DNA of 29,511 bases, taken from positions 1-29,511 of the IMG/VR virus record IMGVR_UViG_3300036832_000824; one strand, 5' to 3'. The DNA is from a virus. Below, piece after piece: positions 1 through 29,511 of the stretch. Position 1 is the first letter of the stretch. Every line of letters begins with the position of its first letter. The position numbers and the translations under genes were made by a program. Under the pieces are notes generated by a model that worked only from the letters and a program-made list of their open reading frames with translations, had not been told where the DNA came from and did not search any database.

Positions 1-2
1 GC

Positions 3-2594
3 AATTTTGGTCGAGTTGGTGTTGCCGTCGGCGGCGTTGGTGCGGCTGCGGCTGCGGCGGCTGGGGGCATTTGGTTGCTTGGTCGTCGGCTCGCCGATCA
101 ACAAGTCCAGATGGATCAATTGACGACAAAGCTCGGTGCAAGCGAGCAAGCGATTGTGAGTCTTGAACGGGCATTTTCACGCTTTGGAAAGGGACCGGAA
201 GCCGCGCACAAAGCACTGGAGCAATTGCAAACACTCGTTGAAGATACCCGCAAGGGCGCGGCTGCGGGATACTCTCAAGAAATTTTCAAAAATATCGAGG
301 GTGTTGGGCCGCAGATCGAAGCGGCGATCACTAAAATTTTGGTACGAATACGGGAGGGCAACCTCGGCAAAGAAGAAGGGATGAAGCTCATACTGAGCCA
401 AATCTACGGGGTCCAAACATCGGAGGAAGTAAGACGAAAAATCGCAGATGCCTTGAAAATCCCGTTCGAGGACCTCGAAGGTTTGATGAAGAATTGGCCA
501 AAGGTCATCAAACCTACGGTGCTATCCGAGCCGATGCAGGAGGCGATGCGAAGGCTCAACGATGTAATTCACACGGAGATGGAGAAGATAAGCAACGCTT
601 GGACCGAGGGAATGAACAAACTCGGTCCCGAGGGGATCGAAAGAATAAATGCTGCAATTAAGGAGATGGGCGAAAGCATTCGGGCCTTGGTTCCCGTTAT
701 CGTCGATGAGCTTGGGAGAGCCCTTGGCGATGTAAATACGATCTTCAAAGAGATCAGAGCTTTTTTCGAATGGTGGAATGCAACACCCACGGAAAAATTT
801 AATCAATTGCTTGAAGGGCTAAAGGGTCACTTTACGACGCCGCCGCTTGTGAAGTCTTTGCAACGAGGCGCACAGCAACCTGCGAAGCCGGGTGACGTTG
901 TCGATCCGATGAGCGGCGCGGTGATGGATACGCCGCAAGGCACGCCGCAGCGTTTCGGCGGTGGTGCTGATCTTAGCGGGCTTCGCATCAATCCCCAAAA
1001 TTGGGACAAGATGATGCACGATCCCGCGAATATCGCGTTGGGTCGTTCTCGCATTGAAGATCGGCGCGGCGGCACCGGCGAGCAAGGCGGGCAACCAATC
1101 GTGTTGACTCGTATGGAGGAGTCGCAGCGCGAATCCAAAGATTTCCTACGTGAGATCCGCGACGTGATGACTTGGATTCGTGACCAGGAATTGGCGAAGC
1201 AGGCGAAGGCCGGCACCGGCAACGGCGCGGGACCTCCGAGCCAGCAAGGGCCGCCAAGCGCTGGGACATTTGGCGGAGGCGCTGGCGGTGGTGCCGCTGG
1301 TGGTGTGCCGGGCGCTGCGGGAACACCGGGCGGGCCTGCGGTTGGCGCGCTCTCCGAAGTGCGTCAGCGATTTGCCAAGGAGTTGCAAGACCCGGCCACG
1401 ATGCAATTGCTCATGGCTTCGACGCAAGCCGAAGTCGGCGGTCAGGGAGCGCAGGCACAACAAGCGTATATGGAATCGGTGATGAACCGAGCCGCAGCGA
1501 GAGGCAAATCGCTGCGGGAGACTTTAACGAACGCCAAGTATTATCCGCAGTCAACGATTTCAAAGCTCGGTCGCACCTTTAGCGGTGCGCAATTCAGCAC
1601 TATGCAGCAACAGGCGCAGGCCGTGCTGCAAGGATCGAACGTCTCGAATTTTGCGACCGGCAACGAGTCCGGTGGAGTTCGGTCGGGAGGCGCGCCGGTC
1701 CTTTTTAACCCGCAGACGGGCGAGCGCTTCGTTGGCGAAAATGCGGACCTCGGTTGGATTAGACAGATGCGCGAGCGGGCGTCCTCTGGCGCTCCCGGTG
1801 CCGCTGTTCAAACTCCGGGCGTTGGCGTCGGCGGTGCCCCGCAAATGGGCCAGGGTGATCAGAAAGCGCCCCCAACGAATCTGCTTGAGGCAGCAAAGCA
1901 TGCGGCCGCTATGGGCGGCGGCCCGGCGGTCTATCAATTCATGGCCGCTCACGGTTATCCCAAGGCTGGCAATTGGTGCGGCGAGTTCGCTGCTGCCGTC
2001 GTTCGTTCCGCTGGCGGTACGCCGCCGCGCAATCCCGAGGTCGCGTCGAACTGGCGAAACTTCGGTCAACAGGTCGCAACGCCGCAGCCCGGCGACATTG
2101 CGGTGCGGCGCGGCGTTCGGACGGGCTCGACGGGTTCGCACGTCACTATTGTCGGCGGGGTGCAAGGCGGCACGTTTCAAGGTATTGGCGGCAATCAACG
2201 CGGCGGGATGATCTCGCGATTCAGTACCGGCACATATGACTTTTTCCGCCCCGGCGGCGGCCTCGCTGGCGGCAAGCCGCTAGACGCGGCCGCGATGGCT
2301 GGAGGCATGGGCGGCGGCATGGCCGGCGGCCAACCCGGAGGCCAAGGCGGCCTTGGGGCGGTGTTAGGCGGCCTTGGCGGCGGCGGTGGCGGCATGGGCG
2401 GCGGCGGTGGTGTGAGCGGTCAGGCGACCGTCACCATCAACGTGACGGTGCCCGCAGGCGCGCAGGTGCAGAGCAGCGCAAGCGGCTCTGGATCGTTGGC
2501 GAACCCGACCGTTACGACGAACCGCTCGGGCCAGATGTCTTCGGCGGGCCAGAACGCTAGGACGCAGCCGAACTACTACGGAAACGAATACTGA
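3..2594 (+). CDS. Tail tape measure protein with peptidoglycan hydrolase domains (5' partial)
   Basis: The frame is open to the left edge, so the start lies outside the window; a TTG at 75 is only an internal candidate. The first visible residues are a Gly/Ala-rich hydrophobic stretch, followed by long helical sequence as expected for a tape measure that sets tail length. Counting from codon 75, residues about 450-580 resemble a SleB-type cell-wall hydrolase (AEVGGQG, then MESVMNRAAARG). Residues about 610-730 look like a CHAP/NlpC-P60 (TIGR02594-type) amidase, with GNWCGEFAAAVV giving the candidate nucleophile Cys635 and SHVTIV giving His689. The C-terminus is very Gly-rich. The downstream hub gene starts on its stop codon (TGATG). 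Such domains would open the murein during DNA entry. The tape measure role is inferred from position, length and composition. Confidence 0.8.
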   Translation, partial: NFGRVGVAVGGVGAAAAAAAGGIWLLGRRLADQQVQMDQLTTKLGASEQAIVSLERAFSRFGKGPEAAHKALEQLQTLVEDTRKGAAAGYSQEIFKNIEGVGPQIEAAITKILVRIREGNLGKEEGMKLILSQIYGVQTSEEVRRKIADALKIPFEDLEGLMKNWPKVIKPTVLSEPMQEAMRRLNDVIHTEMEKISNAWTEGMNKLGPEGIERINAAIKEMGESIRALVPVIVDELGRALGDVNTIFKEIRAFFEWWNATPTEKFNQLLEGLKGHFTTPPLVKSLQRGAQQPAKPGDVVDPMSGAVMDTPQGTPQRFGGGADLSGLRINPQNWDKMMHDPANIALGRSRIEDRRGGTGEQGGQPIVLTRMEESQRESKDFLREIRDVMTWIRDQELAKQAKAGTGNGAGPPSQQGPPSAGTFGGGAGGGAAGGVPGAAGTPGGPAVGALSEVRQRFAKELQDPATMQLLMASTQAEVGGQGAQAQQAYMESVMNRAAARGKSLRETLTNAKYYPQSTISKLGRTFSGAQFSTMQQQAQAVLQGSNVSNFATGNESGGVRSGGAPVLFNPQTGERFVGENADLGWIRQMRERASSGAPGAAVQTPGVGVGGAPQMGQGDQKAPPTNLLEAAKHAAAMGGGPAVYQFMAAHGYPKAGNWCGEFAAAVVRSAGGTPPRNPEVASNWRNFGQQVATPQPGDIAVRRGVRTGSTGSHVTIVGGVQGGTFQGIGGNQRGGMISRFSTGTYDFFRPGGGLAGGKPLDAAAMAGGMGGGMAGGQPGGQGGLGAVLGGLGGGGGGMGGGGGVSGQATVTINVTVPAGAQVQSSASGSGSLANPTVTTNRSGQMSSAGQNARTQPNYYGNEY

Positions 2595-3850
2595 TGGCCA
2601 ACGGCAACGGCGCGCCACAGAAAGCCTATTTTCCCTATCTCAATCGCGCCGTTCTGACCGTCAACGGTCAGCCTTATTATGAGTGGGAGAGCGTGCAAGT
2701 CCGTGCTGCGATGTTCGAAAACACGCGCACGTTTCGGTTCACCGCCTCGGAGAAAGAAGTCCCGCCCTCGCGTTCGGCGATGCGGATCAAGCCGGGGGAC
2801 AAATGCACGGTCGAACTCGACGGCTACCTAGCGGTGAACGGCGAGGTCGTGACGCGTCAGGTTTCTTTCAGCGGGACCGAGCACGTCGTTGAGATCCAAG
2901 GGCAGGGCCTTTCCGGTCGCATGTCTGGCGCATCGGTGGTGTCGCAGACCGGCGAGATGAACAATATCGGCCTTGAGAGTTTGGCGAAGCAACTGGGGCA
3001 GAACTTCGGCGTAGGCGTCCAAGGCACTTCGCAATCGAATGAAAAATTCAAACGGGTGTCGGTGAATCCTGGCCAATCTCCGTGGGAGATGCTTGACCAT
3101 CACGCTCGTCAGACCGGCGATGTGTTGAGCGAAAGCCCGGAGGGGAAAATCCAGATCAATGCGCAGGGCGGCGGCGCGTCGGTGATCGAGGGATGGAATA
3201 TCCTCGAAGGTCGCGAGGTAATCCACTCGTTGGTTGCGGTGGGCGGCTCTGGCACTCCTGGCGGGACCGCTCCCGGTTCTGGCGAAGGTTCGGACTTCAC
3301 GTCGATTGGCCAGCGACCGGGAACAGACGACTCGTGGGGTGCTGATGCCAACCGCGTCAATGCTGAAAAGCCGGCGATGACAACGGATTTTAATCAGGGG
3401 TTTAATCCGAAGGTCACTGCGCAAGAAACGCCCGCGTGGTCGCAGGGTCTTGCCGGCAGTCGTTCGCTGATGAATGCGATGCATTCCGATACGCTACAAA
3501 TCTGGGTCAACATCACGTTGCTGACTTGGCAGCGCAGCGGCAAAGCCCCGCCGTCTGGTGGCCTCTGGGAATTGAACGATGAGGTCACCGTGAATTCGCC
3601 GATGCTGATCTTGGAAGGCCAACCACTGAAGCTCAAAGCAGTCACATGGTCGCAAGACAGCACGAGCGGCACGCGCTCTCATATCGAGCTTGTCAACGAT
3701 AGGGCGATGCCGGCCGCCCCGGTTCCGGGCGGGGTCTCGCCTGACACAACTAAGCCGCCGCTCGGCACGCCGCTGCCGCAACAGCCGCCGCAGACAACAC
3801 CGGGCATAGCGTTGCCGCCAGGCGGTAGAACTTGGAGTAGACCTCGATGA
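2594..3850 (+). CDS. Baseplate hub protein, Mu gp44 / P2 gpD-like
   Basis: This 418-residue protein matches the pattern of contractile-tail hub proteins (T4 gp27, P2 gpD, Mu gp44). It has an N-terminal beta domain (VLTVNGQPYYEWESVQV), a polar 'IKPGDKCTVELDG' segment, 'EIQGQGLSGRM', and a second domain with 'SPWEMLDHHARQTGDVLSESPEGKI'. The last 50 residues are a proline-rich tail. The trimeric hub joins the tail tube to the spike and is built around the tape measure C-terminus. It lies between the tape measure gene (one-base overlap) and the spike gene (ATGA overlap), the usual place. The family call is from recognised sequence style and order, not a search. Confidence 0.85.
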   Translation: MANGNGAPQKAYFPYLNRAVLTVNGQPYYEWESVQVRAAMFENTRTFRFTASEKEVPPSRSAMRIKPGDKCTVELDGYLAVNGEVVTRQVSFSGTEHVVEIQGQGLSGRMSGASVVSQTGEMNNIGLESLAKQLGQNFGVGVQGTSQSNEKFKRVSVNPGQSPWEMLDHHARQTGDVLSESPEGKIQINAQGGGASVIEGWNILEGREVIHSLVAVGGSGTPGGTAPGSGEGSDFTSIGQRPGTDDSWGADANRVNAEKPAMTTDFNQGFNPKVTAQETPAWSQGLAGSRSLMNAMHSDTLQIWVNITLLTWQRSGKAPPSGGLWELNDEVTVNSPMLILEGQPLKLKAVTWSQDSTSGTRSHIELVNDRAMPAAPVPGGVSPDTTKPPLGTPLPQQPPQTTPGIALPPGGRTWSRPR

Positions 3851-4794
3851 CGATATACAGCACGGCGAAATGGGCCGCTCGCCAAGCGCAGAGCGGAATC
3901 TCGCGCGCAACCATCCGCGAGGTCGATGACAACCATCTCTGTCAAGAATGCAAATATGCCGACGTGACGCATTCCGAGACGCCAAGCAATTTCGAGATTT
4001 GGCAACCGCTCGGGATTACCAGCGTCTCGATGAAACAAAAGGACGCGCAGCAAGGCCAGCAAGGCCAACAGGGCGGTCAAGGGGGTGGTGATGGTGGCGG
4101 CGGCCAAGGTGGCGGCGGTGATCAGCACTTCAACAAGAACCAGCCGAAGGGCGAAGCCTCCGAAATGGTAATGGTGTATGCCAACGGCCATCGTGCGCAC
4201 CCGATAGGCATGCCGCAGGATCGGCGCTGTCGGCCTTACGACATGGACCCCGGTGAGGGCGGGCTCTACGACTCGCAAGACGGCAAGCAGATGACCTACT
4301 TCCGCAATCGTGGTGACAGCACTGACGGCGTCTACATCGTCGGTTGTGATGCTGATCCGCCAGACCAAGGCAGCGGCGGCGGTGCAGGTGGACAAGCCGG
4401 CGGGCAGCAATCAACGGCGCGCTCGGTCTATATGCGCCACGCCAACAAGAAAAAGCAGTCGCGCAAGCCGCAAAAGCACCAGCAACAGCAAGGTGGTGGC
4501 ACACCGACGCGATATGCCGATGGTAGCCAGCGCTACAAGCACGAGGGCGACAGCATCAACACCGAAGTGCAACTGACCTCGGGCAAGATCAACTTCAACG
4601 ACGGTGGCGGCAACAAGGGATTCTACGATAACGGCAAAAAAGATTGGCTCTATCACGACGGGTCAGGTGCAACGCATTCTATGCGCGCTGACAAAACTCA
4701 CTCGCACATTAAAAACGACGGCGGCCATGTTTGGGTTCAAGGCGCTCCTTTCAAGTCGATGCCTTTCGTGATCAAGCCCGACCCGTGCACATGA
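3847..4794 (+). CDS. Baseplate spike, Mu gp45 / gpV-like
   Basis: The 315-residue product fits the Mu gp45 (baseplate assembly V) family, the trimeric membrane-piercing spike below the hub. The N-terminus (residues 1-65) and residues about 105-175 would form the OB-fold. Residues about 220-300 are a Gly/Asn/Asp-rich beta-helix (YADGSQRYKHEGDS, then INFNDGGGNKGFYDN). The motif His285-Ser-His287 near the tip matches the HxH motif that binds iron in P2 gpV and related spikes. Two low-complexity inserts are odd: a Gln/Gly tract at residues about 68-95 and a Lys/Gln tract at about 202-220. It overlaps the hub gene by ATGA. Confidence 0.85.
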   Translation: MTIYSTAKWAARQAQSGISRATIREVDDNHLCQECKYADVTHSETPSNFEIWQPLGITSVSMKQKDAQQGQQGQQGGQGGGDGGGGQGGGGDQHFNKNQPKGEASEMVMVYANGHRAHPIGMPQDRRCRPYDMDPGEGGLYDSQDGKQMTYFRNRGDSTDGVYIVGCDADPPDQGSGGGAGGQAGGQQSTARSVYMRHANKKKQSRKPQKHQQQQGGGTPTRYADGSQRYKHEGDSINTEVQLTSGKINFNDGGGNKGFYDNGKKDWLYHDGSGATHSMRADKTHSHIKNDGGHVWVQGAPFKSMPFVIKPDPCT

Positions 4795-4795
4795 G

Positions 4796-5740
4796 ATGAA
4801 GTTCTGGGCTTGTCCGCCGAACAACATCGTCACCGTTGACGATGCGCCGATGACGGTCGATCTCAGTGATGTTGCCAAGAACATTTGGTTGGTGGATTGG
4901 TCGGGGAAAGATGGAACGATTTTATACAATGACCGGCTTGGCGTGCGAAACACGTTTAGCGATCCATCACCGTATCTGTTCTTTGTCAATCGATGGATGA
5001 TCGCGGCGCAATTGCTGAATCCGGCTGTGACTCAGAGCCTCCCGACCGAGGCGGTTCCGATCAGTCTCGGACAAGCCAAGGCGGTAAAGTCTGCGTTGGT
5101 CCCGGCTCTTTTCAATTTGAAGCGCCAAGCGCCGATTGCCACCGCCTACGGAACGATTGTTCCGACCGACGAAGTTGTTTCGAACATGCAATCGCAAGCA
5201 TTGTCTGACATCGCGGGCGCTGGCAGTAGTTCGGTTGGCAATCTCAACGACAGCATTGCAGGCGTCGCCGATAGCATGAATGCGACCATCGCGGACTTCA
5301 ATTCAAAGATCGGCACTTTTAACTCAAATGCGAACGCGATAACCACGGCCTTTAATTCAGAAACCGCAACTTTCAATTCCAACCAAAATTACAACGTAAA
5401 TTACATGAACGCCGGCTACGTTGACTCGATCAACAATTCGATGAACTCCGGGACGGCCCCATCGGGCGGCGGCCAAGTTACATTCACTCCGATGCCGCAT
5501 CAGGGGATGCCGGTAAACGCGATGGGTTCGTTGGGATATATGGGCACGTTGGGCGCGATGAATCCAATTCCGAGTCCGTCGGCGGCAGGAGGCGGGGGAT
5601 CGCCGACGTTGCAACAACTCCAACAAGTCATGGGCCGTCGCAACAGCCTCGCCGGTGTACAGGGCGCGCATCTTACGAACATTGCGAATGCGACGAGCGT
5701 TGCGGCGGTCGCCGCCTACGACATCACCGCAGGATGGTAA
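4796..5740 (+). CDS. Phage tail protein with coiled-coil segment, function unknown
   Basis: This protein has 314 residues. The first 75 form a compact domain (WLVDWSGKDGTILYNDR, then PYLFFVNRW) that is common in small tail proteins of contractile phages; I cannot name the family. Residues about 140-205 are a Ser/Asn/Ala-rich helix in which the triplet Phe-Asn-Ser occurs at residues 168, 175, 186 and 193. The 7-11-7 spacing is that of a parallel coiled coil. The C-terminal third is Gly/Pro/Met-rich and then helical. The gene starts one base after the spike stop codon and is followed three bases later by the DNA-circulation gene, so it belongs to the baseplate operon. Confidence 0.7.
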   Translation: MKFWACPPNNIVTVDDAPMTVDLSDVAKNIWLVDWSGKDGTILYNDRLGVRNTFSDPSPYLFFVNRWMIAAQLLNPAVTQSLPTEAVPISLGQAKAVKSALVPALFNLKRQAPIATAYGTIVPTDEVVSNMQSQALSDIAGAGSSSVGNLNDSIAGVADSMNATIADFNSKIGTFNSNANAITTAFNSETATFNSNQNYNVNYMNAGYVDSINNSMNSGTAPSGGGQVTFTPMPHQGMPVNAMGSLGYMGTLGAMNPIPSPSAAGGGGSPTLQQLQQVMGRRNSLAGVQGAHLTNIANATSVAAVAAYDITAGW

Positions 5741-5743
5741 CGC

Positions 5744-6409
5744 ATGCCGATCATACCGTCGCCGCCAAATGCTGGGCCGGTTGTTCTCCGCGAACCGACG
5801 CAGGGGTCAGTCAGGCGTGGCGGATCGTTGAAAGAAGTTTCGCCGGTGCTCTGGCGCTTGCGCATGCGGCAGGCGTCGTTCAAAAGCGCCGCCTTTCACG
5901 TCGAGACGCAAGGCCGTGTTTCGGGTCGGCGCACCGTGGTCCATGAGTACCCGAAACTCGATACCCCTTATGCCGAAGATCTTGGAAGACACGCTGTTCG
6001 CTATCAGATCACCGGCTACGTGATCCAGCGCTGGCAACCCAAGCAGGGCAATCCGAACTACGGCAACATGCTCTGGAATTACGACATGGCGCGCGACCGA
6101 TTGATCGCGGCGCTCGAAGACCTCGGACCTGGCCGCCTGGTCGATCCCTACAACAACCGCATCGGCCCGCAAGTATTCCAATGCGAACGTTATCAGGTGA
6201 CCGAGAGCCGCGAGCGCGGCGGCTATGCGCAATTCGAGATGGCGTTCGTTGAGGCTGGCGGGGATTCGGCCTTCACGTTCATCGGTGTCGATACGGTATC
6301 CGAAATCACCGGCGTGGCCAACAGTTCGATAAGCGCGGTCGCCGACATCCTCAACACCGAGATGACTGCACTCAATCGACCGGGTGCTCCGCTGCAAGTG
6401 CCTAAGTAG
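5744..6409 (+). CDS. DNA-circulation protein N-terminal domain (Mu gp43 / DNA_circ_N-like), half-length
   Basis: Residues about 35-180 match the DNA_circ_N domain of Mu gp43 relatives: 'RRTVVHEYPKLDTPYAEDLG', 'YQITGYVIQRW', 'RDRLIAALEDLGPGRLVDPY', 'ESRERGGYAQFEMAFVEAGG'. In Mu-like phages this domain heads a protein of roughly 450-500 residues; here the frame stops at 221 residues. A block resembling the missing C-terminal half is found in the gene at 9812-11095, with four genes in between. The protein is a baseplate/tail component despite its historical name. In Mu, gp43 follows the tape measure; here it comes after the hub and spike, so the order is rearranged. Confidence 0.85.
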   Translation: MPIIPSPPNAGPVVLREPTQGSVRRGGSLKEVSPVLWRLRMRQASFKSAAFHVETQGRVSGRRTVVHEYPKLDTPYAEDLGRHAVRYQITGYVIQRWQPKQGNPNYGNMLWNYDMARDRLIAALEDLGPGRLVDPYNNRIGPQVFQCERYQVTESRERGGYAQFEMAFVEAGGDSAFTFIGVDTVSEITGVANSSISAVADILNTEMTALNRPGAPLQVPK

Positions 6410-6451
6410 CTCGTCTCTCTCCCCCGCAAATCGCAACACACAGTGGAAAGT

Positions 6452-6475
6452 CTCGCGTGCGCGCGAGCAAGGAGG
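6452..6475 (+). promoter_or_regulatory. GC hairpin directly before a strong ribosome binding site
   Basis: CTCGCG (6452-6457) and CGCGAG (6462-6467) form a perfect 6-bp stem with a TGCG loop, three bases before GGAGG at 6471-6475 and eleven before the ATG at 6483. This is the largest gap (73 bases) between genes in the first half of the tail operon. It may stabilise the mRNA or keep the site open; its function is inferred. Confidence 0.4.
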
Positions 6476-6482
6476 TTTTGCT

Positions 6483-6863
6483 ATGCCTGGAAAGTGCAAC
6501 GCATGGGTTCTCAACATGGGCCTGACGCAGCTACAGTTGCTTGCCGATAAAATTTTCATCTGTAGTCAAGAGCCGGTTGATTACGCGTCTGCAACGACGA
6601 CGTATGCTCTCGGTAACATGGCCTTCGGGGCGGGCCTCGCGCTCACCGGCCCGACCGCGCGCACGCCCAACGGTAGCAAGGTGACGACGGTTGCCGTCAC
6701 GAACGGCGCGGTCACTGGCACGGGGAATGCAACCCGATGGGCTATAGTCGATAGTGTTAACTCAAGGCTTTTAGTCGATAACGACCTGGCGTCAGCACAA
6801 GGTGTAACTGCCGGCAACGTCTGGTCCTTGCCAGCCTTCGATTTCGGGATACCTGGTTCTTAA
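6483..6863 (+). CDS. Small beta-rich phage structural protein
   Basis: The start at ATG 6483 is set by a near-consensus GGAGG seven bases upstream; an upstream in-frame start at 6384 would overlap the previous gene and lacks a site. The 126-residue product has a short helix (LTQLQLLADKIFIC), then 'SQEPVDYASATTTYALGN', and a beta-rich remainder ending 'NVWSLPAFDFGIPGS'. Small proteins of this pattern sit just before fibre genes in some alphaproteobacterial phages. I take it as a virion or fibre-attachment component, possibly abundant given the strong ribosome site. No enzymatic motif is seen. Confidence 0.65.
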   Translation: MPGKCNAWVLNMGLTQLQLLADKIFICSQEPVDYASATTTYALGNMAFGAGLALTGPTARTPNGSKVTTVAVTNGAVTGTGNATRWAIVDSVNSRLLVDNDLASAQGVTAGNVWSLPAFDFGIPGS

Positions 6864-6887
6864 ACGCGCATCAAAGGCTATTAGCTG

Positions 6888-7850
6888 ATGACCGCGAAAG
6901 CGCTCAAGCACAAGTTTGTCTCGGCGATTGCGGATATAGCTGATGCGACGCTGATCCGGCCATCGAATTGGAATGACGATCACGATCTCTGGCTCGGGAT
7001 GCGAACCGTCAGTGCTACGTCGGACGTGATCACCAACGCCGATCATCTTACTTTCATCCGCTACACCTATTCCGCTGCAATAGCTGTCAGCATTTCCGCG
7101 CCATCCGGTTCTAACATGCCCGCCGGATGGACGACAAAACTTAAAAACACGGCCTCGTCATCGCTGACGCTTACTGGAACAGGTTGCACGATCAACGGTG
7201 CCGCCTCGATTGTGCTGACTCTCGGTGAGAGTTTACAACTTTTCAGTGACGGCACGACCGACTATGGCGGCATTGTCAGCTTGTCGCCAAATTCGCCATC
7301 GATCACTGGCAGCGCTCCCAGTCTCAAATTGCTCAACACGCTTATCGGCAGCGGCGGTCAATATCTGACTGACACGACGAGCATCACGTCGGCTTACGAC
7401 AGCTACGAATTCGAATTCGTCAATCTCGTGCCTAGCACAAACTCTGTCGGGCTTTATGCGCAGGTGATGATCGGAGGCTCGTGGATCACCACCGGCTATA
7501 ACGCGATGGTGATGGTTGGCTACTCTGTCGGCTTTGGGAGCACCATTGGAGCAGGGTCGGAAGTTTCGACCACGGGTTTCCTATTGACGAGCGCGGTCGC
7601 TTCCGCGGTGTCGAACGCAGCGAATCTTGGTGTCTGCGGGATGGCTCGGTTGCCAGGACCGAACAGCGGTGCTGACAAATTTATGAACGGGAACATTGCT
7701 TATCGAGGCACTAATGCCGCGCTGATCACATGCGGCGCGTTCGGCGGACGCTTGCCGAATGCGTCTCCGATCACTGGCATTCGATTCTTTTTTAGCAGCG
7801 GCAATATCAACGCCGGAACCGTTCGCGTCTACGGACGAAAGACGAGTTGA
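6888..7850 (+). CDS. Tail fibre-like protein, tandem copy 1
   Basis: This is the first of three adjacent paralogues. The 320 residues contain a conserved N-terminus (KHKFVSAIADIADATLIRPSNWNDDHDLWLGMR), a conserved beta domain up to about residue 140 (SGSNMPAGWTTKLKN, then LTLTGTGCTINGA, then GESLQLFSDG), and a linker. A variable jelly-roll-like C-terminal domain follows, opening 'ITSAYDSYEFEFVNLVP' and closing 'GTVRVYGRKTS'. The opening and closing motifs are typical of phage fibre head domains. The role in host surface binding is inferred. It shares a 76-bp exact block and a 47-bp exact block with copy 3, and a 32-bp block with copy 2. Confidence 0.75.
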   Translation: MTAKALKHKFVSAIADIADATLIRPSNWNDDHDLWLGMRTVSATSDVITNADHLTFIRYTYSAAIAVSISAPSGSNMPAGWTTKLKNTASSSLTLTGTGCTINGAASIVLTLGESLQLFSDGTTDYGGIVSLSPNSPSITGSAPSLKLLNTLIGSGGQYLTDTTSITSAYDSYEFEFVNLVPSTNSVGLYAQVMIGGSWITTGYNAMVMVGYSVGFGSTIGAGSEVSTTGFLLTSAVASAVSNAANLGVCGMARLPGPNSGADKFMNGNIAYRGTNAALITCGAFGGRLPNASPITGIRFFFSSGNINAGTVRVYGRKTS

Positions 7851-8834
7851 ATGACCGTCAAAAGCCTCAAACATAAATTTGTCAGCGCGGTTGCTGACGG
7901 AACCGATGCGACGGTTTGGCGACCCTCAAACTGGAATGACGATCACGATTGCTGGCTCGGAATGCGAGCAGCGACCGGCACGTCCGATACAATTGCGAAT
8001 AGCGATCATCTTACTTTCATTCGTTACACGAACACCGGCGCGGTTGCAGTCAGCATTCCGGCCCCGAGCGGCGGAAACATGCCGTCGGGATGGACGACGC
8101 AACTCAAGAACGTTAGTTCGTCCGCGCTGACGCTTACCGGCACGGCCTGTACGATCAACGGCGCACCTTCGATCACGCTGACACAGGGCGAAAGCTTGCA
8201 GTTGTTCAGCGACGGGAGTTCTGATTATAGCGGCACCGTCAGCTTGTCGCCAAACTCACCGTCGATCAAAGGCGGGACGCCTGGCCTCAAATTGCTCAAC
8301 ACGATTACAATCCCTGCTGGCGGCGGCGGTCCTGGCATAGTGCGAGATACGACGAGCATCACCGCAGCTTACGACAGCTACGAATTCGAGCTAGTGAACT
8401 TCATCCCAAGCAACAACGGCGTCGGGCTTTATGCGCAGGTGATGATCGGAGGGGCATGGCTTAACTCCGGTTACAGTTCGATGGCGATGTGCGGGTATAA
8501 CGCTGGCGGCGGCGGCAGCAGCCTCCCGGTAGGCGTTGACACCGGGACGTTCGGTTTTTTGCTCAGCGGTGCCGGTTACGCCAACCCCGTTGGAAATGCT
8601 AGCCTTTATGGTGCCAACGGACTGGTCCGGCTGCATGGGGCAAACAGCAGCGTCAATAACAAGTTTCTAAGCGGAACTATCGCTTTTTATCAAACGGGGG
8701 CCTTAGCGATCTCGTCCGGTGTGGTTGGTGGTTTTATGTTAAACACTAACCCGATTACCGGCATTCAATTTCTGTTTGGAACAGGCAACATTTGGCAAGC
8801 ACTGGTCAGGGTATATGGACGAAAAACGTCATGA
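7851..8834 (+). CDS. Tail fibre-like protein, tandem copy 2
   Basis: The ATG follows the stop of copy 1 without a gap. The 327 residues have the same plan as copy 1: 'KHKFVSAVADGTDATVWRPS' N-terminus, shared beta domain with 'SLQLFSDGSSDYSGTVSL', 'AYDSYEFELVNFIP', and the closing 'RVYGRKTS'. It differs most from the others between about residues 180 and 310, where it has Gly-rich loops (NAGGGGSSLPVG). It shares 32 bp exactly with copy 1 (8421-8452 against 7446-7477) but lacks the 76-bp block shared by copies 1 and 3. A surface-binding function is inferred from domain style only. Confidence 0.75.
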   Translation: MTVKSLKHKFVSAVADGTDATVWRPSNWNDDHDCWLGMRAATGTSDTIANSDHLTFIRYTNTGAVAVSIPAPSGGNMPSGWTTQLKNVSSSALTLTGTACTINGAPSITLTQGESLQLFSDGSSDYSGTVSLSPNSPSIKGGTPGLKLLNTITIPAGGGGPGIVRDTTSITAAYDSYEFELVNFIPSNNGVGLYAQVMIGGAWLNSGYSSMAMCGYNAGGGGSSLPVGVDTGTFGFLLSGAGYANPVGNASLYGANGLVRLHGANSSVNNKFLSGTIAFYQTGALAISSGVVGGFMLNTNPITGIQFLFGTGNIWQALVRVYGRKTS

Positions 8835-9808
8835 CGGTAAAAAGTCTTAGACATAGGCTTTCGTCGGCGGTCGTGGATGGCGGCGACAGTACGTTGGTGC
8901 GGCCATCGAATTGGAATGACGATCACGATCTCTGGCTCGGGATGCGAACCGTCAGTGCTACGTCGGACGTGATCAGCAACACCGATCATCTGACCTTCGT
9001 TCGCTTTACGAACGCGGCAGCGGTTGCGGTTAGCATTGCAGCACCATCCGGCAGCAATATGCCGACCGGATGGGTGACGAGGCTCAAGAACGTCAATTCA
9101 TCGGCGCTCACGCTGACAGGGACCGGCTGCACCATCAACGGCGCGTCATCGATTGTTCTTGCGCAGGGCGAGAGCCTTCAACTGTTCAGCGATGGCACGA
9201 CCGACTATGGCGGCGTTGTTGGCTTGTCTCCGAATTCGCCGTCGATCAAGAGCATTGCTCCTGACATCAAATTGCTCAACACGCTCGTCGCCAGCAATCA
9301 GCAATATCTCACTGACACGACGAGCATCACGTCGGCTTACGACAGCTACGAATTCGAGTTTCTCAATCTTGTGCCCGCTGCCGCTGCGACCTTGTACATG
9401 CAACTCTTTAGCGCTGCTAGCGGCTGGATCAGCGGCAACAACGCCATGTCGTTCTGCTGTTGGGGGACTGGAAACGCGGCCAGCAATCAAATGGCAGTTG
9501 ACAGTTCTAATGGATATTTGATTTTGAGCGGCGCTGCGAATTCTTACCAAGTGGCCGCTTCCCCCAATGGTGGCGTCTGCGGAATGGTTGTGCTGCACGG
9601 GCCGAACAGCGGCTCTCGTAAGTATATTAGTGGTCTGACCGCATCTGTGCCCGGCGGCGGCACTGCCGGCATTCTAATCTCTGATGTCGGTGCCTACAGC
9701 ACTGCTGATCCGGTTACCGCCGTGCGATTCACTTTCATCAACACTGCCGGCACTTCTCAAAACATCACCACCGGAACCGTTCGCGTCTACGGACGCAAGA
9801 CGAGTTAA
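8831..9808 (+). CDS. Tail fibre-like protein, tandem copy 3
   Basis: The start is taken at ATG 8831, which overlaps the stop of copy 2 as ATGA and gives the same N-terminus as its paralogues (MTVKSLRHRLSSAVVDG). An upstream in-frame start at 8792 would add residues absent from the other copies. The product has 325 residues. DNA at 8900-8975 is identical to 6957-7032 in copy 1, and 9311-9357 to 7368-7414. The middle of the C-terminal domain diverges (Ala/Ser-rich, 'FCCWGTGNAASNQ') while 'GTVRVYGRKTS' is restored at the end. This pattern suggests recombination between copies with diversification of one domain. Confidence 0.75.
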   Translation: MTVKSLRHRLSSAVVDGGDSTLVRPSNWNDDHDLWLGMRTVSATSDVISNTDHLTFVRFTNAAAVAVSIAAPSGSNMPTGWVTRLKNVNSSALTLTGTGCTINGASSIVLAQGESLQLFSDGTTDYGGVVGLSPNSPSIKSIAPDIKLLNTLVASNQQYLTDTTSITSAYDSYEFEFLNLVPAAAATLYMQLFSAASGWISGNNAMSFCCWGTGNAASNQMAVDSSNGYLILSGAANSYQVAASPNGGVCGMVVLHGPNSGSRKYISGLTASVPGGGTAGILISDVGAYSTADPVTAVRFTFINTAGTSQNITTGTVRVYGRKTS

Positions 9809-9811
9809 TCG

Positions 9812-11095
9812 ATGTCTGGCGCGCCGGCATTTCAGAGTACCGCCAGCCAACCTAACGCCTTTCAAAGCGGCGTGCAGGTTGTTGCCGGCAACTATTTCCT
9901 CGGCTCACCTGCGTTCGCCACGCCGATTCTCGGTTCCAAGTACGTTTTCCACGCTGCCGCCTATTCGCTTGCTTCGCCGAGCTTCGCGACACCGACGCTC
10001 GCTACCGCATCAGGCATCGCGCAACTGCATGCAAATCCGTATTCGGTTGGCTCGCCAAGTTTCGCGATACCATCGCTTCGCATTTACAAGATATTTGCCG
10101 TAAACGCGTACTCGCTCGGCTCGCCGGCTTTTGCCTTTCCAGCGTTTCATCAGAACCACCATATTTTCACGAACTCGATGAGTTTGTCGGGGCTGTCGTT
10201 CACGACGCCGCAACTGCTTAAAAATTATCAACTGACTGCTTCTGCCGCCTATTGGCTCGCGTCACCCGATATTCACTCCGACATTGTCATCGAAGTCAAT
10301 CGAACGCTTACGGCTCAAGCATTTGGTTACACACTCGATCATCCGCGCTTCGGCTTCCCGCGTCTGACAGTGACGATCATTCAAGCGCCGTGGCCGCGAA
10401 CCTATTTCTCGCAGGCCGAGGAAGCCGGCGCGATGCTAGGCAATCTACTCAACTACATCCTCATGAGTTTGCCGCCGGTGCAGACCGACGCTCGAGACCT
10501 CTGTCGAAGACTATGCACGACGCTGCGCGACAACGCTTCCGCTGCTATCCGTGGCAACACGCTCGGCACGCAATTGCAGGCGATCTATAACGCCGCTGAC
10601 GCCGCTGGCGCGTCCTATGGCGGCATCGAGGCGGCCCGGCAATATCTGATGAGCCAGGTCGCCAGCACTTCGGCTTTCACGCAAATCGTCTTTCGAAGCG
10701 CGCTCGTCATGACGCTCGCCGAGGAGTCGATGATCATCTCGCGCTTTCCGTTCGCGACGCAGGCCGAAGTTCAAAATATGATCTATCACGTCCGCGATAT
10801 GTTCGACGCGGCCAAGGCGCTCGGCATCGATGAGGTCGATATTGTCCTTTACCAGACGCTCAACGCGTTGGGCGGCGCGGTGATGAACCATCTCGCTACC
10901 ACGGAGCTTAAATTGCCGCGCTTCATGGCCTATCAAACGGGCATGCCGATGCCGTCGCTCTATTTGGCGCAGCGCATCTATGCCGACCCATCGAGGTCTG
11001 ACGAGCTAGAGGCTGAGAACGGCGTGATCCATCCGGCGTTCATGCCGAGAACTCTGCGCGTGCTGTCCGCGCCGCCCGTTGGACCGGCCCTCTAA
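9812..11095 (+). CDS. Repeat protein fused to DNA-circulation C-terminal domain (Mu gp43 C-half-like)
   Basis: The 427 residues divide in two. Residues about 25-195 hold six or seven imperfect repeats of 23-26 residues around 'Y-S-L-G-S-P-x-F-A-T-P'. Residues about 200-427 are helical and end with a signature I associate with the C-terminus of Mu gp43/DNA-circulation proteins: 'PSLYLAQRIYADPSRSDELE' followed by 'NGVIHPAFMPRTLRVLS'. The matching N-terminal domain is encoded separately at 5744-6409. The gene starts three bases after fibre copy 3. It is most likely a baseplate protein completing the split family member, with repeats that may carry or replace fibre contacts. The split is inferred from motif recognition. 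Confidence 0.7.
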   Translation: MSGAPAFQSTASQPNAFQSGVQVVAGNYFLGSPAFATPILGSKYVFHAAAYSLASPSFATPTLATASGIAQLHANPYSVGSPSFAIPSLRIYKIFAVNAYSLGSPAFAFPAFHQNHHIFTNSMSLSGLSFTTPQLLKNYQLTASAAYWLASPDIHSDIVIEVNRTLTAQAFGYTLDHPRFGFPRLTVTIIQAPWPRTYFSQAEEAGAMLGNLLNYILMSLPPVQTDARDLCRRLCTTLRDNASAAIRGNTLGTQLQAIYNAADAAGASYGGIEAARQYLMSQVASTSAFTQIVFRSALVMTLAEESMIISRFPFATQAEVQNMIYHVRDMFDAAKALGIDEVDIVLYQTLNALGGAVMNHLATTELKLPRFMAYQTGMPMPSLYLAQRIYADPSRSDELEAENGVIHPAFMPRTLRVLSAPPVGPAL

Positions 11096-11110
11096 AACAA
11101 GGAACCGGCT

Positions 11111-11638
11111 ATGGCAGACGTTCGGATCGTTTCCAGCGCCTCGCTGCGCGAGACCGTTGCCGATTGGCTCTTGCTCAAGACCGGCAATCTCGATCAGCGT
11201 CAAGAACTGGCGAACTTCGTCAAGGTCGCGCTGATGACCGATAAGCTCGCCGACACGGACGAGATCCGGCCCGATCCAGACAACGATGACCGGCGCGGAT
11301 GGTGGGGCGATATGGATGCTGGCACGATCTGGCGGGGATGGGATATCGGGACAAAGAATTGGTTACTCGAGCGCGCGAAGGTGTCCGACGCCTATGCTTG
11401 GGAAGGCGATACCGTTTACCGCGCCGAGAACTACACGCGGGAAGCCGTCACCCCGCTCGTTCAACTGCGCATGTGCAGCGCTGTCGATGTAAAAGCCGAG
11501 CGCGTCGGCCAAGAGCGCATCGATGTGCGCGTGATCATATATCGCGGGCCATCCGCTGAGGTCGAGCTTGTCTTTCAAGACCTCTGGGCCGCCATCCCGA
11601 CCGAGCCGATCCTCTCGCCCTATCGCTGGTCAACCTGA
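11111..11638 (+). CDS. Baseplate protein, Mu gp46-like
   Basis: The 175-residue product fits the phage gp46 family (a small baseplate wedge component, counterpart of P2 gpW/T4 gp25). The hallmark segments are a Trp/Gly/Asp-rich loop (RRGWWGDMDAG), 'DIGTKNWLLERAKV', and a C-terminal 'VDVKAERVGQERIDVRVIIYRG'. An AAGGA ribosome site lies just before the ATG. The stop overlaps the start of the gp47-like gene (TGATG), the same gene order as in Mu. Confidence 0.85.
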   Translation: MADVRIVSSASLRETVADWLLLKTGNLDQRQELANFVKVALMTDKLADTDEIRPDPDNDDRRGWWGDMDAGTIWRGWDIGTKNWLLERAKVSDAYAWEGDTVYRAENYTREAVTPLVQLRMCSAVDVKAERVGQERIDVRVIIYRGPSAEVELVFQDLWAAIPTEPILSPYRWST

Positions 11639-12747
11639 TGCCTTGGATAACTCCCACGCTTTTGCAAGTGCGACAGATGGTGAGGGATGACATCACCACA
11701 TCGCTCGCCGGCGCGGCTGTTGCCGGTAATACTGTTCTAAGGGTAATGGCCGATGCGATGGCGGGGCTCGCACGGCTTTGTCTCAAGTATTTAGATTGGT
11801 TAGCTTTAATGCTAATGCCAGATACTGCGACCGATACCTGGCTTTCGCGCCATGGGGTTATATGGTTAGTTAACGCGGACGGTTCGCTTGGACGAAAAGG
11901 GGCGTCATACGCGAGCGGAACCGTGGGGTTTTCCGGCACGCCTGGCATATCTATTCCCGATGGTTTCGGGCTTGTTGCGCCGAGCGGTGATACCTATGAG
12001 ACGCTCGAATTTCTAACGCTGCCAGATTCAGTCAATCAACCGGCCGAGGTCGCGGTCAAGGCGCTCAATCCTGGCGCGTCCGGCAATCAACCGCAGGGAA
12101 GCTTCATCGCTCCGACCACGCCCATGTCCGGGGTGAGCGGCGACGTGCTTGTCATCGATTTGCGCGGCGGCTTCGATCAGGAAACCGACGAAGCGCTGCG
12201 CGCGCGGATTCTCGCTCGCATACGACAACCACCGATGGGCGGGGACGCGGACGACTACTGGGAATGGGCAATGGCGATCCCTTCGGTCACAAGGGTGTTT
12301 GTGGCCGCCCGCGAGCTTGGCATGGGAACGGTAACCGTCCGTTTCATGGTGGATGCACTACGCGCCGACACCGGCGGCTTCCCGACCATGGACGACATCA
12401 ACGTGGTGGCTGGCTATCTCGACCAAAAAAGGCCCGTCGCGGTGCGCGACTTTTTTGTGATGTCGCCTGTCCCCGAGCCCATCGACTTCAATCTGGTGCT
12501 TCGGTACGACTCGATGACGTTACGGGCGCAGGTCGCGCAATCGGTCACCGCAATGATCACCGAGAAGGCTATGTGCGCGCACACCGTCAACGGTCAACTC
12601 GTGGCTGGCACGACGATCCTAGCGAGTTGGGTTGCCGAGGCGATCAACCGCGTCACGCAAGATTTCGAGTTAACGATGGACGACCATGCAATGCCTCATA
12701 ATGGAGCTTTGGCTGTTTTGGGAACGATTAGCTATCCGGTGCCATGA
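11638..12747 (+). CDS. Baseplate J-like protein, Mu gp47-like
   Basis: This 369-residue protein is a clear baseplate J/gp47 family member, the large wedge protein that joins the hub to the fibres. It has 'RDDITTSLAGA' and 'LRVMADAMAGLARLCLKYLDWLALMLMPDTATDTWLSRHG' at the N-terminus. The family's usual 'ETDEALRARILARI' and 'PPMGGDADDYWEWAMAIPSVTRVFV' motifs lie in the middle. DNA around 11730-11880 is more AT-rich than its surroundings. Its stop codon forms an ATGA overlap with a homing endonuclease gene instead of with the gp48-like gene expected next. Confidence 0.92.
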   Translation: MPWITPTLLQVRQMVRDDITTSLAGAAVAGNTVLRVMADAMAGLARLCLKYLDWLALMLMPDTATDTWLSRHGVIWLVNADGSLGRKGASYASGTVGFSGTPGISIPDGFGLVAPSGDTYETLEFLTLPDSVNQPAEVAVKALNPGASGNQPQGSFIAPTTPMSGVSGDVLVIDLRGGFDQETDEALRARILARIRQPPMGGDADDYWEWAMAIPSVTRVFVAARELGMGTVTVRFMVDALRADTGGFPTMDDINVVAGYLDQKRPVAVRDFFVMSPVPEPIDFNLVLRYDSMTLRAQVAQSVTAMITEKAMCAHTVNGQLVAGTTILASWVAEAINRVTQDFELTMDDHAMPHNGALAVLGTISYPVP

Positions 12748-13367
12748 ACAACGACGCTTATACATATTGGATCAAAGTTGGCGGGATCATCCGCTACGTC
12801 GGCAAAGGACGCGGCAATCGATGTTTTCGGCACGAACAAATTGCACGCAGTTTGAATGAAGGGAAAAAAGTCAGAGCAACGCCTTTTCAGAAACGGCTCG
12901 CGCAAGCGATGAGTGAAAGACAATCGATCTGCGTCGAAATTTTTGCCTTCGGATTGACAGACGCAGAAGCTTTTGAACGAGAGCAAATCGAAATTGCGAT
13001 CCGTCGTGCTGACTTGTGGAACATCCTCGAAGGCGGCGAGGGAATGACATCTACCGAAGCGCACGCAGTTTGGCTCGATCCGGCAAAAAGAAAAAAGCGC
13101 GCGGCCAGCGCACGCGCTCGTTACACCGAAAATCCTGAATATAGAGACGGAGTCTCAAACCGTTTACGGGCTCAAGCACTTGATGCGGCACGCGCTCGAT
13201 GGGGCAACGCTCAAAACAGGCAAGAGATGTCAAAACGAATGCTCGCTGTATGGGCTGATCCAGAATACAGGGAGAAGCACATTGCAGCCGCGCGGATTCG
13301 TTGCTCCGATCCAAAAGTCAGAGAGGCGCTGACCGCTCGCTCGCGGGCATACAGAGCACGCACATGA
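12744..13367 (+). CDS. Free-standing GIY-YIG homing endonuclease 1
   Basis: The N-terminal 95 residues form a GIY-YIG nuclease: 'YTYWIKVGGIIRYVGKGRG' with the catalytic Arg in 'RCFRH', a Glu in 'AFEREQIEI' and the closing Asn in 'LWNIL'. The remaining half is basic and repeats a short unit, Trp-x-Asp-Pro-x-x-Arg with variations (WLDPAKRKK, ENPEYRD, WADPEYREK), resembling NUMOD-type DNA-binding repeats. It lies between gp47-like and gp48-like genes that are normally adjacent, and overlaps both as ATGA. It therefore appears to be a mobile gene inserted at a coupling junction and still translated with the operon. It is related to the gene at 14598. Confidence 0.85.
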   Translation: MNNDAYTYWIKVGGIIRYVGKGRGNRCFRHEQIARSLNEGKKVRATPFQKRLAQAMSERQSICVEIFAFGLTDAEAFEREQIEIAIRRADLWNILEGGEGMTSTEAHAVWLDPAKRKKRAASARARYTENPEYRDGVSNRLRAQALDAARARWGNAQNRQEMSKRMLAVWADPEYREKHIAAARIRCSDPKVREALTARSRAYRART

Positions 13368-14281
13368 GCAGCCCCAGCGTAGTGCAGCGCGACGCGAGCT
13401 TGCCGCCGTTCGATCCTATTATTCCGCAACCCCCGCAGGCCCCGACACAAGTCACGCCGCTCTATGCGCCAATCACGCCGCCGTTGCCGCACGACCAGCA
13501 TCTTCGCCGAGGTCAAGACGAGTATTGGTGGGCACTCAGTGCGCTACTACCGCAGGGCATCGCGTGGCCGCGAGAACCAGACACGGTGCTGCAAAAGGTT
13601 GTTCGCGGTCTCGCCGGCATCATGGGATGGTTCGACGGTCGCGCCGCCGATCTGCTCGAGCGTGAGAGCGATCCGCGTACCACGGTCGAGATGCTCGATA
13701 GCTGGGAGCGTGCTTTTGGATTACCAGATCCTTGTTGGTATCCGCACGAATGGACGGTCGGCGAGCGCCAAACAATCCTCGTGCAACGCATGACAATCCT
13801 CGGCTCGCAGTCGCGCGATTTCTTCATCAACGACGTTGCTGCCTTTCTCGGTTACGGGTCGGTCTCGATCCGCGAATATCGCCCGTTCATGGCGGGGTTG
13901 GATCGTGCTGGCGACAATCGCCAGTATTTTTCCGATGGCTCGCTCGGACTGTGGCCCGCGCAGATCGGGCCGCCAACCATGCGCTTCGCGTGGACGATGC
14001 ACGTTCCGACGACGCGTCTCACCTGGTTCCGTGCTGGCAAGGGGCGTTCGGGAACAGATGCGCATCTATTTTTTCGTCACGCCGAAGACCTCGAGTGCGT
14101 CGTTCGAAGGTGGGCACCTGCGCACACCGTCGTCCTATTCGATTACAGCGGCGTACTGCCCTACGGCGATCCGTATGCCGGGACCGGCGAGGTCTACGAC
14201 GGCATGATTCCAGCCATGCTCTACACGACGCCGGACACGCTCTATACGCCGCCACCGTACGTCCCGCCGGAACAGCCATGA
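13364..14281 (+). CDS. Baseplate/tail protein, Mu gp48-like (DUF2313/YmfQ)
   Basis: The start at ATG 13364 overlaps the preceding stop as ATGA; a start at 13301 would lie inside the endonuclease gene. The 305-residue protein begins with a proline-rich stretch and then has the gp48/YmfQ pattern: 'LSALLPQGIAWPREPDTVLQKVVRGLAGIMGWFDGRAADLLERESDPRTTVEMLDSWERAFGLPD', here quoted only to locate residues about 60-125 by their ends. Next come a helical 'ERQTILVQRMTILGSQSRDF' and a C-terminal domain closing around 'VVRRWAPAHTVVLFDYSGV'. It is a wedge component linking the baseplate to fibres, like P2 gpI. Confidence 0.85.
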   Translation: MSSPSVVQRDASLPPFDPIIPQPPQAPTQVTPLYAPITPPLPHDQHLRRGQDEYWWALSALLPQGIAWPREPDTVLQKVVRGLAGIMGWFDGRAADLLERESDPRTTVEMLDSWERAFGLPDPCWYPHEWTVGERQTILVQRMTILGSQSRDFFINDVAAFLGYGSVSIREYRPFMAGLDRAGDNRQYFSDGSLGLWPAQIGPPTMRFAWTMHVPTTRLTWFRAGKGRSGTDAHLFFRHAEDLECVVRRWAPAHTVVLFDYSGVLPYGDPYAGTGEVYDGMIPAMLYTTPDTLYTPPPYVPPEQP

Positions 14282-14601
14282 CCGATCTAAGCAATCCAGC
14301 ACCCATCAAAGGTCAAACGTGGCCGAGCTTCCCCTCGAGTTGGTATCAGGACGCGACACCTGACCGTCCGTTCTTTATCCCCGAACCACCAGCGCCACCG
14401 GAGTGGCTCAATCCGCCGATCTATCAGCCGCCCGCACAGGTCGCGCCGCCTTACGGGGGAACGAACGTCTACATCTTGATGGCGGTTTCGTACGGATTGG
14501 ATTCTCTGATCTTCTCGCCGCCGCCGGCGCTAACGACGAGCACCTATTACGCACTCGGAGCGCCGAGCTTCGCAACGCCCACGTTGACGACACATCCATG
14601 A
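14278..14601 (+). CDS. Short proline-rich tail protein with LGxPSFATP repeat, possibly truncated
   Basis: The 107-residue product starts by ATGA overlap with the gp48-like gene. It is Pro-rich (PFFIPEPPAPPEWLNPPIYQPP). Its last 45 residues contain one and a half copies of the same repeat as the protein at 9812-11095, ending 'YYALGAPSFATPTLTTHP'. It stops exactly where endonuclease 2 begins. A single partial repeat at the very end suggests that a longer array was cut by the endonuclease insertion, although this may also be its natural length. No function is assigned beyond a tail or fibre-connector role suggested by position. Confidence 0.6.
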   Translation: MTDLSNPAPIKGQTWPSFPSSWYQDATPDRPFFIPEPPAPPEWLNPPIYQPPAQVAPPYGGTNVYILMAVSYGLDSLIFSPPPALTTSTYYALGAPSFATPTLTTHP

Positions 14602-15227
14602 GTTATGTCTACGCAATCATTGTAGACGAAATCGTTAGATACATAGGCAAAGGCTCTGGGCGTCGCGCAGTACGGCATGTGCAGAAGATGCACCAAATTT
14701 TGCGCGCACGCGCAGCCGGTGATGTCGTGCACGCGACGCATCTTCACAATCGAATGGCAAAGGCATGGCGCAACGGATCGACCATTGAAATCGAAATTCT
14801 GCAAGATGGCCTCACGGACGAACATGCGTTTTTGAAAGAGATTGAAATCATCGCATCATTTCCAGAAAGGCAGCTATGGAATAAGTCGCCTGGCGGCGAC
14901 AAGCCACCGAAGGCTGTCAAACGAAGCGCTGAATTTCGAGCAAGAGTAAAAGCATCGAATATCGAAAGATGGAAAGACCCGGAGTTGCGAGCGCGCCAAT
15001 CAGAACAAAAGAAAGTGCATTGGCTTAATCCAGCGTACAGAGAAAAAGTTCACGGTCCACAACGTGGAAGCAAATCTCCGTCAAGGTCAGCAAAAGCAAA
15101 AGAGCGTTGGACTAATCCAGACTTTAGAAAAAAGATGGATCAGATTCTCAATGATCCGTCTCGCAAGCAACAACAAAGTGATGCCGCCCGGCGCGGATGG
15201 GAAGTCCGTCGCGCCAAAGCAAAATAG
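14598..15227 (+). CDS. Free-standing GIY-YIG homing endonuclease 2
   Basis: ATG 14598 overlaps the preceding stop as ATGA; longer starts at 14403 would cover the previous gene. The 209-residue product has a GIY-YIG domain ('YVYAIIVDEIVRYIGKGSG', Arg in 'RRAVRH', Glu in 'FLKEIEII', Asn in 'LWNKS'). A basic tail with repeated 'W-x-[DN]-P-x-[YFL]-R' units follows (WKDPELRAR, WLNPAYREK, WTNPDFRKK). The order of motifs matches endonuclease 1 throughout, so the two are paralogues of one mobile family, though clearly diverged. The catalytic residues appear intact in both. Its 3' end may overlap the start of the next fibre gene. Confidence 0.85.
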   Translation: MSYVYAIIVDEIVRYIGKGSGRRAVRHVQKMHQILRARAAGDVVHATHLHNRMAKAWRNGSTIEIEILQDGLTDEHAFLKEIEIIASFPERQLWNKSPGGDKPPKAVKRSAEFRARVKASNIERWKDPELRARQSEQKKVHWLNPAYREKVHGPQRGSKSPSRSAKAKERWTNPDFRKKMDQILNDPSRKQQQSDAARRGWEVRRAKAK

Positions 15228-15238
15228 GAGAGCGTGCC

Positions 15239-16540
15239 ATAGATTTTTCCCAACCTTATGGAACTCCGCCCGTTCCCGTCGTGATGCCGCCTGGCACGCG
15301 CCAGTACAGCCGTTATGTGAACGGCAACCCGGTGACTGGCACCGAAGGAAGCATCCCTCCAGCTACGGCGTTCGATGAGAGCCAGGTCGAGATAATCGAA
15401 GTCATTCAGCGAGCTGGGATCGTTCCGACGCACAATGATCTCACGCAGTTGTGGCAAGCGCTGATGGCGCTGTTTTCGCAAAAATATATATCGAGCCCCA
15501 TTACAAAAACCGTGCACGGAGTTGGAGCGGATTTCTCAGACCTCAATGCGGCGATGCTCTGGCTCGGGCAATATGTGATTTTGCCAACGGGCTATGTGAC
15601 GTTCATGGTTGCGCCCGGAAAGTGGACCTACACAACGACCGTCGAACTCAATCATCCAAATCTCAATCGCGTCGCGATCCAGGGCGGTGCGTTGCTCGGC
15701 GGCTCGCCCACGCCATCGAATTTTTCAATCGGCGGGTATCATCTTTCGAGCGACGGCAGCAATCATATCATCTATCTGCGTTCGGTCTATGCCACCGAGC
15801 TTTCGTTCACTGGCGGCGTCAATGGTTTTTTGTCGGTGCGTCCTGGCACGACGCTACGATATCTTTTGATCACCGGGAGTCAGACAGTCGGCCCCGTCAC
15901 GCCGCCGTATTATCAAGGGAATGGCATCTACGCGACCGCAGATTTATGGATTGACGGCATTGCCATCTGGGGCTTCGGAACGCACGGCTTCGCCATTGAC
16001 CACGCCATGGTGCGATGCTCGAGTTCGCTTTCGATAACCGTTTCCTTCTGCGGCAGTTGTGGCATCAACAACAACGGCGGCGCTTACTCTTCCTGGTCTA
16101 ATACCTCATATACAAACTTGGTGAGCAACGCGACTTGCGGGCTCAACAATTTGGGCGGCTCTCAATGGCTCGGAAAAGTTTACATCGCTGGACACGGGCC
16201 GCCGAACGGCAACGCTGCGATTCAATGCTTACAAGGCGGTCTAATCGCAGCCAATCCTGGGAGTCAGTGTGCGACGAACTACGCGGGCATTGTCTGCGCC
16301 GGTGCCGCGACGATTTTGTTCGAAAGCTCCTACATCAACAACTGTGGCCAATACGGGCTTTATGCTTACGGCAACGGGATGGTTTGGGTCAACAACTGTA
16401 GTTTCTTTGGCAACGGCACCTACGATGTCATTGCGACGGAGGGGGCGATGGTTGATGCGAGCGGCGCGGGAATGGGAACGGCTTGGACGCCGCCGTTCAA
16501 TACTTACAACATCAATGCTGGCGGCTTTATCGTTCACTAG
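15239..16540 (+). CDS. Parallel beta-helix tail fibre or tailspike
   Basis: The frame is open from ATG 15197, but that start would overlap endonuclease 2 by 31 bases, has no ribosome site and adds an Arg-rich head. The good ribosome site AGGAG (15226-15230) instead points to codon 15239, which reads ATA. From there the protein has 433 residues and opens in the usual way for such fibres (PYGTPPVPVVMPPGTRQYSRYV). Residues about 110-430 are rich in Asn, Gly and short beta repeats (GLNNLGG, SYINNCGQYGLYAYGNGMVWVNNCSF), typical of a right-handed beta helix. Polysaccharide binding or cleavage is inferred; no catalytic residues are identified. Confidence 0.75.
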   Translation: MDFSQPYGTPPVPVVMPPGTRQYSRYVNGNPVTGTEGSIPPATAFDESQVEIIEVIQRAGIVPTHNDLTQLWQALMALFSQKYISSPITKTVHGVGADFSDLNAAMLWLGQYVILPTGYVTFMVAPGKWTYTTTVELNHPNLNRVAIQGGALLGGSPTPSNFSIGGYHLSSDGSNHIIYLRSVYATELSFTGGVNGFLSVRPGTTLRYLLITGSQTVGPVTPPYYQGNGIYATADLWIDGIAIWGFGTHGFAIDHAMVRCSSSLSITVSFCGSCGINNNGGAYSSWSNTSYTNLVSNATCGLNNLGGSQWLGKVYIAGHGPPNGNAAIQCLQGGLIAANPGSQCATNYAGIVCAGAATILFESSYINNCGQYGLYAYGNGMVWVNNCSFFGNGTYDVIATEGAMVDASGAGMGTAWTPPFNTYNINAGGFIVH

Positions 16541-16552
16541 GAGAGCAACACA

Positions 16553-16846
16553 ATGAGCAACGGGACTTACCCGCCAGACGACCAACCGGAACCCGATCCC
16601 ATCACCGGACGCGTAACGTACACCTGCGCATGCACGATCTGTGGCAAGGTTTGGGATCGAGGTATCAATGCGGCCCCGCCATGCGCGCATACGCAAGCGG
16701 AAATGGACGCCATCTTTAATGCGAATCCGCCGGGACAGGATCAGCGTCAACGATGGAAGGTGACCACGCCGCCGGTGCCTGCGAGCGTGGCAGCAACCAG
16801 GCGCGCTGAGGCCGAGAAGGCGAAAGCGGCCGAACAGAAAACATGA
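16553..16846 (+). CDS. Hypothetical phage protein with possible zinc knuckle
   Basis: An AGGAGAG site overlaps the fibre stop codon and leads to ATG 16553. The 97-residue protein has Cys25, Cys27, Cys30, Cys44 and His46 (CACTICGK, then PPCAH), which could bind one zinc. The C-terminal 35 residues are a charged, Ala/Lys-rich helix. It overlaps the next gene as ATGA. I do not recognise the family; its position after the fibre gene allows a fibre chaperone or structural accessory, but this is only a guess. Confidence 0.6.
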   Translation: MSNGTYPPDDQPEPDPITGRVTYTCACTICGKVWDRGINAAPPCAHTQAEMDAIFNANPPGQDQRQRWKVTTPPVPASVAATRRAEAEKAKAAEQKT

Positions 16847-17847
16847 ACGTTCTACACTATTTTCTCAGTTCGCCGGACTTCGCCAAGCCGGCGATGATTG
16901 TGCATCTTGGCAGTCACGGCGACGACGTACTTAATCCCGACGAACTCAATGCATTGCTGGCGTTGTGGCAAAACCCAACCTATCCTGAAAATTCCTATTT
17001 CACACAAGACCAGTTCAACGCCACGGCGCGCGCTGATTCGATGCAACGCGCGCAGAGCCCTGGCGCTCTCCTCTGCTTGTTAGAGGAAGTTGACAGCATC
17101 ACGCATCCCCAGCACATCCACACGTTTTCGGAGTGCATGGGCTACCGTTCGCTTAAGGTCATCGCGGCGGATGCCCCTTGGATTTACTGGACGCTCTTTG
17201 ACGAATCGCCGTTCATTTTCAAGCCGCCGGAAGTTATACAGCCGCCGATCATTCCGCACGGTTGGATGCCGATTGCGCGCGTCAATCCGGCCGGCATCAG
17301 CGAAATGAACGGATGGTCGCCCAACTGGACAGGTTACACGTTCGCGACGCAGATCGGCGCGTCGAAAATCAACACCACCTATGGACCGGGGAAACAACTC
17401 CGCGTTCTCATTGTTGCGGATTGTATTTTTGGAAGTCTCTACATTGGCCCGGCTGGTCTGAAGCCGTTCCTCGCGACAACACTTCATCGCTTGAGCTTCG
17501 GTGGTCAGAACACGAATATCGTGGTCGATGGCAGTTTCTACGATGGCGGCCCTGGCATGCAATGGTCGCGCCTGTCCGACCCGCTGCCTCAAGGTATCGA
17601 TGCACCGAACGGCTTGATCATCTGCGGCTACGTTTACGGAGTGGTCGCCGGTGCTGCTACGGCGTGGCTTGCAATAAAAGGATCAGAACAGGATTGGTCC
17701 TGCCGTTACGCCCTCGGCGATCACGCCGCCGACCTCGATAAGTCGAAAATGGCCGGCAGTGGCAGCGGTAGCGGCAGCGCGGTCGGCGCATGGTATCCCG
17801 GCGGAACCTCCGATTACGCCGTGCTGATGGTCGAGGCGCTCTATTGA
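16843..17847 (+). CDS. Hypothetical tail-region protein
   Basis: The 334-residue product has no motif I can name. The first 100 residues look helical and soluble ('LNPDELNALLALWQNPTYPENSYFTQDQFNATARAD' spans about residues 31-66), then come 'YWTLFDESPFIFKPPEVIQPPIIPHGWMPI' at about 110-140 and a beta-rich C-terminal half. Near the end is a Gly-Ser linker (KMAGSGSGSGSAVG) before a last beta segment. It is coupled by ATGA to the preceding gene and followed by small membrane proteins, so it is the last gene before the lysis cassette. A second fibre or receptor-binding subunit is possible. Confidence 0.6.
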   Translation: MNVLHYFLSSPDFAKPAMIVHLGSHGDDVLNPDELNALLALWQNPTYPENSYFTQDQFNATARADSMQRAQSPGALLCLLEEVDSITHPQHIHTFSECMGYRSLKVIAADAPWIYWTLFDESPFIFKPPEVIQPPIIPHGWMPIARVNPAGISEMNGWSPNWTGYTFATQIGASKINTTYGPGKQLRVLIVADCIFGSLYIGPAGLKPFLATTLHRLSFGGQNTNIVVDGSFYDGGPGMQWSRLSDPLPQGIDAPNGLIICGYVYGVVAGAATAWLAIKGSEQDWSCRYALGDHAADLDKSKMAGSGSGSGSAVGAWYPGGTSDYAVLMVEALY

Positions 17848-17861
17848 TAAGGTCTGAAGCG

Positions 17862-18095
17862 ATGAACCCAGGTGCTATCGAGGAAGGCGCAAAGACCGCG
17901 CGCACCTTCATGGACATCATGAAGGAGCAGCCGTTGTCGCTGGCGCTCGTCGTGATGAACATGGCACTCCTGCTGATGATTTGGTGGATCACCAACCGCC
18001 AAACTGAACTGCGCAACCACGACCTCAATCTCTACTTCGCGCAGCAGAAGGAGACGGCATCGCTGCTCGCGCGGTGCGTCATACCAAAGCCATGA
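17862..18095 (+). CDS. Small single-pass membrane protein, holin candidate A
   Basis: The 77-residue product has a charged N-terminus, one strongly hydrophobic segment at about residues 24-45 (LSLALVVMNMALLLMIWWI), and a polar C-terminal helix ending 'TASLLARCVIPKP'. It is followed at an ATGA overlap by a protein of the same plan. Just before an endolysin gene, it may be a holin or an accessory lysis protein. A tail-anchor protein is an alternative. The longer frame from 17790 overlaps the previous gene and is not preferred. Confidence 0.6.
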   Translation: MNPGAIEEGAKTARTFMDIMKEQPLSLALVVMNMALLLMIWWITNRQTELRNHDLNLYFAQQKETASLLARCVIPKP

Positions 18096-18370
18096 CATCA
18101 TCTGATACTGAGCGTCCTCATTCTCCGCCCTGGAATTTTTCGTTGCTGGAGGTAACCTTGGTGGTCATGAACTTCGCACTGGTGGTTGTGTTGTGGCACA
18201 ACCTCACAGGTGCCAGTGAGATGCGCTCAACCAACATCGCGCATTATGTTGAGGCCGATGCTGAGGCCAACAGGCTGTTGAGCGCTTGCTTCATTCCTCA
18301 AGGTAGTTATCGCTTACAAAGTGATGACTCGCGGCCGTTTAAGCTTGATGATGAATCAGAACAAAAATGA
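18092..18370 (+). CDS. Small single-pass membrane protein, holin candidate B (paralogue of the preceding gene)
   Basis: The 92-residue product is a diverged copy of the protein encoded just upstream: 'LVVMNFALVVVLWHNLTGASEMR' parallels 'LVVMNMALLLMIWWITNRQTELR', and 'EANRLLSACFIP' parallels 'ETASLLARCVIP'. It has an extra acidic C-terminal tail (DDSRPFKLDDESEQK). The pair is joined by ATGA and the next gene starts on its stop codon. It could be a two-component holin, a holin/antiholin pair or a membrane complex of unknown job. Confidence 0.6.
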   Translation: MTSSDTERPHSPPWNFSLLEVTLVVMNFALVVVLWHNLTGASEMRSTNIAHYVEADAEANRLLSACFIPQGSYRLQSDDSRPFKLDDESEQK

Positions 18371-18561
18371 GCGAGCATCGCGCGTTGCTGCTCGAAGGTC
18401 TGCGGCAGGGAATGATAGCGCAAATTATCCATCTGTTCGAAGTTCGCGCTAGTGCCGCCAGTGGTGGCGGCACTGATGCAGATGCTCGCTTCGATAAGGG
18501 CCTCGCGAACTGCCTGCAAGCCTACGAAGCGGCTTACAAGATCATCACCGAACGCGGGTGA
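18367..18561 (+). CDS. Small hypothetical protein of the lysis region
   Basis: This 64-residue protein overlaps the preceding stop as ATGA. It is mostly helical and soluble (SEHRALLLEGLRQGMIAQIIHLFEVRASA) with a short Gly-rich break and a second helix (LANCLQAYEAAYKIITERG). There is no signal peptide or membrane segment. I do not recognise it; its place between membrane proteins and the endolysin suggests a lysis accessory or regulator. Confidence 0.5.
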   Translation: MSEHRALLLEGLRQGMIAQIIHLFEVRASAASGGGTDADARFDKGLANCLQAYEAAYKIITERG

Positions 18562-18599
18562 CGGCGGCTCGAACTGACGAACGGCGAGACGCTACCGCG

Positions 18600-18626
18600 C
18601 CCCAGCGGTTCCATGAGCCGCTGGGG
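18600..18626 (+). terminator. Strong hairpin before the endolysin gene (attenuator or partial terminator)
   Basis: CCCCAGCGG (18600-18608) and CCGCTGGGG (18618-18626) form a perfect 9-bp stem with a 9-base loop. No T-run follows (AACTAATTC), so it is not a classic intrinsic terminator. It ends 27 bases before the endolysin start and may limit read-through or protect the 5' end of the endolysin message. Confidence 0.5.
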
Positions 18627-18653
18627 AACTAATTCTCGAAGGGGAAATCAAAA

Positions 18654-20258
18654 ATGAGAATCGCGATGAGTTCGGGCCATGGGCTCTATGTCCGTGGCGC
18701 GAGCGGCAATCCGGTGCCGCCGCAACTCGATGAGGTTGATGAAGCGAGACGCCTGGTCGAGCGTGTTGCCAACTATCTGCGGCTCGCCGGCGTCGAGGTC
18801 GAAACGTTCCATGACAATACGAGCCACGACCAATCGACCAACTTGGACACAATCGTGGACTGGCACAATCGGCAGACCAGAACGCTAGATGTCAGCGTAC
18901 ACTTCAATGCGTATGACCACAGCGCACACGGGGCCGAAGTCCTCTATGTCACGCAAGAGACGCTCGCAGCGGCGGTCTCCGAAGCGATCAGCGATGCCGG
19001 CGGCTTTACGAATCGAGGCGCAAAATTTCGGAATGACTTGAAATTTTTGAACTCGACGGATCAGCCGGCCATCTTGATTGAGACCTGTTTCTGCGACCAC
19101 ACCGGCGACTCGACGGCCTTCAAGGAGCACTTCGAATCGATAGCCGGTGCAATCGCCGCGTCGATCTCGGGCCAGGACATTGAAGCGCCGCCGCCCGGAC
19201 CAGGAGAACCGCCGTCCAGGCCGGATCGGCCCGAGCGCCCCCAGCGCCCGCAATGGCCGGATCGGCCAGAGAGCGTCCCGATTGATGAGCGCCCAACGCT
19301 ACGTCAAGGCGACGAGGGCGACGACGTGCTCGACATGCAGCGCATGATCCCGAGGTTCTCAGGCGAGTTCGATGGCGACTTCGGCCCGACGACCTATGAC
19401 AACGTGGTGCGCTATCAGCGCTCGCGAGGCCTCGAGGCAGACGGGATCTGTGGACCACAAACGTGGGATGCACTCTACGATCACAAGTTGCCGGTCCCCC
19501 CTCCGCCGCCCCCTCCCGGCGCGCTCACACCGCAACAGCAGATGGAGATCACGCGGATCGCCAACGAGAGTGACATCGCCGATTATTCTTGGGACGACCG
19601 CGGCGTCGCGCCGACCGGATTCACGCAAGGCATGGCGCTGTCGTTTGCTCAGACGCTCAAAAAGCTCTGGGCCAACCATCCCGCAGCGGTTGAGATGGCC
19701 AAGGCGAGGACGAGCAGCGACAAGGACGTGTTCAACGTGTATCGCTCGGAGTTCGATGGCCTCGGCATGTCGAACGAGCGCGCCGGCGTTGATGCTCTCA
19801 GGCATCTCTATGCCTTCATGCTCGGCAGCGGGATGAGGGAATCCAGTGGTCAACATTGCTGCGGCCGCGATCAATCAGCGGACAACTATGATTCAGATAC
19901 TTGCGAAAGTGGGGCCTTTCAGACCTCATATAACGCGAGCAATGCCAGCGATCCCGAGTTCGACCGGCTGATGGACGAGTTCACGGCCGGCTTGCATCCA
20001 GGCTACCTAGAGGCCTGGTCGGAGGGCGTATCATGCTCGTCAGACGATTGGGAAAACTATGGCTCGGGTCGCGGTCTGGAGTTTCAAAAGTTGTGCAAAG
20101 AGGCCCCTGCATTCAGTGCCGAAACGCACGGGCTCACGCTGCGAAATTTGTGCAATCACTATGGCCCGGTGATCAGGGGCGAGGTCGAGCTTCGGCGGGA
20201 CGCGGACACGATGTTCCGGGCGGTCCAAGAGTATCTCGAACAGAGTGAGGTAGCGTGA
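18654..20258 (+). CDS. Multidomain endolysin: amidase_3, peptidoglycan-binding and lytic transglycosylase-like domains
   Basis: The start is set by AAGGGGA upstream of ATG 18654. The 534-residue protein has three parts. Residues 1-175 are an N-acetylmuramoyl-L-alanine amidase (amidase_3), with zinc ligands His9 (SSGHG), Glu30 or nearby and His83 (SVHFNA), and the catalytic Glu143 in ILIET. After an Arg/Pro-rich linker, residues about 213-277 are a PG_binding_1 domain (LRQGDEGDDVLDMQR, then DGDFGPTT). A poly-Pro hinge leads to residues about 290-534, where GMRESSG (Glu396) and ESGAFQTS resemble a lysozyme/transglycosylase site. It would cut both peptide and glycan bonds. It has no signal peptide, so it needs the holin. 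The third domain's activity is inferred. Confidence 0.85.
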   Translation: MRIAMSSGHGLYVRGASGNPVPPQLDEVDEARRLVERVANYLRLAGVEVETFHDNTSHDQSTNLDTIVDWHNRQTRTLDVSVHFNAYDHSAHGAEVLYVTQETLAAAVSEAISDAGGFTNRGAKFRNDLKFLNSTDQPAILIETCFCDHTGDSTAFKEHFESIAGAIAASISGQDIEAPPPGPGEPPSRPDRPERPQRPQWPDRPESVPIDERPTLRQGDEGDDVLDMQRMIPRFSGEFDGDFGPTTYDNVVRYQRSRGLEADGICGPQTWDALYDHKLPVPPPPPPPGALTPQQQMEITRIANESDIADYSWDDRGVAPTGFTQGMALSFAQTLKKLWANHPAAVEMAKARTSSDKDVFNVYRSEFDGLGMSNERAGVDALRHLYAFMLGSGMRESSGQHCCGRDQSADNYDSDTCESGAFQTSYNASNASDPEFDRLMDEFTAGLHPGYLEAWSEGVSCSSDDWENYGSGRGLEFQKLCKEAPAFSAETHGLTLRNLCNHYGPVIRGEVELRRDADTMFRAVQEYLEQSEVA

Positions 20259-20371
20259 TGGCTATAGACCTCTCGAAAATTCCTCCGCCAGTGTGGGCCT
20301 TCATCGCAGTTCTAATTCTGATCGGCGCAATCGCGTGGTTCGGTTATCCTTACTGGAGTGAGATGCCGTAA
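20258..20371 (+). CDS. 37-residue membrane microprotein
   Basis: The ATG overlaps the endolysin stop by one base (TGATG). The product is a short polar head (MAIDLSKIPPP), one hydrophobic segment (VWAFIAVLILIGAIAWFGY) and a short tail. It is too short for standard gene callers but the tight coupling supports translation. A lysis or membrane role is plausible from position. Confidence 0.5.
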   Translation: MAIDLSKIPPPVWAFIAVLILIGAIAWFGYPYWSEMP

Positions 20372-20372
20372 C

Positions 20373-20453
20373 GTGAGCACGCGCAAGTATCTGTTGGGGA
20401 TTGTGTTCGTCGCGGTGATTTTGATCTTGCTCTACATACTGGTCGCGGCGTAG
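20373..20453 (+). CDS. 26-residue membrane microprotein
   Basis: A GTG one base after the preceding TAA opens a 26-codon frame encoding a basic head (STRKYLL) and one hydrophobic helix (GIVFVAVILILLYILVAA). The frame ends 28 bases before the operon terminator. Hydrophobicity and coupling are the only support. It might be a lysis helper like the microprotein before it, or a chance frame. Confidence 0.4.
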   Translation: MSTRKYLLGIVFVAVILILLYILVAA

Positions 20454-20481
20454 AGTTTTGCTTTAGGATATTGGAACAACT

Positions 20482-20515
20482 GGCGCGGTCCTTCGGGGCC
20501 GCGCCTTTTTATTTT
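20482..20515 (+). terminator. Intrinsic terminator of the tail-lysis operon
   Basis: GGCGCGGTCC (20482-20491) pairs with GGGCCGCGCC (20496-20505) through a TTCG tetraloop with one G-T pair, and is followed by TTTTTATTTT. This is a textbook rho-independent terminator for + strand transcription. The stop codon of the last - strand gene (20509) lies in its T-run, so the two convergent operons meet here. Confidence 0.92.
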
Positions 20516-20667
20516 GCGAGCAGCGCGAGCCCAAGTCGGAACAGCAATCCGAGCATGACGCATCCCACCACAATGATCACCGCGTACTTGGCAACCTCGT
20601 GCCAATCGGTTTGCATCCGCCGCATCATTTCTTCAGGCGTCAGGCCCGGGGGGCGCGGATCGCTCAT
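20509..20667 (-). CDS. Small membrane protein, last gene of the leftward cluster
   Basis: The start at 20667 overlaps the preceding stop as ATGA. The 52-residue product has a charged head (SDPRPPGLTPEEMMRRMQTDWHEV) and one hydrophobic C-terminal helix (VIIVVGCVMLGLLFRLGLALLAK). It resembles tail-anchored or holin-like small phage proteins. It converges on the terminator of the lysis operon. The family is not recognised. Confidence 0.6.
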   Translation of the reverse strand: MSDPRPPGLTPEEMMRRMQTDWHEVAKYAVIIVVGCVMLGLLFRLGLALLAK

Positions 20668-20906
20668 TGCGAGTGCATTCGATAGTATTGCTCGCACGCT
20701 TTGGTGGCATCAGCAAAGCGGCGGAAATGGCCAAGCTCGACGCGTATGCCATCGAACTTCGTTGCACCAACTTTCTTGGCGGTGGCATGGAATAGGGGAT
20801 TGACTCTATTTCTGCCGATGACGGTAATCACAAACGTAAATTCACCCGCGATCCCGCCATATGTCGGAACGTCCGGTGATACCTTGAGCGAAACGAATTC
20901 TATCAT
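20664..20906 (-). CDS. Small hypothetical protein, leftward cluster
   Basis: I chose the start at 20906 because AAAGGA lies about ten bases upstream; a longer frame to 20960 would overlap the preceding gene and lacks such a site. The 80 residues appear as one small alpha/beta domain (SLKVSPDVPTYGGIAGEFTFVITVIGR, then GIRVELGHFRRFADATKACEQYY). No signal or membrane segment is seen. The family is not recognised. Confidence 0.6.
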   Translation of the reverse strand: MIEFVSLKVSPDVPTYGGIAGEFTFVITVIGRNRVNPLFHATAKKVGATKFDGIRVELGHFRRFADATKACEQYYRMHSQ

Positions 20907-20931
20907 AGGCGATATTCCTTTGGCATCTCGG

Positions 20932-21186
20932 TCATGAATCCAATCTCCCCGGATGGCCACGGTCGCCGAACATTACTTTCTCGTTTTCTGTGATCATACC
21001 CGGAAGCGCCTCAAGCCAGCATCGAAGGCATTCGGTTCGAAGCGCCGGATGATGTCCAGCAAGCCACGTCGCGACGAGGTCCATCAAAGCAATACCGATT
21101 GCGTCTGGCGAATTGCCGGCGAAAATTGGCCGACAACGCTCAACAATCTCTCGCGCCTTTTTGATCGCTTGGTCGGCCTCGCTCAT
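20932..21186 (-). CDS. Small hypothetical helical protein, leftward cluster
   Basis: The 84-residue protein starts by ATGA overlap with the preceding gene. It looks fully helical: 'EADQAIKKAREIVERCRPIFAGN' and 'AIGIALMDLVATWLAGHHPALRTECLRCWLEALPGMI' occupy about residues 3-25 and 28-65. A pattern of small helices with regular Leu/Ala suits a small adaptor. There is no catalytic motif and the family is not recognised. Confidence 0.6.
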   Translation of the reverse strand: MSEADQAIKKAREIVERCRPIFAGNSPDAIGIALMDLVATWLAGHHPALRTECLRCWLEALPGMITENEKVMFGDRGHPGRLDS

Positions 21187-21458
21187 AGCTTACATTCCTT
21201 CTTGAGCGACAAAATCCATCGTTGCTGCGGGGGCGTTGGCGTGGTGCTTTCGTCCACAGCAAGCAAGTTCACCATGTTGCGAAGGAAAGCGCGATCCGGG
21301 CCATAGAGGCAGCGCTCTTTCTTTTGAAGCTCGACCACGAGCTTGAACCATTCATCCGGCGTCGCGCCGGGGGCGGTCGTAATCATCGAATGCACGAAGC
21401 CGGCCGCGATCAGCGCGGTGGCAAAGAACCAAACCAGGCGGTAGAAGCGCGGGCTCAC
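21183..21458 (-). CDS. Small membrane or exported protein, leftward cluster (GTG start)
   Basis: The GTG at 21458 overlaps the preceding stop as GTGA, which decides the start; the frame continues upstream to 21623 but that part lies on top of the preceding gene. The 91 residues open with a basic head and a hydrophobic segment (FYRLVWFFATALIAAGFVHS), a signal anchor or signal peptide. A soluble domain follows with two Cys (KKERCLYG, KKECKL) that could form a periplasmic disulphide. The family is not recognised. Confidence 0.6.
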   Translation of the reverse strand: MSPRFYRLVWFFATALIAAGFVHSMITTAPGATPDEWFKLVVELQKKERCLYGPDRAFLRNMVNLLAVDESTTPTPPQQRWILSLKKECKL

Positions 21459-21814
21459 CGCAGGAATGTGCCAGCAAACATGCCGGCGGCAAAGATCAGC
21501 GCGCCGATTGCCCAGCCGACAAAAAGCGGAACGCGCGGCGATGGCAGGACGAACGGGGGCCGGGTTCCTTCGAACCGGCGGCCGGCCTCGCACAGTTCTT
21601 GGATGCGCGCCAGTTGCTTGCACGTTTCCTGATGAAAGCGAACTATTGCGGTCGCAGAAAGTTGCCTCTCGGCAGGGGTGCTTTCGGCGAGCGCACGCGT
21701 CAGATCGGCAAGCCGGGTGTCAATGCGCTCGAGCACGCGGTCTAACCGCTCATGGCGTTCCTCAAAAGATGCCACCAGGTCGCGGAAAATCTCGCGCTGC
21801 TCATTGTCTTTCAT
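21455..21814 (-). CDS. Coiled-coil tail-anchored membrane protein, leftward cluster
   Basis: The 119 residues start by ATGA overlap. Residues about 5-60 are a charged helix with heptad-like spacing (FEERHERLDRVLERIDTRLADLTRAL). A Pro-rich hinge (GTRPPFVLPSPRVP) leads to a C-terminal membrane helix (LFVGWAIGALIFAAGMFAGTFL). The layout is of a cytoplasmic coiled coil anchored in the inner membrane. Function unknown. Confidence 0.65.
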   Translation of the reverse strand: MKDNEQREIFRDLVASFEERHERLDRVLERIDTRLADLTRALAESTPAERQLSATAIVRFHQETCKQLARIQELCEAGRRFEGTRPPFVLPSPRVPLFVGWAIGALIFAAGMFAGTFLR

Positions 21815-22173
21815 GGCGTCTGTCTCGGTTGAATAATCGTGACATCTTCGCGCTGAGAAAATTTGGCCAGTCGCACGGGTTTTCCGAAGACGTTGGCAAT
21901 ACCTCGGGCGAGCGGAAAGAGATCATCGAGACGGCGCTTGTCGGCGGCAATCAGCGGCATCGTAAGCTCGCCCATCGGGGCCGCGCAGACACCCTCGCCG
22001 CCTTCATCGAGCGAGAGAAACGCCCAAATTTGTTCGATGCGGCCGAGATAGTTGGGCGCTTCGTACTTTTCCATCGGTGGCGCGGCATTGATGGCGGTCA
22101 GCAAAAACGTGCGTTCTTCCGGTGTAAAAGCGTCGCTGATAGCGATGCGCTCTTTGAGATCGATCAGGTTCAT
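21811..22173 (-). CDS. Hypothetical protein, leftward cluster
   Basis: The 120 residues start by ATGA overlap with the preceding gene. The N-terminus is helical (LIDLKERIAISDAFTPEERTFLLTAINAA). It is followed by 'RIEQIWAFLSLDEGGEGVC' and a C-terminal 'ADKRRLDDLFPLARGIANVFGKPVRLAKFS', the last part beta-rich. It is soluble, with no signal. I do not recognise the family; conserved spacing with its neighbours indicates a functional gene. Confidence 0.6.
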   Translation of the reverse strand: MNLIDLKERIAISDAFTPEERTFLLTAINAAPPMEKYEAPNYLGRIEQIWAFLSLDEGGEGVCAAPMGELTMPLIAADKRRLDDLFPLARGIANVFGKPVRLAKFSQREDVTIIQPRQTP

Positions 22174-22364
22174 GTCGGCAATCCCCGCCGTGCCTCCTCG
22201 ATCTTGGCCTCGCGCACGGCCGCGCGTGCCTCACGGCGCGTCTGATACTTTCCGAGGGGATGTCCGTCTTTCAGAACGATCCACTCCAAGTCTTTACGCT
22301 GGCGCTTGTGGTCGAGGACGGTGTTGCACGTATAGGTGATCTTGCTTTTTGCAATCTTGCTCAT
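22170..22364 (-). CDS. Small basic protein, leftward cluster
   Basis: This 64-residue protein is basic (many Lys/Arg). A beta hairpin-like start (ITYTCNTVLDHKRQRKDLEWIVLKDG) precedes a C-terminal helix (TRREARAAVREAKIEEARRG). The size and charge would suit nucleic acid binding, but no motif supports it. It starts two bases before the end of the previous gene's spacer and couples to the next gene by ATGA. Confidence 0.55.
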   Translation of the reverse strand: MSKIAKSKITYTCNTVLDHKRQRKDLEWIVLKDGHPLGKYQTRREARAAVREAKIEEARRGLPT

Positions 22365-22366
22365 GG

Positions 22367-22567
22367 CTATCGATCATCCTTCGGTTTTGGTTTTCTGTCG
22401 GGATCGACCGACCATTGCTTGACCCGCATGATGTTCGGGTGGTTTGAGAGCAACTCGAACAGCCGATTGAGAATCGGGTTCTCGCCTTCAACGGTGCAAC
22501 TATAAGACTTGCCGCTTTCGGCCGTGCGGTGAGACGGGATGTATTCCCATTCGAGCCGGCGTTTCAT
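22367..22567 (-). CDS. Small hypothetical protein, leftward cluster
   Basis: The 66-residue protein starts by ATGA overlap. It contains 'YIPSHRTAESGKSYSCTVEGENPILNRLFELLSNHP' at about residues 9-44 and a basic C-terminus (RKPKPKDDR). It is soluble and small, and the family is not recognised. The TAG stop lies two bases before the next start. Confidence 0.55.
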   Translation of the reverse strand: MKRRLEWEYIPSHRTAESGKSYSCTVEGENPILNRLFELLSNHPNIMRVKQWSVDPDRKPKPKDDR

Positions 22568-22791
22568 TTAGGTCCCATCTCTCGTTCGAAATCATCCGCC
22601 ATCTTTGCGGCGACCTTGGCGAGAACGTCATGCGCTTGTCTCAGGTCTCCGAGTGCATCGGCCGCGTGATTGATATTTATGCCTATAGCTATGACCTCGT
22701 TTAATTGGTTGGCTGTTCTGGTCAGCAGATTGATCCAGGCACCACGCGGACCTATCGGGCCTTGGTCAAGTTTTTCTCTCTTGATCGTCAT
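22564..22791 (-). CDS. Small helical hypothetical protein, leftward cluster
   Basis: The 75 residues start by ATGA overlap. They are almost wholly helical (INLLTRTANQLNEVIAIGININHAADALGDLRQAHDVLAKVAAKM spans about residues 20-64). Ala/Leu spacing suggests a helical bundle or an oligomer. No signal or membrane segment; family not recognised. Confidence 0.55.
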   Translation of the reverse strand: MTIKREKLDQGPIGPRGAWINLLTRTANQLNEVIAIGININHAADALGDLRQAHDVLAKVAAKMADDFEREMGPK

Positions 22792-23141
22792 CGTCCTCGT
22801 CCTCCGTGCCCGCCGAATGGGGCGCTCCCGTTGACATGACCGAGCGGATGACTCGACGTTCCCTGCACGGTGCTCGAATCGGAGAACCGACCTCGGCCGT
22901 CGGAATAGGTCGTAGTCGCGCCGTGCGTCACGCTGCTACCGACGAATTCACCGCGCGAGTTCGTGAATGTGCGTTCGTTGCCGTGTTGGAACATCGTTCC
23001 GGCATAGTGCCCGTTTGAATCGGTGAAATTCACCTGCGCCCATCCGACGCTGTGCAGCATGATCATGATCGCAAACACGAGCACGAACGCAATCAGCGCT
23101 TCGAGTCCGACGATGGCGGCTCTCTTTTTAGTCATGGTCAT
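22788..23141 (-). CDS. Exported or membrane-anchored protein with three 20-residue repeats
   Basis: Two starts are possible, 23141 and 23135; AAGGA lies 3-10 bases upstream and the shorter one has the better spacing. After a basic head comes a hydrophobic segment ending in 'GWAQ', a good signal peptide or anchor (residues about 10-37). Three tandem 20-residue units follow: 'NFTDSNGHYAGTMFQHGNER', then 'TFTNSRGEFVGSSVTHGATT', then 'TYSDGRGRFSDSSTVQGTSS'. The pattern is aromatic-T-x-S-x-G-x-aromatic. The product is probably periplasmic and beta-structured. Function unknown. Confidence 0.6.
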   Translation of the reverse strand: MTMTKKRAAIVGLEALIAFVLVFAIMIMLHSVGWAQVNFTDSNGHYAGTMFQHGNERTFTNSRGEFVGSSVTHGATTTYSDGRGRFSDSSTVQGTSSHPLGHVNGSAPFGGHGGRGR

Positions 23142-23379
23142 GGTTCCTTATGAGCGCGCTCCGATTTTCTAGGCGCGCATCCAAGCGCCCAAGTTGTTCG
23201 AAGATTTCGCGCATCTGATGTTGCAGCAGGCTCACCGCATGGGTCAGCCGCGTTGCCGCATGGGTCAGCCGCGTTGCTCTATCGTTCACTGCTTCCAGTG
23301 CGAGGCGTACTGCCTGCATTGTTGTCTGGATCAGTTCGATCCGCGCGGCGATCTGCTCTAGTTCATTGGCTTCGATCAT
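23128..23379 (-). CDS. Coiled-coil protein with internal heptad duplication, leftward cluster
   Basis: Starting at 23379 (ATGA overlap) the product has 83 residues, all helical: 'ELEQIAARIELIQTTMQAVRLALEAVNDRATRLTHAATRLTHAVSLLQHQMREIFEQLGRLDARLE' covers about residues 5-70. A 21-bp exact tandem duplication adds one extra heptad (ATRLTHA twice), so the frame and coiled-coil phase are kept. No membrane segment. Likely an oligomer or partner of a coiled-coil neighbour such as the protein at 21455-21814. Confidence 0.6.
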   Translation of the reverse strand: MIEANELEQIAARIELIQTTMQAVRLALEAVNDRATRLTHAATRLTHAVSLLQHQMREIFEQLGRLDARLENRSALIRNHDHD

Positions 23380-23894
23380 AGGCACACGTTCAACGGAATG
23401 CCGCCAGCGGTGATCGACCAGGTGTAGGTCGGGACGAGCGGACACGCGGCCGCGACGAGCAGCCAGTCGCCTTCACGGCGCAACGGGATGACGGGCACGC
23501 CGTTCGCGAGCGCGAGCACGATGGGGCCGTTCGGGGTTATGCGGACGTTGAGACCATCGACGCCGACCGACACGATCACCGATCTGCAATCGGGCTCGAT
23601 GCAGGCCGTGTAACGGCCGAACAGCCAGCCGAGCGGCGGCGGGGCTGGCGGTGGCGCGTAAGGGACGGGCTCGACCGGGGGCGGCTCTGTCGGCGGTGGC
23701 TCTACCGGAATAGGCGGCGGAAGCAATGGCGGTCGTGCGTAAGGATCATAGCAACCGGGCGGCCCGAACCAGCCCCGCGAGCAGACCCAACCGGCCGGCG
23801 CATACTTGATCGTGGCGATCAGGACCACCGTCGTCAGCAAGATGACGGCGATGGCTTCGAGAAGCTTGCTGTGCCTGGTGGTCTTGCCGTTCAT
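23376..23894 (-). CDS. Membrane-anchored protein with proline-rich stalk and SH3-like domain
   Basis: The largest gene of the cluster (172 residues). An N-terminal hydrophobic segment (LLEAIAVILLTTVVLIATIKY) is followed by a Cys-containing patch (VCSRGWFGPPGCYDPY). A 35-residue poly-Pro stalk comes next, and then a C-terminal domain with the bacterial SH3 pattern 'VGVDGLNVRITPNGPIVLAL' then 'VPVIPLRREGDWLLVA'. Bacterial SH3 domains often bind peptidoglycan. The layout is of an inner-membrane protein reaching across the periplasm, which would suit envelope modification, lysis or superinfection control; this is inference. Confidence 0.65.
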   Translation of the reverse strand: MNGKTTRHSKLLEAIAVILLTTVVLIATIKYAPAGWVCSRGWFGPPGCYDPYARPPLLPPPIPVEPPPTEPPPVEPVPYAPPPAPPPLGWLFGRYTACIEPDCRSVIVSVGVDGLNVRITPNGPIVLALANGVPVIPLRREGDWLLVAAACPLVPTYTWSITAGGIPLNVCL

Positions 23895-23900
23895 GGCGCA

Positions 23901-24152
23901 TCACCTACGAGTCGATTTCAGGAGTCCGATGGTGGCGGCGATCTCGTTCTGCAACTCCTCAAGATCGGCAATGGTGCGCTCAACGTCTTGGGCGGCGTTG
24001 CGCGTTTCAACACCGATCCGACCCTTGCGGTCGAGTACCTCGTTCCTGAGTTTTTCGAGGTAGCTTGCCATGGGCGGGGCAGGTAACTTGTGCTCGACCA
24101 CGACGGGCGTTGGCGCTTCGGTCGGCATGTTGCGCTTGGTCTTCTTGGTCAT
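23901..24152 (-). CDS. Small coiled-coil protein, leftward cluster
   Basis: The 83-residue product starts at 24152 with a good GAGAGGA site upstream. A basic, Pro-rich head (TKKTKRNMPTEAPTPVVVEH) precedes a long helix (YLEKLRNEVLDRKGRIGVETRNAAQDVERTIADLEELQNEIAATIGLL, about residues 31-78). It is the first gene after the internal hairpin at 24186-24224, and may be translated from a separate message. Function unknown. Confidence 0.6.
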   Translation of the reverse strand: MTKKTKRNMPTEAPTPVVVEHKLPAPPMASYLEKLRNEVLDRKGRIGVETRNAAQDVERTIADLEELQNEIAATIGLLKSTRR

Positions 24153-24185
24153 TGGATTATCCTCTCATCGCTTTGTAAAAGAAGT

Positions 24186-24224
24186 GGGCCGCCGGTTTGG
24201 TGGCGAACCTGACGCCGGCGGCCC
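24186..24224 (-). terminator. Internal hairpin, possible leaky terminator of the leftward cluster
   Basis: GGGCCGCCGG (24186-24195) and CCGGCGGCCC (24215-24224) form a perfect 10-bp stem in a 105-base gap between two genes. On the - strand it is followed by ACTTCTTTTAC, a weak T-tract. It could reduce transcription of the 13 downstream genes. A second smaller inverted repeat (24227-24233 with 24252-24258) lies just upstream. Confidence 0.5.
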
Positions 24225-24257
24225 GTGTCGGGAGAGGCTTGTTTTTCTCAGTCCCGA

Positions 24258-24452
24258 CTAATCACGGATTGTTACTTTCCCTTTCGGTTCGTAGTACGCA
24301 AGAACTCGCATCCCGTAGGCGATAGCATCCGCGCGGCTGTGGAACGTCGCGCTTCGGATTGGCACACCGTCGAGCATCGCCTCCCATGCGTTATCGCGCT
24401 CGATACCTTTGCGGCGCCGCGCCGAGATCCGCGATGGTTGTGGCCGTTTCAT
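24258..24452 (-). CDS. Small hypothetical protein, leftward cluster
   Basis: I chose the start at 24452, one base after the previous stop codon; the frame to 24572 would overlap that gene. The 64 residues have a basic head (KRPQPSRISARRRKGIERD) and a small alpha/beta body (AMLDGVPIRSATFHSRADAIAYGMRVLAYYEP). Family not recognised. It is followed by the hairpin-containing gap. Confidence 0.55.
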   Translation of the reverse strand: MKRPQPSRISARRRKGIERDNAWEAMLDGVPIRSATFHSRADAIAYGMRVLAYYEPKGKVTIRD

Positions 24453-24453
24453 T

Positions 24454-24789
24454 TCAGAGTGGAACGCCAAGGGCTCGCTTTGGATTTTGCGCGAAGACAA
24501 GCAAGTCACGGAGCGAGACAATCCGCAGGATTTCGCCGCCGGCATGGTTCGAGCAACCCTGTCGATGCGCAAACACGAGAGCGCTACGCTGTCGGGCGGT
24601 GATCTGCGGGTGAACGTAATATCCGACCACGCACTTGTTCTTGCCGATCACGATTCGCCGGCCCTGCACTTCCCACGGGATATTGTCCTGATCCAAGGCT
24701 TGCAGGAGGATGTCGATTGAGCCAGCCCACCGCCGTACATGCGGCGATGGCCAACCGAGCGCCTTGCGGACGAGTTGTTCTCTGGTCAT
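24454..24789 (-). CDS. Hypothetical protein with HTH-like N-terminus, leftward cluster
   Basis: The start at 24789 is preferred to 24810 because it overlaps the stop of a 35-codon frame as ATGA. The 111 residues begin 'TREQLVRKALGWPSPHVRRWAGSIDILLQALDQDNIPWEVQGRRIVIGKNK' (about residues 2-52, shown for location), which might fold as a small HTH followed by a beta hairpin. 'RDLLVFAQNP' lies near the C-terminus. No family recognised; DNA binding is only a possibility. Confidence 0.55.
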   Translation of the reverse strand: MTREQLVRKALGWPSPHVRRWAGSIDILLQALDQDNIPWEVQGRRIVIGKNKCVVGYYVHPQITARQRSALVFAHRQGCSNHAGGEILRIVSLRDLLVFAQNPKRALGVPL

Positions 24790-24893
24790 CGCGATACTTT
24801 TCGTTGGCATTTTTTGCAGCGGCAGCGCGGCACGGCACGCATGCCGGCGAGGCGCCGTAGCAGGATGGCGGTACGCAGGAGCTTCCAGGTCAT
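24786..24893 (-). CDS. 35-residue basic microprotein with CxCxxC
   Basis: This short frame begins two bases after the preceding TAG stop and ends in an ATGA overlap with the next gene, so it fills the gap exactly. The product is basic and carries Cys24, Cys26 and Cys29 (RCRCKKCQRK), which could bind a metal or act as half of a zinc site. No ribosome site is visible; translation would be coupled. Confidence 0.5.
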   Translation of the reverse strand: MTWKLLRTAILLRRLAGMRAVPRCRCKKCQRKVSR

Positions 24894-24895
24894 GA

Positions 24896-25099
24896 CTAAA
24901 TCCGCATCAGCATGTATTCGCCGCGGCCGATTTGCTTCACCTGTCCGTCCCCAATCGCTTTCACCAGCGTGTGGCGCGGGGACTTGTGGCCGGCGGCGGT
25001 CGCGCAGATGGCGAACTCGACCCATCGAAAAGTGCGACCGATCAGGCGTGAATAGGCATGGTCCCTGCGGCGGGGGCGTCTCTTGGCGTTCTTGCTCAT
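24896..25099 (-). CDS. Small basic protein, first gene of the leftward cluster
   Basis: I chose ATG 25099; the upstream part of the frame (to 25231) runs into the leader with its inverted repeat. The 67 residues are strongly basic at the N-terminus (KNAKRRPRRRDHAYSRLIGRTFRWVEF). The remainder could be a small winged or HTH-like fold (RHTLVKAIGDGQVKQIGRGEYMLMRI). As first gene after the presumed promoter it could be a regulator. Family not recognised. Confidence 0.6.
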   Translation of the reverse strand: MSKNAKRRPRRRDHAYSRLIGRTFRWVEFAICATAAGHKSPRHTLVKAIGDGQVKQIGRGEYMLMRI

Positions 25100-25120
25100 T
25101 GTGGCTCTACTCTTGGTGAA

Positions 25121-25160
25121 GCGCCCGACCGGCGGTTGCGGCATTAAACCGGCCGGGCGC
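25121..25160. repeat. Inverted repeat in the leader of the leftward cluster
   Basis: GCGCCCGACCGG (25121-25132) and CCGGCCGGGCGC (25149-25160) pair over 11 of 12 positions with a 16-base loop. It lies between the presumed leftward promoter and the first gene, and no T-run follows on the - strand. It may be an attenuator-like leader structure or an operator; I cannot tell which. Confidence 0.45.
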
Positions 25161-25257
25161 GGGTGCCGCCGCTGACCCCGTTCCGGGCTGTTCCCTTCCG
25201 GGTAACGCTGAGAAAACGGCCTGGTACGCAACTGGTGGAATCAGCGGCGGCTTGCTA

Positions 25258-25286
25258 CTAATAAGACTATCCTGCGCTTTCCGCAA
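25258..25286 (-). promoter_or_regulatory. Predicted promoter of the leftward cluster
   Basis: On the - strand TTGCGG (25286-25281) and TATTAG (25263-25258) are separated by 17 bases, close to a sigma-70 layout. It would drive the genes from 25099 leftward with a leader of about 155 bases. Together with the rightward promoter it defines a divergent control region. Sequence-based prediction only. Confidence 0.4.
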
Positions 25287-25455
25287 GTCTCCCCGACTGT
25301 CTTTCTCTGCGGGACTTTTCCAGGACATTTGCGCAGGCCTGATGTGACAAAAATGCCTATATTCAATAGCTTGGCAAGATTGAGGGATTCCCCCTTGTGG
25401 GGAGGGTAACCGTTGCCGGGTGTGGTGGCATGTTGTGGAAAGGTGGTCTAAGCCC

Positions 25456-25483
25456 TTGATATTTTGGCATTTGACCATATATC
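25456..25483 (+). promoter_or_regulatory. Predicted promoter of the integrase operon
   Basis: TTGATA (25456-25461) and TATATC (25478-25483) are 16 bases apart, a plausible sigma-70 promoter, 70 bases before the first rightward gene. The rest of the 453-base gap (25100-25552) holds no credible gene. It contains the leftward promoter, the leader inverted repeat and AT-rich patches suitable for operators. Confidence 0.4.
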
Positions 25484-25552
25484 ACTGTCAGCAGGCAACC
25501 CCCGGCTTGCAGGCTCTACAGGACACCGCCGGGACACGACAAAGGATCGAAA

Positions 25553-25759
25553 ATGCGCAAGATGACGAAGACCGAGCGGATGGTGTGGAACCGCACGCAC
25601 CGCGACTATCGCTGCCGCGTCGGCGGCGTGCCCTATGTCCTCGAATTGAACCGAGAGACCGGGGCTACCGAACTGGTGCCGCTGGAAACCTGCCGGAAGG
25701 TGCGGGAAGCGGTCGGCATCCCAACCCGATTCCAGGCGGTCGGTGCGGTGTCGTCATGA
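25553..25759 (+). CDS. Small hypothetical protein, integrase operon
   Basis: An AAAGGA site six bases before ATG 25553 supports the start. The 68 residues are basic (RKMTKTERMVWNRTHRDYRCRVGG, then VPYVLELNRETGATELVPLE) and probably form a small beta-rich domain. It overlaps the next gene as ATGA. Family not recognised; the operon suggests a role near integration, such as an accessory DNA-binding protein. Confidence 0.6.
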   Translation: MRKMTKTERMVWNRTHRDYRCRVGGVPYVLELNRETGATELVPLETCRKVREAVGIPTRFQAVGAVSS

Positions 25760-25959
25760 CCAACTACGACGCCACTTTCACGGTCGAGCACTTCGCCAAA
25801 GGCGACCGCGTCGAACTCCATCCCGGCCTTGATCGCTGGATGATGGGCGACCGCTTCGGCACGGTCGAGCGCCTCGGCCGGCTGTTCGTCTATGTCCGTA
25901 TGGACCGCAGCGGCAAGACCATCAAGTTTCATCCCTCCTCAATCGGCCATGTGTCATGA
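25756..25959 (+). CDS. Small SH3/KOW-like protein, integrase operon
   Basis: The 67 residues start and end in ATGA overlaps. 'GDRVELHPGLDRWMMGDRFG' and 'LFVYVRMDRSGKTIKFHPSSI' suggest a small five-stranded barrel of the kind seen in many phage and plasmid proteins that sit next to integrases in Rhizobiales. A nucleic acid or protein contact role is likely but unproven. Confidence 0.65.
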   Translation: MTNYDATFTVEHFAKGDRVELHPGLDRWMMGDRFGTVERLGRLFVYVRMDRSGKTIKFHPSSIGHVS

Positions 25960-27155
25960 CCACCACCAAGCAGCTACAGACCCCCACGGCCCGCCGCGTG
26001 CTCACCCCGCGCGGCAAGCCGTATTTCGTCCCGACCGGCACGCCCGGCCTCGCGCTCGGCTATCGTCGGATCGAGGACGCCGCCGGCTCATGGACGCTGC
26101 GCAAGGCGGACGGCGCGGGCGGCAATTGGACCGACCGCATCGGCACTGCCGACGACCTGGAGGCGGCCAATGGCGAGGACGTGCTCGCCTTCGCCGACGC
26201 CCTCGACAAGGCCAGGCAGAAGGCGCGCGGCCAGGTACAGGCCGGCGGCAAGCCGGTGACCGTGCTCGAGGCCATCGCCGCCTATGAAGCGGGTTTCGCC
26301 GCGCGCGGCCGCAATCCCTACAACGCCCGGCGGCTCAAGACCTTGGTCCCCGAGTGGCTCGCCGGCAAAGACGTGGCCGCGCTCAAGACTGCCGAGCTTG
26401 AGCGGTTCCGCGACACCTGCGGCCTCAAGGGGGCCAACCTCAACCGGACCCTGCGCCCCCTCAAGGCGGCGCTCACCGCTGCCGCCGAGCGTAGCGATGG
26501 GGCAATCACGAACGTCTCGGCATGGAAGGTAGGCCTCGCGGCTGTCGGTGGTCCCGACCGCGCGCGCGATGTGCGGCCGCTCACCACCGCCCAGGTCAAC
26601 GCCCTGATCGATGCCGCCTACCGCGAGGACGAGGCGTTTGGCCTGTTCGTGGAAGTCGGCGCGGAGACCGGCGCGAGGCCGTCGCAGATCGCCCGGATCC
26701 GGGTCGGCGACCTACAGGCCGACCGGATCATGGTGCCGTCGTCCCGCAAGGGCCGCGAGGGCAAGGAAATGAAGCTCGCGGCCATCCCCATCACCGCAGT
26801 GCTCGCGGCGCGCCTGCGGGCCGCTGCGGCCGACCGTGGCCAGTCCGATCCCCTCCTCCTCCGCGACGAACGGTTCGAGGATCGGACTTGGGGGCCGAAG
26901 ACCCACGAGGACCTATTCCGCAAGGTCGTCATGGAACTCGGCTTACCGTCTGACGTGACGTTCTACGTTCTGCGCCACACGGCGGTGTGCCGCCAGATTC
27001 TCGCCGGCGTGCGATTGAGGCTGATCGCGGCTCGGCTCGACACGAGCACCGAGGTCATCGAGAAGAACTACTCGGCGTTTATCAGCGACGCCGACGACGA
27101 GCAGATGCGACGCGGCTTGCTCGAGCGAACCCCGAGGCTGTCTCTCGTTGGATAA
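25956..27155 (+). CDS. int: Tyrosine recombinase (phage integrase)
   Basis: The 399-residue protein has the phage integrase layout. There is a basic N-terminal arm domain, a core-binding helical domain (about 100-195), and a catalytic domain from about 205. Arg241 lies in 'ETGARPSQIARI', a Lys in the hairpin 'PSSRKGREGKEMK', Arg340-His341 in 'FYVLRHT', and the nucleophile Tyr372 in 'EVIEKNYSAF'. Two positions depart from the classic set: Tyr337 stands where box II usually has His, and Thr363 stands where the His of 'LGH' is usual ('ARLDTS'). Variants of this kind occur, so activity is still likely. It is coupled by ATGA to two small genes and followed by a terminator. It would integrate and excise the phage. 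Confidence 0.9.
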   Translation: MTTTKQLQTPTARRVLTPRGKPYFVPTGTPGLALGYRRIEDAAGSWTLRKADGAGGNWTDRIGTADDLEAANGEDVLAFADALDKARQKARGQVQAGGKPVTVLEAIAAYEAGFAARGRNPYNARRLKTLVPEWLAGKDVAALKTAELERFRDTCGLKGANLNRTLRPLKAALTAAAERSDGAITNVSAWKVGLAAVGGPDRARDVRPLTTAQVNALIDAAYREDEAFGLFVEVGAETGARPSQIARIRVGDLQADRIMVPSSRKGREGKEMKLAAIPITAVLAARLRAAAADRGQSDPLLLRDERFEDRTWGPKTHEDLFRKVVMELGLPSDVTFYVLRHTAVCRQILAGVRLRLIAARLDTSTEVIEKNYSAFISDADDEQMRRGLLERTPRLSLVG

Positions 27156-27210
27156 CGGGCATATATTGCTGTCGAGCGCTTGCGGGTAGGCTCTCCCGTG
27201 GCACACTACA

Positions 27211-27240
27211 AGCCCCCGAATCACTCGGGGGCTTTTTCTT
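27211..27240 (+). terminator. Intrinsic terminator after the integrase gene
   Basis: AGCCCCCGA (27211-27219) and TCGGGGGCT (27225-27233) form a perfect 9-bp stem with a 5-base loop, followed by TTTTCTT. It ends the integrase operon 56 bases after the stop codon. Confidence 0.9.
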
Positions 27241-27259
27241 GCTCTACCGGGGGGTTGTC

Positions 27260-27466
27260 ATGCCAAGAGGCAAGCGGCGACCGCACACGCCAGCGCCGAG
27301 CACTGTCTACAGCATCAGAGAATTTTGCGAATCGCACGGGATCAGCGAGGCGCTCTACTACCGCATGAAACGCCGGGGCGAAGGCCCGCGCGAGATGAAA
27401 GTCGGCGCGCGCATCCTGATCTCACACGAGAGCGCCGCCGCCTGGCGCAGGGCGCAAGAACGATGA
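27260..27466 (+). CDS. AlpA/excisionase-like helix-turn-helix protein
   Basis: ATG 27260 follows a G-rich site. The 68 residues hold a MerR/AlpA-type winged helix: 'YSIREFCESHGISEALYYRMKRRGEGPREMKVGARILISHESAAAW' (about residues 17-62, shown for location). The last part (ILISHESAAAWRR) is the wing and final helix typical of this fold. Such proteins next to integrases act as recombination directionality factors or regulators of int. It couples by ATGA to an HNH gene. Confidence 0.75.
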   Translation: MPRGKRRPHTPAPSTVYSIREFCESHGISEALYYRMKRRGEGPREMKVGARILISHESAAAWRRAQER

Positions 27467-27813
27467 GCCGTCGGCGAAGGGATCACAATTTTGCCCGCAA
27501 GCTCGCCCGCGCCGCGCACTACAAGCAGGGCGGGTTGTGCTACTGGTGCAATCGTCCGATGAAGCTCATGCGCAACGCTGGCGATGGTTATGCTGGCGAA
27601 ATCGACCCACTCCTGATGACTGCTGAGCACATCATCCCCGTGAATGATAACGGCCTCACGCGTGCAGGCAACGTCGTGGCAGCGTGTTATGAGTGCAACA
27701 ACGCGCGCGGCAATGGGAACAATCAGATGAAGCGCGGTTTCAAGTTCACTGTCGGCGACGACACGCCGTCTTCGCCGTTTGCACGGCTACGTGGCAACCG
27801 ACGGGCCGAATGA
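27463..27813 (+). CDS. HNH endonuclease
   Basis: The 116-residue protein starts by ATGA overlap at 27463. It has an HNH nuclease core with its zinc site: Cys26-x-x-Cys29 (CYWC), 'TAEHIIPVNDNG' with His56, 'GNVVAACYECNNARGN' with Asn70, Cys75 and Cys78. Stand-alone HNH proteins in phages serve in packaging (near terminase) or as homing or restriction-like nucleases. Next to int and not terminase, an accessory or mobile role is more likely. Confidence 0.85.
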   Translation: MSRRRRDHNFARKLARAAHYKQGGLCYWCNRPMKLMRNAGDGYAGEIDPLLMTAEHIIPVNDNGLTRAGNVVAACYECNNARGNGNNQMKRGFKFTVGDDTPSSPFARLRGNRRAE

Positions 27814-28028
27814 AGATTCCCCCACCGCGCCTCGGCTTCCGCAAAGGCTTTGATCCCAGCCGCCTCGCTTGGGGGCGGCCCGATAGTCCGCAGCGCGCGC
27901 TGTGCTCGTATTGCCACGCCAAACTCCCCGAGGTCCCGCTGATGATGTGGGACAGAAAGGGCGCATGCGTGCAGTTCTGTGACGAGTGCGTTGAGACCTG
28001 GATCGAGGTCAAGGGCGGCGGCGCGTAA
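27810..28028 (+). CDS. Small zinc-ribbon protein
   Basis: The 72 residues start by ATGA overlap with the HNH gene. Cys32-x-x-Cys35 (CSYC) and Cys57-x-x-Cys60 (CDEC) form a probable zinc ribbon, after a Pro-rich head (KIPPPRLGFRKGFDPSRLAWGRP). It may help the HNH nuclease or bind DNA. It ends 19 bases inside the 3' end of a convergent gene. Confidence 0.65.
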   Translation: MKIPPPRLGFRKGFDPSRLAWGRPDSPQRALCSYCHAKLPEVPLMMWDRKGACVQFCDECVETWIEVKGGGA

Positions 28029-28287
28029 TTCCAAATTGCGCCTTGTTGAAAAGCACGCGGGCAATCTTGGTGGCGCGCGCGTTTCCGATCAATTCCACGT
28101 CCAAAGGCAAGCTATCAGCGACGCCCAAAAGTTCGCCGATCTCGACGGCAAGCACTTCATCGTTCTTGCCGTAGTCCGGCTGATTGCGATCCCATCCAAA
28201 GCGCAGACACTTGGTCGCCGCCTGAATGATCTCGCCGCATTCTTCGATCAGCACCACAAGTTTTTCGTCAATCGTAAGGTCGCTCAT
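28009..28287 (-). CDS. MazG-like nucleotide pyrophosphohydrolase
   Basis: AAAGGGAG five bases before the ATG supports the start. The 92-residue protein has the helical MazG/all-alpha NTP-PPase pattern: Glu15-Glu16-x-x-Glu19 in 'VVLIEECGEIIQAATK', then Glu49-x-x-Glu52 and Asp58 in 'AVEIGELLGVADSL', which would hold magnesium. The second half of the motif is ExxE rather than the usual ExxD. Phage relatives hydrolyse nucleotides and can alter the host stringent response. It overlaps the convergent zinc-ribbon gene by 20 bases. Confidence 0.75.
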   Translation of the reverse strand: MSDLTIDEKLVVLIEECGEIIQAATKCLRFGWDRNQPDYGKNDEVLAVEIGELLGVADSLPLDVELIGNARATKIARVLFNKAQFGITRRRP

Positions 28288-28650
28288 GCGAACTCCCTTT
28301 ATGATTGCATGGGCCGATGACCTTGAACGGCAATGTCACACCGAAACCGAGAGAGAACCGCAGGTCATCTTTCTTTCACGAGCGGTCGAATCCCATGCTA
28401 CCCGACCGAGGATGCGCTCCCTCGGCTTAAAAAGGCGGAGGCCGTGCCTACCCTGCGAACATGGGTCAATGGCCGTGCCTCCTTGCTTTCCCTGGTCGCT
28501 CCCACTGTCGCCAGAGGTCATCTCCGTGGTGGGCAGGTTCGGCAACCTTCAGAGGTTGAAATCTAGGCCGATTCCGACGTTGCCGTAAACCATGCTTTTG
28601 TTGGCCTTGATGCCTATTGTGTAGTGGGGTGTGGTGATAAGCCTTTTGCC
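28288..28650. other. Gene-poor gap between the MazG-like and HTH genes
   Basis: No frame here has a ribosome site and a natural-looking product; the longest candidates overlap each other on both strands. There is a short hairpin (CCGAGG 28406-28411 with CCTCGG 28420-28425) and a 10-base direct repeat GGCCGTGCCT. It presumably holds the promoters of the two divergent genes, although I see no clear consensus match. Confidence 0.4.
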
Positions 28651-29073
28651 ATGGCAGAGTTAGACACGCCGCTGATCGATTCAATGGTCACCGCCGTCAT
28701 CGAGGCGGAAGCGCGCGGGCGCACGGTCGCTGCGGGGCTCGGGCTCGTCAACCTGCGCAATCTGCATTCGGACGAACGGGCCTGGCGCGTCTTCGTGGCC
28801 AAGCATTTTCCGTTTTCCTTCCTGCGGGCCGAGGAACTGGTTGGCCGCATGCTGCATCGCGGCGGGATATTGCGATGCACCCAATGCGGCGAGATCACTG
28901 TCTGCCTCTGCGGCTGCGGCCGGGCCTATGCCCCGGAGTTCCAGCAAGCGGGATCGGCGCTCGACCGCGCCAAGGCGGCCATCGTGGCGCACCCGGAGCG
29001 GTCCAATCGCCGCCTCGCAAAGGAAATAGGCGTGAGCTTTGAGACGGTTAGGCGCGCCAGAAAAGCTCTATGA
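28651..29073 (+). CDS. HTH protein with cysteine cluster, putative regulator
   Basis: The start at ATG 28651 is likely; a GTG at 28624 is possible and neither has a good ribosome site. The 140-residue protein has a helical N-terminal half and a Cys cluster at 76, 79, 85, 87 and 89 (CTQCGEITVCLCGCG), fit for zinc. The C-terminal helix-turn-helix 'SNRRLAKEIGVSFETVRRARKAL' is of the kind seen in resolvase and ParB-like regulators. DNA binding is likely; its target is unknown. A host-type immunity repressor is an alternative. Confidence 0.65.
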   Translation: MAELDTPLIDSMVTAVIEAEARGRTVAAGLGLVNLRNLHSDERAWRVFVAKHFPFSFLRAEELVGRMLHRGGILRCTQCGEITVCLCGCGRAYAPEFQQAGSALDRAKAAIVAHPERSNRRLAKEIGVSFETVRRARKAL

Positions 29074-29274
29074 GCGATGGGTCACCGATGTGTCATGGAT
29101 CGGCTGGGCGCTCTCGGCCAGAATTTCCTTGTCGAGTTCAAGCTTTTTTATCAGTCGCTCGATTTCCTTCACTCCGATACTGCCACTGACAATCAGCCGA
29201 AAACTAGCCTCTTTGGATAGCAGCCCCATGGTGAGTTCGCGCTCTCCGGCCCTAATTAGGACAGTACCCAACAT
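29068..29274 (-). CDS. Small hypothetical protein
   Basis: The start at 29274 follows a GAGGGGGG ribosome site; a longer frame to 29316 would overlap the preceding gene. The 68 residues include 'ELTMGLLSKEASFRLIVSGS' and 'VKEIERLIKKLELDKEILAE', a short beta part followed by a charged helix. Small proteins with this pattern are frequent in Rhizobiales accessory DNA, but I know of no function. It overlaps the HTH gene's end by 6 bases. Confidence 0.6.
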   Translation of the reverse strand: MLGTVLIRAGERELTMGLLSKEASFRLIVSGSIGVKEIERLIKKLELDKEILAESAQPIHDTSVTHRS

Positions 29275-29284
29275 CGTACCCCCC

Positions 29285-29509
29285 TCAATGCTCGTCGTGA
29301 GCCGGCAAGCTCGCAAAGCACTTGTCCACCGCGTTCGTGACGTGGCGGCGCAGTTTTTCGTTGTTTATTCGCACACGCAGTTCCTCGCCGACTTCGAGGA
29401 TGTACTTGTTCAAATTCTTTGCTGCCTCATAGCAGTCAATGATGCGCCCGACCCGTATTCGCTGATTGCTTATGAGACAAAATTCGCGCGTCTCGTCATG
29501 CGTCTCGTA
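29285..29509 (-). CDS. Unknown protein, 5' end outside the window
   Basis: A - strand frame is open at the right edge and ends with TGA at 29287-29285, giving the last 74 residues: 'RVGRIIDCYEAAKNLNKYIL', then 'LRVRINNEKLRRHVTNAVDK', then 'SLPAHDEH'. It appears helical and charged. The next gene starts 10 bases downstream with its ribosome site touching this stop. Family not recognised. Confidence 0.55.
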   Translation of the reverse strand, partial: YETHDETREFCLISNQRIRVGRIIDCYEAAKNLNKYILEVGEELRVRINNEKLRRHVTNAVDKCFASLPAHDEH

Positions 29510-29511
29510 AT

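Follow-up and report, generated by a model that had tools for sequence, protein, structure and literature searches.

We analyzed a linear virus record of 29,511 bases (hereafter the window), which carries no end repeats and represents an incomplete genome. As presented in Table 1, a Mu-type contractile-tail gene row occupies the left half of the window on the plus strand, with more fibre-like genes and lysis genes downstream of gp48. The likely start codons of the small cassette gene and of the third fibre-like gene were corrected, to 6483 and 8831, respectively. The near-end part of the tape measure protein matches a family of baseplate hub and tail lysozyme proteins (PHROG 1259, E 5e-10). 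In addition, two GIY-YIG/homing-endonuclease-like genes were observed exactly at baseplate gene junctions with ATGA overlaps, one between gp47 and gp48 and the other after gp48 (14598-15227), the first being absent from most relatives.

Table 1. Features of the tail gene row, with the basis of each assignment.
Feature	Coordinates	Strand	Basis and remarks
Tape measure	3-2594	+	
gp44 (hub)	2594-3850	+	Pfam, PHROG 177; precedes gp43N here, follows gp43 in Mu
gp45-like spike	3847-4794	+	Pfam Gp45 E 8.5e-5 (below cut-off), position; precedes gp43N
Gene without name	4796-5740	+	
gp43N, tube domain of baseplate centre piece	5744-6409	+	Pfam, PHROG 184, fold match
DNA_circ_N domain within gp43N	5864-6151	+	Pfam
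Small conserved cassette gene, 126 aa	6483-6863	+	Profile found in cassette loci only
Fibre-like paralogue 1	6888-7850	+	Shared N-domain, ~140 aa
Fibre-like paralogue 2	7851-8834	+	Shared N-domain
Fibre-like paralogue 3	8831-9808	+	Shared N-domain; ATGA overlap with paralogue 2
gp43C gene: repeat array and helical half of centre piece	9812-11095	+	PHROG 184; hhalign
Repeat array in gp43C, residues ~21-197	9872-10402	+	Unit profile, regular spacing
Helical bundle with predicted LysM-like end, residues 198-419	10403-11068	+	AlphaFold model, fold matches
gp46 (baseplate wedge 1), expected gp43C contact	11111-11638	+	Pfam GP46 E 1e-19
gp47 (baseplate wedge 2), tree marker	11638-12747	+	Pfam Baseplate_J E 2e-44
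Homing-endonuclease-like gene	12744-13367	+	
gp48	13364-14281	+	

A first-pass annotation of this DNA had assigned the two ends of a Mu gp43-like protein to separate genes, named here gp43N and gp43C, and both assignments were confirmed. The 221-residue gp43N carries a DNA_circ_N domain at residues 41-136 (Pfam, E 4e-20) and aligns to the N-terminal part of PHROG 184 (positions 5-155 of 411, E 2.5e-32). Residues 281-414 of gp43C (427 residues) align to positions 271-403 of this same family (E 1.6e-17), and no match of this C-terminal part to an unrelated family was found. These two proteins are the only ones in the window to match PHROG 184. Using a reference alignment of five fused gp43 proteins (phiNP, SfV, DVM-2008, phiAP1 and yong2; 447 columns), profile-profile comparison placed gp43N on columns 17-142 (probability 99.8, E 1e-27) and gp43C on columns 325-447 of 447 (probability 98.8, E 1e-16).

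When the PDB was searched by sequence, no useful match was obtained for gp43C or its array. Structure models built separately for each half are weak, with a mean pLDDT of 58 for gp43N and 52 for gp43C. For both halves, the sole fold matches at E ≤ 0.001 were nevertheless the same three centre pieces: Milano (8fqc, 3e-6), Mu (9ki1, 2e-5) and 7-7-1 (9rku, 2.5e-5) for gp43N, and 7-7-1 (1e-4), Milano (2e-4) and Mu (5e-4) for gp43C. In the gp43C model, residues 1-198 are disordered (pLDDT of about 25 in the array) and the chain is helical from residue 198 on, the domain being modelled as eight helices followed by a beta-alpha-alpha-beta end. From this predicted order of elements and the published Mu and Milano structures (PMC11915804; PMC10811340), the end of gp43C is probably LysM-like. 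The "helical C-terminal signature" first noticed in this gene was attributed to the right family, but it corresponds to the very last, predicted LysM-like part of the domain. Taken together, the profile and fold matches show, at the sequence level, that a Mu gp43-type centre piece is encoded here in two parts: gp43N is its tube-initiator half, and its helical half corresponds to residues ~198-419 of gp43C. The pair possesses the N-terminal tube-like domain of the PHROG 184 family and its C-terminal helical bundle, the LysM-like module of the latter being deduced from element order. By contrast, the two domains are not on one polypeptide but in two genes 3.4 kb apart, and these lie after gp45 and before gp46 instead of directly between the tape measure gene and gp44.

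The content of the interval was also as first described, with a small gene and three fibre paralogues between the halves and a repeat array fused to gp43C. The three paralogues are 74-77% identical over their first 140 residues and 40-55% identical over the remainder. This combination of a conserved N part and a variable C part is that expected of fibres, and some members carry tail-fibre domains: in a homologue from one relative (L050), the cassette N-domain is joined to the tail-fibre PHROGs 863, 454 and 6202, while the copies of the window match only families of unknown function. The small gene is preceded by a ribosome-binding site (AAGGAGG) and shares 75-83% identity with the copies of relatives. 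In gp43C, six to seven repeats of ~23 residues fill residues ~20-195. Neither the array, the small gene nor the fibre genes of the window match a named family in Pfam or NCBIfam. Units of the gp43C-type repeat were also seen at two other places: the short gene after gp48 in the window (14278-14601) ends in two of them, and in a relative (L004) they stand at the C-terminus of gp48 itself.

To survey relatives, viral contigs were scanned, the queries being individual proteins as well as alignments built for each half. About 100 loci were recovered, and many of these are near-copies. Single-protein scans with gp43C found nothing, and alignments were required. Four states were distinguished among these loci, in proportions that should not be read as population frequencies since the search patterns were drawn from split members. 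In state A, gp43 is fused and follows the tape measure gene (SfV, phiNP, DVM-2008, phiAP1 and yong2); the fused form that the first-pass annotation had suggested looking for is thus present in five phages. In state B, two abutting genes occupy the position of state A (phage phiKM1 and others), so that the fused relatives and state B share the placement between the tape measure gene and gp44. In state C, the abutting pair is relocated between gp45 and gp46. In state D, the position is C-like and the halves are separated by 1.36-3.4 kb, in which the small gene is accompanied by one to three fibre genes; this state is represented by 13 distinct contig lineages with both ends covered, the window included. 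Abutting split genes without a fibre module were found at 41 C-type and 15 B-type loci; when the loci that include gp47 are clustered at 95% identity of this protein, they fall into 15 C-type and 7 B-type groups.

The cassette and the array were confined to state D. The fibre N-domain profile matched 18 of the 23 D loci and the small-gene profile 15 of 23, the D loci without a match starting inside or after the cassette region, and neither profile matched any of the 41 C, 15 B or 5 A loci. The array is present on gp43C of D loci, with a length of ~190-245 residues in the clade of the window, and it has no match at E below 0.01 among the proteins encoded at A, B and C loci. A different addition was observed in a locus outside the cassette clade (L107), where a 700-residue protein (L107:745-2847) consists of repeated beta-rich domains fused N-terminal to the gp43C domain. 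This extension spans ~480 residues, and the repeats seen by eye fall short of significance. In the same locus, an ORF for a multi-pass membrane protein, iron-permease-like by eye (L107:2777-3475), lies between gp43C and gp46. A second, full-length gp43 copy elsewhere in the genome was dropped as a candidate, since none was found either in the window, as far as this incomplete genome extends, or in 14 related contigs of greater length (21-69 kb; states B, C and D), each of which has a single N half and either one C half or none.

We then determined the order of events from trees. In the gp47 tree, the D loci form one clade (100/100); a single change accounts for the cassette, while the split needs two, of which one falls in phiKM1. 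The inner branch order, open with gp47 only, is resolved by a six-gene tree (quick method, SH-aLRT support only), in which the fused phages and phiKM1 fall outside, B is basal in the split clade and C and D group together (100). In addition, L019, which is split and possesses neither cassette nor array, is the sister of D (98). Because the sister of the cassette clade is itself split but cassette-free, the split predates the cassette. So the gene was split first, relocated second, and took up the cassette third, and the trees support a split in phiKM1 independent of that in the main split clade. Of the two origins initially envisaged, the breakage of an intact gp43 by insertion of a fibre module, both halves being kept, is consistent with the flanking of the cassette by the halves in the window. 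It was nevertheless dropped as highly improbable in view of the six-gene tree and of the many relatives with abutting genes and no cassette, the cassette clade being nested among split loci with L019 as its sister. The other origin, a family that tolerates a two-chain form, is supported both by the abutting split loci and by the independent split in phiKM1.

Selection on the two halves was then evaluated. The dN/dS ratio was 0.06-0.21 in gp43N; in gp43C it was 0.11-0.19 over the domain and 0.14-0.32 over the array, compared to 0.04-0.11 for gp47, all of them rough values because dS is near saturation in most pairs. This substitution pattern shows both halves to be under purifying selection. 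Since the record is fragmentary and includes an integrase gene, it may originate from a prophage, and the halves could be functionless remnants in a dying one. With dN/dS well below 1 in both halves, all tail genes open and the arrangement kept across diverged lineages, such a decay is scarcely credible and was dropped.

Another explanation concerns the cassette-less forms, in which a ribosomal frameshift could join the two genes, leaving only the cassette clade truly two-chain. The abutting genes do, for the most part, overlap by a few bases in shifted frames. Nevertheless, the junction types vary (ATGA, GTGA or TAATG overlaps, or an in-frame stop in L061), and none of the slippery heptamers scanned for was found at the junctions of abutting pairs. 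Moreover, frameshifting is inapplicable to the window, with 3.4 kb between the halves. This explanation, which we consider very unlikely, was dropped on account of the in-frame stop and of the absence of the heptamers scanned for.

The centre piece of a contractile tail connects the tube, which moves, with the helical "glue" by which the baseplate wedges are kept together. Mu gp43 forms a hexamer: its tube-like domain initiates the tail tube, and a flexible loop connects this domain to a helix-rich one located between the wedges. The corner between the two gp43 domains is occupied by gp46, and the fibres dock on gp48 (PMC11915804). By profile and fold, both halves in the window belong to the family of Mu gp43 (DNA circularisation protein N, the tube initiator; 9ki1), and the neighbours gp44 to gp48 are those of Mu. 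Mu gp43 is, unlike the pair in the window, a single chain without repeat array; its fibres are encoded elsewhere, and the gene of its fused relatives directly follows the tape measure gene. Milano gp25 (8fqc) and 7-7-1 gp114 (9rku), the best fold matches of both halves, show the domain order of our pair (Tube, Helical and, in Milano, LysM), but as a single chain; in Milano, the linker between the Tube and Helical domains (129-139) is not resolved (PMC10811340) and is thought to be intact. The R2 pyocin centre piece (the "ripcord", PA0626), taken with PA0627, has the same set of modules. There, the LysM module is a separate protein, PA0627, while Tube and Helical are in one chain that is described as critical for assembly in the work cited in PMC10811340. 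In the window it is conversely the Tube-Helical link that is cut, and the LysM-like end remains with the Helical domain.

Another related case is found in Komagataeibacter phage phiKM1 (LC644974), where PhiKM1_540 and PhiKM1_550 are adjacent N- and C-half genes, both named as N-terminus in the public annotation. This pair follows the tape measure gene, has neither cassette nor array, and results from a split independent of that in the window. Induced particles of the source strain are contractile-tailed, and the phage DNA was sequenced from the particle fraction (PMC8566455). Known from genes and particle DNA, phiKM1 suggests that a split centre piece can assemble.

On these grounds, we consider it quite probable that the window encodes a functional two-chain baseplate centre piece of the Mu gp43/Milano gp25 type, split before the arrival of the cassette, with a role for the N-terminal addition as the weaker part of this proposal. 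By analogy with the Mu and Milano structures, six copies of gp43N would assemble into the first ring beneath the tail tube, and gp43C, also in six copies, would sit between neighbouring wedges (gp46, gp47 and gp48) and hold them together. The two proteins would be held to each other by contacts alone, with no covalent link, and the split point falls at or beside the flexible linker of Mu and Milano. As a counterpoint, the criticality attributed to the pyocin Tube-Helical chain, as relayed in PMC10811340, would predict a harmful split. The same source gives the view that the pyocin tube pushes the glue out as one chain. Because this link is reported as critical in the pyocin, a two-chain form is surprising and testable: the chain is cut naturally in a whole phage clade and, separately, in phiKM1, which raises the question of whether the covalent link is required or whether contacts are enough.

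The weaker part of the proposal concerns the array. The free N-terminus of gp43C could lengthen without disturbing the tube ring, and in the clade of the window gp43C would have gained the array along with the small protein and between one and three fibres, all encoded in one gene row. The array would most likely reach towards the baseplate rim and help to hold extra fibres, and the L107 extension would be a second case of a part added to gp43C. Co-occurrence with the cassette suggests that the array may hold the cassette fibres; as array and cassette arose once, their joint presence counts as one event and does not amount to a statistical association. Fibres may be displayed at the split point, as the first-pass annotation had imagined; in favour of this stand the joint occurrence of the array with the small gene and the fibres, and the L107 extension. 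Alternatively, the split could be functional and the gap a mere tolerated landing site, with fibres docking on gp48 as they do in Mu (PMC11915804) and an array unrelated to them. The similar repeats at the gp48 C-terminus in L004 and in the small gene after gp48 in the window fit this alternative, as does the single origin of array and cassette, which leaves no independent replicate to link them. On the other hand, array, small gene and fibres occur together in the cassette clade and never apart, and L107, outside this clade, carries its beta-rich extension on gp43C. We regard the landing-site alternative as possible, though not the more probable one. Returning to the two-chain centre piece, its furthest extension would make the wedge-joining half a separate protein that holds its own host-binding fibres via the N-terminal array, so that additional receptor-binding parts would be tied to the baseplate-locking piece and contact with the receptor could bear directly on the contraction lock; we consider this rather unlikely.

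In the open-licence literature searched, we found no description of a split between Tube and Helical domains or of a fibre cassette between them. The parts themselves are of known kinds, and the phiKM1 gene pair is already in the public record. With surviving intermediates from fused to split, moved and cassette-bearing loci, a core machine part can be followed as it becomes a site for new modules.

Scans of genome collections gave no match, and hence no bacterial host was identified. A lone gp43N gene, 42% identical, was observed on the Bradyrhizobium ottawaense plasmid pBoOM27 (L110:11980-12716), followed by a short ORF with a 4-base overlap and lying among insertion sequences. This gene is likely a prophage remnant and provides a hint of the host group.
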